Of a stretch of DNA of 64,000 nt, positions 1 to 64,000 are shown piece after piece. The position numbers and the translations under genes are program-made. The stretch comes from Chthonomonadales bacterium (GTDB lineage Bacteria > Armatimonadota > Chthonomonadetes > Chthonomonadales > CAJBBX01): contig JADLGO010000013.1 of assembly GCA_020849275.1 (NCBI GenBank), positions 62,001 through 126,000 on the forward strand. Reading direction: 5' to 3'. Below the pieces are notes generated by a model that did no database searches, was not told where the DNA came from, and saw only the letters and a program-made list of their open reading frames with translations. Within the stretch, counting starts at the first letter, position 1, and the number at the start of each line of letters is the position of its first letter.

Positions 1-1
1 C

Positions 2-40
2 ATCTGGGGCCTTCCGAACGGCAACCCGTTCGCGTTCTAG
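2..40 (+). CDS. C-terminal end of a gene cut by the window edge
   Basis: Only the last 12 codons and a TAG stop are inside the window, and the peptide ends in PNGNPFAF. That is too little to assign a family. The gap to the next ATG at 90 is 49 bases. The reading frame is inferred only from the stop and the lack of another gene here, so this is a weak call. Confidence 0.35.
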   Translation: MWGLPNGNPFAF

Positions 41-89
41 GCGCGCGCCGCCGGAGCGGCCCGGCCCGCCCGGGCCACGGGGATCAGAC

Positions 90-731
90 ATGAGGAAGAC
101 GCTGCCGGAGGGCTCTCGCGAGGCGGTGCGCGAGGGGGTTGCCGAGGTCCGCGAGAAGCTGCGCGAGGACCTGTCGAGGTGGGCGCGGGCGCGGCGTGCT
201 GTGTCGCTGAAGCCGATGCTGTCGTGCATGGAGTGCGAGGGCGCGGGCCGGCGGGTATGCGCAAGTTGTGGCGGGAGCGGCAAGGGGCGCGCGGGCGCCG
301 ACGGCGCGGCGCCGCCGTGCGTGCACTGCGACGCGCAGGGCACGCTGACGTGCGTGGAATGCGCCGGCTCGGGCCTGGTGCCGAACACGAACCGGAAGCG
401 CCTCCTGATTGTGCTCTGGCTCGGCGCGGCCGCGTGGGTCCTGGTGTTCCTGCGGCTCTACCTGATGGAGCATGACGTGCTGCCGGCCTTTCGGGCGCGG
501 GGCGGCGGCGCCAGCACGGGCGTGCCACGCGGCGCCGCGATGCCCGGCGCGGCCGGCCAGTCCGGCGTCCCTGCGGCGGGCATGGGGCCGGGAGCGGGCG
601 GGGGCGGTTACCAGGCGCCCACGGCGGGCTACGCGGCCCCTGCGCGCCAGCCAGGCGGCATGGCCGGGCCGCGGGGCGGCGGCTACAGCGCGCCTCGCGG
701 AGGCGGCTACGGCGCCGGGCCGGGCGGCTGA
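90..731 (+). CDS. DnaJ-type zinc-finger membrane protein with Gly-rich tail
   Basis: A 213-residue protein with four CxxC repeats, most followed by the Gly pattern of the DnaJ cysteine-rich domain: C46/C49, C57/C60, C77/C80 and C88/C91. Four such repeats normally bind two zinc ions. There is no J domain, so this is not a DnaJ co-chaperone proper. A charged helical segment (residues 1-40) precedes the finger and one membrane segment follows (about 104-125). The tail from about 135 to the end is very rich in Gly, Ala, Pro and Tyr and looks disordered. The likely layout is a cytoplasmic zinc domain and an exported tail, but the role is unknown. It faces the thioredoxin gene tail to tail across a strong hairpin. 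Confidence 0.75.
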   Translation: MRKTLPEGSREAVREGVAEVREKLREDLSRWARARRAVSLKPMLSCMECEGAGRRVCASCGGSGKGRAGADGAAPPCVHCDAQGTLTCVECAGSGLVPNTNRKRLLIVLWLGAAAWVLVFLRLYLMEHDVLPAFRARGGGASTGVPRGAAMPGAAGQSGVPAAGMGPGAGGGGYQAPTAGYAAPARQPGGMAGPRGGGYSAPRGGGYGAGPGG

Positions 732-748
732 CCCGAGCCGCGACAGTG

Positions 749-782
749 GCGAAGGGGTCGGCCATCTGGCCGACCCCTTCGC
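749..782. terminator. Bidirectional hairpin terminator
   Basis: A perfect 15-bp inverted repeat (749-763 with 768-782) with a 4-base ATCT loop lies between two converging genes that end at 731 and 806. There is no clear T-run on either side, as in most hairpins of this window, so factor-independent termination is inferred from position and stem strength. Confidence 0.75.
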
Positions 783-805
783 GCGCCTCGCGGAGCCTGG
801 GTGAG

Positions 806-1681
806 CTACGGAAGCGCCGAGCTTCCCTGGGCCTTCTGCCTGGTCACCTCCAGCAACTGCCCGGCCTGGGCCTTCAACTCCTCGGGCGCGCCTGGCATCT
901 TGATGACCGCCTCCAACTCGGGCACGGCCTCCTCAGGTCGCTGCTGCGAGAGGAAGCAGGCCGCGATGCTCAGGCGGGCGTAGGCGGCCTCGGCGGGTCG
1001 GGCCGCCGTCTGCGCGCCCTTGCGAAAGAGCGGCACGGCCCTTTCGAACTGCTCCTCCTCCTGGTAGTGGTCGCCGAGAGCGTTGTAGGCCGCGGCGAGG
1101 GCGCCGCATTGGTTGCCCGGGTCCACCCTCTCGGCGGTGGCCAGCAGCCCGCTAGCGCGCTCGGCGTTCCCGCGCGCCGCGTAGATCGCAGACAGTCTGG
1201 CAGCCGCCTCGGCGTCCCCCGGGTCGGCCTTCAGGCGGGCCTCGAGGGCCGGCAGCTCCCTGTGCGCCGTGGCGATCTGTGTGATCCGCTCGGCGAACGG
1301 TTCGGCGGGCATGTAGCCCACGATCCTGCCCACGGCCTCGCCGGTTCCGGTCAGGAACAGGATGGTCGGGAAGCCGTTGACCTGGTACTTGCGGGCGGCC
1401 GCCGTGCCTCCCTTCTCGGCGTTCACCTTGACCGCCACGTAGTGCCGGTTCGTGATCTCGCCGACCTTCGCGCTCGTGTAGGTGTTCTTGTCGAGCTCCT
1501 TGCACCAACCGCACCAGTCGGTGTAGAAGTCCACCATCACGAGCTTGTTCGTCTTCTTCGCCTGGGCCAGCGCCTGGGTGAGCGAGGGCGCCCACCGGAT
1601 CGCGGGCGCTGCGGCGGCCCCCGAGACGGCCCAGAGCGCGCAGGCGCCGGTCAGGGCCATCCGTAACACTCCGGTCCTCAT
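806..1681 (-). CDS. Exported thioredoxin-fold protein with TPR region
   Basis: A 291-residue protein with an N-terminal signal peptide (hydrophobic to about residue 25, ending AAAAPA). The thioredoxin domain has active site CGWC (57-60) in the context DFYTDWCGWC, and the cis-proline motif GFPT (P105). From about 150 to 290 the sequence is helical repeat (ARLSAIYAARG, YNALGDHYQEEEQFERA), typical of TPR. The family (thioredoxin_7 / DsbD-gamma-like) usually handles disulfides outside the cytoplasm. The ATG at 1681 was chosen over longer frames because GGAAAGGGG stands upstream and the signal peptide begins there. Confidence 0.88.
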   Translation of the reverse strand: MRTGVLRMALTGACALWAVSGAAAAPAIRWAPSLTQALAQAKKTNKLVMVDFYTDWCGWCKELDKNTYTSAKVGEITNRHYVAVKVNAEKGGTAAARKYQVNGFPTILFLTGTGEAVGRIVGYMPAEPFAERITQIATAHRELPALEARLKADPGDAEAAARLSAIYAARGNAERASGLLATAERVDPGNQCGALAAAYNALGDHYQEEEQFERAVPLFRKGAQTAARPAEAAYARLSIAACFLSQQRPEEAVPELEAVIKMPGAPEELKAQAGQLLEVTRQKAQGSSALP

Positions 1682-1805
1682 GTGCGTACTACCCCTTTCC
1701 GATCGTCGAGCGAAGAGCGGATGGCGTCCAGCGGCGGGCGCCGCACCCTCCGCGCCAGCGCCGGATCGTAGACGCGCGGCGCGCCACCGGGGGCGCCGGT
1801 GATCA

Positions 1806-2447
1806 TCAGGCGCGGCCGCGAGGCGCCGAGACGACGCCCCACGCCCGCAGGCGCCCGGCGACGCCGTCGACCCAGAGGTCGACGGCCTCGTACAGACCCC
1901 AGAGGATGAGGGCGAAGGCGCCCACTGCGGCCAGTATGCGCGTGCTCGCAAGTGAGTCGACGGTGACCTGCCACACGTACTCGGGCCGGGTCACCAGGTC
2001 CCAGGAGTTGAGCCGGACGATCAGGCCCAGGTACACGCCGAACGAGACGAGCGCGAAGAAGAACGGCGCGTAGAGGTAGGGCGGGTACCCGCGAGCCCGC
2101 AGGAGCCCCTCGACGGGACGAATCGCCAGCGCGAACAGGAGCACGCCGCTCCCGCTGTAGGCCAGGAAGAAGAGGGACCACTTCGCCGTGGAGAGCATGG
2201 CGCCGCGGTCGACGTGCCCGGCATCCAGCACCGCCTCCCATCGCGCGTCGAAGAGCAGGTGACGCCATTCCGTGAGCAGGTAACACGTGTTCGGCAGGAA
2301 GGCGAGCCAGACGAGCGCGATGGCGATCAGCAGCACGGAAGGGAGCCGGCGCTTGCGCCCCTTGCCGCCGGCGCCCCAGCCGATCATTGCGGCCAGGCCC
2401 ACCGGCACGGCGGCCAGAAAGAGGTTCCAGGCGATCCAGCGTAGCAT
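1806..2447 (-). CDS. DUF1361 family membrane protein
   Basis: A 213-residue polytopic membrane protein with about six hydrophobic segments. The FLPNTCYLLTEWRHL stretch is the conserved core of DUF1361, whose function is unknown. The ATG at 2447 is preceded by GGAG five bases upstream. The longer frame to 2669 is rejected because it would extend through the divergent promoter region into the aldolase leader. The gene lies 124 bases upstream of the thioredoxin gene on the same strand and may be co-transcribed with it. Confidence 0.85.
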   Translation of the reverse strand: MLRWIAWNLFLAAVPVGLAAMIGWGAGGKGRKRRLPSVLLIAIALVWLAFLPNTCYLLTEWRHLLFDARWEAVLDAGHVDRGAMLSTAKWSLFFLAYSGSGVLLFALAIRPVEGLLRARGYPPYLYAPFFFALVSFGVYLGLIVRLNSWDLVTRPEYVWQVTVDSLASTRILAAVGAFALILWGLYEAVDLWVDGVAGRLRAWGVVSAPRGRA

Positions 2448-2598
2448 CCGCTCCACGCACCGGCGGTCGTCGGCAGGCGCTGGCGGTCGCTCCTGCCGCA
2501 CCCTTCTGACGAGCGCGGCGCGCGTCGGGTTTCGCAGGACATCGGCGGACGCGTGCGGAATAGTGCGCCGGGCGCGCGGCCCGGAGGGGAGAGCCAGG

Positions 2599-3600
2599 AT
2601 GCTGGAGACGACGCGCGCGGCGGAGGCCCCGCCCGACTTCCTGCGCGGCATCATCGCGCCGATGTACACGCCGGTTCACGGCGATGGCAGTCTGGACGAG
2701 GAGGGCGCCGCCGAGATGGTGCGCTGGCTGGCCGCGTGCGGCTGTGTCCGCACGCTCTTCGCCCGTAGCGGCATGGGGCGCATGTTCAGCTTCACGATGG
2801 AAGAGACGCTCCGCTTCGCCGCGGCGGTGAAGGCCGCGCTGCCGCCGGGCATGGGGCTGCTGGTGGGCGCGGGCGGGGAGTGGCTCGAACACGAGCGCGG
2901 CGGCCGCCCGGACGCGCGGCGCTACACCGAGCAGGCGATCGAGCTCACGCGATGGGCGGCCGGGGCCGGCGCCGACGGCGCAGTGCACGTGATCCCCTAC
3001 GGGCTCGAGCCGCGCCCCGGGGAGACCGCGCGCGACACGGTGCTCCGCCACTACCGCGAGGTGCACGACGCCACCGACCTGCCGTTGGTACTCTACCAAC
3101 CGGGTGGCGTGCCCGAGGAGTACCGAGTGACACCCGGCCTGCTGGAGAAGCTGCTGGCGATGCCGCGCATCGCCGGGATGAAGGTCTCCACGGAGGAGGA
3201 TGCGGTCTTCACTCCGCTGGCCGAGGTAGTTCGGGGCACGCGGTTCGCCCTGATCTGTGGTCACGAGGGCTACTACGCGCGCGGCCTGCCGCAGGGCGGG
3301 GTCGGAGTCATCGGGCAGGGGTGCAACGGGTACCCCGAGGTCCTGGACGGCGTGCAGCGCCGGTTTCACGCCGGCGATCGGGCGGGCTCCGCGCGGGCCC
3401 AGGAGGATGTGCAGCGCGGACTCGACGCCACCAGCGGCCTGCACTCCGCGGTGGCCCTGAAGCAGTACATCGCGCGCAAGGGGTATCGGGTCGGCCCGGC
3501 GGACCGCGGCGGGGGCGAGCCCTACCCGCCGGAGGTGATCGATCGCCTGGAGCGCGCGCTCGACACGCTCCGCGCGCAATACCGGGCCGGGAGCGCGTAG
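2599..3600 (+). CDS. DapA/NanA-family aldolase
   Basis: A 333-residue class I aldolase of the dihydrodipicolinate synthase / N-acetylneuraminate lyase superfamily with a TIM barrel. The Schiff-base lysine is K195 in AGMKVST and the conserved tyrosine is Y166 in LVLYQPGG. The phosphate/carboxylate loop is VGAGGE rather than the GTGSNNT-type loop of true DapA. DapA itself is usually about 290-300 residues, so this longer relative probably acts on another 2-keto acid. The start at 2599 has GGAGGGGAGAG just upstream. It is divergent from the DUF1361 gene and 76 bases upstream of fabI. Confidence 0.85.
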   Translation: MLETTRAAEAPPDFLRGIIAPMYTPVHGDGSLDEEGAAEMVRWLAACGCVRTLFARSGMGRMFSFTMEETLRFAAAVKAALPPGMGLLVGAGGEWLEHERGGRPDARRYTEQAIELTRWAAGAGADGAVHVIPYGLEPRPGETARDTVLRHYREVHDATDLPLVLYQPGGVPEEYRVTPGLLEKLLAMPRIAGMKVSTEEDAVFTPLAEVVRGTRFALICGHEGYYARGLPQGGVGVIGQGCNGYPEVLDGVQRRFHAGDRAGSARAQEDVQRGLDATSGLHSAVALKQYIARKGYRVGPADRGGGEPYPPEVIDRLERALDTLRAQYRAGSA

Positions 3601-3676
3601 GCGGGGTCGCACGGCGTCGTATCTGCCCCGGGTTGGCCGGGAACCGGTCCCTGGGCCCCGATGAAGGAGGCGATGG

Positions 3677-4459
3677 GTGGGACTCCTGCAGGGTCGTCGC
3701 GTGCTCGTCGCGGGCGCGCGCAACAAGTGGAGCATCGGCTGGCACTGCGCCCTCTCGATGATGCGCGAGGGCGCTTCCCTCGCGTTCTCGGTGTTGAGCG
3801 AACGGGAGCGCGGCGACGTGCGGAAGCTGCTGGATGCGGTAGGTAGGCCCGATCTGCCCGTCCTGCTGTGCGATGCCACGAAGGCCGAGGAGGTCGAGGC
3901 ACTCTTCGGGCAGGTGGGTTCCCTGTTCGAGGGCCGGCTGGATGGGCTGCTGCACAGCATCGCGTACGCGCCGCGCCAGGCACTGGCGGGGGAGTACGCG
4001 GCGACGACGCAGGAGGACTTCGACACGGCGATGAACGCCAGCGTCTATACCCTGGTGGCCCTGGCGCAGGGCGCGCGGTCGCTGCTGGAGGCGTCCGACG
4101 GCGGCGCCATCGTCACGCTCACCTATGTGGGCGGCGAGCGCGTGGTGCCGCGCTACAACGTAATGGGCGTGTGCAAGGCGGCGCTCGAGTCCACGGTGCG
4201 CTACCTGGCCTACGACCTTGGCGCGCAGAGCATTCGGGTGAACGCGGTGTCGGCGGGCCCCATCAAGACCCTGGCAGCTCAGGGCATCCAGGGCTTCGGG
4301 GCGATGCTCGAACAGGCGACGGAGCGCTCGGCGCTTCGCCGGCGTGTGGACGCGGATGAGGTGGGCGATGCCGTCGCCTTCATGATGAGCCCGCTCGCCC
4401 GGGGCATCACGGGCGAGACGCTCTACGTGGACGCCGGCATCCACATCATGGGCATGTGA
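3677..4459 (+). CDS. fabI: Enoyl-[acyl-carrier-protein] reductase (NADH), FabI
   Basis: A 260-residue short-chain dehydrogenase that reduces trans-2-enoyl-ACP in the last step of each fatty acid elongation cycle. Diagnostic features are the N-terminal GARNKWSIGW nucleotide loop and the FabI catalytic arrangement Y150, Y160 and K167 in LTYVGGERVVPRYNVMGVCK. The substrate-loop signature SAGPIKTLAA and the C-terminal GETLYVDAG are also present. The start is GTG with a full AAGGAGG (3664-3670) upstream. No other fatty-acid gene is nearby. Confidence 0.96.
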   Translation: MGLLQGRRVLVAGARNKWSIGWHCALSMMREGASLAFSVLSERERGDVRKLLDAVGRPDLPVLLCDATKAEEVEALFGQVGSLFEGRLDGLLHSIAYAPRQALAGEYAATTQEDFDTAMNASVYTLVALAQGARSLLEASDGGAIVTLTYVGGERVVPRYNVMGVCKAALESTVRYLAYDLGAQSIRVNAVSAGPIKTLAAQGIQGFGAMLEQATERSALRRRVDADEVGDAVAFMMSPLARGITGETLYVDAGIHIMGM

Positions 4460-4475
4460 TGTCCGGCGCGCTCCA

Positions 4476-5171
4476 GTGAGCGGCGCAGCCGCGCCGGGGT
4501 CCGGTTCCGCGACCCCCGGCGCGTGGCGCGCGACAGCCGCGGCTCCGCTCGTCCGGCGCGCGCTCCGTAGCGTCCTCACGATGGCCTGCGGCACGACGTG
4601 GCTTCTCGCCGCCGGCGTGAGCGTTGGCCTCTACTACACTGCATCCTACTACGGGCGCGCGGGCGGCCCCGTGCCGACACCGGTTGCCCTGGCTGCGCCG
4701 CTTGCCTACTACGTCGCGCTTCCCGCTTCCGCCGACACGCGTCAGCAGGCCTTGCTCTGGGAGGCGGCCTTCGTGGCCTGCGGTGTCCTGTGGGCCGCGA
4801 CGCTCTGCGCGTGCGGACGGGCGGTGGGGCGCCGCCCGCCGCTGTCCGGCATGGTGTGCGTGGTGGGCGCCGTCGGGTGGCCCTTGCTGGCGCCACTGCC
4901 CTGGATGGCGGCTGCGGCGGGCGCCACGCCGTCCGGATGGCGCTGGTCGCAGCTTCTGGATGTCTGCCTGCGGCGGGCGTGGATGGACCCGGCGCCGTGG
5001 ATGCATGCGGCCTACTTCGCGGCCGGCCTGGCGGCCCTGGGCTTCGAGGCGCTGGTGCTCAGGCGCATCCTGGGTCGCGGATGCCTGCCTTACGCAGTGG
5101 CAGGCGCCCTCCTGTTCCTGCTCATCACAATGTGCGCCGCCCTCGGGGCGGCGTGGCTGCTCGGGCCGTGA
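4476..5171 (+). CDS. Polytopic membrane protein of unknown family
   Basis: A 231-residue protein with about five hydrophobic segments (first about residues 36-55, last about 208-228) and no recognisable motif. The start is uncertain: GTG 4476 keeps an Arg-rich segment before the first membrane helix, and ATG 4581 is an in-frame alternative that begins just before that helix. Neither has a clear ribosome binding site. It sits 16 bases after fabI and 25 bases before the HD gene, so the three are probably one transcript. Confidence 0.6.
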   Translation: MSGAAAPGSGSATPGAWRATAAAPLVRRALRSVLTMACGTTWLLAAGVSVGLYYTASYYGRAGGPVPTPVALAAPLAYYVALPASADTRQQALLWEAAFVACGVLWAATLCACGRAVGRRPPLSGMVCVVGAVGWPLLAPLPWMAAAAGATPSGWRWSQLLDVCLRRAWMDPAPWMHAAYFAAGLAALGFEALVLRRILGRGCLPYAVAGALLFLLITMCAALGAAWLLGP

Positions 5172-5196
5172 TCTGTGGCCGGAGGGGGGGAGTGAT

Positions 5197-5754
5197 ATGA
5201 GTCACGGTCGCGAGGGCGCGTGGGCGCTGCTCACCGAGTACACGGAGAGCGAAAGCCTGCGGAAGCACGCGCTCGCCGTTGAGGCGGCGATGCGCCACTA
5301 CGCCGCGCGCTTCGGCGAGGACGCCGAGCTGTGGGGCAACACCGGGCTTCTGCACGACTTCGACTACGAGCGCTGGCCGACGGCGCCCGAGCATCCGACG
5401 AACGGCCTGCGCATTCTAGAGGAGCGCGGCTGGCCGGCCGAGATGCGCGAGGCCCTCGCGGGCCACGCCGAGTACCTGGGCGTACCGCGCGCGACGCGGA
5501 TGGCGAAGGCCCTGTTCGCTGTCGACGAGCTGTGCGGCTTCCTTACGGCGGTCGCCTATGTTAAGCCCTCGCGGAGCATCGCCGATGTGGAGACGGCCTC
5601 GGTTCGCAAGAAGATGAAAGACCGGGCGTTCGCCCGCGCCGTGTCGCGCGACGACATCGTGCGTGGCGCCGAGGAGCTGGGAGTGCCGCTCGACGAGCAC
5701 ATCAGCGCCTGTATCCAGGCGATGCGCGGCGCGGCCGGCGCGCTGGGCCTCTGA
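5197..5754 (+). CDS. HD-domain (HDIG-type) phosphohydrolase
   Basis: A 185-residue protein of the metal-dependent HD superfamily. The first histidine is H24 (RKHALAVE), the signature pair is H53-D54 in GLLHDFDYERWP, and later histidines (PEHPTNG, LAGHAEY) complete the usual metal set. Bacterial homologues of this size are annotated as HDIG hydrolases, and the substrate cannot be told. The ATG at 5197 is preceded by GGAGGGGGG (5181-5189), which rules out the longer frame that overlaps the membrane protein. Confidence 0.85.
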   Translation: MSHGREGAWALLTEYTESESLRKHALAVEAAMRHYAARFGEDAELWGNTGLLHDFDYERWPTAPEHPTNGLRILEERGWPAEMREALAGHAEYLGVPRATRMAKALFAVDELCGFLTAVAYVKPSRSIADVETASVRKKMKDRAFARAVSRDDIVRGAEELGVPLDEHISACIQAMRGAAGALGL

Positions 5755-6177
5755 GGCGGGCCCGGTTCGCGGCCGGGTCTGAGGCGCGTCCCGATCGCGC
5801 CGTGCGAGCCGCGCCGAGCGAGCCGCGCCGAGCGAGACCGCCGCTGGCGTGGACCGCCGAAGGCGTCTGAGGACCGACCAGGGGCAGGGGTTCAAGGCGA
5901 TCGGCGCTCGCCGTCGTTGCGGGTCTCGCGGTTGCGGAGATGGCGGCCCATGTGGGGGTGCGCGCGCTACGCCCGCCGAAGCTCGAGTGCCCGGCGGGGT
6001 CGGGCAGGTACTGCCCGTTCGGCCCGCCGGCCCCAGGCCAGGATCGGTCGCCCGCTGAGGCGAGAGCGTGAGCGAACCACGCCTGCGCGAGGATGGGTCG
6101 CGCAGGTGTGTGGGCGTGCCGGGGCGGGTCCCTGGCGGCCAGTAAGCCCATCACCTTGAGGAGCAGAGGAACGACCC
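5755..6177. other. Intergenic stretch without a supported gene
   Basis: These 423 bases hold no open frame with a start signal or recognisable protein. A short GC stem (CCCGG / CCGGG at about 5761-5777) just after the HD gene may end its transcript. A 14-bp unit is duplicated in tandem at 5807-5834. The last 15 bases carry the GAGGAGCAGAGGA ribosome binding region of the next gene. No convincing sigma-70 boxes were seen. Confidence 0.5.
5807..5834 (+). repeat. 14-bp tandem duplication
   Basis: The unit AGCCGCGCCGAGCG occurs twice, head to tail (5807-5820 and 5821-5834), in non-coding DNA after the HD gene. Two copies of a low-complexity GC unit are most simply slippage, and no function is suggested. 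Confidence 0.7.
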
Positions 6178-7737
6178 GTGCGCATGACCCCCTTCGCTAT
6201 CCTGTTCGTCGCCTTCGCCGGCCGATGCCTGGCCGCACCCGTCATCGATCCGCCGGCGGCCGATACCTCTTCGGCCACGTTCTTCCTGAAGGCCGCCGCC
6301 TACCGGCCCGCGCCGCCTGGCCTGGCGCGAGCGGCTGCGTCTACCATGACGCGCGCCGCCCGGTTCCTGATGAGCGACACCGGCATCGACCACGCCCTGC
6401 GCGATGAGAGCGGCCGTAAGGTCCCACCCTATATCTACCACGCGGTGATCGACGATGGCAACGGGTTCAGCCGCATCTCGTACCCCGCGTTCCATCACGC
6501 CTACCTGATCGAGGCCTTTCTGAACTACTACAACTACTCCGGCAACGGCGAGGGCATACGCCGGGCTCGCCAACTGGCCGACTGGACCATCACCCACAGC
6601 ACGCCGGCCGACTGGAAGTGGGGCTCGCTGCCCTGGAGCACCTTCGAGGAGGGGAAGCCGGGCGGGCAAGAGGACAAGGACAACCTGCAGCCCGACAAGG
6701 TCGGCTACATGGGCCTTGCCTACACCCGGCTCTACGAGGTGACCGGGAGCCGGGCCTATCTGGACGCGGCCCGCCGCGCCGCGGACACGCTGGTGCGCCA
6801 TCAGGGGTTCGACGGTAGCTGGCCCTTCCGCGTGAACCCCAGGACCGGCGAGGTGTTTCAGCAGTACACCGCCGCGCTCTTCATGAATGCCGCCTTCATG
6901 GAGAAGATGTACGCGCTGACGAAGAACCGCGACTACAAGAACGCGCAGATCACCGCGTGGATGTGGATGCTTCGCAATCCCGTGCGGACCGGGAACTGGG
7001 GCGGCCTCTACGAGGACATTCCGAAGGGCGTCGAGTCCCAGGTGCACTACTCGCCGCTGCAGACCATCCGGCTCCTCCTGCGCTACCGAACGCCCCTCAA
7101 CGCGCGATCGTACCTGGAGAAGGCCCGCAGGCTGTTCGACGAGACGATGGACGGCCTGGCCTTCGACGACCCCGACATGGGCCTGATCCTCCGCGAGCAG
7201 ACCGCCTACCTGGCGGCCACGCCCAGTGCGACGATGAACTGGTCCATGATGGCGGCCGAGTTCTACCTGGCCACCGGCGAGGAGCGGTACCGGCAGACGG
7301 TGCTGGAGGCCCTCCGCAACGTGACCCGCTATGGCCTCAAGCCCGATGGCAGGACCCACAACACGGTCCTCGGCGGCTGGATGTACGGCGACTCGGCCAG
7401 TTGGTACAGCCTGACGAGCCCGGTGGTTCGCTACATCTACCAGGACATGGGCTGCCTGCCGGAGCTGGCCCCCGGAGGCGAAACGCACATCCTGCGCTCT
7501 TGCACGCAGGTTCGTCGCGTCCGGTACGGGAAACGCGGCGTGGTCTACGAGTCGCTGCCGGACAGCATCGAGCTGATCAAGCTCGCCTCCGCGCCGACCG
7601 CCGTGAAGGCCGGCGGCCGGCGCCTGAGCCCCTCGCCGGGGCTTGCCGCTTCCAGCGGCTTCCTGTACGACCCGGGCAGCCACGTGCTGCTCGTGCGGCA
7701 CGCGTCAGCTACGGTGGAGGTGACCCTGCGGCCCTGA
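6178..7737 (+). CDS. Secreted (alpha/alpha)6-barrel protein, glycosidase- or epimerase-like
   Basis: A 519-residue exported protein with a signal peptide (residues 1-20, cleavage near LAAP). The body is a succession of helical hairpins with aromatic motifs (SYPAFHHAYLIEAFLNYYNY, LPWSTFEEG, TMNWSMMAAEFYLATGEERY), as in six-hairpin toroids such as glycoside hydrolases, lyases and glucuronyl epimerases. The last 80 residues look like a small beta domain. A catalytic pair could not be assigned with confidence. The start is GTG 6178, seven bases after AGAGGA; ATG 6184 is an alternative. Confidence 0.7.
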   Translation: MRMTPFAILFVAFAGRCLAAPVIDPPAADTSSATFFLKAAAYRPAPPGLARAAASTMTRAARFLMSDTGIDHALRDESGRKVPPYIYHAVIDDGNGFSRISYPAFHHAYLIEAFLNYYNYSGNGEGIRRARQLADWTITHSTPADWKWGSLPWSTFEEGKPGGQEDKDNLQPDKVGYMGLAYTRLYEVTGSRAYLDAARRAADTLVRHQGFDGSWPFRVNPRTGEVFQQYTAALFMNAAFMEKMYALTKNRDYKNAQITAWMWMLRNPVRTGNWGGLYEDIPKGVESQVHYSPLQTIRLLLRYRTPLNARSYLEKARRLFDETMDGLAFDDPDMGLILREQTAYLAATPSATMNWSMMAAEFYLATGEERYRQTVLEALRNVTRYGLKPDGRTHNTVLGGWMYGDSASWYSLTSPVVRYIYQDMGCLPELAPGGETHILRSCTQVRRVRYGKRGVVYESLPDSIELIKLASAPTAVKAGGRRLSPSPGLAASSGFLYDPGSHVLLVRHASATVEVTLRP

Positions 7738-7793
7738 CCGCGCGTGCCCCAGGAACTGGCGCGCATCGGGGCGCCACGGGATGGCTTGCTGCC

Positions 7794-7822
7794 TTGTTAC
7801 CCGGGCGCCCCTCTGGTACACT
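7794..7822 (+). promoter_or_regulatory. Sigma-70 promoter
   Basis: TTGTTA (7794-7799) and TACACT (7817-7822) are separated by exactly 17 bases. Transcription would start near 7829 and run into the inverted repeat at 7839-7874, then a long leader to the small membrane protein at 8110. Confidence 0.65.
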
Positions 7823-7838
7823 AGCACTGCATGCTCAT

Positions 7839-7874
7839 GCGCCATACCAGTTCGCCGGTGGACTGGTATGGCGC
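7839..7874. promoter_or_regulatory. 13-bp perfect inverted repeat in a leader (operator or RNA hairpin)
   Basis: GCGCCATACCAGT (7839-7851) is repeated as its exact reverse complement at 7862-7874 around a 10-base spacer, beginning about 10 bases after the predicted transcription start. The G-U-tolerant stem can extend three more pairs into the loop. The arms are AT-richer than the surroundings and there is no following T-run, so an operator or a regulatory RNA hairpin is more likely than a terminator. Confidence 0.6.
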
Positions 7875-8109
7875 CCACCGCCATTGGTCGCGAAGGGGCG
7901 GCGGGAGGGGCCGGGCGCCGTCGGACCCGCATCGGGCGCACGCTGGGGCGTACCTAGGGACACAGGCGGTGTACGCCGGGCTGTGCCTGCAGGATGCCCG
8001 GTCGCTGGAGGGAGCGGGTGTGCAACGCACATGCGGCTCGGCGCGGCTTTACGCTGCCCGGTCGCGTTGGCGCGCCGGCCGCTGGCGATGCGTGGGGAGG
8101 TGCGGAGAG

Positions 8110-8337
8110 ATGATGGCGCTCTATTTGGCGGCGAGTGTGGCCGCCACCGCCACGCTCGCGTGGGTGGTGGCCCGCTCTTGCCGGCGCCTGGATCGGCGCG
8201 TTGCCGAGTTCCGAGAGGAGGTGGAGGAGAACCCGGGGGCCTACGCCGATCCCTATCGGGCCTTCGCGCAACTCTACGCCGACGACCAGTTCGAGCGGCG
8301 GCGCGATGCGCCACGGCGACGATCCCGCGGCGGTTGA
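8110..8337 (+). CDS. Small single-pass membrane protein
   Basis: A 75-residue protein with one N-terminal membrane helix (about residues 3-20), then a charged helical segment (RRLDRRVAEFREEVEENP) and a basic C-terminus. The first of two adjacent ATG codons is taken, nine bases after GGGGAGG (8094-8100). The frame stays open back to an ATG at 7831, but that part has no recognisable character and is treated as leader. Function unknown. The 5-prime region has a promoter and a strong inverted repeat, so expression may be regulated. Confidence 0.6.
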   Translation: MMALYLAASVAATATLAWVVARSCRRLDRRVAEFREEVEENPGAYADPYRAFAQLYADDQFERRRDAPRRRSRGG

Positions 8338-8492
8338 CGGAAGTTCCTCATGGAGCGGGCGGTTCGCTGCGTGATGGGAGGGTGCCCGGCGGCGCCGGCG
8401 CGCCGTTCCGGCGCGGTAACCGACGGACGAATCGGCGCCGCGGCGCTGGTTGTTCCGCCGGGGCGCCGTGATCGAGGCTGGCAGAGAGGCGC

Positions 8493-8771
8493 CTACTCCT
8501 CGGGGTCGTCCGAAGCGTCCTCGGGGTCCTCGTCCTCTGGCTCCTCGGTCTCGGCGTCCTCGCGCGGGGCGATGTCGCCGGAGTCGTCCGCGTCCGCAGG
8601 GGATCGGCGGGTCTCCACGTCGGCCATGCCGGGCACGCGCGGGTGCTTCTGGCGGCACTCCTCGCACTGGAAGCTGACCTGCGCGGTCGAGAGCCAGGCG
8701 GGAATCGAGGATATCGGCTTGCCGCACTCGCAGCATAGTGTTTCGCTCAGGGTCAGATCGTCCAGGGACAT
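8493..8771 (-). CDS. Small zinc-ribbon protein with acidic tail
   Basis: A 92-residue protein. CCECGKPI (about residues 13-20) and FQCEECRQKH (about 34-43) form a two-knuckle CxxC...CxxC zinc ribbon. The second half is strongly acidic (runs of E and D) and probably disordered. GAGAGGGAA lies just upstream of the ATG at 8771. Such small ribbons with acidic tails often bind nucleic acid or protein partners, but no specific role can be given. It lies downstream of the two-helix membrane protein on the same strand and may share its promoter. Confidence 0.75.
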   Translation of the reverse strand: MSLDDLTLSETLCCECGKPISSIPAWLSTAQVSFQCEECRQKHPRVPGMADVETRRSPADADDSGDIAPREDAETEEPEDEDPEDASDDPEE

Positions 8772-8801
8772 CGGTTCCCTCTCGGTCGGGGGGCGGGGCG
8801 C

Positions 8802-9056
8802 TCAGCCAGCGCGGGCGCTCTGCTGCTTGTCGGGGCCGCCCGGCTTCATCTGGTCGTCTGTGTGGCGTCGGGTGGTCCAGATGGAGACCGCCCCGTTCAC
8901 GAACATGAGGGCGGACGCCGCCAGGTACTCAAGCCACGCGTACGGGTTGATCGGCATACCGGGCTCCGTCAAGAGCGCGTTACCCCTGATCAGGCCCGCG
9001 ACGCTGATGAACAGGAGCACGAACCCCGTCAGGATGAAGCCGTTCAGATACCGCAT
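8802..9056 (-). CDS. Small two-helix membrane protein
   Basis: An 84-residue protein with two hydrophobic segments (about residues 5-24 and 42-60) and a polar Lys/Gln/Gly tail. The start is fixed by the promoter: the -10 box lies at 9096-9101, immediately upstream of another in-frame ATG at 9095, so transcription would begin after that ATG and the usable start is ATG 9056, with GGAGGTG upstream. The ribosome binding region GGAGGTGCTCC is itself a short dyad. No family recognised. Confidence 0.65.
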   Translation of the reverse strand: MRYLNGFILTGFVLLFISVAGLIRGNALLTEPGMPINPYAWLEYLAASALMFVNGAVSIWTTRRHTDDQMKPGGPDKQQSARAG

Positions 9057-9095
9057 GCGCGTGGGAGCACCTCCGCTCGGTCCGACAGACTGCAT

Positions 9096-9125
9096 ACTAT
9101 ATCCCTGATCGGCGCCGCGAGTCAA
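9096..9125 (-). promoter_or_regulatory. Sigma-70 promoter, minus strand
   Basis: Read on the minus strand, TTGACT (9120-9125) and TATAGT (9096-9101) are separated by 18 bases, with five of six matches in each box. It would drive the two-helix membrane protein and probably the zinc-ribbon gene after it. Confidence 0.75.
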
Positions 9126-9221
9126 CTGAGCGCAGACGAACGGCGCCTGGCTACCCCCGCCCGGCCGCCGCTACCGCGCGACACGGCCGGGCCGATGGGC
9201 GCGGCCGCCTGCCTGCCGGAG

Positions 9222-9662
9222 ATGGGAGCTGTGGAGCCGCGAAGCTGGGTGCTGATCGACGGCGATTGCGGGCTGTGCCGGCGCTTCGGCGAGTGGGTGC
9301 GGCGCCGCGACCGGCGCGGACTGCTCGCCGTGACGCCCTATCAGCGGGCGCCATCTCCGCCGATGACGCCGGCGCTGCGGCGCTGCTGTCGGCGCGCGCT
9401 GCACGTTGTGGCGCCCGGCGGGCGCGTGCTGCACGTTGTGGCGCCCGGCGGGCGCGTGCTGCGCGGCGGCCGGGCCGCGCTGTTCGTGCTCGAACGGACC
9501 GGTTGGGGCGGAGCGGCGCGTCTGCTGACCATGCCGCCGCTCGTCTGGGCGGTAGAGGTCGTCTACCTCCTGGTGGCATGGCGACATGGCTGGCTTGCCG
9601 GAGTCCTGCTGCGCGGCACGCCCGACCCTGGGGTAGCCGGACGACAAAAGGAGGAGCCTGGT
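9222..9662 (+). CDS. DUF393 (DCC family) thiol-disulfide oxidoreductase-like frame without its own stop
   Basis: The frame begins near ATG 9222 (ATG 9195 and GTG 9231 are alternatives). It encodes the DCC-family signature VLIDGDCGLCRRFGEWV, with DxxCxxC giving the family its name, followed by the expected LERTGWGGAARLL...VYLLVAWRHG end. Normal DUF393 proteins are about 120-140 residues and stop here. In this sequence the frame has no stop and continues in phase into the next gene, so the real product is either a 510-residue fusion or a gene that lost its stop. A TAG at 9634-9636 is one base out of frame. A 30-bp duplication lies inside (9398-9457). Confidence 0.6.
9398..9457 (+). repeat. 30-bp perfect tandem duplication inside the DUF393 frame
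   Basis: Two identical 30-bp units (9398-9427 and 9428-9457) encode the decapeptide LHVVAPGGRV twice in phase, and a partial third copy follows (GCTGCGCGG). An extra ten residues in such a compact domain suggests a recent slippage event. Confidence 0.85.
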
Positions 9663-10754
9663 GTGAGAACACGGAGGTGGTGGTCTGCTCTCCCGGCGGG
9701 CGGGGCGCTCGCCCTGGTGTGCGGGTCCGTTCTGGCCGCTGGCGCGTCACAGGCGGAGACCATCGGCAGCCGACGGATCAACGTGATGGTCATCAGCTAC
9801 GACCCCATCCTGCGAACGCGGGACGGCCAGCGGCTGACCCAGTACATGAAATGGAACGATGCGCGCGCCATGACGGACGCCGTCGTCGACGCTCTGCGGG
9901 AGGCGAGCGGCGGGTACGCTGGCTACCACGTCGTGGACTTTCGGACCGTGGACGCCTACCCGGTGAAGAGGGACGGCTACCAGTACGATGAGCGCAGCTT
10001 TCTTGACATGTGGACGGACCGCGACAGAGCCCACCAACCCGACACGGTGAGCTACTCCGCCATCTTCCGCCGGTTCGGCATCGAACGGAAGGTGCGCCGC
10101 GGCGAGATCCAGGAGGTGTGGCTCTGGGGCGCCCCCTACTTCGGGTGGGATGAGTACGCCATGAAGATCCCGGGCGATCGCATCTTCTACCCGACCGATA
10201 ACCCGTGGTTCTACCGCCCCTACGACATCCCCGATTGCGGCCGTACCGTGTGGGTGATGGGCTTCAACTACGAGCGCGGGGTCGCGGAGGCGGTCCACAG
10301 CTTCGGCCACCGTGTCGAGGGCATCCTCTCGCTGACGGTCGGTCGGGGCATCTGGGACGACAAGAGGACGCCTGACAACATCTGGAACCGGTTCACCCAC
10401 CAGGCGAAGACGTTTGCCGACGACGCGCAGGTGGGCAACGTGCACGGCGGGCCAAATGCCGAGGAGGGCTACGACTACGCGCAGAAGAGGACCGCGATGT
10501 CCGGCGCCGACAACTGGCTTCGCTACCCCGACATCAGCGGGCCGAAGCAGCCGGTGAGTAGTGAGACCTGGGGCGGGCCCGACTACCACCTCAACTACAT
10601 GAAGTGGTGGCTTGGGCACCTGCCGAAGGCCCCGGGCGTGACGGACGGGTTCTACAACAACTGGTGGCGCTACGTGGTAGACTACGACGCGGCGGTGCGT
10701 GCGCTGCCGCCTCCCGGCGGCCGACCCGCCCCCGCCAACAGCGCCATGCGGTAG
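9663..10754 (+). CDS. Secreted protein of unknown family
   Basis: A 363-residue exported protein. AAAAGGAGGAG ends six or seven bases before GTG 9663, which opens a clear signal peptide (RTRRWW, hydrophobic core, cleavage near ASQAET). This supports an independent start although the frame is also open upstream. The mature part is rich in Trp and Tyr (VWLWGAPYFGWDEYAMKIPG, VWVMGFNYERG) and carries HSFGHRVE, a histidine pair that could be metal-binding. No catalytic family is recognised. Conserved-looking aromatic blocks suggest a carbohydrate- or peptide-acting surface protein, but that is inference. Confidence 0.7.
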   Translation: MRTRRWWSALPAGGALALVCGSVLAAGASQAETIGSRRINVMVISYDPILRTRDGQRLTQYMKWNDARAMTDAVVDALREASGGYAGYHVVDFRTVDAYPVKRDGYQYDERSFLDMWTDRDRAHQPDTVSYSAIFRRFGIERKVRRGEIQEVWLWGAPYFGWDEYAMKIPGDRIFYPTDNPWFYRPYDIPDCGRTVWVMGFNYERGVAEAVHSFGHRVEGILSLTVGRGIWDDKRTPDNIWNRFTHQAKTFADDAQVGNVHGGPNAEEGYDYAQKRTAMSGADNWLRYPDISGPKQPVSSETWGGPDYHLNYMKWWLGHLPKAPGVTDGFYNNWWRYVVDYDAAVRALPPPGGRPAPANSAMR

Positions 10755-10787
10755 CCAGGCGAGGACCCCGGGTGCCGCCGAACCGTC

Positions 10788-10817
10788 TTGACGGCCGGCG
10801 GGATGTTGAAGTACACT
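10788..10817 (+). promoter_or_regulatory. Sigma-70 promoter of the pyr operon
   Basis: TTGACG (10788-10793) and TACACT (10812-10817) are separated by 18 bases. The -35 box lies inside a small dyad CCGTC-TT-GACGG. Transcription is expected near 10824, leaving a leader of about 190 bases before pyrR that contains the PyrR binding loop and an attenuator-like hairpin. Confidence 0.75.
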
Positions 10818-10839
10818 GACACGCAAAGCAAAACCCGGT

Positions 10840-10876
10840 CCCTTTTAAGTGTGTGCCCGGAGAGGCCGACAAAGGG
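10840..10876 (+). promoter_or_regulatory. PyrR mRNA binding loop (anti-antiterminator)
   Basis: The 14-mer at 10854-10867 (TGCCCGGAGAGGCC) fits the PyrR binding consensus ARUCCNGNGAGGYU in its conserved centre: CC, N, G, N, GAGG, Y. The flanks can pair, with CCCTTT (from 10840) against AAAGGG (10871-10876), placing the motif in the apical part of a stem as in Bacillus pyr leaders. With uridine nucleotides bound, PyrR would stabilise this stem and favour termination downstream. Confidence 0.7.
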
Positions 10877-10952
10877 CGAATAGCGGCGCATGGCGCGCGG
10901 GGTCGCGAAGCGATCGCGCATCCGGGCGCATGTCTCGTTTCGCGCGGCGTTC

Positions 10953-10996
10953 AACGCCTTGCCATCGGCAGCACTGTCGACGGGCAAGGCGTTTCT
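10953..10996 (+). terminator. Attenuator-like hairpin ahead of pyrR
   Basis: An 11-bp perfect inverted repeat, AACGCCTTGCC (10953-10963) with 10983-10993, followed by a short TTTCT tract. It lies after the PyrR binding loop and 19 bases before the pyrR start, where a regulated terminator is expected. The T-run is short, so termination strength is uncertain. Confidence 0.6.
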
Positions 10997-11014
10997 GCTG
11001 GCCGGGAGGCGCCG

Positions 11015-11542
11015 TTGGAGACGCGGCAGGTGATGGACGGCGAGGAGATGCGGCGCGCCGTCACGCGCATCGCGCACGAAGTGGTCGAGAAGAACCGCGG
11101 CGCGGAGGCGCTGGCGGTCGTCGGCATCCAGAGGCGCGGCGCCCCGCTCGCCGACCGGCTCGCTCGCCTGATCGGCCAGATCGAGGGCGTCGAGGTGCCC
11201 GTCGGCAAGCTGGACGTGACCCTCTATCGCGACGACTACCTCGAGCGGCGGCCGGCCGCCGGCGCCACCGAGATGGCGTTCGACATCGCCGGCCGTAGCA
11301 TCGTCCTTGTCGACGAGGTGTTCTTCACCGGTCGCACGGCGCGCGCCGCCATCTCCGCTCTGATGGACTACGGCCGGCCCGCGAGCGTGCAGCTTGCCGT
11401 GCTCGTGGACCGCGGCCATCGCGAGCTGCCCATCCGACCCGACTACGTGGGCAAGAACCTGCCCACCAGTCGCACCGAGCACGTCGAGGTGCGACTGGTG
11501 GAGGTGGACGGCGAGGATGCTGTCACGATCCGCAAGCCCTGA
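11015..11542 (+). CDS. pyrR: Bifunctional pyr operon regulator / uracil phosphoribosyltransferase PyrR
   Basis: A 175-residue phosphoribosyltransferase-fold protein. The N-terminus [20 protein letters not shown] and the PRPP loop [18 protein letters not shown] (about residues 95-112) are characteristic of PyrR, and [13 protein letters not shown] follows as in the family. It binds pyr mRNA in the presence of UMP/UTP and causes attenuation; many members also make UMP from uracil. The start chosen is TTG 11015, five bases after GGGAGG, which gives the family-typical length; longer frames run into the leader hairpin. First gene of the operon. Confidence 0.92.
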
Positions 11543-11597
11543 GCCCTTCCGAGCCGCGGGGCGCCGGGGCCCGTCCGGCGCCCGCACGGAGCGACCC

Positions 11598-12590
11598 ATG
11601 CGCGACTTGCTGAGCTTGCGCGAGATCGATGTCGCCGACATCCGGTTGGTGCTGGAGACGGCGGCGAGCTTCCGCGAGATCCTCACCCGCTCCGTCAAGA
11701 AGGTGCCCACGCTTCGCGGGCGCTCGGTCGTGACGCTGTTCTACGAGCCCTCCACGCGCACGCGCACCTCGTTTGAACTCGCCGCCAAGTACATGAGCGC
11801 GGAGGCCGTCAACATCGCCGTCGCCCAGTCGTCCATCACGAAGGGGGAATCGCTCAAGGACACGCTGCGGACGCTTCAGGCGCTCACGGCCGACTGCATC
11901 GTGATCCGTCACGGGTCGTCTGGCGCGGCGCGGATGGCCGCCGAAATGACCGACCGCCCGGTGATTAACGCCGGTGATGGCCGCCACGAGCACCCGACGC
12001 AGGCCCTGCTGGACGCGCTGACGATCTGGGACCACAAGGTGGTAGGCCGCATCGACGACACCTATCCGGGCGCGCTGGCGGGCGAGCGCTCGTTCGACCT
12101 CTCCAACCTGACGGTGGCGATCGTCGGCGACGTGGCGCACAGCCGCGTGGCGCGCTCCAACGCGTGGGGCCTGACCAGGCTGGGTGCGAGCGTACGGTGG
12201 GTTGGACCGCGCACCCTGATCCCGGCCGACTCCGAGAGCCTGCCCGTGAGCGTACACACCGACCTTCGCGAGGGGCTGGAGGGCGCCGACGTTGTCATGG
12301 TCCTTCGCCTGCAGACGGAGCGCCAGGAGCTCGGTCTGCTGCCGAGCCTGCGCGAGTACGCCCGTGTGTGGGGCGTCAACGCCGCGGCGCTTCGCTTCGC
12401 CAGGCCCGACGTGCTCGTGCTGCATCCGGGGCCGATGAACCGCGGCGTCGAGATCGCCGCCGATGTGGCCGACGGTGTCGGCGGGATCCGCGCGGCGATC
12501 GAGCAGCAGGTGACCAACGGCGTGGCCGTCCGCATGGCCTGTCTCTATCTGTTGATGGGAACCCCGGGCGCGGCGGCGCTCGAGAGCTAG
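11598..12590 (+). CDS. pyrB: Aspartate carbamoyltransferase catalytic subunit PyrB
   Basis: A 330-residue transcarbamoylase forming N-carbamoyl-L-aspartate, the second step of pyrimidine synthesis. The carbamoyl-phosphate motif FYEPSTRTRTSFE is at residues 48-60, HPTQALLD at about 133-140, and the C-terminal LHPGPMNRGVEI binds the aspartate side. A 13-residue stretch around DTYPGALAGERSF (about 153-165) is longer than in the E. coli enzyme. No pyrI regulatory chain is present, so control probably acts through PyrR. Confidence 0.96.
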   Translation: MRDLLSLREIDVADIRLVLETAASFREILTRSVKKVPTLRGRSVVTLFYEPSTRTRTSFELAAKYMSAEAVNIAVAQSSITKGESLKDTLRTLQALTADCIVIRHGSSGAARMAAEMTDRPVINAGDGRHEHPTQALLDALTIWDHKVVGRIDDTYPGALAGERSFDLSNLTVAIVGDVAHSRVARSNAWGLTRLGASVRWVGPRTLIPADSESLPVSVHTDLREGLEGADVVMVLRLQTERQELGLLPSLREYARVWGVNAAALRFARPDVLVLHPGPMNRGVEIAADVADGVGGIRAAIEQQVTNGVAVRMACLYLLMGTPGAAALES

Positions 12591-12608
12591 CGGGCAGGAG
12601 ACCAGCGC

Positions 12609-12887
12609 ATGTTCACCGTGGCCTTCCGTCGGACGCGACTGGTCGGCGAGCGCTCGCGAATCCACCGGATCTACGAGATCGGCGCCGGGCGCGACGCCGT
12701 CGACGTGCGGGCGCGCGTGCTGATGGACGATCCTGTGGGGCGCCCGAAGTCGCCGCCTCCGGCGGGTGAAAGACTGCCGCTCGGCGTCATGCGCCCCTGC
12801 CCGATCCGCTGCTGGCGCCTTGCGAAGTTGGCGGAGCGCTGTACGGCGACGCCGACCGACGTGCTGGAGCGGGAGGAGCGCACGTGA
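12609..12887 (+). CDS. Small unknown protein between pyrB and pyrC
   Basis: A 92-residue protein with no recognised family. The start ATG is preceded by AGGAG at the right distance. Its stop TGA overlaps the pyrC start by four bases (GTGA), typical of translationally coupled genes, and this is the main reason to call it real. The composition is basic at the N-terminus (FRRTRLVGERSRIHRIYEIG) and Pro/Cys-rich in the middle. There is no signal peptide or membrane helix. Function unknown. Confidence 0.6.
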   Translation: MFTVAFRRTRLVGERSRIHRIYEIGAGRDAVDVRARVLMDDPVGRPKSPPPAGERLPLGVMRPCPIRCWRLAKLAERCTATPTDVLEREERT

Positions 12888-14155
12888 GAACGGTGCTGGC
12901 GGGAGGTCGAGTGCTCGATCCCGCGCGGGGATTCGACGCCGAGGCCGACCTGGTGATCGAGGACGGCGTGGTCGCCGGCGCCGTGGCGCCGGGCTCGGCG
13001 CGGGGCGACGTGGTGCGGGACGCGCGCGGGAAGCTCGTGACGCCCGGGCTGATCGACCTGCACGTGCACCTGCGCGAGCCCGGTTTCGAGTACAAGGAGG
13101 ACATCGAGAGCGGGACGCGCGCGGCCGCCGCGGGTGGTTTCACCGCCGTCTGCTGCATGCCGAACACAAGCCCCGCTATCGACACGGCCGCCGTGGTGCG
13201 CCAGATCCTGGAGCGCGCCGCGCAGGTCGGCTCGGCGCGCGTCTACCCCATCGCCGCGCTCACCCGTGGCATGTCCGGCGACGGGCTCAGCGAGATCGCC
13301 GACCTGAAGGCGGCCGGCGCCCGCGCCGTGTCCGACGACGCCTTCCCGATCCAGAGTGCCGAAACGATGCGCCGCGGCATGGAGTACTGCGCGCAGTTCG
13401 GGCTCACGCTCATGACCCACAACGAGGACAGGGCCCTGACGCACGCAGGCGCGATGAACGAGGGCCTCACCGCCACCCTGATGGGGGTGCCCGGCATACC
13501 GGCCGTCAGCGAGGACATCGCCGCCGCGCGCAACATCCTGCTTGCCGGCCTCACCGGCTGCCGCCTGCATCTGCTGCACATCTCCACTGCCGGAACCGTG
13601 GAGCTTCTGCGGAGAGCGAAGGCGGACGGGCTCACGGTGACCGGCGAGACCTGTCCGCACTACTGGAGTCTGACCGACCGGGCCTGCGAGGGCTACGACA
13701 CCGACGCGAAGATGAACCCGCCTCTGCGCGCCGACCGGGACGCCGACGCGGTTCGGCTCGGCCTGGCCGACGGCACGATCGATGCGATCGCGACCGACCA
13801 TGCGCCGCACGCGCCATACGAGAAGGAGCAGGAGTTCGACCGCGCGCCATTTGGCATCGTGGGCCTCGAGACGGCCTTCGCGCTGGGCTACACGGGGCTT
13901 GTGCGGACCGGCGTGCTGGATCTGGACGCGCTCGTGGCGAAGATGAGCGCGGCGCCCGCCGCCGTGCTCGGCCTGCCCGGCGGCACGCTGGAGCCGGGCG
14001 CCCCGGCCGACGTGGCGGTGTTCGACCTCGAAGCGGAGTGGTGCGTCGACCCGGCCGCGTTCCGGTCGAAGTCGCGCAACACGCCCTTCGGCGGCTGGCC
14101 CCTGCGCGGGCGCGCGGAGTTGACCGTGGTCGGCGGGCGCATCGTGGAGGTCTGA
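12884..14155 (+). CDS. pyrC: Dihydroorotase PyrC (class I)
   Basis: A 423-residue amidohydrolase that cyclises carbamoyl-aspartate to dihydroorotate. Metal and substrate residues are visible: HVH (H60, H62) in GLIDLHVHLREPG, MPNT, the THNED histidine, LHIST and the catalytic aspartate in ATDHAPH. Length and the C-terminal beta segment (LEPGAPADVAVFD) match class I enzymes. At the position of the carbamylated lysine of other amidohydrolases it has Asp in VSDDAFPI, as in the Aquifex-type enzyme. Starts with GTG and overlaps the preceding gene by four bases. Confidence 0.95.
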   Translation: MRTVLAGGRVLDPARGFDAEADLVIEDGVVAGAVAPGSARGDVVRDARGKLVTPGLIDLHVHLREPGFEYKEDIESGTRAAAAGGFTAVCCMPNTSPAIDTAAVVRQILERAAQVGSARVYPIAALTRGMSGDGLSEIADLKAAGARAVSDDAFPIQSAETMRRGMEYCAQFGLTLMTHNEDRALTHAGAMNEGLTATLMGVPGIPAVSEDIAAARNILLAGLTGCRLHLLHISTAGTVELLRRAKADGLTVTGETCPHYWSLTDRACEGYDTDAKMNPPLRADRDADAVRLGLADGTIDAIATDHAPHAPYEKEQEFDRAPFGIVGLETAFALGYTGLVRTGVLDLDALVAKMSAAPAAVLGLPGGTLEPGAPADVAVFDLEAEWCVDPAAFRSKSRNTPFGGWPLRGRAELTVVGGRIVEV

Positions 14156-14192
14156 GGGAGGGGCGGCAGACACCTGCCGCGGTGCGACGCCG

Positions 14193-14849
14193 ATGGAGCG
14201 CAAGACCGTACTAACGATCGCGGGCATCCTCCTGGTGGTCCTGGTGGCTACCGGGCGCATCCCCGCGCGCCCGGGGCTGCTGCTGCTGGTGGTGTTCGGG
14301 GCGCTCTGCTACGGCCTGGTGCTCTGGGACGGGCGCCGGCTGCGCCCGGCGCCGGCGCGGCCGAAGCCGGCTCGGCCGGTTGCCGACCCGCGCGCCGAGG
14401 CGCTCCGCCGCATCGCGGACATGCCGATCGAGGAGGCGCGCGTCCGCGCCGAGGGCCTGCTGACGGAGGCCGGCCACTGGACGGCGCGGCAGGACGGCGA
14501 CGCGCCCGCCGCGGTGGAGCGATTAGCGCCGGGGCTGCGGTCGCTTCTCACGCGCTACGTTCGCCTGTCGGCGCCTGCCGACGCCGCATGGATCGACCGC
14601 GAGGCGATCGAGGTGTTCGAGTGGCCCGCGGGCACGCGGCTTGGCTTCGGGGTGGGCGCCGAGAGTCGGCGTGGACCGTACCTGCGCGTGGGCAGGGACC
14701 TGGACGACAGCCCGATCGTCGTGCGTCCGGGCGACGAGGCGCTCTACGTGGTGCACGGGCCGCCGTCGGCGCCGGACTCGTGGTGGTGCGGCGAGCACCC
14801 GAGCGTGTATCACTGGATCCTGGTGACCGATTACCGCCTGGCGGCATAG
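14193..14849 (+). CDS. Membrane-anchored protein of unknown function
   Basis: A 218-residue protein with two adjacent N-terminal membrane helices (about residues 6-20 and 27-43), a Pro/Ala/Arg-rich linker (50-65) and a soluble domain. The soluble domain begins with a helical segment (AEALRRIADMPIEEARVRAEGLL) and continues with beta-rich sequence ending HPSVYHWILVTDYRLAA. No family recognised. It lies between pyrC and the amidohydrolase, with only seven bases before the latter, so it belongs to the operon, but nothing links it to pyrimidine chemistry. Confidence 0.7.
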   Translation: MERKTVLTIAGILLVVLVATGRIPARPGLLLLVVFGALCYGLVLWDGRRLRPAPARPKPARPVADPRAEALRRIADMPIEEARVRAEGLLTEAGHWTARQDGDAPAAVERLAPGLRSLLTRYVRLSAPADAAWIDREAIEVFEWPAGTRLGFGVGAESRRGPYLRVGRDLDDSPIVVRPGDEALYVVHGPPSAPDSWWCGEHPSVYHWILVTDYRLAA

Positions 14850-14856
14850 GGCGCGC

Positions 14857-16491
14857 ATGGACCTTCTGCTTGTCAACGGACGCATCCTCACGATGTCGGC
14901 GGCCAATCCCGTCGTCGAGGCGCTCGCGATCGCGCGGGGCCGTGTGGCCGCCGTAGGCTCCGCGGCGGCCCTCCGGAGCGCCGCACCGCCGGGCGCCCGA
15001 GTCGTCGATCTGGCCGGGCGAACCGTGACTCCCGGCTTCAACGACAGTCACATGCACGTGCTGCCCTACGGGATGGACCTGGCGCAGGCGGACCTCTCGC
15101 CGCGGGCGGGCGTTCGCGACATCGCGGGGCTCGTGGACGCGCTACGCCGCTGGGCGGCGGCCCACCCCGCGGCCGACTGGGTTCGGGGCAGCCGCTACGA
15201 CCAGAACGTCTTTCCCGGGGCCGCGCACCCCACCCGGGCCGATCTGGACGCCGCCTTTGCGGAACGACCGGTGTGGGTCAGCCAGACGAGCAAGCACGCC
15301 GGCGCGTGCAACAGCGCGGCTCTGCGGTTGGCGGGGGTCGACCAGAACACGCCGGACCCGGATGGCGGCGCGATCGTGCGCGATGAGGCCGGCGAGCCGA
15401 CAGGAGTGATGCTGGAATCGGCGATGGGTCTGGTCACGCGATGGCTGCCGAAGCCGGGCCGGGCCGCGATGGTGGAGGCCATTCGGCGGGCGTGCGAGGC
15501 GCTGCTGCGCGTCGGCGTCACCTCCGCGTCCGATCTGAACACCGGTTGGTTCCACATGGCCACGGAGATCGAGGCCTACCGGCAGGCCGTGGACCAACGG
15601 GCCGCGCTGCGTATCACGCTCTGCCCGCATGCGGTCGACTTCGGCGAGCCCCAGGACGTGCCGTCCCGCGAGGCGTTCGCCGCCGATTGCGGCCTCGACC
15701 GCCCGCCCTCGGCCGAGCCCGGCCAGGGCGGCGTGCGCCTGGGCCCGGCCAAGCTGTTCAGCGACGGCGCCCTGACGGTGCGCACGGCGGCGCTGCGCGA
15801 GCCATACGTCGACGGCGCGGGCGACGGGATGCTGCTTCACCCGGTCGACGAGTTGCGCTCCTACGTTCGGAGCGCGCACGCGGCGGGCTGGCAGGTTGCC
15901 ACGCACGCCATCGGCGACCGGGCCATCGCGGAGGTGCTGGACGCCTACGCGATGGCCTGTGGGGAGGATGCCGGCGTCGAGCGGCGCCATCGCGTTGAGC
16001 ACGCGATGCTCCTGACGCCGGACCTGCGCCAGCGCCTCGTGCGCCAGCGCGTTGTGCCCACGATGCAGCCGGAGTTCGTGGCGCGCCTGGGCGACGCCTA
16101 CGTGATGGGCCTGGGAGAAGAGCGCGCGGCGACCCTGAACCCGGTGGCCTCGCTTCTGCGCGCGGGCGTCGGCGTGCCGTTCGGCTCGGACTGCCCGATC
16201 GTCCCCGGAGCGCCGCTGGACGGCGTTCGCGCGGCGATAGCGCGAACGACGGCCTCCGGGCGCGTTCTGGGGCCGACCGAACGCATTGGCGCCGCCGACG
16301 CGCTTCGGAACTACACCTGGTGGTCGGCGTATAGCACCTTCGATGAGGCGGAGACCGGTAGCCTGGAGCGCGGAAAGCGCGCCGATCTGGTCGTCCTCTC
16401 GGCGGATCCCGCCGCGGACGGCCCGGATCCCGTTGAGGTCGTGGCCACCGTGGTCGCGGGGCGATTCGTGAGTGGGACGGAGCTCGCATGA
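14857..16491 (+). CDS. Amidohydrolase family 3 (YtcJ-like) metal-dependent hydrolase
   Basis: A 544-residue amidohydrolase. The metal-binding HxH is in TPGFNDSHMHVLPYG, and other family blocks are KLFSDGALTVRTAAL, ATHAIGDRAI, HRVEHAMLL and PFGSDCPIVPG. The C-terminal GSLERGKRADLVVLSADP closes the beta-sandwich. Homologues act on exo-cyclic amides such as N-substituted formamides, and the substrate cannot be predicted. The last four bases overlap the carA start (ATGA), so it is translationally coupled inside the pyrimidine operon. Confidence 0.88.
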   Translation: MDLLLVNGRILTMSAANPVVEALAIARGRVAAVGSAAALRSAAPPGARVVDLAGRTVTPGFNDSHMHVLPYGMDLAQADLSPRAGVRDIAGLVDALRRWAAAHPAADWVRGSRYDQNVFPGAAHPTRADLDAAFAERPVWVSQTSKHAGACNSAALRLAGVDQNTPDPDGGAIVRDEAGEPTGVMLESAMGLVTRWLPKPGRAAMVEAIRRACEALLRVGVTSASDLNTGWFHMATEIEAYRQAVDQRAALRITLCPHAVDFGEPQDVPSREAFAADCGLDRPPSAEPGQGGVRLGPAKLFSDGALTVRTAALREPYVDGAGDGMLLHPVDELRSYVRSAHAAGWQVATHAIGDRAIAEVLDAYAMACGEDAGVERRHRVEHAMLLTPDLRQRLVRQRVVPTMQPEFVARLGDAYVMGLGEERAATLNPVASLLRAGVGVPFGSDCPIVPGAPLDGVRAAIARTTASGRVLGPTERIGAADALRNYTWWSAYSTFDEAETGSLERGKRADLVVLSADPAADGPDPVEVVATVVAGRFVSGTELA

Positions 16492-17582
16492 AGGCGATCC
16501 TGGCGCTGGAAGACGGAACGGTGTTCGAGGGCACGGCGCTCGGCGCGCCCATCTCGACCTATGGAGAGGTCGTGTTCAACACGGGCATGACCGGCTATCA
16601 GGAGATCCTGACGGACCCGTCCTACGCCGGACAGATCCTGTGCCTGACCTACCCGCTCATCGGCAACTACGGGGTCAACACGGACGACTTCGAGTCGCGG
16701 CGCGTGCAGGTGGAGGGGCTGATCGTGCGCGAGGCGGACGCCGAGCCGAGCAACTGGCGGAGTGCCGCCACGTTGGGCGACTTCCTCAAGGAGCGGGGCA
16801 TCCCCGGAATCCAGGGGATCGACACGCGGGCGCTGACGCGCCTGTTGCGAGCGCACGGCGTGATGATGGGCGGCATCAGCAGCAGCGAAACGCGTGCGGA
16901 TCTCCTGGCCCGCGTCCGCCACGCGCCAGCGTACTCTGGCATCGACTTCGTGCGCCGCGTGACCACGGAGGAGCCCTACCTGTGGCCGTTCGAGGGGACT
17001 CCGCGCCACGAGGTTGCGCTGCTCGACTGCGGGGTGAAGCTCAACATCCTGCGCAGCCTGGCCGCGCTCGGCTGCCGTACAAGGGTTTTCCCGTGCACCG
17101 CGACGGCCGAGCAGATTCTAGAGCATGACCCGGACGGCATCATGCTATCGCCCGGGCCGGGCGACCCGTCGCTGCTCGGCTATGCCGTGGAGACGGTGCG
17201 CAAGCTGGCTGGCCACAAGCCGCTGATGGGCGTTTGTCTGGGCAACCAGCTTCTCGGGTGCGCGTTCGGCAGCCGCACGTTCAAACTGAAGTTCGGGCAC
17301 AGGGGAAGCAACCACCCGGTTAAGGACCTGCTGACCGAGCGCGTCTACATCACCTCGCAGAACCACGGCTTCGCGCTCGATCCGGCGGAGCTTCGCGATG
17401 GGATGGAGGTGGCGCACGTGAACCTCAACGACGGAACCGTGGAGGGGTTGCGCCACCGGGATCTACCCATCTTCTCCATCCAGTATCACCCGGAGGCGTC
17501 GCCGGGCCCGACCGACAGCCGCTACTTCTTCGAGCGGTTCGTGAGGATGATCGAGGAGGGGAGCCCTCCGTCGGGGGACTGA
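16488..17582 (+). CDS. carA: Carbamoyl-phosphate synthase small (glutaminase) subunit CarA
   Basis: A 364-residue class I glutamine amidotransferase supplying ammonia to CarB. The N-terminal CPSase domain has EVVFNTGMTGYQEILTDPSY; the triad is C250 in GVCLGNQLLG with His and Glu in QYHPEASPGP. The residue after CLG is Asn (N253) where His is more usual; that position is not part of the triad. The partner large subunit is encoded by two separate genes at 20207 and 26992. Confidence 0.96.
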   Translation: MKAILALEDGTVFEGTALGAPISTYGEVVFNTGMTGYQEILTDPSYAGQILCLTYPLIGNYGVNTDDFESRRVQVEGLIVREADAEPSNWRSAATLGDFLKERGIPGIQGIDTRALTRLLRAHGVMMGGISSSETRADLLARVRHAPAYSGIDFVRRVTTEEPYLWPFEGTPRHEVALLDCGVKLNILRSLAALGCRTRVFPCTATAEQILEHDPDGIMLSPGPGDPSLLGYAVETVRKLAGHKPLMGVCLGNQLLGCAFGSRTFKLKFGHRGSNHPVKDLLTERVYITSQNHGFALDPAELRDGMEVAHVNLNDGTVEGLRHRDLPIFSIQYHPEASPGPTDSRYFFERFVRMIEEGSPPSGD

Positions 17583-17608
17583 CGGGCCGGGCCCCAGGGA
17601 GCATCACG

Positions 17609-18463
17609 ATGGCCTCCGACTCTGGCTCCTCCGAGGGAGCGCCCTCCCCCACGACGCGCGCCGCCGCGCCGCCGGCCGCCGACGGCGCGACCGACGGCGC
17701 GACCGACGTGCGGGCGGAGTGGGAAGCGGCCGCGGCGGCCCGCGTCGCGGCCGCCGCCGAAGCCGCGCGCGCCGCGACGGAGCGGCGGCGCGCGAGAGAG
17801 GAGGCGCGCCACCGCGCGCGTTACCTCCTGCGGCTTCGCGTCCTATTCCCGTTTCTGCTCGTGGTGGTGTTTCTCGTCTATGCGTTCACCACCAACTTCA
17901 TCCCGTCGGCGAGCATGGAGCCGACGCTCAAGTCGGGCGACCACATCCTCGCCATGCGGTCGTGGCTCGCCTATCCGGGCGGGCGCATGCCCGCGCGCGG
18001 CGACATCGTGCTGTTTCAGCCGCCCGAGAGCGCGCGACGCGAGGCCGGCGAGGTGGACGATCCCGATACCGCGGGCTTCCGTCTGCCGCCCATCTCGCTG
18101 CGGCGCGCCGAGGGAGAGGTCTGGATCAAGCGCGTGATCGGCCTGCCGGGCGACAGCATCCTCTATCGTGAGGGGCGGATCTACGTCAACGGCAGCCCGC
18201 CGCCGGCGCGCTTCCTGCCGTCGCCCCCGGATCCCGCGCTCGACGGGGTGATCAGTTACGGCGTAGAGGAACCCCTGCAACTGGGCAAGGACGAGCTGTT
18301 CGTGGTCGGCGACAACCCGCACAACAGTGATGACTCGCGCTTCTGGGGACCGCTAGAGCGCAAGTACGTCATCGCGAGGTTCCTGTGCGTGGTGTACCAC
18401 GAGGGCGCGAACGGTCCGAACGAGATCCGCGCGCGGCGCGAGCTGGAGATGCGGCACCCATGA
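17609..18463 (+). CDS. lepB: Signal peptidase I
   Basis: A 284-residue membrane serine protease that removes signal peptides. The catalytic Ser102 is in IPSASMEPT, the general base Lys174 is in WIKRVIGLPGD, and the box GDNPHNSDDSRFWGP lies near the C-terminus. One membrane helix (about 79-94) precedes the catalytic domain. The N-terminal 70 residues are unusual: an Ala/Arg/Glu-rich, probably coiled cytoplasmic extension that starts with a duplicated DGAT element. Located inside the pyrimidine operon, 26 bases after carA. Confidence 0.93.
   Translation: MASDSGSSEGAPSPTTRAAAPPAADGATDGATDVRAEWEAAAAARVAAAAEAARAATERRRAREEARHRARYLLRLRVLFPFLLVVVFLVYAFTTNFIPSASMEPTLKSGDHILAMRSWLAYPGGRMPARGDIVLFQPPESARREAGEVDDPDTAGFRLPPISLRRAEGEVWIKRVIGLPGDSILYREGRIYVNGSPPPARFLPSPPDPALDGVISYGVEEPLQLGKDELFVVGDNPHNSDDSRFWGPLERKYVIARFLCVVYHEGANGPNEIRARRELEMRHP
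17681..17704 (+). repeat. 12-bp tandem repeat in the signal peptidase N-terminus
   Basis: Two perfect copies of GACGGCGCGACC (17681-17692, 17693-17704) encode the duplicated DGAT of the low-complexity leader of the signal peptidase. Slippage in a tolerant region is the simplest reading. Confidence 0.75.
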
Positions 18464-18485
18464 GCACGCGGCGGAGGGGCAGGCC

Positions 18486-20168
18486 GTGAAATGGCCGGCC
18501 GTCGCGGTCCTCTGCCTGCTGCTGGTCGGGCTCCGTGTGGTCGCGCTGCGCTCCGATCCCTATTCCCGGCTCGACTGGAGCGCCGGCCTCCTCACCGACG
18601 AGGGGTTCTACGTCCATAACGCCCGTAACCTGGCCCTGTTTGGCCGCGCGCGGACCGATGAGTTCAACAACATGCTGCTCTCGCCGCTGCTTCACTATGT
18701 GCAGGTGGCGGCGTTCGTGGCGTTCGGGGTGGGTTCCGCGCAGGCGCGCGCCATTTCGGTCGTCTCCAGCCTGCTGGCGCTCGGTTTGCTGTTCGCGGCG
18801 CTGCGACGCGCGTTTGGCACGCGCATTGCCTTGACCGCCGTCGTACTGCTCGGTCTCGACCACGTGAATCTGCTCTACAACCGGATGGCACTGATGGACA
18901 CGCCGGCCGCCCTCGGAGCGGTTGCCGCGTTCTACGCGTTTGTTCGCGCCCAGGAGGCCGACGCCACGCGGCGCGCGCGGCTTGCCTGGCTCGGCGCGTG
19001 CGGAGCGCTCCTCGGCGTCACGGTGGTCAGCCGCATGCTCGGAGTCTACCTGGTGGCCGCGCCCTTCACGGCGCTCGCCACGGCGGGCCGGCGGCGCGAG
19101 GCGTTCGGCGCGGTCGGCGCGGGCCTGGCGGTCGTCGCGGCCGGCTATGTGGTGGGCTGGTACCTGCCGCGCGCGGCCGAGATCGCGCGCATGAACCGCT
19201 ATTACCGCACCGTGCAGGTGCAGCCGCGTTCGGCGGCACACCTGCTGCGCAACGTGCGGCACGCGGTGCTTGGGGATCACCGCGGCCTGGCGCCGTACCT
19301 GTTCCGGCACACGCCCGCCGCGTTCGCGCTGGCGCTGGCCTGGCTGGCAGCCCTGGCGGCTGCCCGCGCGGGCCGCCTGAGCGCCGCCGACGGAGCGGAG
19401 GCGATGGCGGCGGTCGCCTACCTGGTGGCCTGGCTGCTGGCGGGGTGGGCGCTGCTAGCGGCGGCCGCCTACTCGCCGAGCCGCTACTACGTGATGACTT
19501 ACCCGGCGCTTTTCAGCCTGGCCGCCATCGCGCTGTGGTCGCTGCCGGACATGCTGGGAGCGCTGGCGGGGCGGGGCGCGGCGGCGTGCGTCGCGCGGAG
19601 TGCCCTGGCCGCGCTGCTTGCCTACCACGCGGCCGAGGCCGTGGTGCACCAGGGCGGCGTCGTGGGGCGGGCCGCCACCCTGGCGGCGTTGCTCGGCGCG
19701 CCCGTGGCCGCCGCGATCGTCGCGTGGGCGGCGCCCGGAGCGATGAGGAGGCCGGGCGCGGCACGGGCTGCGGCGGTGGGCGCCGTAGCGGTGTGGCTCG
19801 GGTTCAACGCCTACTGGCTTGGCGACTGGGCCGCGCACCTCTCCTACAGCCAGTATGCGATGTCGCGCTGGCTCGCGGCCGCCGTGCCGCCGGGCAGCGT
19901 GCTGCTGGGCGACGTGGCGCCCGGGATCACGATGGACAACGGACTGGCGGCCGTCAACGTCATTCCGGGCCTGTGCAACGGAGAGCGCCCGGTGGAGAGG
20001 TCCTCGGGCCGACCGCGCTACATCGCCATTCTGGACGGCCGATGGAAGGAGCGGTACTGGCTGCGGCGCTACCCGGGCCTGGTAGACGCGAAGCGGCGCC
20101 TGCGGCTGGCCCGCGTCCTGCGCTGGGACGTCGGGATCTACGCGGTGCCAGAGGCAGGGGCTCCCTGA
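18486..20168 (+). CDS. Polytopic glycosyltransferase of the ArnT/GT39-like type
   Basis: A 560-residue membrane protein with about ten to twelve hydrophobic segments. The first periplasmic loop has LLTDEGFYVHNARNLALFG, with the acidic pair (D-E) expected for polyprenyl-phosphate-sugar dependent GT-C transferases, followed by the RMALMDTPAAL motif of the second loop. The C-terminal part is a soluble domain. Such enzymes move sugars from lipid carriers to proteins or lipids outside the membrane. The start is GTG 18486 after GGAGGGG. It lies between lepB and carB1 in one co-directional run. Confidence 0.8.
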   Translation: MKWPAVAVLCLLLVGLRVVALRSDPYSRLDWSAGLLTDEGFYVHNARNLALFGRARTDEFNNMLLSPLLHYVQVAAFVAFGVGSAQARAISVVSSLLALGLLFAALRRAFGTRIALTAVVLLGLDHVNLLYNRMALMDTPAALGAVAAFYAFVRAQEADATRRARLAWLGACGALLGVTVVSRMLGVYLVAAPFTALATAGRRREAFGAVGAGLAVVAAGYVVGWYLPRAAEIARMNRYYRTVQVQPRSAAHLLRNVRHAVLGDHRGLAPYLFRHTPAAFALALAWLAALAAARAGRLSAADGAEAMAAVAYLVAWLLAGWALLAAAAYSPSRYYVMTYPALFSLAAIALWSLPDMLGALAGRGAAACVARSALAALLAYHAAEAVVHQGGVVGRAATLAALLGAPVAAAIVAWAAPGAMRRPGAARAAAVGAVAVWLGFNAYWLGDWAAHLSYSQYAMSRWLAAAVPPGSVLLGDVAPGITMDNGLAAVNVIPGLCNGERPVERSSGRPRYIAILDGRWKERYWLRRYPGLVDAKRRLRLARVLRWDVGIYAVPEAGAP

Positions 20169-20206
20169 GCCCTCCGATCGCATAGCCACGCACGACTGGA
20201 GCGATT

Positions 20207-21889
20207 ATGCCGAGGGATCCCTCAATTCGCAAGGTCATGGTCATCGGCTCCGGCCCGATCATCATCGGGCAGGCGGCCGAGTTCGACTATGCCGGCACCC
20301 AGGCGTGCCGCGCGCTGCGCGAGGAGGGGGTGGAGGTTGTCCTGATCAACTCCAACCCCGCCACGATCATGACCGACGTGGAGATGGCCGATCACGTTTA
20401 CATAGAGCCGCTCAACGTGGAGTTCGCCTCGCGCGTCATCGCGCGGGAGCGTCCGGACGGCCTGCTGCCGACCCTGGGGGGGCAGACCGGGCTGAACCTG
20501 GCTACGCAGCTCGCCGAGGCGGGCGTGCTCGAGCGCCACGCCGTGCGCCTTCTGGGCACGCCGCTCCCGTCGATCCGTATGGCCGAGGATCGCGAGGAGT
20601 TCCGGTCGCTGATGAAGCGGATCGGCGAGCCGGTGCCAGAGAGCTGGATCGTCGAGGACGTATCGCATCTTAAGGAGGTCGCGAACCTGGGACTCTGGCC
20701 GCTCATCGTGCGGCCAGCGTACACGCTCGGCGGCACCGGGGGCGGCGTGGCCCGTGACGCGGCGGAGCTGATGGACATTGGCGCCCGCGGCCTGAAGCTC
20801 TCGATGCGGCGCCAGGTGATGGTGGAGCGCTCCCTGCTCGGCTGGAAGGAGGTCGAGTACGAGGTGATGCGGGACGCCAACAACACCTGCATCACCGTGT
20901 GCAACATGGAGAACTTCGACCCGATGGGCGTGCACACGGGCGATTCGATCGTCGTGGCGCCCTCGCAGACGCTCTCCGACAAGGAGTACCAGCTTCTCCG
21001 CTCCGCCTCGCTGAACATCATCCGCAGCCTGGGCATCGAGGGGGGCTGCAACGTGCAGCTCGCGCTGGACCCGGAGAGCTTCCAGTACTTCGTCATCGAG
21101 GTGAACCCTCGCGTCTCGCGTTCCTCGGCGCTTGCCTCCAAGGCGACCGGCTATCCGATCGCGCGCGTCGCGGCCAAGATCGCCGTCGGCCTGCGGCTCG
21201 ACGAGATCCCGAACGCGGTGACGCGCAAGACGCTGGCTTGCTTCGAGCCGGCGCTGGACTACTGCGTCGTGAAGATCCCCCGCTGGCCGTTTGACAAGTT
21301 CCTGCTGGCGGACCGGCGCATCACCACGCAGATGAAGGCCACCGGCGAGGTGATGGCGATCGACCGCGCCTTCGAGCCGGCGCTCATGAAGGCGATCCGC
21401 AGCCTGGAGGTGGGGGCGTTCGGGCTGAGTGGCAAGCACGTGAACGCGCTCTCCGACGTGCAACTCGAGGACAAGCTCTCCGTGGCCAACGACGAGCGCC
21501 TCTTCGCCATCGCGGAGGCGTTCCGACGCGGCATGATGGTGGAGGAGGTGGCCGCGCTTTCCCACATCGATCGATGGTTCCTGTGCAAGGTGCGGAATCT
21601 GGTGGCGATGGAGACGCGGCTGAAGGTGCATGGCCGGGCCGTCGCAACGCTCGCCGACACCCTGGACGTGGACGCTCCGGAGGCTGATCTGCTCCGCGCC
21701 GCCAAACGGATGGGCTTCGCCGATCGGCAGGTCGCCGAGTACACCGGCCTGCCCGAGCGGATCGTCCGCGACCTGCGGCGGGCGTTCGGGATCGTGCCGA
21801 GCTACAAAATGGTGGACACCTGCGCGGCCGAGTTCGAGGCCGCGACGCCCTACTTCTACTCGTGCTTCGATCGCGAGGACGAGTTCTGA
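20207..21889 (+). CDS. carB: Carbamoyl-phosphate synthase large subunit, N-terminal half (CarB1)
   Basis: A 560-residue protein that corresponds to the carboxyphosphate-forming half plus the oligomerisation domain of CarB. The ATP-grasp half starts [22 protein letters not shown] and has [16 protein letters not shown] and [15 protein letters not shown]. The oligomerisation domain follows from about residue 400 and the protein ends [17 protein letters not shown] plus ten residues. In a full-length CarB this is where the second half would begin, so the gene is split at the natural linker and is not damaged. The missing half is at 26992. Confidence 0.95.
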
Positions 21890-21911
21890 GGCCGACCGAA
21901 GGGGAGCGGGC

Positions 21912-24425
21912 ATGAGTGGGACGCTGAGCCTCAACGGGACCTGGGGCCTGACCTACGCCGAGGATTCGCCGGAACACCTTACGGCGCCGACGCTGTGCGG
22001 CAGGCGCCTGCTCGACGCCGCCGTGCCGGCGCCCATCCACCGCGTGCTGCGCGACGCCGGGTGGATCGAGGACCCGATTCTCGGCCTGGGCTCCCTGCGG
22101 GCGCGCTGGGTGGAGGAGATGTTCTGGGTCTACCGCCGCGCGTTCGAGGCGCCCGCCGAGGCCGCCCAGCAGCGCGCCTGGCTCGTGTTCGAGCGGCTCG
22201 AGATGAACGCCGCCGTGTGGCTGAACGGATCGCCGGTCGGGCAGCACGCCAACGCGCACCGCCCGGCGCGCTTCGACGTCACCGGCGTCGTTCAGGACGG
22301 CCAGAACACGCTCGTCGTGCAGGTGGAGAGTGGTCTGCGCGGCTCCCTTGACCGGCCCTCGTCCGAGTACGCCTTCGACTGGTTCGCGCGCATGACGCGA
22401 CGCCACTGGGACCGCAAGCCGCAGTATCAGTGCGGTTGGGACTGGAACCCCCGCCTCATGAACGTGGGCATCCTGGGCGAGGTGCGGTTGGAGTGGCGAG
22501 CGGCCGCCCGGATCGACGAGGTGACCGTTTTCGCCGTGACCGCCGCCGATCTTGGCGCTGCCACGCTCCACGTTCGGGCAACGGTGGAGGGCGCACGGGA
22601 GGCGGAAGTGCCCGCCACGCTTCGAGCGCGCGTGCTGGAGACGGGTCAGACGGCTCAGGTCTCCGTCGCGACGGGGGCAGCGGCCCGCCACGAGCTCACC
22701 ATCGCGCTGGAGGAGCCGCGCCTCTGGTGGCCGCTCGGCCACGGCGAACAGGCGCGCTACACGGTGGAGGTGACGCTGGAGGCCGGCGACGAGAGCGAGA
22801 CGGTGACGCGACGAACCGGCGTGCGACGCGTCGAGATCGACCAGTCTCCGCACCCGGTGGAGGGACGCCACTGCGTGCTCAAGGTGAACAACCGGCCGAT
22901 CTTCTGCAAGGGCGGGAACTGGGTCCCTCCAGACATGTTCTACAGCGAGGTCGACTCGGACCGCTACCGCGCGCTGGTCGACCTCGCGGTGGGCGCCAAC
23001 TTCAACCTGCTGCGCGTGTGGGGCGGCGGCCCGTTCGCCGACCATGCGCTCTGCGACGCGTGCGACGAGGCGGGCGTCCTCCTCTGGCACGACTTCCTGT
23101 TCGCCTGCGCCAAGTACCCCGGCGACGACCCGGCCTTCGCCGCCGAGGTGCGCCGCGAGGTGACGGGAGCGGTGCGTGACCTGGCGCGTCACCCGAGCAT
23201 CGTGGTGTGGTGCGGCAACAACGAGATCGAGTGGGGCGACTGGGGCTGGGGCTACGACGACCGCTACCGCACGCACCCGCACTACGCCATCTTCCATCAC
23301 GACATCCCGCGGATCGTTCTGGAGGAGGACCCGTCCACGCTGCACTGGATTAGCTCGCCGTGGTCGCCAGACTTCCGCCACCCGAATGACCCGACGCTCG
23401 GCGACCAGCACCCGTGGGACGTCTCCATCATGCAGCCGGGCGCCGCGGACTGGTGGCACTACCGCGGGTGCGTCGACCGCTTCCCGAACGAGGGCGGCGT
23501 GCTGGGGTGCTCCTCGCCGGCCACCCTGCGCGCCTTCCTCCCCGAGGGCGAGCGATGCCTGCTTTCGCCGAGCTGGCATCACCATGACAACCCGCTGGGC
23601 TTCCTGAGCGGGCAGCCGGGCGAGGCGGGCCGCACGTACCAGACCGTGCAACTCTGGACCGGCCGCGACCCGCTCGCGATGGAGATCGACGACTACGCCT
23701 TCGTGAGCGGATTGCTCCAGGCCGAGGGGCTCCAGGAGTACATCGCGAACTACCGGCGACGGATGTTCAGCACCGCCTCCGCCATCTTCTGGATGTACAA
23801 CGACTCCTGGCCGACGACGCACGGTTGGACGATCGTTGACTACTACCTGCGCAAGAAGCTCTCGTACCATCCCGTACGGCGCGCCTTTCAGCCAGTGACC
23901 GTCGTTGCGGCGCGCGAGGGGGAGGAGATGCTGATCGTCGGCGTCAACGACGCGCCGCGCACGTGGGTCGGCGAGGCGCGCTTCGGCGTGTTCGGGTTGC
24001 GCGGCGGGCTTCCCCTGGACGAGCGCAGGCCCGCCGTGCTGAATGCGAACGCCGCCACCGAGCTCGGGAGGTTTCCGCTCGCCGCCCTACGGAAGGCCGG
24101 CACGCGCGACGCCGGCGTGTTCGCCGTCCTGGAGGGACCAGAAGGCCCCATCGCACAGCAACGGCTCTTCGTGGAGCGGTTCGGCGACCTGCGGTTTGCG
24201 CGGCCGGATGTCCGCGTGGGACGCCGCGACGGCGTCGCGGAGTTGGCGAGCGATGTGTTCGTGTGGGGCGTCTGCCTGGACGTGGAGGGCGAGGCCGCGG
24301 TGGCGGACAACTGCTTCGATCTGCTTCCGGGCGTGCCCTACCGCCTGCCGTGGCCGGACGAAGCGCCGCCGCCGGCCGTGGCGCGCATCGGCAGCCGCGA
24401 CGCCGTGGCGCCCTCCGGAGACTGA
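21912..24425 (+). CDS. Glycoside hydrolase family 2 protein, beta-mannosidase-like
   Basis: An 837-residue protein with GH2 architecture. The N-terminal sugar-binding domain is LNGTWGLTYAED, next come beta-sandwich domains (RLEMNAAVWLNGSPVGQHANAHRP in the first), then a TIM barrel starting FCKGGNWVPPDMFYSEV. The acid/base is E438 in WCGNNEIEW, and the probable nucleophile is Glu in FPNEGGVLG. The KGGNWVPPD block and overall length are typical of beta-mannosidases. No signal peptide is visible, so it is probably cytoplasmic. It starts 22 bases after carB1 and is the last gene of the long operon. Confidence 0.9.
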   Translation: MSGTLSLNGTWGLTYAEDSPEHLTAPTLCGRRLLDAAVPAPIHRVLRDAGWIEDPILGLGSLRARWVEEMFWVYRRAFEAPAEAAQQRAWLVFERLEMNAAVWLNGSPVGQHANAHRPARFDVTGVVQDGQNTLVVQVESGLRGSLDRPSSEYAFDWFARMTRRHWDRKPQYQCGWDWNPRLMNVGILGEVRLEWRAAARIDEVTVFAVTAADLGAATLHVRATVEGAREAEVPATLRARVLETGQTAQVSVATGAAARHELTIALEEPRLWWPLGHGEQARYTVEVTLEAGDESETVTRRTGVRRVEIDQSPHPVEGRHCVLKVNNRPIFCKGGNWVPPDMFYSEVDSDRYRALVDLAVGANFNLLRVWGGGPFADHALCDACDEAGVLLWHDFLFACAKYPGDDPAFAAEVRREVTGAVRDLARHPSIVVWCGNNEIEWGDWGWGYDDRYRTHPHYAIFHHDIPRIVLEEDPSTLHWISSPWSPDFRHPNDPTLGDQHPWDVSIMQPGAADWWHYRGCVDRFPNEGGVLGCSSPATLRAFLPEGERCLLSPSWHHHDNPLGFLSGQPGEAGRTYQTVQLWTGRDPLAMEIDDYAFVSGLLQAEGLQEYIANYRRRMFSTASAIFWMYNDSWPTTHGWTIVDYYLRKKLSYHPVRRAFQPVTVVAAREGEEMLIVGVNDAPRTWVGEARFGVFGLRGGLPLDERRPAVLNANAATELGRFPLAALRKAGTRDAGVFAVLEGPEGPIAQQRLFVERFGDLRFARPDVRVGRRDGVAELASDVFVWGVCLDVEGEAAVADNCFDLLPGVPYRLPWPDEAPPPAVARIGSRDAVAPSGD

Positions 24426-24427
24426 GC

Positions 24428-24469
24428 GACGCGGGCGAGGCCGGCACGATGGCCCGCCGCGCCCGCGTC
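24428..24469. terminator. Hairpin between converging genes
   Basis: GACGCGGGCG (24428-24437) pairs perfectly with 24460-24469 around a 22-base loop, directly after the GH2 stop and before the stop of the opposing PEP-CTERM gene. Likely end of the long plus-strand operon. Confidence 0.55.
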
Positions 24470-24483
24470 CCGTCCGGGTGGGC

Positions 24484-25617
24484 TCAGGCTCGTCGTCGGC
24501 ACAGCAGCAGCAGCGCCGGGACGGCCAGGGCGGCGAGCAACGCTCCCGCGCCGGGCTCCGGCACTGCCTGGAGGCTGCCGAACAGGCCGTGCGTCTCGTC
24601 GTCGATGCCGGCGGCGAAATAGAGCGCGTCGGCCCGGCCCCCGTTGGCGCCGTTGCCGAAGAGGAGTTGCCACAGGCCGTCGATGGCGATCGGCTGGTGA
24701 TTCGGGTCCTCAAGGAGCCCGAGAAAGGCGCCGCTGAGCGGATCGAAGGCGTTGATCCACCCCGGGCCGATAGCGGGATCGCCGTGGTTGAAGTTGCCGA
24801 CCAGCAGCGCCCCCGCGTACTTGCCGAACGTGGCCGGGGCCAGGGCGACGCCCCACGGGTTCAGGAGCGTGCCACCCGAAGCGAAGCGCCGATGCAGGGT
24901 CCCGTCGGTGCCGAAGACGTTCACGATCGCGCCCGGTCCCTCGTAGGTAACGAACAGCTCGCCATCAACGAGGGTGACATTGAACGGCGCGTTGCCGCCA
25001 GGGAGCGTCGGGTCGGTGAAGTTGCCCGGCAGACTGGTCAGCGCGAACGAGCTGTCGTACACGTCGATGGTGCCGGCCGCGTTGTTGGCCGCATACAGGT
25101 ACTGTGAGCCGCCGCTGGAGGCGAGCGCAAGGCCGGTGTAGACGGCGCCCGGGGCGAGAGAGGCCGCCTGGGCAGCGGTCGGTACCGAGGGGTTCCATCC
25201 CGAGATGGTCCCATCCAGGCCGGCGAAGATGAACCGCGCCGGGCCGCCGCTGCTCAAGCCGAAGTCGCCGGAGCCGTTGAACACCTGGCCCGAGATGGGC
25301 CCGGGCGTAGTGACCACGAGCGGGTTGATGGTCGCCGCGCCCGTTGCCCCGTTGACCGCGTAGAGCGTCGAGGTCGCCGTGCCGGCGTTCGACACCCAGA
25401 ACGGGCTCGTGGCGCTGTGCGACATGCCCCACGGGTTCACCAGGTTCGGATCGGTCAGCATGGCGAGTCCGGGAATGTCGGACACGAGGTTCGTTTGCTG
25501 GTAGACGTCGACGGCCACCTGGGCCGCCGCCGGCCGGCTCGAGGCCGGGCCGGCGGTGAGTAGCAGCGCGATCAGGGGCCACGTCATGCGGGCGTCGCGG
25601 CCTCGCAGCGGTACCAT
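24484..25617 (-). CDS. TIGR03118-type secreted protein with PEP-CTERM anchor
   Basis: A 377-residue exported protein. A signal peptide (MTWPLIALLLTAGPASS) is followed by a beta-propeller-like repeat sequence (LVNPWGMSHSATSPFWVSN, FAGLDGTISGWNP, NPWGVALAPATFGKYAGALLVGNFNHGD) that matches the TIGR03118 group. The C-terminus is a PEP-CTERM sorting signal: VPEPG, hydrophobic helix, then CRRRA. That signal predicts processing by an exosortase, which is not in this window. The start ATG 25617 is preceded by AAAGGAG; the upstream extension of the frame is unsupported. Downstream of the sigma/anti-sigma pair. Confidence 0.82.
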   Translation of the reverse strand: MVPLRGRDARMTWPLIALLLTAGPASSRPAAAQVAVDVYQQTNLVSDIPGLAMLTDPNLVNPWGMSHSATSPFWVSNAGTATSTLYAVNGATGAATINPLVVTTPGPISGQVFNGSGDFGLSSGGPARFIFAGLDGTISGWNPSVPTAAQAASLAPGAVYTGLALASSGGSQYLYAANNAAGTIDVYDSSFALTSLPGNFTDPTLPGGNAPFNVTLVDGELFVTYEGPGAIVNVFGTDGTLHRRFASGGTLLNPWGVALAPATFGKYAGALLVGNFNHGDPAIGPGWINAFDPLSGAFLGLLEDPNHQPIAIDGLWQLLFGNGANGGRADALYFAAGIDDETHGLFGSLQAVPEPGAGALLAALAVPALLLLCRRRA

Positions 25618-25681
25618 GGTAGAAGCTCCTTTGGCGTGTGCTCGACAGAGTTGCCGGGGGATCGCCCGCCGGCGTTCGATC

Positions 25682-26215
25682 TCAGGGCTGGCACGATGGG
25701 TCGCCTGCGCCGCGTGAAGCGGCGGCAGTCGCTCCGGTCCTGCTCGCTGCCGGAGTGGCGGTGGGCGGCCTGGCGACCACCGGCACCGGTGTTGGCGCGG
25801 CGGCGGGCGCGTGGCACGGGGGCGGCGCGGCGGCAAGAGAGCGAACGTAGAGCGCGGCGGCGACGCCGGCAAGGAGCACCACGCCGACGAGGACGAGGGC
25901 CGCGCGCTGGGCCGTCGTGAGCCAGCGCCCGCGAGCCGCCATGGCCCGCAGGGCCGACGAGACGGGCAAGGGCGGACGGGCCGTGTCGTTGCGCAGCAGG
26001 GCCTCCAGGTGGGCGCGGGCCGCAGCCTGCCGATCCGGCGCCTCGGCGCGGCGTGCCTCATGCACGGCGTCGGCCACCTCGGCAAGCGCCGCCACCTGCG
26101 GGTCCTGGCGGGAGGCACGGCTGGCGAGCGCGGCGGCGCCCGCGTTGTCGGCGTACTTCAGGTCAACGATGTATCGCCAGAGCAACTCACACTGCGAGTC
26201 ATCGGGTGGGTGCAT
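25682..26215 (-). CDS. Probable anti-sigma factor, membrane-anchored
   Basis: A 177-residue protein overlapping the end of the ECF sigma gene by 17 bases, the usual arrangement for a cognate anti-sigma factor. The cytoplasmic part (1-100) is helical and has a single cysteine (C9) in [14 protein letters not shown], so it lacks the HxxxCxxC zinc motif of classical anti-sigma factors. One membrane helix spans about 105-124, and the outer part is Ala/Pro/Thr-rich and likely disordered. Assignment rests on gene order and topology only. Confidence 0.65.
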   Translation of the reverse strand: MHPPDDSQCELLWRYIVDLKYADNAGAAALASRASRQDPQVAALAEVADAVHEARRAEAPDRQAAARAHLEALLRNDTARPPLPVSSALRAMAARGRWLTTAQRAALVLVGVVLLAGVAAALYVRSLAAAPPPCHAPAAAPTPVPVVARPPTATPAASRTGATAAASRGAGDPSCQP

Positions 26216-26816
26216 CGCCTCGTGCTCCTCCTAGCGGCGCGGTCGCGTTGAAGTAGCCCTGCTTCAGCAGGATGCCGCGGAGTTTCGTGATCGCGCGGTG
26301 CAGATGTGAGGTCACCGCGCTCACGGTGGGTTTGCCGAGTATGGCGGCGATGTCGCGGCGTGAGAGGTCGCGCTCGAACGCCAGGGCGACGATCTCGCGG
26401 TCGTCGGCGCTCAGGAAGTCGAGAGCGCGCCGCACCATGGTCCGGCGCTCCTCGTCCAGCAGGTCGGCCAGCGGCCGCTCCCACGACGAGGAGATCGACT
26501 CGACCTCGGAGACCTCGGTGTCGAGCGAGCAGGTCCGGATCGCGCCGCGGCGTGACGTCTCCGCGATGATGAGGCGCCGGCAGATCTGCAGCAAGTAGCC
26601 TATGTATGGGCGGTTCTCGCCGACGCGGTAGGTCATCACGCTGCGATAGGCTCGCAGGAATGTCTCGGACGCCACGTCGCTGGCCGTCTCGGCGTTGCGG
26701 AGCCGCGAACCGGCGTAGCGCTCGATCCGCGCGTAGTAGCGATCGAAGAGGGCAAGGAAGGCCTCCCGGTCGCCGCCCTGCACGCGGGCGATCAGCGCGT
26801 CGTCTCCTGGATGCAC
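26199..26816 (-). CDS. ECF-type RNA polymerase sigma factor
   Basis: A 205-residue sigma-70 family factor. Region 2 contains [38 protein letters not shown] and region 4 contains [28 protein letters not shown] plus a recognition helix ([17 protein letters not shown]). Start is GTG 26816 after GGAG. A good promoter lies about 50 bases upstream. The two downstream genes on the same strand, the anti-sigma candidate and the PEP-CTERM protein, are likely part of its operon, which suggests control of a surface or exosortase-processed function. Confidence 0.9.
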
Positions 26817-26866
26817 GCCTCACTCCGGCGAATCGCTCGTGGCCGCAGCACGGTTGCTGCCATTCC

Positions 26867-26895
26867 TTTATATCGCGCGGAAGGCGCGTTGTCAC
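26867..26895 (-). promoter_or_regulatory. Sigma-70 promoter of the ECF sigma operon, minus strand
   Basis: Read on the minus strand, GTGACA (26890-26895) and TATAAA (26867-26872) are 17 bases apart, with five of six matches in each box. On the plus strand, a TACAAT at 26931-26936 may be the -10 box for carB2, but no -35 box was found there. Confidence 0.7.
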
Positions 26896-26991
26896 GCGCC
26901 GCTTCCGGGAAGGGGCCGGCGGAGGCGAGGTACAATCGATCGGGCGGTGGGCTGCCGCCGGGGCGGCCCGGCGCAAGGGGGTGGAGAGACC

Positions 26992-28584
26992 GTGACGACG
27001 CCGAGGAAGATCGTGGTGCTGGGCTCCGGGCCGATTCGCATCGGGCAGGGGATCGAGTTCGACTACTGCAGCGTGCACTGCGTCTGGGCGCTGCGGGAGG
27101 CTGGCTACGAGGCCCTGATCATCAACAACAACCCGGAGACGGTCAGCACCGACTTCGACACCTCCGACCGCCTCTACTTCGAGCCGCTCACGCCCGAGGA
27201 CGTCCTCAACATTCTAGACCGCGAGCGTCCCGAGGGCGTCATCGTGCAGTTCGGCGGCCAGACCGCCATCAACCTGGCCCGCCCGCTGCATGAGTGCGGC
27301 GTGCGGATCCTCGGATCCAGCTTCGAGTCGATCGACCTCGCCGAGGACCGCGAGCGCTTCGACCGCGTGCTTCGCGAGCTGGACATCCCGAAGCCGGCGG
27401 GCCGCGCGGTCACCAGTGTGGCGGCGGCGCGGGAGGTCGCCAGCGAGATCGGCTACCCGGTGCTCGTGCGTCCCTCCTACGTGCTCGGAGGGCGCGCCAT
27501 GGAGATCGTCTACAGCCCCGACGAGCTGCTTACCTACATGCACTACGCGGCTGAGGTGTCGCCAAGGGCGCCGATCCTGGTGGACCGGTACGTGCTCGGC
27601 AAGGAGGTCGAGGTCGACGTCATCGGTGATGGCGCCGACTGCCTGCTGCCCGGCATCATGGAGCACATCGAGCGGGCGGGCGTGCACTCCGGGGACTCGA
27701 TGGCCGTCTACCCGCCTCAGACACTGGACGATGACGTGATCGATCAGATCGTCCGCACGGCGATCGCGCTGGCGCACCGGCTCGAGGTGCGAGGCCTGAT
27801 GAACATCCAGTTCGTCGTGGCCACGGAGGGCGGCCGGAACGTGGCGCAGGTGCTCGAGGTGAATCCGCGCGCCAGTCGCACCGTGCCCTTTCTGTCCAAG
27901 GTGACCGGCATCCCCATGGTGAAGGTCGCCACGAACGTGATGATCGGCCAGACACTGCGCGAGCAGGGCTACGAGAGCGGCCTCTACCCGAAAACGCGTC
28001 TGATCGCCGTCAAGGCGCCCGTCTTCAGCTTCCCCAAGCTCGCCGGGGTCGACGTGGGGCTGGGCCCGGAGATGAAGTCGACCGGCGAGATCATGGGCGT
28101 AGACACCGACTACAGCCGCGCGCTCTACAAGGCGATGGTGGCCAGTGGCGTCGACGTGCCGGAGCGCGGCAAACTGATCGCCACCATCGCCGACCACGAC
28201 AAGGCGGAGGCGGCAGGCATCATCCGCGACTTCGCCGAGATCGGCTACTCTGTCCACGCTACGCCTGGCACGGCCTGCTTCCTGGCGGAGCAGGGCATCG
28301 CTGCCTCGCCCGTCAAGAAGATCCGCGATGGCTCGCCCAATCTGCTGGACCTCATCCGCGACGGCAAGATCGACCTGCTCATCAACACGCTCTCCACGGA
28401 CAAGCGCACGGAGCGCGAGGCCGTGCAGATCCGGCGCGCCTCGGTGGAGATGGGCATCCCCTGCCTCACCTCATTGGACACGGCGCGCGCCCTCCTGCTG
28501 GCCCTGGAGGCTCGCCGCCGCGGCCAGGACTTCGCCTGCACCCCGGTCGACGCCTACCTGAGCCCGAGCGCCGAGCGCGCTTGA
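26992..28584 (+). CDS. carB: Carbamoyl-phosphate synthase large subunit, C-terminal half (CarB2)
   Basis: A 530-residue protein equal to the carbamoyl-phosphate-forming half of CarB with the allosteric domain. It begins [20 protein letters not shown] and has [39 protein letters not shown] and [18 protein letters not shown]. The methylglyoxal-synthase-like regulatory domain runs from about 390 ([13 protein letters not shown] to DLLINTLS). Start GTG 26992 follows GGAG. It needs CarB1 and CarA to form a complete enzyme. Its promoter is separate from that of the pyr operon, so stoichiometry could differ. Confidence 0.95.
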
Positions 28585-29063
28585 CGCGGCGCCGCGCCCG
28601 CGCGTCCGCCACGCGCTGCGACCTCGAGGTGGACTTCCACGGTTACACGGCCGCCGAGATGCGCGCCGTCCTCGACGACACCTGGGGACGACGGCGCTGG
28701 CAGGGGCTCCGCCGCGTGCGCGTGGTTCACGGCACGGGGGAGGTCCTCTGGCGCGTGCTGCGGGCGTGGTGCGACGAGAAGGGCATCCCCTGGGCGCCCG
28801 ACCGCCGGGCCGGCGCCACCGTGGTGTTCCCCGTCCAGCGCGCCACGCACGGGCGCGGCCCGGCGCACCGCCCGCTAGGAGCCCTGCGGGAGCGTGCGCA
28901 CCCGACCACCGAGGCCGCTCCGGAGGATCCCTCGCCTGCGCCCGAGCCCGGCGCGCCCTCGGACGCTTCGGGCGCGCGCGACCTGATGGCCGAGGAGTTC
29001 GAGCGGCTGGCCACGGTTGACGAGCGGATGCTTCGCCACCGCAAGGCCCGTGGCGGGGGGTAG
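28581..29063 (+). CDS. Smr-domain protein
   Basis: A 160-residue protein whose first half is a small MutS-related (Smr) domain: [11 protein letters not shown] and the signature [13 protein letters not shown] (about residues 50-62). Smr domains nick or bind nucleic acids; the DxH motif (DFH) and HGxG are both present, so nuclease activity is possible. The second half is Pro/Glu-rich and ends in a helical segment ([17 protein letters not shown]). The TTG start overlaps the carB2 stop by four bases. Confidence 0.82.
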
Positions 29064-29077
29064 GCGCCGGCGCGGCG

Positions 29078-29110
29078 CGGGCCGCCCGGCCGTAGCGGCC
29101 GGGCGGCCCG
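29078..29110. terminator. Strong bidirectional hairpin
   Basis: A 15-bp perfect stem (29078-29092 with 29096-29110) with a TAG loop separates the converging Smr and E1 genes. It is composed of only G and C, with no T-run. Confidence 0.7.
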
Positions 29111-29133
29111 GGGCCCGCGCGGGTGCGGGGCGA

Positions 29134-31605
<2,472 letters not shown>

Positions 31606-31752
31606 GGAATCAGGGTCTCCTTGGTTGCATCCTCGCTCGTGCAAAGCCGGGGCCGGCGGCCCCGCGACTGTGCGAGCGGGGCTCAGGTCAAGCGCTGAGC
31701 GTCTCTCTCTGCGCCAGCGTCAGCACTTCGCTCATGACTCTGCCATCGCCCC

Positions 31753-32478
31753 TCAGCGCCCGATGCCGCCGAGGAAGTTGCGCAGGATGGCCCGGCCGTC
31801 CGGGAACGCGTCGGTGTAGTCCTCCGGGTGGAACTGCAGGCTGACGAGCGGGCGGCTCTCGTGCCGCATCGCCTGAATGCGACACTCGGGCGTCGAGGCG
31901 AGCAGCCGGAAGCCGGGGGGCAGCACCTTCACCTCACAGTAGTGCGACTCGAGCACGACCGGCGGGCGGCCGCAACCCGCGAACAGCGGGTCGTCGGCGC
32001 GCAGCTCCAGCTCGTGGAAGCCGCGCTCCATATAGTAGTCCGGGTGGTAATCGGGGTTGGTGATGGGCTCGCCTGGCCGGCGCGGGCGCATGGGCTCATC
32101 ACAGAGCCGCTCCGCGCCGAGCAGGGCGCCGTTGAACAGGAAACCGACCATCTGGTGGCCGCCGCAGAGGGCGAGCAGCGGGATGCGCTCCTCTTCGAGC
32201 ACGCATCGGCCGAGCGGGTGCATCGTCCGGATGTCGTAGTCCTGCCAGGAGCGGCTGAAGCCGCTCAGCACGAGCGCGTCCGGGCGAAGCCGGCGCACGA
32301 GCTCGCGGTTCATGCGATGGTAGGGCACCACGAGGCAGAGTTCCCCGCCTGCCGCCTCCTCGAAGCGCGCCGCATGGGCCGCGTAGGTCCGGGCCCAGTC
32401 CGCCCACTCGTCCGGCTGCGCGAACCCCACATAGACGATCACAGGCGCTTCCTCCAGACGGCCCGCCGCGCTTGACAT
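31753..32478 (-). CDS. Class I glutamine-amidotransferase-like protein
   Basis: A 241-residue protein with a complete GATase triad: C105 in LLALCGGHQMVGF and H217/E219 in LQFHPEDY. No synthetase domain is attached. Unattached GATase-like proteins include gamma-glutamyl hydrolases such as PuuD-type enzymes. The block HYCEVKVLPPGFRLLAST resembles the second half of GATases, where a histidine-containing loop covers the site. The start ATG 32478 has no strong ribosome binding site. Divergent from the DeoR regulator and 147 bases upstream of the E1 gene on the same strand. Confidence 0.82.
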   Translation of the reverse strand: MSSAAGRLEEAPVIVYVGFAQPDEWADWARTYAAHAARFEEAAGGELCLVVPYHRMNRELVRRLRPDALVLSGFSRSWQDYDIRTMHPLGRCVLEEERIPLLALCGGHQMVGFLFNGALLGAERLCDEPMRPRRPGEPITNPDYHPDYYMERGFHELELRADDPLFAGCGRPPVVLESHYCEVKVLPPGFRLLASTPECRIQAMRHESRPLVSLQFHPEDYTDAFPDGRAILRNFLGGIGR

Positions 32479-32500
32479 TCGCGCGTGTATGCTCTATCAT
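32472..32500 (+). promoter_or_regulatory. Near-consensus sigma-70 promoter of the DeoR gene
   Basis: TTGACA (32472-32477) and TATCAT (32495-32500) with a 17-base spacer, the best match in the window. It overlaps the start codon of the divergent GATase gene, so transcription of the two genes is probably mutually exclusive or coordinated. Confidence 0.85.
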
Positions 32501-32502
32501 AC
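32487..32502. promoter_or_regulatory. Palindrome over the -10 box, candidate DeoR operator
   Basis: GTATG (32487-32491) and CATAC (32498-32502) form a perfect dyad with a 6-base centre that covers the -10 box of the regulator promoter. Autoregulation by the DeoR protein is inferred from this position. Confidence 0.45.
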
Positions 32503-32564
32503 GCCACAATGCGAAAAGAAGCAATAGATCGATCGAAAAGAAACGAAAGCGGGAGGTGGATGGC

Positions 32565-33365
32565 ATGAGCCCCGTCGACGGAACGGAACCCGGCGCCATG
32601 TTCGCCGAGGAGCGCCAGCGCGCCGTCGTCGAGCGCCTGCGGAGCGCCGGCAAGGTGACCGTGGAGGAGCTCGCCGCCGCCTTCCACGTCTCGGCGCCGA
32701 CGGTGCGCGCCGACCTGGCGCGCCTGGAGGACCGCGGCCTGCTGCGCCGCACGCACGGGGGCGCCATTCGCGCCGACGGCACCCTCTTCGAGCCACCCTA
32801 CGACCAGCGGCAGGTGATGCGCCACGTGGAGAAGCGGGCCATCGCGCGCGCCGCCGCCGCCAGGGTGAAGGACGGCGAGACGGTGCTGCTGGACGCCGGC
32901 ACGAGCTCGTTCGAGATCGCCTTGCTGCTAAAGGAGCGCGCCGGCCTCACCATCGTCACCAACTCCATCGCCAACGCCGTCACGCTCATGGAGAACCCAG
33001 CGCTCGAGGTCGTGCTGGTCGGTGGCAGCGTGCAGCCCCGGCGCCGGGCGACGCTGGGTCCCCTCGCCGTTGGCTTCCTCGACCGGCTGTGCGTGGACCG
33101 GGCCTTTCTTGCCTTCAACGGCGTGCACCCGGAAGCGGGTTTCACCGTGGTCGACTTCGACGCGGCCGAGGTGAAGCGGCGCATGATGGAGCGCGCGACG
33201 GAGACGATCGCCGTGGCGGATTCCGACAAGATCGGGCGAGTCGCCTTCGCCTGGGCGGCGCCGCTCTCGGCGGCGCGGCTGCTCATCACCGACTCCGGCA
33301 TCGCCGAGGACGACCGTGCGAGGCTCACCGAGAAGGGCCTGGCCGTGGAGATCGCCCGGGTCTGA
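32565..33365 (+). CDS. DeoR-family transcriptional regulator
   Basis: A 266-residue repressor. The N-terminal helix-turn-helix is ERQRAVVERLRSAGKVTVEELAAAF...TVRADLARLEDRGLLRRTHGGA, the exact DeoR pattern. The sugar-phosphate isomerase-like sensor domain has LLDAGTSSFEIALLL, VVLVGGSVQPRRRATLGP, and the D and K of VADSDKIGR. Family members sense phosphorylated sugars. ATG 32565 follows GGGAGG by eight bases. Its target may be its own promoter and the divergent GATase/E1 genes. Confidence 0.93.
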   Translation: MSPVDGTEPGAMFAEERQRAVVERLRSAGKVTVEELAAAFHVSAPTVRADLARLEDRGLLRRTHGGAIRADGTLFEPPYDQRQVMRHVEKRAIARAAAARVKDGETVLLDAGTSSFEIALLLKERAGLTIVTNSIANAVTLMENPALEVVLVGGSVQPRRRATLGPLAVGFLDRLCVDRAFLAFNGVHPEAGFTVVDFDAAEVKRRMMERATETIAVADSDKIGRVAFAWAAPLSAARLLITDSGIAEDDRARLTEKGLAVEIARV

Positions 33366-33399
33366 CGCTGGCGTGACGGGGGCCTCACTCGTCTTTCGA

Positions 33400-33434
33400 A
33401 CGCAGCGCCCCGCTCGATGAGCGGGGCGCTGCGT
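33400..33434. terminator. Bidirectional hairpin terminator
   Basis: A 14-bp perfect stem (33400-33413 with 33421-33434) and a 7-base loop lie between the DeoR gene and the opposing lipoprotein gene. Confidence 0.75.
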
Positions 33435-33460
33435 GGCTCCGAGTGTCCCCCAGGCCGCGG

Positions 33461-33676
33461 CTAGCCGCCGTTACCGCGCATGGGCGGCGCCGTGGGGGCC
33501 GCCTTGCGCGTGTAGGGCGCCTGCGAGGCGGCCGAGCCTGGCGGGGGCGCGGGGTTGGCTGACGGTGCGGCGACCTGGCCGTTAGTCGGCGCCGCCGCGT
33601 CCGTCTGGCTCGAGCTACATCCCCCGACGAGGCCGACCGCCAGCGCCGCCATCGTCAGGAACAACGCCTTGCGCAT
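33461..33676 (-). CDS. Short proline-rich lipoprotein
   Basis: A 71-residue protein starting MRKALFLTMAALAVGLVGGC; the lipobox VGGC puts the modified cysteine at residue 20. The mature part is a short Ala/Pro/Ser/Gly-rich tail without a fold. It directly follows a DUF1559 pseudopilin on the same strand and parallels the two other short anchored proteins at 34695 and 37142, although those have membrane helices instead of a lipobox. Confidence 0.75.
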   Translation of the reverse strand: MRKALFLTMAALAVGLVGGCSSSQTDAAAPTNGQVAAPSANPAPPPGSAASQAPYTRKAAPTAPPMRGNGG

Positions 33677-33728
33677 GTGGATGCTTCCTTCGCCGCGCGG
33701 CCGCCGGTTGCCGGCCCCGCGCGACGAT

Positions 33729-34547
33729 TCAGTTATGGTCGTACTGCCAGTGCGTGTAGTACCAGTTGGTGCCGTCGGACTCGCACTTCATCACCTCGCC
33801 GATCTTCATGGCCTTGGCGTGACCGTCGACCATGGTGATGTTGGCGAGGCCGGAGTGCGCGGCCTCGGCTCCCGTGCGCCCGTTGGCGCGGTGCACGAAC
33901 CAGACGAAACCGTCGCCGGCGGCGCCGCAGTTATCGGCCACCGGGCTGGCGGGCCAGACGCCCGTGTTGCCGACGCCCAGGCTGGCCGACGGGCCCCAGT
34001 CCCAGGCGCTATCGCCGACCATGAAGACCGTCTCGGCGGGCCGGCGCACCAGGCTCAGCTTGCTGAGCGCGCCCCACTCGACCAGCCAGATGTTGATGGC
34101 CTGCTGGGCGAAGGAGCCGTAGTAGGCGCCGTTCTGCTCGAGCGCGGCCACGTAGGGCTGGCCGTAGATGGCCGCGTTCGGGATGGCGGACTTCCAGTTG
34201 GTGCGGCCGATCTCCGGGCAGTAGCCGATGTCCTTGTTCTTGATGTACGGCTCGATCACGTTGGCGAACATCGTTGGGACCCGGTTGGGGTCCGTGCCCG
34301 GTGCTCCCCAGTACGGGCAGCAGGTTCCACTGTTGTCCAGGTGTGGGATGCGCTCGCTGTAGTCCTGTGAGTACATGAGGGCGGCGAGGGCGAACTGCTT
34401 GGAGTTGCTCAGGCACGCCGAGGCTCGCGCCGAGGCCCGCGCCGAAGCGAAGACCGGGAAGAGGATGGCGGCGAGAATGGCGATGATGGCGATGACGACA
34501 AGAAGCTCGATCAGAGTGAAAGCCCCCGCGGATCCGCGTCGGTGCAT
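33729..34547 (-). CDS. DUF1559 pseudopilin 1
   Basis: A 272-residue type IV pilin-like protein. The leader ends in [25 protein letters not shown] (cleavage before the Phe by prepilin peptidase, with Ala at the last leader position here), followed by the conserved [18 protein letters not shown] helix. The globular part has several cysteines and ends with [15 protein letters not shown], the H-X9-DG signature of DUF1559. ATG 34547 is preceded by AAGGAGAAG; an in-frame ATG further upstream would put that site inside the gene. Such proteins form thin surface or secretion fibres. Confidence 0.92.
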
Positions 34548-34694
34548 TGTCTTCTCCTTCGTAAGCGCGTCCATCACGTTGGACGGACCGCCCGGCGGTT
34601 GGGGCGGCGCAGCGCGCCCGGCGGCGCTGCGCACGCATGTCGATGCCGCCCACCCCGACCTGGCGGCCGGGCGCCGGGAGAGGCGGCCCCTCGC

Positions 34695-34934
34695 CTACTC
34701 CGTTGCCGGCATCCCGACGGTCGCCTGCGATCCGGCCCCGCCGCCCGGGGCCTGCGCCGGCGCCCCGCCACCCGAGCCGGGCGTCATCGCTGGGCTCGTG
34801 GCGGCCGGCATCATTCCGGCCGGCGGCTTGCGCGGGTGCGGGCTCGCGGTGCGCCAGTAGATGGCGACCACGACAACGACCAGGAGCACCAGTGCCGCGA
34901 CGGCGACGCCGGGCGGAACCTCGATCTTACGCAT
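34695..34934 (-). CDS. Short membrane-anchored Pro/Gly-rich protein (pseudopilin partner)
   Basis: A 79-residue protein: MRKIEVPPG, one membrane helix (about 9-26), then an Ala/Gly/Pro/Met-rich tail. It follows pseudopilin 2 by 18 bases. Its plan (MRK, short N-terminus, helix, proline-rich tail) is the same as that of the 87-residue protein at 37142, so the two are likely paralogues. No known family. Confidence 0.7.
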   Translation of the reverse strand: MRKIEVPPGVAVAALVLLVVVVVAIYWRTASPHPRKPPAGMMPAATSPAMTPGSGGGAPAQAPGGGAGSQATVGMPATE

Positions 34935-34952
34935 GGTTCTACCCCGATCCGG

Positions 34953-35642
34953 CTAGTTGACCGGCGACCAGACGTCGCCCCAGAACTCCAGCTTGTAGAA
35001 GCTGTTGCCCGACTGCACGACCGAGGACTTCTTGATCCACTTGGCGTGACCGTCGAGGAACTGCACGTTGGAGCCCTCGTTGTGGCGAGGCGCCCAGCGC
35101 TTGTAGTTCGGATCGCCGTTGCACATCGGCTGCGTCTCGAAGCGGTAGTAGCCCCAGGCCCACTCCTCGTCTCTGGCGTTCACGTCCCAGTAGCGGATGT
35201 CCATGAACCAGCAGCGCTCTGCGGGCCGGTTCTGGACGCTGTAGTTGCGGATGGGCCACGCAGAGCCCGTGTAGTACTCGCTGACCCCCCAGGCGTTGAT
35301 GCCGTAGTGGGTGATGAGCGCGATCGTGTTGTCGTCCCAGCCCCCCGTGTCGGGTTGGCCGAGGGTGGGGCACCACTGTATCTCGACGTTCTTGGTGTAG
35401 GGGCGGATCAGGAGCGGATAATAGACGGTGGTCTGTGCGGGCACGCACATCTCGTCGTAGTCCTGCACATACATGATGCTGGCGGTGCCGATGTTCTTGA
35501 GGTTGGAGAGGCAGGCGGTGGCGCGCGCCTTCTCCCGCGCCTGGGCAAACACCGGGAACAGAATGGCGGCGAGAATGGCGATGATGGCGATCACCACAAG
35601 CAACTCGATCAGCGTGAAGCCCGGTCTTCGTCGGTGCGGCAT
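34953..35642 (-). CDS. DUF1559 pseudopilin 2
   Basis: A 229-residue pseudopilin with the leader RRRPG and hydrophobic helix [20 protein letters not shown], then [20 protein letters not shown]. The H-X9-DG signature is [16 protein letters not shown]. Rich in Trp and Tyr ([12 protein letters not shown]). ATG 35642 follows AAAGGAG. It is preceded on the same strand by the GntR/LacI-type regulator 126 bases upstream and may be transcribed with it. Confidence 0.92.
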
Positions 35643-35768
35643 GGTAGGCTCCTTTCGGTCATTGCTCCGCGCCCGGCGGCGCGGGACGGCGGGCTCGGAA
35701 GCCCCCCGGTCGTTTCCGCGGCTTGCGCGGACGCACAGCGCGGCCACCGCTGGGAGGCGGCCGCGGTC

Positions 35769-36953
35769 TCAGGATCCGGCGTCGTGCCGGCCTGGTGCGG
35801 CTAGGGTCAGTGCCGGGCAGGTCGAGAGGCGCTCGACGAGCTCCGGCATCACGACAACACGCGTCGGGTCCGGCGTGTGACCGTTGCGGGCGCCCCGCTC
35901 CTCCTGCACGAGCTCGGCCAGGGCAAGGTCGGCGGCGCGCTGGCCCATCTCCGACCAGGAGACTCGCAGCGTGGTGAGCGGCGGGTCCAGCAGCGGCGCG
36001 AACGGCTCGTCATCGTAGCCGGTAAGAGACATGGAGCCCGGGACGCGCAGGCCGCGCGCGCGAAGCTCCTTGGCGACGAGCGCCGCGACGATGTCGGATG
36101 CCGCGGCGATGGCGGTCGGGCGTCGACCCACCGGCAGGTCCAGCCACAGGTCCAGGATGTCGGCGACCGTGGGATGCGGGCGCCGGGCGCAGCACACGAG
36201 CTGCGGGTCGCCGGCGATGCCCGCCTCGGCCAGCGCGTCCTCGTATGCGCGCTGTCGCACGTCGTAATGGTAGGGGCGCAGCCCGCGCAGAAACGCGATG
36301 CTCCGGTGCCCCAACCCGAGCAGATGGCCCATGGCGGCGCGCATGCCGCCGTAGCTGTCGTGCACCACGCGGGCGAAGGGCGCGGCGGGCTCATGGTCGA
36401 CTACGACCACGGGATACTGGTGGTCGGCCAGCCAGCGAAGTCCTCGCTCCGGCATGTTTCCGAAGACGATGGCGCCGTCGAAGCGGGCCTGGCGGGCCCA
36501 GTCGGCGAGGCGCGCCACGGAGAACCCCCCGGGCACGTCGCCGCTGCCCATCGTCACCGCCAGGACCCCCCACATCTCGGCGGTGAGCGCGTGGGCCGCA
36601 GCCTGTGACATCTGCATCTCGGCCATCGTGTAGGTGGGCGCGTCCTGCCAAACGGCCCAGCAGGAGATCAGGGCGACGACGCGGCTGCGGGGGCGCGCGC
36701 GCCCGTCGCCGCCTCGCCGGGCCACCACGGTGCCGCCGGCCACCGAGCGGCGGACCACGCCCCGGCGCGCAAGCTCGGCCAGCGCGCGGTTGGCGGTCTG
36801 GTAGGCGATGTGGTAGTGCGCGGCGATCTTTCGCGCCGACCACAGCGTGTGGCCCTCGGCGAGGGTCTGGGAGCAGACGGCACTCTCGATCTGATCGACG
36901 ATCTGAAGGTAGAGAGGCTGCCGTCCGAGCGGATCGAGGTAGAGGCTTATCAA
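35769..36953 (-). CDS. GntR-headed, LacI-type ligand-binding transcriptional regulator
   Basis: A 394-residue AraR-like hybrid. The N-terminal winged helix is GntR type (PLYLQIVDQIESAV...ARKIAAHYHIAYQTANRALAELARRGVVRR, about residues 10-65). The C-terminal periplasmic-binding-like domain is LacI type (about 85-380: FDGAIVFGNMP, LGHRSIAFLRGLRPYHYDVRQRAYEDAL, PTAIAAASDIVA, SLTGYDDEPFAPLLDPPLTTLRV). The start chosen is TTG 36953, six bases after GGAG, because a strong promoter at 37009-37037 lies inside the longer frame that runs to 37055. Ligand is probably a sugar. Confidence 0.88.
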   Translation of the reverse strand: MISLYLDPLGRQPLYLQIVDQIESAVCSQTLAEGHTLWSARKIAAHYHIAYQTANRALAELARRGVVRRSVAGGTVVARRGGDGRARPRSRVVALISCWAVWQDAPTYTMAEMQMSQAAAHALTAEMWGVLAVTMGSGDVPGGFSVARLADWARQARFDGAIVFGNMPERGLRWLADHQYPVVVVDHEPAAPFARVVHDSYGGMRAAMGHLLGLGHRSIAFLRGLRPYHYDVRQRAYEDALAEAGIAGDPQLVCCARRPHPTVADILDLWLDLPVGRRPTAIAAASDIVAALVAKELRARGLRVPGSMSLTGYDDEPFAPLLDPPLTTLRVSWSEMGQRAADLALAELVQEERGARNGHTPDPTRVVVMPELVERLSTCPALTLAAPGRHDAGS

Positions 36954-37008
36954 GGTGCGCTCCGAGCGCAGCCCGATCGTGGGCGGCTGATATGACTGCA
37001 ATGGGGGC

Positions 37009-37037
37009 AGTGTAACACCGCGGCGAGCCGGTGTCAA
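37009..37037 (-). promoter_or_regulatory. Sigma-70 promoter with internal dyad, minus strand
   Basis: On the minus strand, TTGACA (37032-37037) and TACACT (37009-37014) are 17 bases apart. The spacer contains a perfect 6-bp dyad, ACACCG (37015-37020) with CGGTGT (37029-37034), well placed to be an autoregulatory operator for the GntR/LacI-type regulator. Confidence 0.75.
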
Positions 37038-37070
37038 GGCTCGCGAGGCGTACATGACGATTGCTCATCG

Positions 37071-37112
37071 CGCCATGCGGCGCCGTCCACGAAGGGACGG
37101 CGCCGCATGGCG
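37071..37112. terminator. 18-bp perfect hairpin
   Basis: 37071-37088 pairs without mismatch with 37095-37112 around ACGAAG. It lies after the 87-residue anchored protein gene (minus strand, ends 37142) and upstream of the regulator promoter, so it ends the pseudopilin 3 transcript. Confidence 0.8.
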
Positions 37113-37141
37113 GATGGCGAGCGCAGGCGGGACGCTCCGCG

Positions 37142-37405
37142 CTACTCCGGCGCGGGCAGCCCGGATGGCGGGCCCGCGCCGGGCGAGATGCGCGAGCCGG
37201 GCGGAGGCGGTAGCGGGGCTGCCGGAGCGCCCGCCGAGCCGCTGCCGCCGGCCATCACCGGGATTCCACCTGGCGGGTGCGGCTTGGGCGGTTTGTCGGT
37301 CTTGACACCCTCGGCGCCGGTCGCCCGCAGGAAGTACAGGACGACGGCCCCGACGAGCGCCACGAGCACGGCAACGAACACGGCGGGATTGACCTCTTTG
37401 CGCAT
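37142..37405 (-). CDS. Short membrane-anchored Pro/Gly-rich protein (pseudopilin partner)
   Basis: An 87-residue protein: MRKEVNPAV, one membrane helix (about 8-26), a short Lys-rich stretch (KTDKPPKPHPPGG) and a Gly/Ala/Pro tail that ends LPAPE. It follows pseudopilin 3 by 65 bases and is built like the protein at 34695. It is probably exported with the tail outside. No known family. Confidence 0.7.
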   Translation of the reverse strand: MRKEVNPAVFVAVLVALVGAVVLYFLRATGAEGVKTDKPPKPHPPGGIPVMAGGSGSAGAPAAPLPPPPGSRISPGAGPPSGLPAPE

Positions 37406-37470
37406 CGCACTCCCTCGAACGGGGGGGCATCGCCGGAGCAGGTCCGGCGATGCTCACCGCCACGCAACGA

Positions 37471-38244
37471 TCAACTGACGCAACTCATGTCGATAGTCCA
37501 GGGGTAGTAGACCTTGCGATAGAAGTCGTACTGGCAGTCGCCGGCACCCCTCGCGCGGTAGGTCTTCGTCGCGTCCATCATGTTCTGCAGGTAGTCCTTG
37601 CGGTAGTACTTCACGTGCCCGTCGAAGTGCAGGCAGTTCATGCCTTCGGTATGACGAAAGGCCAGACGCCTGCCCTCATCGCCGCCCTCCGGTTCGCCGC
37701 TGCCGTACACCCACCAGCCGTTGTCGCCCCACCCCGATCCCTGGTTGTCCTTCACCTCATAAACCATGATGCGCTCGGCGGGGAACTTCAGGGAGTCGAC
37801 CATCCATCGCGCGCCATAGTTGGCGGTCTGCACCACGGCGCCATAGACGCTGATCCCGTACGACTTCCCGCTGTACTCCAGGTTGAGGTCATAGGGCTGT
37901 GAGTACCAGGTCTTGTTGGTCGGGATACCGTGGCTCGGACAACGGAAGATGCTCTCGTTCTTGATGTAGGGCTGCAGCCAGCCGCTCCACGTCCAGGGCC
38001 TCGGGTTGTCCGGGTCGACCGTGTAGTGGTCCCAGTCGGTGTCCCAGATGGACATCATGTCGTTGTCCTGAAAGTACATCTGGAACGCGGTGCCGAGTTG
38101 GCGCATGTTGGACATACAGCTTGCCTGCCGAGCCTTCTCCCGCGCCTGGGCGAACACCGGGAACAGGATCGCGGCAAGGATCGCGATGATGGCGATCACC
38201 ACGAGCAACTCGATCAGCGTGAAACCCCTGCGAGTTCGGCTCAT
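37471..38244 (-). CDS. DUF1559 pseudopilin 3
   Basis: A 257-residue pseudopilin with leader MSRTRRG, helix [20 protein letters not shown], then [22 protein letters not shown]. The H-X9-DG signature is [16 protein letters not shown]. The ATG at 38244 has GAAGGAGAACC upstream. Expression is from a clear promoter at 38384-38413. The globular part is aromatic-rich ([19 protein letters not shown]). Confidence 0.92.
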
Positions 38245-38383
38245 CTGGTTCTCCTTCGGCGAGTGAGCCCGCCGCACGGCGGGAAGCATTCCGACCGCTT
38301 CGCGCAGGCACCGCTCGCCGCGCCGGTTCCGCGCGCAGGGCGCCTGCCGCAGCGTCCAGGTGTGCTATGAGTGATATGAGCCA

Positions 38384-38413
38384 AGGATAGCACCGGTCGT
38401 GTGCGGTTGTCAA
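38384..38413 (-). promoter_or_regulatory. Sigma-70 promoter of pseudopilin 3, minus strand
   Basis: TTGACA (38408-38413) and TATCCT (38384-38389) with 18 bases between, read on the minus strand. Just downstream is TCATATCA, an 8-mer also found in the leader of the GntR/LacI-type regulator gene, which makes it a candidate operator half-site. Confidence 0.75.
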
Positions 38414-38522
38414 GCACCAGATCGGCGGATTCGGGGACGAGACAGGGGGGGCGAGGTCGGGGCAGCGCGGCTTGGGGAGCGGCATCCGGGCGGCCGACGA
38501 GGGTGCGGGCCGGGACGAGCGA

Positions 38523-38549
38523 ACGGGCCGGGCGAGTGGCCCGGCCCGT
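38523..38549. terminator. Hairpin terminator after the beta-barrel gene
   Basis: ACGGGCCGGGC (38523-38533) pairs perfectly with 38539-38549 around GAGTG, 22 bases past the stop of the minus-strand gene at 38572. Confidence 0.7.
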
Positions 38550-38571
38550 CATCACCGTGGCGCGCGAGGGG

Positions 38572-39072
38572 TTAGTAGGAGTAGCCGACCGTGAAGGCCC
38601 AGCCGTTGAGCTGGCCGGCGTTCTCGCCGGTGCCCAGGTAACGCACGTCGGCGGTGACCGGGTTGGGGCCCTCCCGGAGCACGTATCCGAGCATGAGGTT
38701 GTAGGAGAAGCTCGTGGTGCCGCGGCCCACGGAGTGCCCGAAGCCCACGCCGGCGCCCGCGCCGTAGCGCAGCCGGTGCGTGGTCCCGCGGGCGTTGAGG
38801 GTGATCGGGATGTTGTAGATGCCGCCGGCGCCGTAGTAGTCCACGCTCACCGTTCCCGTCCAGCGCTCGGCTTCGTAGATCCGGCGCTCGGCCCCGAGTG
38901 TGAACCAGATGTCGCCACCCTTCTCGCGCGAGATGCCCCGCTCGGGCACGAAGAAGCCCATGCGCACGTCCCAGTAGCGCGAGAGGTCCATATCGGGGGA
39001 GTACTGTGCCCGGGCCGCGCCGCCCAGGCCGCACAACAGCGCGAGGCCAATGACCCAGCCAAACCGTCTCAC
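38572..39072 (-). CDS. Small outer-membrane beta-barrel-like protein
   Basis: A 166-residue exported protein. GTG 39072, after GGAGG, opens a signal peptide ending GGAARAQ. The mature part alternates polar and aromatic/Gly residues (MGFFVPERGI, GTVSVDYYGAGGIYNIP, YGAGAGVGFGHSVGRGTTSFSYNLMLGYVL) and ends in YSY, all typical of an eight-strand barrel with a terminal aromatic. This points to a cell envelope with an outer membrane. No specific family recognised. Confidence 0.75.
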   Translation of the reverse strand: MRRFGWVIGLALLCGLGGAARAQYSPDMDLSRYWDVRMGFFVPERGISREKGGDIWFTLGAERRIYEAERWTGTVSVDYYGAGGIYNIPITLNARGTTHRLRYGAGAGVGFGHSVGRGTTSFSYNLMLGYVLREGPNPVTADVRYLGTGENAGQLNGWAFTVGYSY

Positions 39073-39159
39073 GACTGTGCCTCCTTCTCCGGTGGCCGGC
39101 CTCCGCCCTCTATCCTTGTTTCGGGAGCGGGGCCAGACATGGGTGCACGAAGGTCCTGG

Positions 39160-39182
39160 CGCGCGGCACGCCGTGCCGCGCG
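39160..39182. terminator. Hairpin terminator after argS
   Basis: CGCGCGGCAC (39160-39169) and its exact complement (39173-39182) with a 3-base loop lie between the argS stop and the beta-barrel gene on the minus strand. Confidence 0.65.
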
Positions 39183-39275
39183 GTCCCGTCCTCCGCACGC
39201 AACGGGAGTTTTGACGCGCGGGCAGGCAGTTCCTGCAGGCCAGACGAACCCGGCGGTGGCTGGCAGACGCGCCCG

Positions 39276-40961
39276 CTACATCACGTCCGGCGCCGACACC
39301 CCCAGAAGGCCCAGGAGGTTCCGCACGACGATGCGCGAGGCATTGAACACGGCCAGGCGGGCGTCGCGCAGCGGCTCCGGCACCCCCTCCTTCAGCGCGG
39401 GGCACTCCTCGTAGAACTGGTGGAGGCTCTGGCCGAGCTCGCGGACGAAGGCGGTGAGGCGGTGAGGAGCCAGCATGTCGGCGGCCAGGCGCACCTCGCC
39501 GGGGTAGTCGGCCAGCTTGCGGAGCAGGTCGAGCTCCTTCTCGTGGCTCAGCAGCGAGCGGTCGAGGTGCGCGGCCGGGCGCGGGGCGACGCGCAACTCG
39601 GCGGCCCGGCGGAGCACGTTGCAGCAGCGCGCGTGCGCGTACTGCGCGTAGTACACCGGGTTCTCGGCGCTCTGGCGTCTGGCGAGCTCCAGGTCGAAGG
39701 TGGCGGTCGTTTCGTAGGAGTTGAGGAGGAAGTAGAACCGCGCGGCGTCCTTGCCTACCTCGCGCACGAGGTCGATCAGCGGGATGATGTCGCCGGCGCG
39801 CTTGGAGCCGCGGACGGGCTCGCCCTCGCGCATCAGGAGCACCATCTGCGTCAGGATGATCTCGCAGCGCTCGGGCGGCAGGCCGAGGGCGGCGATGCCG
39901 GCCTTCAGGCGCGCCACGTAGCCGTGATGGTCGGCGCCCCAGATGTCGATCAGCCGGTTGTAGCCCCGCTCGAACTTGTCGCGGTGGTAGGCCGCGTCGG
40001 CGGCGACGTAGGTCTCCTTTTCGTTGGAGCGCACGAGCACCCGGTCCTGGTCGTCGTCGGTGAGCTCGGTGGTGCGCAGCCAGAGGGCGCCGTCCTTCTC
40101 GTAGGCATGGCCGCGCGCGCGCATCGCCTCGATGGCGCGCGCGACGGCGCCGGCCTCGTAGAGGCTGCTCTCGTAGAACCAGCGGTCGAACCGCACGCCG
40201 AAGGCGGCCAGGTCCGCGCACTGCTGCTCCACCATGCGGGTGGCGGCGAGCTCGCGGAAGCGGGCCGAGCGCTCGGCGGCCGGGAGGTCGGCGTAGGCTG
40301 CGCCGAACTCGGCGACGAGCTCGGAGGCGATCTCTACCAGGTACTCGCCCTGGTAGCCGTCGGCGGGCATCTCGGCGTCGCGCCCGAGGCGCTGCAGGTA
40401 GCGCGCGGCCAGCGATTCGCCGAGCAGGTCGAGCTGGGTGGAGTTGAGGGCGTCGTTGACGTAGAACTCGGAGGCGACCTCGGCGCCGCAGGCGGCCAGC
40501 AGGTTGCGCAGTGTGTCGCCCAGGGCGGCCGCCCGGCCGTTGACCACGCTGATGGGGCCGGTGGGGTTGGCGCTCACGAACTCGATGAGCGTGCGCTCAC
40601 CCACGCGCGAGTCGCCCTGGCCGTAGGCCCGGTCGGCGGATTCGATCGCCACGAGGGCGTCCTGGAGCCAGCTCGGCCGGAGGTGGAAGTTCAGAAAGCC
40701 GGGGCCGGCCACCTCCACGCGCTCGACGACGCCGTCACCGGTCGGCAGGCGGCGGGCGATGCGCGCGGCGACCTCGCGCGGAGGCAGGCCGGCGGCCCGC
40801 GCGGCGACCATGGCGAAGTTGCTGGCGAAGTCACCGTGGCGCTTGTCGCGCGGCGGCTCGAAGGCGATCGCGACGCTGTCGAGGTTGGCCGCGAGCTCGC
40901 CGGCGGCCCGAGCGGCATCGACGGCCTGGCGAAGCACGGCGGCCAACTGGTCGGTGATCAC
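39276..40961 (-). CDS. argS: Arginyl-tRNA synthetase ArgS with degenerate HIGH motif
   Basis: A 561-residue class I synthetase that charges tRNA-Arg. The N-terminal Add-1 domain (DKRHGDFASNFAM) and the C-terminal anticodon domain (PVYYAQYAHARCCNVLRRA) are clear. In the catalytic site, EFVSANPTGPISVVNGRAAALGD has S138-V-V-N141 where HVGH is expected, so both histidines are absent. The KMSKS loop is R-G-S-K-R (384-388). The start is GTG 40961, seven bases after GGGGAG; an in-frame ATG at 40967 is too close to that site. Confidence 0.93.
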   Translation of the reverse strand: MITDQLAAVLRQAVDAARAAGELAANLDSVAIAFEPPRDKRHGDFASNFAMVAARAAGLPPREVAARIARRLPTGDGVVERVEVAGPGFLNFHLRPSWLQDALVAIESADRAYGQGDSRVGERTLIEFVSANPTGPISVVNGRAAALGDTLRNLLAACGAEVASEFYVNDALNSTQLDLLGESLAARYLQRLGRDAEMPADGYQGEYLVEIASELVAEFGAAYADLPAAERSARFRELAATRMVEQQCADLAAFGVRFDRWFYESSLYEAGAVARAIEAMRARGHAYEKDGALWLRTTELTDDDQDRVLVRSNEKETYVAADAAYHRDKFERGYNRLIDIWGADHHGYVARLKAGIAALGLPPERCEIILTQMVLLMREGEPVRGSKRAGDIIPLIDLVREVGKDAARFYFLLNSYETTATFDLELARRQSAENPVYYAQYAHARCCNVLRRAAELRVAPRPAAHLDRSLLSHEKELDLLRKLADYPGEVRLAADMLAPHRLTAFVRELGQSLHQFYEECPALKEGVPEPLRDARLAVFNASRIVVRNLLGLLGVSAPDVM

Positions 40962-41003
40962 ATGCATACTCCCCGGTGCCCGGAGCCGGGCGTTCACGGT
41001 TGG

Positions 41004-41026
41004 CGCCGGGCGCTGGCCGCCCGGCG
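41004..41026. terminator. Hairpin between the DUF1385 gene and argS
   Basis: CGCCGGGCG (41004-41012) pairs perfectly with 41018-41026 around CTGGC, right after the stop of the minus-strand DUF1385 gene at 41043. Confidence 0.55.
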
Positions 41027-41042
41027 GGGATCGCGGCGGGCG

Positions 41043-42293
41043 CTAGCCCAGCGCGACCCGTAGAAGCCAGTCCGCCGCGTAGAGGGCGGCGCTCGTGCCG
41101 AGCGAGACGCCGAGCATCGTCTGCGGAAGGCCCATCAGCCAGAGGCGCCTCGGCAGCGCCGCGCGCGCCGGCACGGAGCCGAGGTAACGGCTCTGCACCT
41201 CGCGCGCCGCGGCAACGCCGCTCTCGATCTGGCGGTCGGTGGCCGGGCGCGTGGTGAAGTACTGCTGGAGCAGCGCCCCTAGCCGACGCCACGTGAAGGC
41301 GGCGGCGACCGCGCCGAGCAGCGCGCCGTCGGCCGCGTCGAGCCCCACGCCGTGCAGGAGCATCGCGCCCTGCATGACCGCCGCGAACACGAGCACGCCG
41401 GCGATCAGGTTGGTGCCGCAGCGCGGGTGGACGCGCGGCATGCGGCGCACCACGCCGGGCTCCAGCGGCTCGCCGCGCTCCATCGCGTGGACTGCCTGGT
41501 GCTCGGCCGCATGATACCCCGTGAGCGGGCAGAGGCGCAGGGCGAGAAGGAAAACCGGCAGCGGCATGGCCTGGGCGAGCATCCAGGCCAGGCCGGGGCC
41601 GAGCCCGTCGCCGGTCGGGTGCGCGCTGTTCCACACCGTGAAGAGCGGCCAGCCGGTCGCGCGCTGAACGCCGATGGCGGCGAGCCCGGCCGCGGCGTGC
41701 GCGGCGCCGAGCAGGAGGCCCAGCACGACGCCGCTCGCCAGCAGGGCCGCCTGGCCGACGCCGCCTCGCACTCCGCCACCGGCGAGGTAGACGCCCCAGG
41801 GGGTGGCCATGCCGCCGACGCCGGCCGGCCTGGGCGGCACCGGCGAGGGCGCGAGCAGGTCGGCCACCGAAACGGTGCCCAGATAGCGGTCCCGGTCGTC
41901 CAGGATCACGAGCGCTGGCTCGCCGCTCTCGGCAAGGGCGGTGCGGACCTCGTCGAGGGACATGGCGGCGCGGCCCAGCCGCTCGGGCCGGCGAGCCCAG
42001 GCGCCCACGGCCTGCAGCGGCGCATCGGAGAGCGCGCCACGCGCCAGCATGGGGGCCAGGTCGCCCTGCGCCACCACGCCGGCGAAGCGCCCGCGCGCGT
42101 CCACAACGGCCAGGACGTCGGCGCCGTAGCCGCGCAGGCACTCGGCGGCGCGAAAGACGCTGTCGGCCGGGTCGAGAGGCGGGAGTTGCCGCAGGGCCGC
42201 AACGAGGGCGACGCGCGGCTCCGGTTCCGGTGCGCGGGCGGTGGGCCGCGGCGCGGAGTGGCGCGCACGTGGGCTCTGCTCGTGTTCTCTCAT
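41043..42293 (-). CDS. Two CBS domains fused to a DUF1385 membrane domain
   Basis: A 416-residue protein. Residues about 45-90 and 100-150 are a CBS pair (VLAVVDARGRFAGVVAQGDL, ALVILDDRDRYLGTVSVADLL). From about 155 it is DUF1385 (YqhQ-like): GGMATPWGVYLAGGGVRGG, LTGYHAAEHQAVHAMERGE and RVHPRCGTNLIAGVLVF, with several membrane helices. CBS pairs bind adenosine nucleotides, so the fusion suggests nucleotide-controlled activity of an otherwise uncharacterised metal-site-like membrane domain. ATG 42293 has only a weak ribosome site. Divergent from rpmB. Confidence 0.85.
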   Translation of the reverse strand: MREHEQSPRARHSAPRPTARAPEPEPRVALVAALRQLPPLDPADSVFRAAECLRGYGADVLAVVDARGRFAGVVAQGDLAPMLARGALSDAPLQAVGAWARRPERLGRAAMSLDEVRTALAESGEPALVILDDRDRYLGTVSVADLLAPSPVPPRPAGVGGMATPWGVYLAGGGVRGGVGQAALLASGVVLGLLLGAAHAAAGLAAIGVQRATGWPLFTVWNSAHPTGDGLGPGLAWMLAQAMPLPVFLLALRLCPLTGYHAAEHQAVHAMERGEPLEPGVVRRMPRVHPRCGTNLIAGVLVFAAVMQGAMLLHGVGLDAADGALLGAVAAAFTWRRLGALLQQYFTTRPATDRQIESGVAAAREVQSRYLGSVPARAALPRRLWLMGLPQTMLGVSLGTSAALYAADWLLRVALG

Positions 42294-42295
42294 GT

Positions 42296-42324
42296 TTGCA
42301 TCGGCCGGGGAACTATGCTATACT
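42296..42324 (+). promoter_or_regulatory. Sigma-70 promoter of rpmB with extended -10
   Basis: TTGCAT (42296-42301), a 17-base spacer and TATACT (42319-42324) preceded by TG. The extended -10 form fits a highly expressed ribosomal protein gene. The -35 box touches the start of the divergent DUF1385 gene. Confidence 0.8.
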
Positions 42325-42385
42325 TCCTGGCCGGCCCGCCCGTCTCCGGGGGCCGGCATCGGGCGTGACGAGGAGGCCCCACACG

Positions 42386-42601
42386 ATGCAGCAGTGCGCA
42401 GTCTGCGGCAAGCGGCCGCAGTTTGGCCAGAACATCCGTCACGTGCATTCCGGAGCATGGGAGCTGCGCGCTCCCCGCACCAAGCGGCGCTGGATGCCGA
42501 ACCTGCAGACAGCGCGCGTCGCCGGCCCCGGCGGCGCGAGCCGAAAGATCCGGGTATGCACGAAGTGCCTGAAGGCCGGCAAGGTGGCGCGGGCGGCGTA
42601 A
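42386..42601 (+). CDS. rpmB: Ribosomal protein bL28, zinc-binding form
   Basis: A 71-residue component of the large ribosomal subunit. The core NIRHVHSGAWELRAPRTKRRWMPNLQ is diagnostic. Two CxxC pairs (C4/C7 in CAVCGK and C58/C61 in CTKCLK) make this the zinc-containing version; in many bacteria the cysteines are lost. ATG 42386 follows GAGGAGG. Monocistronic: own promoter upstream and hairpin downstream. Confidence 0.95.
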   Translation: MQQCAVCGKRPQFGQNIRHVHSGAWELRAPRTKRRWMPNLQTARVAGPGGASRKIRVCTKCLKAGKVARAA

Positions 42602-42629
42602 CCCCCGCGCCGCCCTGTTTCTGCCGCTC

Positions 42630-42654
42630 ACGCCGCAGTTCAAGACTGCGGCGT
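42630..42654 (+). terminator. rpmB terminator
   Basis: ACGCCGCAGT (42630-42639) pairs with 42645-42654 around a 5-base loop, 29 bases past the rpmB stop. The following sequence is AT-richer than average (CTTCATTATACA), consistent with termination. Confidence 0.75.
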
Positions 42655-42712
42655 AGGCCTTCATTATACACACCTCACCATCGCCTGATCAACGCGGGTT
42701 TGGGCATTGCGG

Positions 42713-42741
42713 TTGACGTGTGGAAGCCGGTGTGCTAGATT
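42713..42741 (+). promoter_or_regulatory. Sigma-70 promoter of the ASCH/secreted-protein operon
   Basis: TTGACG (42713-42718), a 17-base spacer and TAGATT (42736-42741), which is preceded by TGTGC. It is the only promoter seen ahead of the run of four genes 42838-49495, which are spaced 4-5 bases or overlap. Confidence 0.7.
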
Positions 42742-42837
42742 CAGTGCGCCGGACGCCCCATATGCCGGACGGACCGCAGGGGCCGGCCGCCCGCCCATCG
42801 GGGCCAGCGCTCACCCGAAAGCGACGTGCCGCCTGCC

Positions 42838-43188
42838 ATGTTTGCCCTCAACTTCTACACCGATCTCTACGAGGAAGTCCTGCGGAACGGCCGCAAGTCC
42901 GCCACGATCCGCCTGGGCGACAAGAGCGACAAGTACCAGACCGGCCAGCTCGTGTGGGTCACGGTTGGGCAGCGTTTCGGCCGCCGCCAGAAGCTCTTCA
43001 CCGCCATCCTCGACAGCGTGGAGGTGAAGCTCGTGGCTGACATCTCTCCGCGCGACATCGGCAAGGAGAACCCGGAGTTCCGCTCGCGCGAGGACGTGCT
43101 GCAGCTTCTGCGGCGCATCTACGGCCCCGAGATCTCCCTCGAAGACACCATAACGGTCATCTACTTCTCACCCGTCAACGAGTACTAG
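42838..43188 (+). CDS. ASCH-domain-like protein
   Basis: A 116-residue single-domain protein. The N-terminal YEEVLRNGRKSATIRLGDKSDKYQTGQLVWVTVG matches the ASCH/PUA pattern, in which a GxKxxTxR strip leads into a beta-barrel thought to bind RNA. It ends with a helical part and ITVIYFSPV. ATG 42838 is used; an in-frame GTG at 42826 is possible, and neither has a good ribosome site. It is four bases upstream of a large secreted protein, an odd pairing of a cytoplasmic RNA-binding type with exported proteins. Confidence 0.75.
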   Translation: MFALNFYTDLYEEVLRNGRKSATIRLGDKSDKYQTGQLVWVTVGQRFGRRQKLFTAILDSVEVKLVADISPRDIGKENPEFRSREDVLQLLRRIYGPEISLEDTITVIYFSPVNEY

Positions 43189-43192
43189 CCCT

Positions 43193-45784
43193 ATGATTCG
43201 CGCACACCTCCCGTGCGCCGCGCTAGCGCTTCTGGTGGCGCTCGCCGGTGGCGCGCGGGCGCAGCAAGCCCGCACCACGGGCTCCTTCACCGACAAGGAC
43301 GGCAAGCCTCACGCCTGGTCGGTCCTCCCCTCGCACGCCCTGATCTGGGACGCGAGCCCCTATCTGCCCGTGGGCGGGGTGTTCTGCCCGCACTGGCTGG
43401 CCGAGGGCGCGACCGAGGAGAACTGGACGCGCGACGCGGCCGCGCTTGACGCCGTGCAGAAGGCCGGCATCGCGGACCTCCTGATCGATCCGATCGTCAG
43501 CGCCGCCGACGTCCCCGCGGCGGCGTGGCAGCGCCTCGTGGACGACCTGGATCGGCGCGGCTTTCGCTACGGCGTCGCGCTCGGCGCCGGCGTGTCGGCA
43601 CGCCTTACCGGCACGGTGGTGCGGCCCGCGAGCTACCGCGTGCCCGGCGCGAGCGCGGGCGGCGACACCACCTGGAACGTGCCGGACTGCCAGGCAGCGC
43701 GCTACGTCTACGCCGACGCGCGGGACGGCACGCACATCGTGGCCGAGGGCGCCGCGCGCGTGCGGGACGGCGTGGCTTCCGCCTCGCTGCCCGCCGGGTC
43801 CGGCGAGGAATGCGTGGCGCTCCTCTACCCGCGCAAGGCGATGGAACCGGCGGCCGAGGGGTGGCTGCCGGATCTCTGGAGCGGGTTCGACGCCTATCGT
43901 GATCGCCTGCTGGCATCGCTTGGCAAGGTGCGGTTCGGGCCCGGTCTGCGCTTCTTCCTGGATCCTCTCGCGCGCCCGCTCGGGGTCAGCGGCGAGGCCG
44001 ACTTCCTGGTGCCGGATACGCCCGGGTTCCGCGTGGAGTGGGAGGCGTTTCTTTCGCGCCGGTACAAGAGCCTCGAGGACCTGATGAACGCATGGTCGCT
44101 GGTCGACCGCGAGGTGAAGGACTTCCGTCAGGCAGTGCGCCTGGTGCCGCTGTGGGCGCACGCCAAGGGCGTGCCCTTCTTGCTCGACGCGACCGATGGC
44201 AAGCGCCTGCAGGTCAACGGACCGGGGAGCCGCTTCTGGAGCGATCTGCGCGCCTTTCGCGCGGAGGGGATCGCGTACTACATGGGCGCCGCCGCGGACA
44301 TCCTCAAACGCGAGGTGGCCAACGTGCCGGTCCTCTACACGCAGACCGAGCAGGACGCCATGTTCACCAACGCGCGGCCGGCGGGAGGGTTCGACGGCCT
44401 GGGCATCGCCGCCGCCGGGGCTTCCTCGGCCGCCTCGCCGGCGCTGGGCGGCGCCGCGCTGAGCCAGGCCGAGGGGGCCGCCCGGACGATGTGGCTGGTG
44501 GTGACCGAGGTGATCGACGCGGCTCCCGCCGCGGACCGCGTTGGCTACGAGTCGCCGCAGGCAATGTACCGCGACCTCGATCGTCTCCGCGCCGTGGGCG
44601 CCAAGGGCTTCTTCGTGCGAGGGCTGCAGGTGCTGCCGGACTCCGGCCGGCGCCACGAGCAACTCGTGCACGCGCCCGAGCAGATGGAGTGGCTTCGCGA
44701 CTACGCCGCGCGCATCGGCCGCGAGACGGCCGCCGCGGACGCGCGCCCGCGCGTGCTGCCGTTCCCGCGCAGCGCCGCGGGCATCGTCCCCGCCGGGCCG
44801 ATCGGAACGAGCTCGGTGTGGTGGGTTCCCTCGCTGGCGGAGGGGAAGCCGCTCGACATGGGATCCACCTACGCTGGTTACACGATCCGGCTTCCGGATG
44901 GCGAGGCGCTGGTGCTCTGGTCGCTGACCGGGCCGCGCGCGACGCGCCTGGCGGCGCGGGATCCTCGGCGCGTGGAGGTCTTCGGGCCGGACGGGCAGCC
45001 TGTCGATGCCAAGGTGGAAGGCAAGAAGCACCTGGTCACCGTGACGATCGACAGCACTCCGTGTGTGGTTCGCACGGGAGGGCAGCAGGTCTTCCCCATC
45101 GAGGCGGCCGAGGACGCCATCGCGGAGCTGAGCGCGATGATCGACGAGGCCGCGGCGGTCAAGGTGAACGCCGCCAGCTTCAAGTACGACCTCACGAACG
45201 CCAGGGAACGACTGCGCCTCAAGGAGCCGGACCAGGCGTTCCATCTGGCCGACCAGTCGCTACAGCGCATCATCGATCTCCTTCTGCCCTACACGTGGCG
45301 CGAAGCCGAGCAGGCCGAGCAGCACACGTTCGGCGAGGCCGCGCCCGTGGTGGGCGCGTCGCAGGACGGCGCGCTCGTGCTCAACACGTCGACCCGGCCG
45401 CCGCGCGAGGGCTATGCGGCGCAGTACCAGGTCGGCGCGCCGCGAGACGACACCTACACGGTCTGGCTGGCGGCCTCGCCGCTGGGCCCCGGCGCCTCGC
45501 CGTTCGCCTGGGTGATGGATGCAGGCGAGGCGCACTCGAGCGCCGACGCCCGTTCCGTCGGTGTCCCGTACCTGGATGGGGCTTTCACGTGGCTGCGGCT
45601 CGGAACGGTGAAGCTGCGCCACGGGCAACACACGTTCACCCTGCGCGTTACCGACCGGGCGGCATCCGGCCGCTATGCCTTTCGCATGGACGCGCTGCTC
45701 CTGACGCGTGATACGTTCGCGCCTCGGGGCACGATCCGGCCGGCCGTGGGCCGCACGACCGCGGCGGCCGCGGCCGCGCGGTAG
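43193..45784 (+). CDS. Large secreted protein A, probable GH-A-type TIM-barrel glycosidase
   Basis: An 863-residue exported protein with signal peptide (1-23, ending GGARAQ). Residues about 50-520 read like a beta-galactosidase-like TIM barrel: WDASPYLPVGGVFCPHWLAEG, a long helix per strand, FRVEWEAFLSRRYKSLEDL (a GH42-type feature) and VPVLYTQTEQDAMF. Catalytic acids were not assigned. After about 540 come beta domains (LPDGEALVLWSLTGP), a helical linker (ELSAMIDEAAAVKVNAASF) and a C-terminal carbohydrate-binding-like sandwich (YTVWLAASPLGPG, TWLRLGTVKLRHGQHTFTLRV). Confidence 0.68.
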   Translation: MIRAHLPCAALALLVALAGGARAQQARTTGSFTDKDGKPHAWSVLPSHALIWDASPYLPVGGVFCPHWLAEGATEENWTRDAAALDAVQKAGIADLLIDPIVSAADVPAAAWQRLVDDLDRRGFRYGVALGAGVSARLTGTVVRPASYRVPGASAGGDTTWNVPDCQAARYVYADARDGTHIVAEGAARVRDGVASASLPAGSGEECVALLYPRKAMEPAAEGWLPDLWSGFDAYRDRLLASLGKVRFGPGLRFFLDPLARPLGVSGEADFLVPDTPGFRVEWEAFLSRRYKSLEDLMNAWSLVDREVKDFRQAVRLVPLWAHAKGVPFLLDATDGKRLQVNGPGSRFWSDLRAFRAEGIAYYMGAAADILKREVANVPVLYTQTEQDAMFTNARPAGGFDGLGIAAAGASSAASPALGGAALSQAEGAARTMWLVVTEVIDAAPAADRVGYESPQAMYRDLDRLRAVGAKGFFVRGLQVLPDSGRRHEQLVHAPEQMEWLRDYAARIGRETAAADARPRVLPFPRSAAGIVPAGPIGTSSVWWVPSLAEGKPLDMGSTYAGYTIRLPDGEALVLWSLTGPRATRLAARDPRRVEVFGPDGQPVDAKVEGKKHLVTVTIDSTPCVVRTGGQQVFPIEAAEDAIAELSAMIDEAAAVKVNAASFKYDLTNARERLRLKEPDQAFHLADQSLQRIIDLLLPYTWREAEQAEQHTFGEAAPVVGASQDGALVLNTSTRPPREGYAAQYQVGAPRDDTYTVWLAASPLGPGASPFAWVMDAGEAHSSADARSVGVPYLDGAFTWLRLGTVKLRHGQHTFTLRVTDRAASGRYAFRMDALLLTRDTFAPRGTIRPAVGRTTAAAAAAR

Positions 45785-45789
45785 GCCGC

Positions 45790-48381
45790 GTGCGTCGAGC
45801 TCGCCACGCTCTTCTCCTCGCGCTCGTCCTGGTGCGTGGCGCCGCCGCCTGCGGCGCCGCGGCTGCCGACCCGGTGCTCTGGCCCGACTTCGTCGACTTC
45901 GCGTCGGCGGCATCTTGCGCCGCCCATGCCGTGGCCGCGGCGCACGCCGAGCCGGTGCGGGAGGCCGCGACCGCGGGCAACCTGAGCCTGGCGATCGGCG
46001 GCCTGAGGATCGCCCCGGGCGGCTCGGTCGCGTTTCGGCTCGTCGGCCCGGCGCGCGCGGCCGGGCCGCGCTTGTTGTTCCTCTCGATCGTGACTCCCCC
46101 GCCGGAGCAGGGCAGGCTCCAGCGGTTCACCGTGCTCGTCGACGGTCGCGAGGCGTGCCGCGTGGCCGGGGCCGACCCTGGCGCCGGCGTGCGGCGCACG
46201 TTCTGCGTGGCCGTGCATGGCGAGAGCGGGCCGGTGCTGGTGAGCGTACGCGTGGATCCCGACAGCGCCGCGCCGGTCACGCTGGCCGCCGCGCGGCTGA
46301 CTGCGGGCGCTCCGGAGGCCGCCCTGGCCGGGCGCGAGCGGATCGGGCTCGCGCTACTGAGCCCCAGAGGCAGTGGCTACGCGCTCGACGAAGCCGACCT
46401 GGCCCCGCTCGTCGCCCGGGTGCCCGTGAGCCCCTACCTGGAGCCGCAGGCGGCGGTCCTCTTCAACTTCTGCGCGCGCAAGCCCGCCGAGAGCGCGATC
46501 GAGATCGGGCGACTGGCGAGCCTGGCCGAGCGCGCAGGCATTGCGCTCCGGATCGCGTTCCAGATGCACTGGGCGGGGCTCCCGATCGGCGTGCCGGACG
46601 GCGCCGGCGGCACGTTCGGCGATGCACCCTACCAGCAGGTGACTTTCGATCCCGATGACGGCGTGGACGACCCCGGCCTCCGGGCGCTAATGGGCGACCT
46701 CTACGACGTGCGCTACGGGCTCTCGGTGCCCAACCGCTGGAGCAACACTCCCTGGCTGACGCTGAACCATCCCCGCCTGAACGAGTTCCGGAGGCGCCGC
46801 CTCCAGCACGCTGTGGCGGCCTGGCGCGATCAGCGCGAGCGGCTGCGCGCGTTGGGCAAGGAGCGGCTCCTTCCGGGAGAGGTCTCCACGGGCGAGGAGA
46901 CCGTCTACTGGGCCGAGGGCGTGGACGACAGCGCCTACACCAAGGCCAACGGAGGCAAGCCCCGCGCTCACCTCCTGGCCGACTTCAACCCGTTCGTGCT
47001 CGTCGAGGCGATGCGGCGCGGGGTGCGGCTGGACCCGCGCGACGGACTGGACGGGCGCGAGCGCTGGTTCCTGCATCAGAACCTGGCGCACTGGCAGCAG
47101 TCCATCGTGGACTGGATGGCCGCGGCGCTGCCCGCCGAGCCCGTGCGGCTGTCGGCCTCCGGAGAACCCCGGTTCAGCGAGGACCTGGTGCGGCGGAACA
47201 TCTTCACCGAGCCCTACGCGATGCCGGTCTTCCCGATGCGCGGCGTCAATGACCGCCGGCCGGGACTTGAGGTGGGCTACGTGCGCGGTGGCCGGAGCGG
47301 CGGCGAGTACTGGTCCGGCGCGCGGATGCTGCCCTGGCTGCTGAAGGAGCGGGAGATGGGCCGGATCGCGCTGCCCAACCTGGAGTGCACGGGCGCGGAC
47401 GGCGCTCAGCTTGCCGCGTGCCTGCGCGCGGCCTACGCATGTGGCGCGCGCTTCGCCACGCTGTACAACTGGCATCACCACGCCGACATCACGCGGACCC
47501 TGGACGCCTTCTCGCGCAGCGTCGACGCCCCGGCCGGGCCGGCGTTCGCGCCTACCGGCACACGCGAGAGCGCCGGCCCAGGGTGGTCGCGTACCTACAC
47601 CGCGCCGCCCGACGCCTTCGGCGTCAACCGCGTCGACCTCTTCCGCGCGGATCGCGGGACGGAGCCGCTGCGCGTGCGCGTCACCGTGCGCTCGGAGGGC
47701 GCTGCCAACGGCCCGCTCCTGAGCGCGACCGCCTACCTTCCTTCGGCGGCCGGGGCCGGCGCCGCGTCGGTCTACCTGCCGACGTTGTACCCGCAGGAGC
47801 CCGGCACGCGCTATCGCGTGCAAGTGGAGCTCATGGGGCTCGGCGCGCTGCGCCTGGCCGCCGACGGCCGCCTGGCCATGCGCGTGTGCGCCGACATTCG
47901 GCGGGAGCGAGCGCGCAGCCTGGCGATCGGCGATCGGCAGGACGCGCAGGACATCGTGGCGGCACTGGCGCTCGACGCCGGCGTAGCGGGGTCGCGCTAT
48001 GCGATGGCAGCGCTCGCCACCGCCCGGGACCTGCTCGCGGAAGACCGTCCGCTCGATGCCTACCGCGCCGCCGTGCGAGCCGAGCAGATCCGCCTGCCTG
48101 CCGCGTTCGAGGTGCCCGCGCCGGGCGCGCGACTGGCCCCCTACTGGGTGACCGTCGCGTGCCGGGAGGCGCCCGTGCGCGCCAGCATCGGAGCGTACGA
48201 CGACCATGTTGCCTCGGTGTCGCTGCGCAGCGAGGTGGCGCAGACCGTGACGCTGCGATGGGGCGGGGCGGAGGCCTCCGCGCGGTTGACGCCGGGCGTG
48301 ACGGCGACCGTCACGCTCGAGCGGCGGCGCGGACGTGCGGAGGCCGGCGCGAACGAGGGGAGGGTGGCCGGTGGCGGGTGA
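45790..48381 (+). CDS. Large secreted protein B, glycosidase-like
   Basis: Also 863 residues and exported (signal peptide 1-26). An N-terminal beta-sandwich (about 60-170: RLLFLSIVTPPPEQGRLQRFTVLVDGREACRV) precedes a TIM-barrel-like region (LTLNHPRLNEFRRRRLQHAVAAWRDQRERLRALG, LLPGEVSTGEETVYWAEG, ATLYNWHHHADITRTLDAF) and a C-terminal beta/helical part. Glu residues in STGEETVYW are plausible catalytic candidates, but this is inference. GTG start 45790, five bases after protein A. The equal length with protein A is not matched by obvious sequence identity. Confidence 0.65.
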   Translation: MRRARHALLLALVLVRGAAACGAAAADPVLWPDFVDFASAASCAAHAVAAAHAEPVREAATAGNLSLAIGGLRIAPGGSVAFRLVGPARAAGPRLLFLSIVTPPPEQGRLQRFTVLVDGREACRVAGADPGAGVRRTFCVAVHGESGPVLVSVRVDPDSAAPVTLAAARLTAGAPEAALAGRERIGLALLSPRGSGYALDEADLAPLVARVPVSPYLEPQAAVLFNFCARKPAESAIEIGRLASLAERAGIALRIAFQMHWAGLPIGVPDGAGGTFGDAPYQQVTFDPDDGVDDPGLRALMGDLYDVRYGLSVPNRWSNTPWLTLNHPRLNEFRRRRLQHAVAAWRDQRERLRALGKERLLPGEVSTGEETVYWAEGVDDSAYTKANGGKPRAHLLADFNPFVLVEAMRRGVRLDPRDGLDGRERWFLHQNLAHWQQSIVDWMAAALPAEPVRLSASGEPRFSEDLVRRNIFTEPYAMPVFPMRGVNDRRPGLEVGYVRGGRSGGEYWSGARMLPWLLKEREMGRIALPNLECTGADGAQLAACLRAAYACGARFATLYNWHHHADITRTLDAFSRSVDAPAGPAFAPTGTRESAGPGWSRTYTAPPDAFGVNRVDLFRADRGTEPLRVRVTVRSEGAANGPLLSATAYLPSAAGAGAASVYLPTLYPQEPGTRYRVQVELMGLGALRLAADGRLAMRVCADIRRERARSLAIGDRQDAQDIVAALALDAGVAGSRYAMAALATARDLLAEDRPLDAYRAAVRAEQIRLPAAFEVPAPGARLAPYWVTVACREAPVRASIGAYDDHVASVSLRSEVAQTVTLRWGGAEASARLTPGVTATVTLERRRGRAEAGANEGRVAGGG

Positions 48382-49495
48382 GCGAGCGGGTGCTCACGGG
48401 CTGGACCCCGAGCGCCTGGCAGTGGCGGACCGGCATGTGCGGGAGGGTCTCGAGGCCGGCGTGTACGGCGCGGCGGTCCTGCTCGTGGCTCGCGGCGGCC
48501 ACACGGCTCATCGGAGCGCCTTTGGCGAGACGTCGCCGGGCTGCCCGGCGACGGCGAACACCGTCTTCGACCTGGCCTCGCTGACCAAACCGGTCGTGGC
48601 AACTGCGCTCCTCACGCTCATCGAGGACGGCGCGCTCTTCCTTCACCAGGCGGTCGAGGATCTGCTGCCCGAGGCGGCGGGCGCGCCGTGCGGTGGACTC
48701 CTCGTGCGCGACCTCGCCACGCACGTCTCGGGCCTGCCGGCCTGGCGGCCGCTGCACGCTCGGGGCCGCGGCCCGCGGGTGATCCTCGAGGCCATCTACG
48801 AGACGCCGCTTCAGCGGGGCGCCGGCGTTCGGTATGAGTACAGCGACCTCGGCTACATCCTCCTCGGAGAGATCGCCGGGCGCCTGGGCGGCGAGGGCGG
48901 TCTGTCCGGCCTCGTGGAGCGGCGGGTCCTGGCGCCGCTCGACATGGGATCGACGGGCTACCTTCCGGCTGCCGAGCGGCGGCGCCGCATCGCGCCTACC
49001 GCCCACTGCCCGATGCGGCCTGGCGAGACGCTGGTGGGCGAGGTGCATGACGCCAACTGCCATGCGGCAGGCGGCGTGACCGGGCACGCCGGGCTTTTCG
49101 GCACGGCCGGCGACCTTGGCCGCCTGGGCTCCGCGCTCATCCTCGGGGGAACCTATCGCGGCCGCCGCCTGCTCGGGCTGCCCGCGGTGCGGCGCGCGTG
49201 CGCGAGCCAGATCGACCCCGTCGTGGGCGGGCAGACGATCGGCTGGTTCGCGGCGCCGAACCCCATGCTTCCGCGCGGCGACCTGCTCGGAGACTCGGCC
49301 TTCGGCCACACGGGCTTCACCGGCACGATGGTGGTCTGCGATCCTGTCCTCGACCTGGTGCTCGTGCTGTTGACGAACCGCGTGGTGATGCCGGGCGACA
49401 ATGGCGGGATCCAGCGAGTCCGGCGCCGGGTGTGCAACGCCGTGGCGTCCGCTGTCGTCGCCCGCGCGCGCGTGCCCGGCCGCCGGGTACAATAG
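48371..49495 (+). CDS. Class C beta-lactamase-fold serine hydrolase
   Basis: A 374-residue protein of the beta-lactamase/transpeptidase-like family. The nucleophile motif is SLTK (S70, K73) in FDLASLTKPVV, the second motif is Y157-S-D in YEYSDLGY, and the third is HTG in GHTGFTGTM. No signal peptide is evident, which favours an esterase or a peptidoglycan-fragment hydrolase over an antibiotic-resistance role. GTG 48371 follows GGGGAGGG, so the gene overlaps secreted protein B by 11 bases and is coupled to it. Confidence 0.87.
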   Translation: MAGERAGAHGLDPERLAVADRHVREGLEAGVYGAAVLLVARGGHTAHRSAFGETSPGCPATANTVFDLASLTKPVVATALLTLIEDGALFLHQAVEDLLPEAAGAPCGGLLVRDLATHVSGLPAWRPLHARGRGPRVILEAIYETPLQRGAGVRYEYSDLGYILLGEIAGRLGGEGGLSGLVERRVLAPLDMGSTGYLPAAERRRRIAPTAHCPMRPGETLVGEVHDANCHAAGGVTGHAGLFGTAGDLGRLGSALILGGTYRGRRLLGLPAVRRACASQIDPVVGGQTIGWFAAPNPMLPRGDLLGDSAFGHTGFTGTMVVCDPVLDLVLVLLTNRVVMPGDNGGIQRVRRRVCNAVASAVVARARVPGRRVQ

Positions 49496-49788
49496 TGGCC
49501 GCGGCCCGAGCCGTCGGCGCGAGGAACTGCGCTCTGGCGCCGGTCGTCAGATGCCATGGCAGTCTCGCGCATCGGGGTCTGGGTCGTCGGCATCGCCCTG
49601 CCCGATTGCCTCTCAGCGGCCGCCGGCCGAGCCACGCTGATGGCACGCAGCGTGGGGTTGCTTGACTACGCGGCCTTTGCGCGCCACGCATCCGAATCAC
49701 AGCATCACGGCGCGCCATCCCGTTCCCGCCGCGCGCGGGAAGTCTGCCCCGTTCGCGTCGCTGGTGCAAGACCCGAAAGGGAGACTGA
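49496..49788. other. Intergenic leader before the split transketolase
   Basis: These 293 bases have no supported gene. A TACAAT at 49488-49493, at the end of the hydrolase gene, could be a -10 box, but no -35 box matches at 16-18 bases. The final part carries AAAGGGAGA just before ATG 49789. No T-tract terminator was found after the hydrolase gene. Confidence 0.45.
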
Positions 49789-50607
49789 ATGGAATCGTCG
49801 GAGCATCAGCAGCTTGCCCGGCGCATCCGTCGGCATGTGCTGCGGATGACGCACGACGCGAGGAGCTCGCACTGCGGAACCGGCCTGTCGATGGCCGAGA
49901 TCCTGGCGGTCGTCTACGGCGGGGCCCTGCGCTGCACGCCGGCCACGGTCGAATCGCCGGAGCGCGACCGCCTGGTGCTCAGCAAGGGGCACGGGTGCGC
50001 CGCCCTCTACGCGGTGCTCGCCGAGCGTGGCTTCTTCCCGCGCGACTGGTTGGACAGTTTCTACCAGGACGGCGCCCGGCTCGCCGGTCACGCCACGCAC
50101 ACGAGCGCGCCCGGTATCGAGGTCTCCACCGGCTCGCTCGGCCACGGTCTTGGCATCGCGTGCGGCATGGCGCTCGCCGGCAAGCGAGACGGCAGGGACT
50201 ACCGGGTGTTCACGATTCTGAGCGATGGCGAGTGCGATGAGGGCTCGATCTGGGAGGCGGCGCTGTTCGCCCCGCACCATGGTCTGGACAACCTCGTGGT
50301 GATCGTGGACTACAACAAGATTCAGAGTCTCGGACATGTGCGCGATGTGCTCGACCTGGAGCCCTTCGCGGCCAAATGGCGCGCGTTCGGTTGGTCGACG
50401 CGCGAGCTCGACGGGCACGATGTGGCTGCGCTCGGCAGCGCTCTCGCCGATCTGCCGTACGAGACCGGGCGCCCGAGCTGCCTCGTCGCCCACACGGTGA
50501 AGGGCAAGGGGATCAGCTTCATGGAGGACACCGTTCTCTGGCACTACCGCTCCCCGAACGATGACGAGCTGGCGCTCGGGCTGGCGGAGCTGGGGGGGGC
50601 CGGATGA
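49789..50607 (+). CDS. Transketolase, N-terminal subunit
   Basis: A 272-residue thiamine-diphosphate-binding half: RLVLSKGHGCAALYAVLAERGF, GSLGHGLGIACGMALAGK and the cofactor motif GECDEGSIWEAALFAPHHGLDN. It corresponds to the PP domain of transketolase. Separate N- and C-terminal subunits are common in gene clusters for unusual sugars. The following C-terminal half overlaps by four bases (ATGA), so the two are made together as a heteromer. Confidence 0.92.
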   Translation: MESSEHQQLARRIRRHVLRMTHDARSSHCGTGLSMAEILAVVYGGALRCTPATVESPERDRLVLSKGHGCAALYAVLAERGFFPRDWLDSFYQDGARLAGHATHTSAPGIEVSTGSLGHGLGIACGMALAGKRDGRDYRVFTILSDGECDEGSIWEAALFAPHHGLDNLVVIVDYNKIQSLGHVRDVLDLEPFAAKWRAFGWSTRELDGHDVAALGSALADLPYETGRPSCLVAHTVKGKGISFMEDTVLWHYRSPNDDELALGLAELGGAG

Positions 50608-51626
50608 GAACGGCCTTCATGGAGACGCTTCGGCACGTGGCCGAGCAGGACCCGCGCGTCTACCTGGTGGTGGGGGATCTGGGCTTCGGAGTGGTCGAGC
50701 CGTTCGCGCGCGCACTCCCCGATCAGTTCTTGAATGTGGGGGTCGCCGAGCAGAACATGACCGGCGTCGCGGCCGGACTTGCCCTTTGCGGCAAGGTTGT
50801 CTTCACCTACTCGATCGCCAATTTCCCCACCCTGCGCTGCGTTGAGCAGATTCGGAACGATGTCTGCTATCACGGCGCCAACGTGAAGGTGGTGGCCGTG
50901 GGCGGAGGGTTTGCGTACGGGGCGCTTGGCATGACGCACCATGCCACGGAGGACCTCGCCATTCTACGGGCGCTGCCGGGGATGACGGTTGTCGCGCCCG
51001 GCGACCCGCGGGAAACGGAGGCGGCGGTTCGCGCCGCGGTCGCGCAGGACGGCCCCTTCTACCTTCGCCTCGGGCGCGCCGGTGAGCCCCGCGTACATAC
51101 CCGGCCGATCGATTTCCAGATCGGCCGCGCCATCCCGGTGCGCGACGGCAGCGACGTGACGCTGATATCGACGGGTGGAATGCTGCACACTGCGGTAACG
51201 GCCGCCGCAACTCTGGCCGACCTGGGCATCGAGGCGAGGGTGCTGAGCATGCACACGCTCAAGCCGCTCGACTGCGACGCCGTCGTGCGCGCGGCCGACG
51301 AGACGGGCGCGATCGTCACCGTTGAGGAGCACAGCGTGCTCGGCGGCCTCGGCGGTGCGGTGGCCGAGACGCTGGCGGAGGCGGACGGCCCGCGGGTCCC
51401 CTTCCGGCGCCTCGGTCTCCCCTCGGTGTTCACGCGGGAAGTCGGCTCACAGGATTTCCTGCGCGCGCGATGTGGCCTATCGCCCGAGGGCGTGGTCGAA
51501 ACGGTGGTGCCACTCGTCCGGCGGGGGCGTGGCGAGCGCCGGTCGGGAGGCGTTCTGAGCGACGGCGCACGCCGCGGCGAGCTCTCGCGCGGCCAGGCCG
51601 CGGGCTACCCCGCCGAGGGCGCCTGA
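50604..51626 (+). CDS. Transketolase, C-terminal subunit
   Basis: A 340-residue partner with the pyrimidine-binding domain (VVGDLGFGVVEPFARALPDQFLNVGVAEQNM, which includes the catalytic Glu in AEQN) and the C-terminal domain (VTLISTGGMLHTAVTAA, VLSMHTLKPLD, TVEEHSVLGGLGGAVAE). The last 30 residues are Arg/Gly-rich and extend beyond the usual end. Context with an NDP-sugar dehydratase and an aminotransferase suggests carbon-chain transfer onto a sugar intermediate, or simply a second transketolase. Confidence 0.92.
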   Translation: MRTAFMETLRHVAEQDPRVYLVVGDLGFGVVEPFARALPDQFLNVGVAEQNMTGVAAGLALCGKVVFTYSIANFPTLRCVEQIRNDVCYHGANVKVVAVGGGFAYGALGMTHHATEDLAILRALPGMTVVAPGDPRETEAAVRAAVAQDGPFYLRLGRAGEPRVHTRPIDFQIGRAIPVRDGSDVTLISTGGMLHTAVTAAATLADLGIEARVLSMHTLKPLDCDAVVRAADETGAIVTVEEHSVLGGLGGAVAETLAEADGPRVPFRRLGLPSVFTREVGSQDFLRARCGLSPEGVVETVVPLVRRGRGERRSGGVLSDGARRGELSRGQAAGYPAEGA

Positions 51627-51749
51627 CCCGGGGGCCTTCCGGCAGCAAGCGGGCGGCCCAGAGTTAGCCTTCTGGCGCGGTTCGGTGTGCCGCGCTCGGG
51701 CCCAGACTGCCCGCGGCCAGGCGGCCGCACGACGGAAACGGTGTGTACA

Positions 51750-53630
<1,881 letters not shown>

Positions 53631-53672
53631 GCCCGCGACGAGCGCCGGCGCCTTCAGAGAGGGGACGACGCT

Positions 53673-54887
53673 ATGAGCGCCACCATGGGTGGCGGCGCGC
53701 CGGGCCTCGCGCTCGCCGAGCGCATGGCCCGGCTGGGTACCGAGACGGCCTTCGACGTGCTGGCGCGTGTGAACCGCCTGCGCGACGAGGGCCGCGACAT
53801 CATCTCGTTCGGGCTCGGTGAGCCGGACTTCGAGACCCCCGACCACATCAAGCGGGCCTGCGCGGAGGCGCTGGAGGCCGGCTACACGCACTACGGCCCC
53901 TCGGCCGGCCAGTCGGAGCTTCGCGAGGCGATCGCCGCCTACGTGAGCAGCACGCGCGGCGTGCCGCTCGGGCCGGAGAACGTCGTCGTGTCGCCGGGCG
54001 CCAAGCCCGTCATCTTCGGTGCGATGATGGCCCTCGTGAACCCCGGCGACGAAGTGATCTACCCATCTCCGGGCTACCCGATCTACGAGTCGGTGGCTGA
54101 CTGGATCGGCGCCCGCACCGTGCCGGCGCGATTGCGTGAGGAGAACCACTGGTCGTACGACGTGGACGAGCTCGCCAGCCTGGTGACGGCTCGCACGCGC
54201 ATGATCGTCCTCAACAGTCCCCAGAACCCCACGGGCGGCATGCTGCTCGCGGACGACATGCGCGCCATCGCCGAGATCGCGCTACGTCACGACCTCTGGG
54301 TGGTGGCCGACGAGGTCTACTCGCAGATCGTGTTCGGCGAGCCCTTCGCTTCCATCTTCTCCCAGCCTGGCATGGAGCATCGCACCGTCCTGGTGGACGG
54401 GTTCTCCAAGACCTACGCGATGACCGGATGGCGCATCGGGTTCGGGGTCTGCAGGGCCGACCTGGCGGTGCGGTTGGCGCGCATCGAGACGAACCTGCAC
54501 TCGTGTACCGCCTCGATGGTGCAGCGCGCCGCGCTTGCCGCCCTGTGCGGGCCACAGGACGAGTCACGGGAGATGGCAGCCGCCTTCCGCCGGCGCGCCA
54601 GGCTTGTCACGAGCCTGCTGAACGACATTGAGGGCGTGAGCTGCGTGGCGCCGCGCGGTGCGTTCTATGTCTTCCCGAACGTGACGGGGGCCTGTCGGCG
54701 GCTGGGCTTGCCGGACGCCAACGCGCTGTGTGAGCACCTGCTGCAGGAGGCGTCCGTAGCCGTCCTGCCGCGCACGTGCTTCGGGCGCAGGCTCGAGGGC
54801 GAGGAGTACATCCGGCTGTCGTTCGCGGCCTCGGACGAGCAGATCACCGCTGGTGTGGCACGCATGAAAGCCGCGATCGAGCGATGA
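53673..54887 (+). CDS. Class I/II pyridoxal-phosphate aminotransferase
   Basis: A 404-residue fold-type I aminotransferase of the aspartate aminotransferase group. Markers are FGLGEPDFETPDHIK, YGPSAGQSELREAIA, NSPQNPTGG and the PLP lysine K246 in GFSKTYAMTGWRIG; the arginine binding the substrate carboxylate is in EYIRLSF. It is not the DegT-type enzyme usually paired with sugar dehydratases, so it more likely acts on amino acids despite its neighbour. The gene is 42 bases after the dehydratase and is followed by a strong hairpin. Confidence 0.92.
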   Translation: MSATMGGGAPGLALAERMARLGTETAFDVLARVNRLRDEGRDIISFGLGEPDFETPDHIKRACAEALEAGYTHYGPSAGQSELREAIAAYVSSTRGVPLGPENVVVSPGAKPVIFGAMMALVNPGDEVIYPSPGYPIYESVADWIGARTVPARLREENHWSYDVDELASLVTARTRMIVLNSPQNPTGGMLLADDMRAIAEIALRHDLWVVADEVYSQIVFGEPFASIFSQPGMEHRTVLVDGFSKTYAMTGWRIGFGVCRADLAVRLARIETNLHSCTASMVQRAALAALCGPQDESREMAAAFRRRARLVTSLLNDIEGVSCVAPRGAFYVFPNVTGACRRLGLPDANALCEHLLQEASVAVLPRTCFGRRLEGEEYIRLSFAASDEQITAGVARMKAAIER

Positions 54888-54900
54888 GCGCGCTCTGGCC

Positions 54901-54937
54901 CCGCTCACCCGCCGCGCCTCGCGCGGCGGGTGAGCGG
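54901..54937 (+). terminator. 17-bp hairpin after the aminotransferase
   Basis: 54901-54917 pairs perfectly with 54921-54937 around a CTC loop, 14 bases past the aminotransferase stop. It ends the transketolase-dehydratase-aminotransferase run. Confidence 0.75.
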
Positions 54938-55044
54938 CTGGGGGAGGACCGTCCGGCGGAGGTACGCGGGCGGGCGGCGCTGGCTTGCTAGAGGGATGGT
55001 GCCGCGAGCGGCCGATCGTCCGGGGCGACGGAGAAGGATGAGGC

Positions 55045-55085
55045 CGCTCGGGCGCCCCGCCCACACAGGGCGGGGCGCCCGAGCG
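55045..55085 (-). terminator. 18-bp hairpin after the alpha-2-macroglobulin gene
   Basis: 55045-55062 pairs perfectly with 55068-55085 around ACACA, six bases beyond the stop of the minus-strand gene at 55091. Confidence 0.75.
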
Positions 55086-55090
55086 AGGCG

Positions 55091-58000
55091 CTACCGGCGG
55101 ACGACCAGGGTTTGCGGCGCGCTGACGGTGGCCTGCTCCGGGTTGTAGTACGGATAGGCCTTGCTGAGCGGGGTACGCGCCCGGATCGGGAACCGCGCCT
55201 TGACGGCGTAGCGCAGCTCCAGGCTCGCGCCCGGGTCTAGCTTCGTCAGGTAGACGATGATCTGCCGCTGGGCCAGCGTGTACCGGCTGATGCGCTGCCC
55301 CTTGACGGCGGCCTCCAACTCGTCTGGCACCACGTCGAACCCGGGCGGCACGCCCAGGTCGATCAGCGGCATCTCGGCCACGCGGTTGGTGTGGTTGCGC
55401 ACGGTAACCGTCACGCCGGCCGTGTCGTTCTCCGCGAGCGTGGTCTTGTCGTACTGCACGGCGATCGAGAGCGGCCCGGAGGGTGTCGGCGCCGGGCGAC
55501 CCCACGGCTCGTAGTGACGCGAGGCGATCTGGTAGAGAAGCGACCCGTCGCCCTCGTAGCCCAGGCGCACCTCGTTGCGCCCCGGCTTCAGCCATTCGCG
55601 CAGGTCCACCTGCCGCATCACGTCGCTGTCCTCGGGGGTGATGCGCAGCACGGCGGCGCGGGCGCCGTTGGCCCACACCGTGACGGTGCCCTTGCCCGAG
55701 CCGACGCCGTGAGCGCTGGCGAACAGGAGGGCCTTCAGCGACCAGACGGTGCCCTGTGTGCTGCGCCACGTGCCGAAGCTGTCCTTGGCCTGCACGAGGT
55801 AGGTGAGGACCTTGTTGGCGAAGCCGGCGTTGCGGCCCCAGCGGACCAACCCGTAGGCGGCCAGGCCGGTGGTCTCCAGGTCGGCGCTCTCGTCGCGCGC
55901 GCCGGTGAAGGTCTGGCCACCGCCCTCCCACCACGCCGCCTTGTCGTTCTGCTTGGCGAGGCGGATCAGGGTGTTCGCCGCGTTCGCGGCGGCCTCGCCC
56001 TCGCGGTCCGTCGCCACGAGGAGGTTGAGCGTCAGGGCGAGCGCGTAGGGGTCCGTTGCCTCGCGCCCGTGCTCGCGCACATAGGCGACCGCCTTCTGCA
56101 CCTCGGGCCCCTTGTAGCCGCTCTCGGCGAGCGCCCACGCGATGTAGGCGGCGGCGCGCAGCGCGCCCGTCTGCCGGTTGATGATCCCCTCGGCAATGCC
56201 CTGACCGTCCTCGGGCCAGGTGCCGTCTGGCCTTTGCCGACCGGCCAGCCAGCGCTGGGTACGGTCGATGAGCGCCGGATCGATGTCGTGCACGCGGGCC
56301 ATGTCGCTGAACTCGAGCAGCCCATAGGCGGTGAGCACCTGGTGGGCCGGCGCTTCGCCGAACCAGGAGAAGCCGCCGCCAGGCACCTCGAAAGTGACCA
56401 GGCGCTGGTAGCCGACGTTGATGAACCCCTCCGCCTTCATCTGGATCTCGGGGTTGATGCGCTTGGTGGAGCGCAGGTAATCCGTCACGAGCACGTTCGG
56501 GTAGGTCATGGAGCTGGTCTGCTCGAAGCAGCCGTTCGGCATGCGCAAGATGCCATCGAGGCCCTCGACCACCTGGCTGAAGGCACCGGGATAGAGCTTG
56601 ACCCAGAGCGAGCTCGCGCCCGGGAGGGCGTTGGCGGGGAAGGTGACGGCCTTCGTAACGTCCTTCTCCAGGCGGTCGTTGATGGCGCCGCGCACCTCGC
56701 GGCCGTCGGGGGTCACCGCAACGGTGCGAGCGATCGCGTCGGAGAGCTTGCTCCCGCGTGCCACGACCTTCAGCGTGTGCTGGCCGAGCGCAGTCACGGT
56801 GAGCGGGTAGTGCACCACGCGGACCTCGTTCCTCTTCATGTGGACGGTACGCCGGGCTTCGCCTTCTAGCCTGAACCAGGGCTGCGCCTCCAGCGAAAGT
56901 GTCACATCCTGCTCGCCCGGCAAGTAGTTGTAGACAGCGATCGGGATCTCGACCCGGTCGTTCTGCGTGAGCGATACGGGCAGGTCGATGTCGGCGAAGA
57001 AGTCCTGGAACACCTTGAGCGGGGCCGTCGCGCTTCCCATCTGGCCTTGCGCGCCGCTGGCGAGCATGCTCAGGCGCCAGGTGGTGATCGAGTCGGCCAT
57101 CGGGACGCGCACCTCCGCGCGGCCGCGGTCGTCCGTGATCAGCGCCGGGTTCCAGTACATCGTCTCCGGGAAGTACTGGCGCACGCGCGGCTCCGGCGCT
57201 TCACCCCCCCCGGCGGCCCCGGACTCTGCCCCCTTCCTCAGCGCATTGGCTGGCGCGCCCAAGGCCATGTCGTACGCCGCGGCTCCGGCCGGCGCCGGGG
57301 CGGCCTCCAGCACGCGCATCTCGCGGCCGCGGGCTCCCATCGCAACGATGCCGCCGCCGAACCCGCCTCCCCGCCGCGCCATCCCCTCCGCGGGCGGCGT
57401 GTCGCCAAGGATGTCGTCAAGCGTGCCCCAGCGGCCATCCGAGCCAGCGCTCGTGAGCATGAACCACCCGGAAAGGGCGGTCTGGCCGTAGAGCTCGGGG
57501 CGGTACCGACGGCCCCACGGGTCGGCCACGTCACGTGGGTTCAGGTAGCGGCGGTCTACCAGCGTCTGGAGGCCATTCCCGGCAGCCGGCCAATCGCCGG
57601 TATCCTGGTGGTACTTCTGCGCGGCCCGCTGGATGCGCTCGCGCGCCTCGAGCATCACCTTCACCGCCCTGTCGCGCACCTCCGCGTAGCGGGCCAGGTA
57701 GGTGTTCGCGCGGTAGTCGAACTCGCGCGCGGCCGGCGCCGAGGCGAGGAGCATCGCGGCCGCGCGCTGTCGTGCCGGCTCGGGGACTCCGGGCGCCCGA
57801 TCGCGCAGGACCAGGCTGGAGGGCTTGAGCCCGTGGATCTCGTAGCGCGGCTCCATCAGCTCGCGCTCCAGCATGAAGTAGACCTTCTCGAGCCCCGGCT
57901 GCAGCTCCGAGAGGGCGAAGACGCTCTCGTCCACGATGGCCAGCCCGATGGCGGCGGCCACGGGCTCGTTCGCCCTGCCGCGCACCGCGAAGCGCAGCAG

Positions 58001-59710
58001 CGCCTCCTGGCCCGGCCGGTACTCCTGCCGATCCGGGGTGACGGTCACCGCCAGGTCGTCGGCGGGCGAGACGACCACGGTCCGCGTGTCGCGCACGATG
58101 TCCTCGTTGGGCAGGATACGGTAGGCGTGGACCTGGAGCGTTCCGACCATGTCGGGGGTCAGCGCGATGCTCAGGCCAGCCCGGCCGTTCCGCAGCGGCT
58201 CGGCCCTGGTGAGGATGGTCTGGCGATCGCGGATCACGTCGATATAGAGGGTGCCGGCGCGCGCCGGGGAGACGGCGGCCAGGCCCAGGCGCTCGCCGAC
58301 GCGGCCCAGCGTGCGATCCAGTCGCAGAAGGACGCCGTCGGCGCCGGTCTTCGTCTCGAGGTCGCGCGTCACGGTGCTCGCGTGGCCGTCCGGCGCGGTT
58401 GCCCGCACGCTCAGCGAGACCTTGCCCTCCTTCGGCGTGAACTCATAGACCGCCATGCCGAGCTCGTCGGTGGCGACACGCGCCGCCGGCGCGCCGGTCG
58501 CGCTCACCGCCACTTCGGCACGCTGGATGGGCTCGCCGTCCGGGGTGCCGCAGGCGATGTAGACGCGGTTCGGCACGCCCGGCACGAGCTGCGGGCTCTC
58601 CGGCACCACCGCCACCAGGACGGGGTCCTTGACCACCGGAACGCTCCTGCTCTGCATCTGCTGATGGTCGGCGGTGTCGGTCAGGCGCACCTGAAACTCG
58701 GCGACCGCCTTGCCCTGCTCGAACGGCTGCCCGACGAACGCATTCGGCAGCGCGTACTCGAACGTGTAGGCTCCGGCGGCGTCGGTCTTGCCCTCGAGCT
58801 CGGCGAGCTTCGTGACTCCGATGTCGAGTGTGTTGACGGTGATGGCGACGCGGCCGCCGGCCACGGGCTTGCCGAAAAAGTAGTCGGCCTGCACAGTGCC
58901 CTTCACCGTGTCACCCGGCAGGTAATAGGCGCGATCCGTGCTCACGACCACCTTGAACTTGGGCAGCACGTAGCGCTCGACTCGCACCTTCTTCTCGGCC
59001 TCGCCGCCGGGGAGCACGGCGCGCACCGTGAATGTGCCCATGTTCACCTCGTCGGCCAGCTCGAAGTCAGCGGAGCCGACGCCGAAGCGCGAGAGTTGCT
59101 GGCGTGCCTTGAACACCTTGTTGCCGCGCGCGTCCTCCACCTCAAACGTGACGGGCTGGTCGGCCAGGGGACGGCGGTTGGCGGTGTCGAGGCCGAGCGC
59201 GCGCACATGGATGGTCTGGCCGGGCTGGTAGACGGGCTTATCGGTGGTGAGCAGGATCCGTTCGCCCTGCTCGAGCTGGATGCGCTGCACGACGTGGTCC
59301 TGGCCGAGCGCCGCATCAACGTCGACCTTCAGGTCGTACGGACCGGCCGGGCTCGGCGGCGCGGTGAAGCGGGCGTCGAGCGTGCCCAGGTCGTTCGTGC
59401 GGCCGGCGTACAGCCGGACCTCGGCCGCCCCGCGCTGGCCGGCCTTCTTGTCGGCCGCCGGTGCGAGAGCGATCCGCACGGCGGCGCGAAGCGGCTTGCC
59501 GGTGCGATGGTCGCTGACGATGACGCGGAGCGCGGCGGGCCCGCCGCGCAGCCAGCGCGACTGCCCGAGCACGTCGGTCTCCAGTGGGCTCACGTAGAAC
59601 GGATCGGCGCGTTGGGCGGCGGCCTGGCGCGCCCGCTGCGCCAGGGCCACGAGCGCGCACAGGCTGAAGCACGCGGCGATGGCGAAGCCAGAAGTCAGGA
59701 TCTTCCTCAC
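55091..59710 (-). CDS. Alpha-2-macroglobulin with thioester and an inserted GspG-like pseudopilin domain
   Basis: A 1539-residue exported protease-trap-like protein. Signal peptide 1-25. N-terminal macroglobulin domains (LTTDKPVYQPGQTIHVRAL, VVVSTDRAYYLPGDTVKGT) run to about 640. At about 666-766 lies a GspG/type II pseudopilin globular domain: IQRAAQKYHQDTGDWPAAGNGLQTLV, DPWGRRYRPE, SAGSDGRWGTLDDI. The alpha-2-macroglobulin domain follows (YFPETMYWNPALITDDRGRAEV), then the thioester GCFEQ with Cys1061 and Gln1064, the complement-like helical toroid and the receptor-like C-terminal domain. GTG 59710 follows GGGGAGGAG. No lipobox, so periplasmic or secreted. No pbpC neighbour. Confidence 0.93.
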   Translation of the reverse strand: MRKILTSGFAIAACFSLCALVALAQRARQAAAQRADPFYVSPLETDVLGQSRWLRGGPAALRVIVSDHRTGKPLRAAVRIALAPAADKKAGQRGAAEVRLYAGRTNDLGTLDARFTAPPSPAGPYDLKVDVDAALGQDHVVQRIQLEQGERILLTTDKPVYQPGQTIHVRALGLDTANRRPLADQPVTFEVEDARGNKVFKARQQLSRFGVGSADFELADEVNMGTFTVRAVLPGGEAEKKVRVERYVLPKFKVVVSTDRAYYLPGDTVKGTVQADYFFGKPVAGGRVAITVNTLDIGVTKLAELEGKTDAAGAYTFEYALPNAFVGQPFEQGKAVAEFQVRLTDTADHQQMQSRSVPVVKDPVLVAVVPESPQLVPGVPNRVYIACGTPDGEPIQRAEVAVSATGAPAARVATDELGMAVYEFTPKEGKVSLSVRATAPDGHASTVTRDLETKTGADGVLLRLDRTLGRVGERLGLAAVSPARAGTLYIDVIRDRQTILTRAEPLRNGRAGLSIALTPDMVGTLQVHAYRILPNEDIVRDTRTVVVSPADDLAVTVTPDRQEYRPGQEALLRFAVRGRANEPVAAAIGLAIVDESVFALSELQPGLEKVYFMLERELMEPRYEIHGLKPSSLVLRDRAPGVPEPARQRAAAMLLASAPAAREFDYRANTYLARYAEVRDRAVKVMLEARERIQRAAQKYHQDTGDWPAAGNGLQTLVDRRYLNPRDVADPWGRRYRPELYGQTALSGWFMLTSAGSDGRWGTLDDILGDTPPAEGMARRGGGFGGGIVAMGARGREMRVLEAAPAPAGAAAYDMALGAPANALRKGAESGAAGGGEAPEPRVRQYFPETMYWNPALITDDRGRAEVRVPMADSITTWRLSMLASGAQGQMGSATAPLKVFQDFFADIDLPVSLTQNDRVEIPIAVYNYLPGEQDVTLSLEAQPWFRLEGEARRTVHMKRNEVRVVHYPLTVTALGQHTLKVVARGSKLSDAIARTVAVTPDGREVRGAINDRLEKDVTKAVTFPANALPGASSLWVKLYPGAFSQVVEGLDGILRMPNGCFEQTSSMTYPNVLVTDYLRSTKRINPEIQMKAEGFINVGYQRLVTFEVPGGGFSWFGEAPAHQVLTAYGLLEFSDMARVHDIDPALIDRTQRWLAGRQRPDGTWPEDGQGIAEGIINRQTGALRAAAYIAWALAESGYKGPEVQKAVAYVREHGREATDPYALALTLNLLVATDREGEAAANAANTLIRLAKQNDKAAWWEGGGQTFTGARDESADLETTGLAAYGLVRWGRNAGFANKVLTYLVQAKDSFGTWRSTQGTVWSLKALLFASAHGVGSGKGTVTVWANGARAAVLRITPEDSDVMRQVDLREWLKPGRNEVRLGYEGDGSLLYQIASRHYEPWGRPAPTPSGPLSIAVQYDKTTLAENDTAGVTVTVRNHTNRVAEMPLIDLGVPPGFDVVPDELEAAVKGQRISRYTLAQRQIIVYLTKLDPGASLELRYAVKARFPIRARTPLSKAYPYYNPEQATVSAPQTLVVRR

Positions 59711-59969
59711 GATCGTCTCCTCCCCGAACGGCCCGTCGGGCGGGCCGCCGTCCGCGGGGCCCGCGGTAGCGCGGGCATCGGCGCGCCCCTCACCGACGTA
59801 ACCGGGGGGGCGGCTGCACGTACATAATGTCACGGGCCGCGCCCGGCGCGTTGCTGGTGACGCGAAACGATTCGCGGCGGAGGTTGCATCGGCGCGAGGC
59901 GCGAATCGATGGGGGGTAGGCGCGCCGCCCCGGTACGGATCGGCGCGCGGCGGGAGGAACAGGCGGGCG
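59711..59969. other. Divergent control region between alpha-2-macroglobulin and ECF sigma genes
   Basis: These 259 bases separate two divergent genes. No good sigma-70 box pair was found in either direction. A perfect 6-bp dyad, CGCGAA (59861-59866) with TTCGCG (59871-59876) around ACGA, lies near the middle and could be a regulator site. An ECF-type promoter recognised by the adjacent sigma is possible but could not be identified. Confidence 0.4.
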
Positions 59970-60746
59970 ATGGAGACGGCCCCGGCGGCGGCGAACACGC
60001 AACAGACGGACCGGGCCGCGGGTGAGCTGCTCGGGCGGCAGCGCGAATGGCTGGCCCGATTCTTCGCCAGGCGCGTGTCGCGCCGCGAAGACGCCGAGGA
60101 TCTGGTGCAGGACGTGCTCGTGCGTGCGAGCGCTTCCATGGCGGCGTGGCGCGGTGACTGCCCGTTCTCGCAGTGGGTACTGGTCATCGCCCGGCGCGCG
60201 CTCTGCAATTACTACGAGCGCGACCCCTACCGCCGCGGCCGGCTCGTGCCGCTGTCTCCGCGCGAGGAGGCGGCCACCCTCGACCCGCAACGCGAGGGGA
60301 CCGGAGCGGGTCCCTCTCTACAGGCAGAGAGCCGCGCCGTGGCGGAGCGGTTGGCCGCGCACATGGAGCGTGTCTGCACCACGGACGAGCGGCGCGTGAT
60401 CGCGCTGACCTACCAGGGCGAGTCGCTGGACGAGGCCGCGCAATTCCTGGGCAAGTCACCGTCGACGGTGCGCTCGCTCTATCGCCGGAGCCGCCAGAAG
60501 CTGCTGGCACACGTTGTGCTGCACGACCCGGACCTGCTCGGCGGGAGGGCAGCGATCGACGAGGCCTGGGCTCGGGCCGCGGCGTCCGAGGAGGCGGGCG
60601 AGCGCCCGACGAGCCAGGAGAGGAGCGCCTGGGAGGACCCGCGGGCGCGACTGGAGGCCTTCCGCTCGGCCTGCCTGAAAATGGCGCGCTACCTTCCGCT
60701 CGCGGCGGTGGTTCTGCGCGCGGCACTGGAGCATGGCGGTGGATAG
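59970..60746 (+). CDS. ECF-type sigma factor with C-terminal extension
   Basis: A 258-residue sigma-70 family factor. Region 2 is WLARFFARRVSRREDAEDLVQDVLVRASASMAAWRG, then SQWVLVIARRALCNYY; region 4 is TTDERRVIALTYQGESLDEAAQFLGKSPSTVRSLYRRSRQKL. About 75 residues follow region 4 (VLHDPDLLGGRAAIDEAWARAAASEEAG...), which is unusual for ECF factors and may form an interaction module. It overlaps the anti-sigma gene by 14 bases. Divergent from the alpha-2-macroglobulin gene, a plausible target. Confidence 0.9.
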   Translation: METAPAAANTQQTDRAAGELLGRQREWLARFFARRVSRREDAEDLVQDVLVRASASMAAWRGDCPFSQWVLVIARRALCNYYERDPYRRGRLVPLSPREEAATLDPQREGTGAGPSLQAESRAVAERLAAHMERVCTTDERRVIALTYQGESLDEAAQFLGKSPSTVRSLYRRSRQKLLAHVVLHDPDLLGGRAAIDEAWARAAASEEAGERPTSQERSAWEDPRARLEAFRSACLKMARYLPLAAVVLRAALEHGGG

Positions 60747-62367
60747 ACGTGACGAGCCGATGGCGGCGGAGCGGCGGTGGGGCGAGGCGCTCGCGGCGCG
60801 CGCGGCGGAGACGTGCCTGGAGGCCGACGAGCTGATCGCGCTGGCATCGAGCCGGCCGTGGCGCCGCCGCGCGGCCCGCCTCGACCACCTGAGCGCGTGC
60901 CCGCGTTGCCGCGCTGCCCTCCGCGATCTGCGAGCCCTTGATCGGGCGCGGCCGGGCGGCCCCTGGTGGCGGGCGTCGGCCGGGCCGGCTCGCGGGCTTG
61001 CCCTCGCCGCCGCTGCCACCGCCTGCGCCGTCGTCCTGGGCGCCGTGATCGCCTTTCGGGTGGGGCCGAGCGGTGCCGAACGCGTGCAGGTGGCCGTCGC
61101 TCCGCTCGCCGAGCGCGCCGAGGCTCTGGCCGGCGGCGACCGCTCGCGCGTCGCCCCGCCAGCGCCTCGGGCGCGCGAGGAGGCTTACGGCGAGGCCGGA
61201 GCGGCGAGGCCGCGCGACATCGGCCCCGCAAACGCGAAGCGGCTCGCCGTGCCGTCGCGCCCAGGCGCGACGAGGGCGCGCATCCGCGGCGTCCCTCTCG
61301 CGCCCCCCTCCCCTGGCCCACGAAGCCTCGCCATTGCGGAGGGGCTCGACTTTCGCGATGGGGCCGTCTACGAGGCCGGGCTCCGCGTGCCGGGCCTTAC
61401 ACCGGGTCGGGCCGGCCAGCTTATGGCCGACCTCGCGGGCGATGCGCGCGCGGCGGAGCGCGAAGGGCAAGCGGTGCGCCTGGGGGCCGGCGCGGCCGCG
61501 CCCCTCGGTGCGGTAGCCGCCCCAACCGCCGGCGCGGGGGCTGCTGGCTTTGGCGCGCTGGCGCCGGCCGGTGCGCCGCCGGGCCGAGCCATCGGACGGG
61601 CGGCGGGCGGCCACGAGAACGAGCGCGGGCGGATCGCCGCGCCCGTCCCCGGCGGGCCGGCCGAGGAGGACGACTTCGGCGGCGGGAAGCTGGCTGGCGC
61701 GGGTGGCAGCGGCGGGCCGAGCGCCCCGCGTCCGCTGCTCGTCGCGCCGGATCCCGCCAACTACGGCCTGCTCGAGGAGCGCCCCGTGTTTCGGGTTTCG
61801 CCCCCGGCCGACCCCCGGCTGTACCGGTTGGAGCTCCTGGCGGAGCCGGCCGGCCCGCCGGCGGCTCGCGAGCAGCGACGCCAGGACGATGGCGCGGCCC
61901 GGCCGCTCGACGCTCTTCGGAAGGCCGTGCCGGTGGGGCCGGCCGGCGCGCCGACCTCGGCCCCGGTGTCCGTGCTGGAGCTCCGGGACGGCGGCGTGGC
62001 GGCGATCCGGCCGGTCGCGCCGCTGAAGCCCGGACTCGACTACCTCTTCCGCGTGCAGCCGACGCCCCTTGCGGCCCCCGAGCCGAACGCACCGCCATCA
62101 GGCCTGTCATTCCGCGCGCTGACCGTCGAGGAGCGAGAGCAGGTTCTCTGGGCCCGGGCCCATGCCGCCAGGGCGCCCCTGGCGAGCGTGCTGGTGCTGT
62201 ACGGGGCCGGACGCTACGCCGAGGCGCTCGATGCGCTGCGCCACGCTCAGCCCGGCAAGCGGACCGACGCGTGGCGTGCCCGGATCCGGGCGTCGCTCAG
62301 CGAGCGAACGCTGGCCGAGCCGCCCCCGGGCGCGCCGGCCCAGGCGGCGCCCCGGCCCTCCCGTTAG
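60733..62367 (+). CDS. Zinc-finger anti-sigma factor with long outer region
   Basis: A 544-residue membrane protein. The N-terminal zinc anti-sigma motif HLSACPRC (H-x3-C-x2-C) lies at about 53-60. One membrane helix spans about 87-108. The remaining 430 residues are very rich in Ala, Gly, Pro and Arg to about 320. Then comes an ordered beta domain (NYGLLEERPVFRVSPPADPRLYRLELLAEPAG, AIRPVAPLKPGLDYLFRVQPTP) and a TPR-like end (VLVLYGAGRYAEALDALRHAQPGK). The outer part may sense envelope stress. Ends four bases into the convergent glycosyltransferase gene. Confidence 0.8.
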   Translation: MAVDRRDEPMAAERRWGEALAARAAETCLEADELIALASSRPWRRRAARLDHLSACPRCRAALRDLRALDRARPGGPWWRASAGPARGLALAAAATACAVVLGAVIAFRVGPSGAERVQVAVAPLAERAEALAGGDRSRVAPPAPRAREEAYGEAGAARPRDIGPANAKRLAVPSRPGATRARIRGVPLAPPSPGPRSLAIAEGLDFRDGAVYEAGLRVPGLTPGRAGQLMADLAGDARAAEREGQAVRLGAGAAAPLGAVAAPTAGAGAAGFGALAPAGAPPGRAIGRAAGGHENERGRIAAPVPGGPAEEDDFGGGKLAGAGGSGGPSAPRPLLVAPDPANYGLLEERPVFRVSPPADPRLYRLELLAEPAGPPAAREQRRQDDGAARPLDALRKAVPVGPAGAPTSAPVSVLELRDGGVAAIRPVAPLKPGLDYLFRVQPTPLAAPEPNAPPSGLSFRALTVEEREQVLWARAHAARAPLASVLVLYGAGRYAEALDALRHAQPGKRTDAWRARIRASLSERTLAEPPPGAPAQAAPRPSR

Positions 62368-64000
62368 CCGCCCTCCGCCCCGCCCACTCGCAGAAGCACC
62401 CACGGGCCCGCTCGGCGCTCCACGCGGACGTCCGGCCTGTCGGCGATTAACTCGGAGGCACGCCGCGAGTCGGTGAGTACGTAGGCCGGTCGATGCGCCG
62501 CGAGGAAGCGCTCAACCGGGGCGCGCTCGCCGGTCTCCAGCCAGCCGCCGCCAGGCTCGGCCCCCGGCACCGGCTCGACCCCCGCCACGGGAAGCTCGAA
62601 GAAGACGCTGGGGTGCCGGGGACGGCCGATGTAGATGGCGAGCGGCACGCCCTCCCGCGCGCGCCGCGCGGCCGCGCGCGCGACCGTGCGCAGCGGCCGG
62701 CTCAACGACACCTCAAACGCAGTGAGCCCCTCGACGACGCTCAGCGCCGTCAGGGCGGTCATCGTGGCGACGAGCGCGCCGATCGCCCACCCACGTCGGC
62801 CCAGCCAGGCCAGCGCGCACGCGCCCATCAGCCCCACCGCCACCAGGGCGAGTGCGTGCATGATGTAGGCCTCGACAGGCGGCGGGATCGCGCGGTGAAA
62901 TGACTCGGCGCGCGGACCGGAGGCCTCGGCATGGCGGGCCACGTTCGCGCCGAACAGGCCCGCCGCCCCGACGACCGCGGCGAGCGTCGCGCCGGCCCGA
63001 ACCCCGCGGACGCGCCGCGACACCATCGCGGCCACGCCCCACTCGCCGACCAGCAGCGCGACCGCGGGGTACATGGGCAGGAGATAGCTGACGAGCTTGG
63101 ACTTCATGCCGGTGAAGAAGAGGAACACCACGGCCGCCCAAACCTGCGCCATGCGGCGGGCTGACGCTCGCTCCGGCGGGTCGACGGTGACAGGACGCCA
63201 TCGGATCGCCCAGGGCAGGAAGAGGCTCCAGGGAAAGAAGCCTGCCGCCAGGGCCGGGACGTAGTACCAGACCGGCGCGGCGTGGTCGAAGTCGGTGGCG
63301 TTGAGCAGCTTCACGTGGTGCAGCCAGAAGAACTCGTGCCAGAAGGAGGGGCCGTGGTCGCGCCAGGCCAGCAGAAACCAGGGGAGGATGATTGCCGCCA
63401 TCAGCAGCGCCCCGAGCAGGGGCCTCGTCTCGGCCAGGCGCCGCGCGATCGCCCGGGCACGGAGGCGTTCGTCCCAGGCGATGAAGACCGGCACGATCAG
63501 CAAGGGCAGCAGCCCCGGCACGCTCTTGGCGAGGAAGGCCAGCGCGCAGGATGCCCAGAACACCCAGTACCAGCGCTTGCCGCGGCCGGCGCCCGCGCGG
63601 TAGCCCTCGTAGAAGGCCAGCATCGCCGCGCCGACCCAGAGGCTCTGGTGGATGTCCATGGTCATCTGGCGCGCCGTGCCCAGATACATCGGGCTGAGTG
63701 CCAGCATCGCGCTCGCCAGCATCCCCGCCCATCGGCCGAAGTACCGGCGGCCGAACCACCAGATGATCATCACCAGGCCGGCGGCGGCCAGCGCGACCGG
63801 AATCCGGGCAGCGAACGGCGTCACGCCGAGCAGCCGGAACGCCATGACGTCGAGCCACAGCGCGAGCGGCGGCTTGTCGAAGAACGGCACCGTGTTCACG
63901 CGCGCCGTGACGTAGTCGTGGCGGGCCAGCATCTCGCGGGCGGCCTGCACGTAGAGGCCTTCGTTGAAGTCGAAGAGACCCACGGCGCCCAGGCGCGCCA
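62364..64000 (-). CDS. ArnT-like membrane glycosyltransferase, 5-prime end beyond the window
   Basis: At least 545 residues of a GT-C type transferase. The visible N-terminal part has GLFDFNEGLYVQAAREMLARHDYVTARVN and FFDKPPLALWL, the periplasmic loop and substrate motif typical of ArnT/PMT relatives, although the acidic pair is D-x-N-E here. About eleven membrane helices follow, with FLAKSVPGLLPLLIVP and FTGMKSKLVSYLLPMYPA, then a soluble C-terminal domain. The frame is open to position 64000, so the start is probably just outside. It overlaps the anti-sigma gene tail to tail by four bases. Confidence 0.88.
   Translation of the reverse strand, partial: ARLGAVGLFDFNEGLYVQAAREMLARHDYVTARVNTVPFFDKPPLALWLDVMAFRLLGVTPFAARIPVALAAAGLVMIIWWFGRRYFGRWAGMLASAMLALSPMYLGTARQMTMDIHQSLWVGAAMLAFYEGYRAGAGRGKRWYWVFWASCALAFLAKSVPGLLPLLIVPVFIAWDERLRARAIARRLAETRPLLGALLMAAIILPWFLLAWRDHGPSFWHEFFWLHHVKLLNATDFDHAAPVWYYVPALAAGFFPWSLFLPWAIRWRPVTVDPPERASARRMAQVWAAVVFLFFTGMKSKLVSYLLPMYPAVALLVGEWGVAAMVSRRVRGVRAGATLAAVVGAAGLFGANVARHAEASGPRAESFHRAIPPPVEAYIMHALALVAVGLMGACALAWLGRRGWAIGALVATMTALTALSVVEGLTAFEVSLSRPLRTVARAAARRAREGVPLAIYIGRPRHPSVFFELPVAGVEPVPGAEPGGGWLETGERAPVERFLAAHRPAYVLTDSRRASELIADRPDVRVERRAGPWVLLRVGGAEGG

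Follow-up and report, generated by a model that had tools for sequence, protein, structure and literature searches.

How does a globular domain of the type II secretion pseudopilin type fit into the bait region of a bacterial alpha-2-macroglobulin (A2M), and what might it do there? In the A2M family, a break in the continuity of the bait releases a plug and exposes the thioester. The question was raised by an earlier note, made from the sequence alone, which had read a GspG-like domain at the bait position of an A2M encoded in the window, the 64,000-nucleotide stretch of DNA analysed here.

Overall architecture of the protein

The A2M gene occupies positions 55091..59710 on the minus strand, as do all parts of it located below. 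It starts with a GTG codon at 59710, upstream of which lies a ribosome-binding-like sequence, GGGGAGGAG. According to its translation and to Pfam, the product of about 1539 amino acids comprises a signal peptide, MG domains, the bait insert, and the A2M, TED and receptor domains. Residue numbers follow the translation P0001 (1541 residues), in which the start codon is residue 3. The signal peptide, VRKILTSGFAIAACFSLCALVALAQRA (59630..59710), was recognised from the sequence and as a hydrophobic segment in a Kyte-Doolittle scan. MG2, MG3, A2M_BRD, A2M, TED_complement and A2M_recep each score above the Pfam cut-off, and the MG2, A2M_BRD, A2M, TED and receptor domains stand in Type I order. A2M_BRD (PF07703, 53.4 bits) covers residues 464-602 (57911..58327), A2M (PF00207, 73.2 bits) residues 852-941 (56894..57163), the thioester domain (PF07678, 142.3 bits) residues 1046-1330 (55727..56581) and the receptor-binding-type C-terminal domain (PF07677, 38.1 bits) residues 1447-1530 (55127..55378). 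The thioester motif GCFEQ was found in the translation at 56519..56533, intact as the earlier note had stated, and is invariant in the ortholog alignment.

ECAM of E. coli and Sa-A2M of Salmonella likewise carry a signal peptide, MG, A2M_BRD, A2M and TED domains, a CxEQ motif and a bait before the post-bait strand (PMC4498604, PMC5764988). Compared with these two proteins, the window A2M has a long bait, of about 220 residues in total, which contains a folded T2SSG domain, and PBP1c was not found among its scanned neighbours.

A pseudopilin-type fold in the bait region

Positions 57412-57715 (minus strand) translate from YRANTYLARYAEV to SAGSDGRWGTLDD, residues 668-768. The T2SSG/GspG-fold domain was delimited at residues 671-769 (57410..57706) by Pfam, a PDB profile search, AlphaFold2, Foldseek and a tree. 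It lies between the A2M_BRD and A2M domains, that is, in the bait position. A conserved arm, VDESVFALSELQPGLEKVYFMLERELMEPRYEIHGL (57827..57934), precedes the insert, with a mean pairwise identity of 0.74 among 54 orthologs. Sequence comparison shows that this arm is common to the window A2M and the Anaerolineae orthologs, though the latter hold a different insert. Between arm and domain, the ortholog alignments define a variable N-linker with a short helix, RQRAAAMLLASAP (57707..57826), the linker identity being 0.22.

The Pfam T2SSG profile (PF08334, cut-off 21) gives 23.7 bits for residues 693-767 when the entire protein is scanned, and 31 bits (E 3e-7) for the isolated domain. Scanned alone, 21 of 22 ortholog domains gave a T2SSG match (E up to 1). 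When the PDB was searched with a profile of 22 orthologs, eight GspG structures were retrieved with E-values of 6e-9 to 5e-6, the next match having an E-value of only 0.04. An AlphaFold2 model of the domain, computed with 14 orthologs, reached a pLDDT of 84.6 and a pTM of 0.73. The best 11 Foldseek matches of this model are all major pseudopilins (probability 0.99-1.00, TM about 0.42-0.56), with modest E-values of 1e-3 to 1.5e-2. Taken together, profiles and predicted structures identify the insert between the MG6 arm and the post-bait strand as a genuine T2SSG/GspG-fold domain. Both the profile search and the structure prediction bear out the earlier assignment of a GspG-like domain at this position. 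A chance match to PF08334 is ruled out by the Pfam, PDB profile and Foldseek results, the ortholog scans and the tree. A frameshift or gene-fusion artefact is ruled out by a frame that is open in dozens of orthologs from many families. The confident models also rule out an ordinary disordered bait for the T2SSG domain itself; such a bait is accepted for the linker that follows it.

The calcium loop

The near-invariant residues of the insert are few among the 54 orthologs: an Ala/Leu core, D732 of the DPWG motif, and a loop S-x-G-x-D-x4-T-x-D-D. The pattern G.D....[TS].D[DE] occurs in all 54 ortholog baits and nowhere else within the same proteins. In the window protein the loop reads GSDGRWGTLDD (residues 758-768, 57413..57445) and fits the full PERCAL consensus, G-x-D-G-x-x-[GN]-[TN]-x-D-D (PMC3396595); a strict fit is found in 19 of the 54 orthologs. 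Moreover, residues A757, D760, R762, T765 and D768 align, with the same spacing, with the calcium ligands of the GspG structure 3G20, P114 O, D117, V119 O, T122 and D125 (PMC3396595). The calcium-site-like ending described in the earlier note thereby acquires a residue-for-residue counterpart in a calcium-bound GspG, and calcium binding by the A2M-borne domain is strongly predicted. Fold, DPWG motif and calcium loop are all common to this domain and to GspG, PulG and EpsG. The PERCAL inserts of bacterial animal-type peroxidases carry the same loop, but bare, whereas in the window A2M it stands within a whole T2SSG domain (PMC3396595). One further bait, at L084:1791-2732 (minus strand), combines T2SSG with a dockerin-like second calcium-type repeat, which at 17.2 bits falls short of its cut-off (22.9).

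Could calcium act as a gate? Loss of calcium, by outer membrane damage or chelation, would then unfold the domain into extra cleavable bait, and the trap would be armed by a breach of the envelope. Very few residues in the entire bait are invariant, and these include the ligand positions. PulG crystallised without calcium has a misfolded C-terminus (PMC6692295), and calcium binding at 12-79 uM is on record for the PERCAL peptide and domain (PMC3396595). However, a purely structural calcium predicts the same conservation, and a ready disordered bait already exists in the larger model described below. Such gating is considered unlikely.

Linker, plug and the probable bait

A 463-residue AlphaFold2 model spanning MG6 to MG7 was built with 15 sequences; its overall confidence is low (pTM 0.36). 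Within it the T2SSG domain has a pLDDT of about 74-92, and the 78 residues after the domain have a pLDDT of about 26-33. The flanks of the model match human A2ML1, CD109, C3/C5, ECAM and Salmonella A2M. In the window protein the C-linker comprises 72 residues (770-841, 57194..57409) and is rich in Gly, Ala, Pro, Arg and Met. It is hypervariable among the 54 orthologs, with a length of 52-135 residues, a mean pairwise identity of 0.19 and 36% Gly plus Ala. It is followed by the alpha-prime-NT plug EPRVRQYFPET (57161..57193), in which R846 and F849, both invariant in the ortholog alignment, are the counterparts of R732 and F735 of human A2M. In native human A2M, the region to which these two alpha-prime-NT residues belong plugs a channel (PMC9352918).

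The C-linker, residues 770-841, is the probable cleavable bait. Since a disordered linker lies between the domain and the intact YFPET plug, the bait is supplemented, not replaced. The earlier note had left both options standing; the unstructured segment 770-841, which separates the domain from the YFPET strand, speaks for the first and against the second.

We favour the reading, with a probability of roughly 0.55, that the product of the window gene is a Type I bacterial A2M, exported and with a thioester, whose bait has two parts: a folded GspG-type head, probably with calcium bound, and after it a disordered linker open to cleavage, to which the plug is joined. The head derives from the globular part of a GspG-type pseudopilin. 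Proteases would cut the disordered, fast-evolving linker, and this cleavage would free the plug and expose the thioester as in other members of the family. The T2SSG knob would remain with the N-terminal half and, stabilised by calcium, would serve as a spacer by which the bait is positioned and shielded, much like the folded ANA domain at the same position in complement C3/C4/C5. In human A2M a longer bait is predisposed to collapse (PMC9352918), so it is not evident that the human trigger would work with some 220 residues of bait.

If the variable N-linker were cut as well, the T2SSG domain could be freed, which counts against its remaining attached. The two variable linkers that flank the domain, and the ANA domain at the same position in C3/C4/C5, lend themselves to an anaphylatoxin-like release, whereby the calcium-bound domain would be liberated to act as a signal or to compete with the assembly of pseudopili. 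No anaphylatoxin family match was found with Pfam, and release seems quite improbable. The parallel with complement C3/C4/C5 concerns the presence of a folded domain at a cleavable position (PMC9352918). The fold of the window domain is unrelated (pseudopilin, not anaphylatoxin), the disordered linker is kept, and no N-terminal furin-type processing is known for the window A2M.

Distribution, origin and selection

A search for the same insert, proposed in the earlier note, was rewarded in Armatimonadota: a T2SSG domain inside a long A2M-type ORF was found in 70 of 291 genomes, belonging to 28 families. A post-bait profile search found GCFEQ orthologs in 67 Armatimonadota genomes, and in 66 of these they are of the T2SSG type. 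The insert was not found in 201 sampled Chloroflexota genomes. A tree computed from only 105 columns places the 49 A2M-borne domains in one clade, apart from 18 GspGs of Armatimonadota, with a support of 100/100, which is consistent with a single acquisition of the A2M-borne domain relative to GspG. A tree of the flanks also groups the T2SSG-type A2Ms, without resolution at the base of the group. The dN/dS of the domain in eleven pairs is mostly 0.04-0.25, with two pairs at 0.45 and 0.55, and is usually greater than that of MG7 and smaller than that of the linker. These ratios indicate that the insert is under purifying selection.

A phage source was rejected: no PHROGs match was obtained and no relative was found among viral contigs. 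A2Ms borne on plasmids of other phyla are only distant, with less than 30% identity in the best places. One genome, G046, holds a second A2M-like protein (L087:1746-5984, minus strand) with a T2SSG score of 24.5 bits and a TED match, without a CxEQ thioester. In genome G197 the A2M is split into L077 and L078 (G197:C1 near 684606 and 2968380), which lie beside N runs, with a bait end in both; this is probably an assembly join and not a real fission.

Related A2Ms with other inserts

The genome of the window holds a second A2M (GCTEQ, C32), whose bait is short and lacks the insert. Four Armatimonadota GCFEQ paralogs have membrane helices in the bait (L073:2542-3303 (-), L074:2344-3099 (-), L075:2677-3483 (+) and L076:2323-3246 (-)), and three of their genomes (G194, G214 and G230) hold a T2SSG-type A2M too. 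Dozens of type IV pilins encoded in the same genome as L073 match the last bait helix of this protein, with up to 65% identity over 51 residues and E-values down to 2e-13. This helix has lost glutamate 5 and the processing site, and is identified from these matches as a type IV pilin N-terminal helix. The similarity is alike for L074 (40 bits) and weaker for L075 and L076. Genomes G196 and G000 contain about 110 and 74 matches, respectively, to a pilin N-terminal helix. In the Anaerolineae orthologs the bait is occupied by some six predicted membrane helices, and every second turn between them has a positive loop (L045:3729-4769, L046:7681-8700, L047:1779-2822 and L048:3150-4220, all on the plus strand). 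No convincing family was found for the membrane inserts in Pfam or NCBIfam. The flanking arm and the YFPET strand are common to the window protein, the Armatimonadota membrane-helix paralogs and the Anaerolineae orthologs.

Bait regions are permissive, all-Gly/Ser ones included, and the presence of membrane helices at the same position in related proteins would fit a neutral relic, an old fusion persisting as the bait tolerates inserts. However, the T2SSG domain has been kept in 28 families, with the calcium loop in 54 of 54 orthologs and a dN/dS well below 1, and a neutral relic is extremely unlikely.

Loss of pilin assembly features and genomic context

Neither a prepilin peptidase motif, (G)FTLIE, nor a hydrophobic segment or N-terminal membrane helix was found in the insert, whose helix is charged (sequence and Kyte-Doolittle scan). 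In this respect the window domain, embedded in a 1541-residue protein, differs from GspG, PulG and EpsG. Its score against the GspG equivalog TIGR01710 is 23.4 bits, far from the cut-off of 88.85. Because the prepilin motif and the membrane helix are both absent, the A2M-borne domain, judged by its sequence, cannot be a pilus subunit.

No T2SS genes were found among the conserved flanking ORFs or the scanned window neighbours of the A2M. A divergent ECF-type sigma factor (Sigma70_r2, r4_2) and, downstream of it, a protein without a Pfam match, perhaps an anti-sigma-like partner, lie at 59970-62367 (plus strand). Adjacency of sigma factor and A2M is not conserved among relatives. An operon link to secretion genes or to this sigma factor was rejected, no neighbour being kept beyond close relatives.

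The A2M-borne domain is present in eight genomes that are at least 92% complete (G032, G043, G063, G183, G197, G219, G221 and G230), yet no PF08334 match in them has an E-value below 5e-9. By contrast, clear stand-alone GspGs from Armatimonadota mostly give E-values of 1e-17 to 1e-41. Docking to a GspG pseudopilus, as read from these genomes, cannot be a general role. The homology of the domain to GspG, and the recurrence of the pilin theme in a second set of paralogs with a pilin N-terminal helix in the bait, could still suggest that the trap is tethered to pseudopili or type IV pili through its pseudopilin head. This is highly improbable in view of the missing assembly features, the A2M genes without T2SS neighbours, the eight genomes and the divergence of the domain, whose mean pairwise identity is 31% among the 54 orthologs. 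The tie to pseudopilus-like fibres proposed in the earlier note is not upheld by these findings.

Comparison with modular pilins and implications

In modular type IV pilins such as PilB of Streptococcus sanguinis, the pilin module bears domains to which it is not related (PMC8179133). The window A2M takes the opposite direction, with a pilin head grafted into a non-pilin. In the open-licence papers searched, no article was found that names alpha-2-macroglobulin together with pseudopilins, or alpha2-macroglobulin with Armatimonadetes.

It is possible, if doubtful, that the bait position is a socket repeatedly loaded with envelope modules: in Armatimonadota with a pseudopilin head or, in the paralogs, with a membrane bundle that terminates in the N-terminal helix of a pilin, and in Anaerolineae with a bundle of six membrane helices. 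Such inserts would link the trigger physically to the membrane or to filaments made of pilins, or would sense calcium there, so that the trap would report envelope damage. On the favoured reading of a GspG-type head followed by a cleavable linker, the folded domain at the cleavable site parallels the ANA domain of complement with an unrelated fold. A2Ms with a T2SSG bait offer a natural test of the amount of structure with which the trigger can cope, and of whether sensing is added by such domains. The recurrence of membrane inserts, and of others derived from pilins, suggests a module-capture site at the bait position, linked to the cell envelope.
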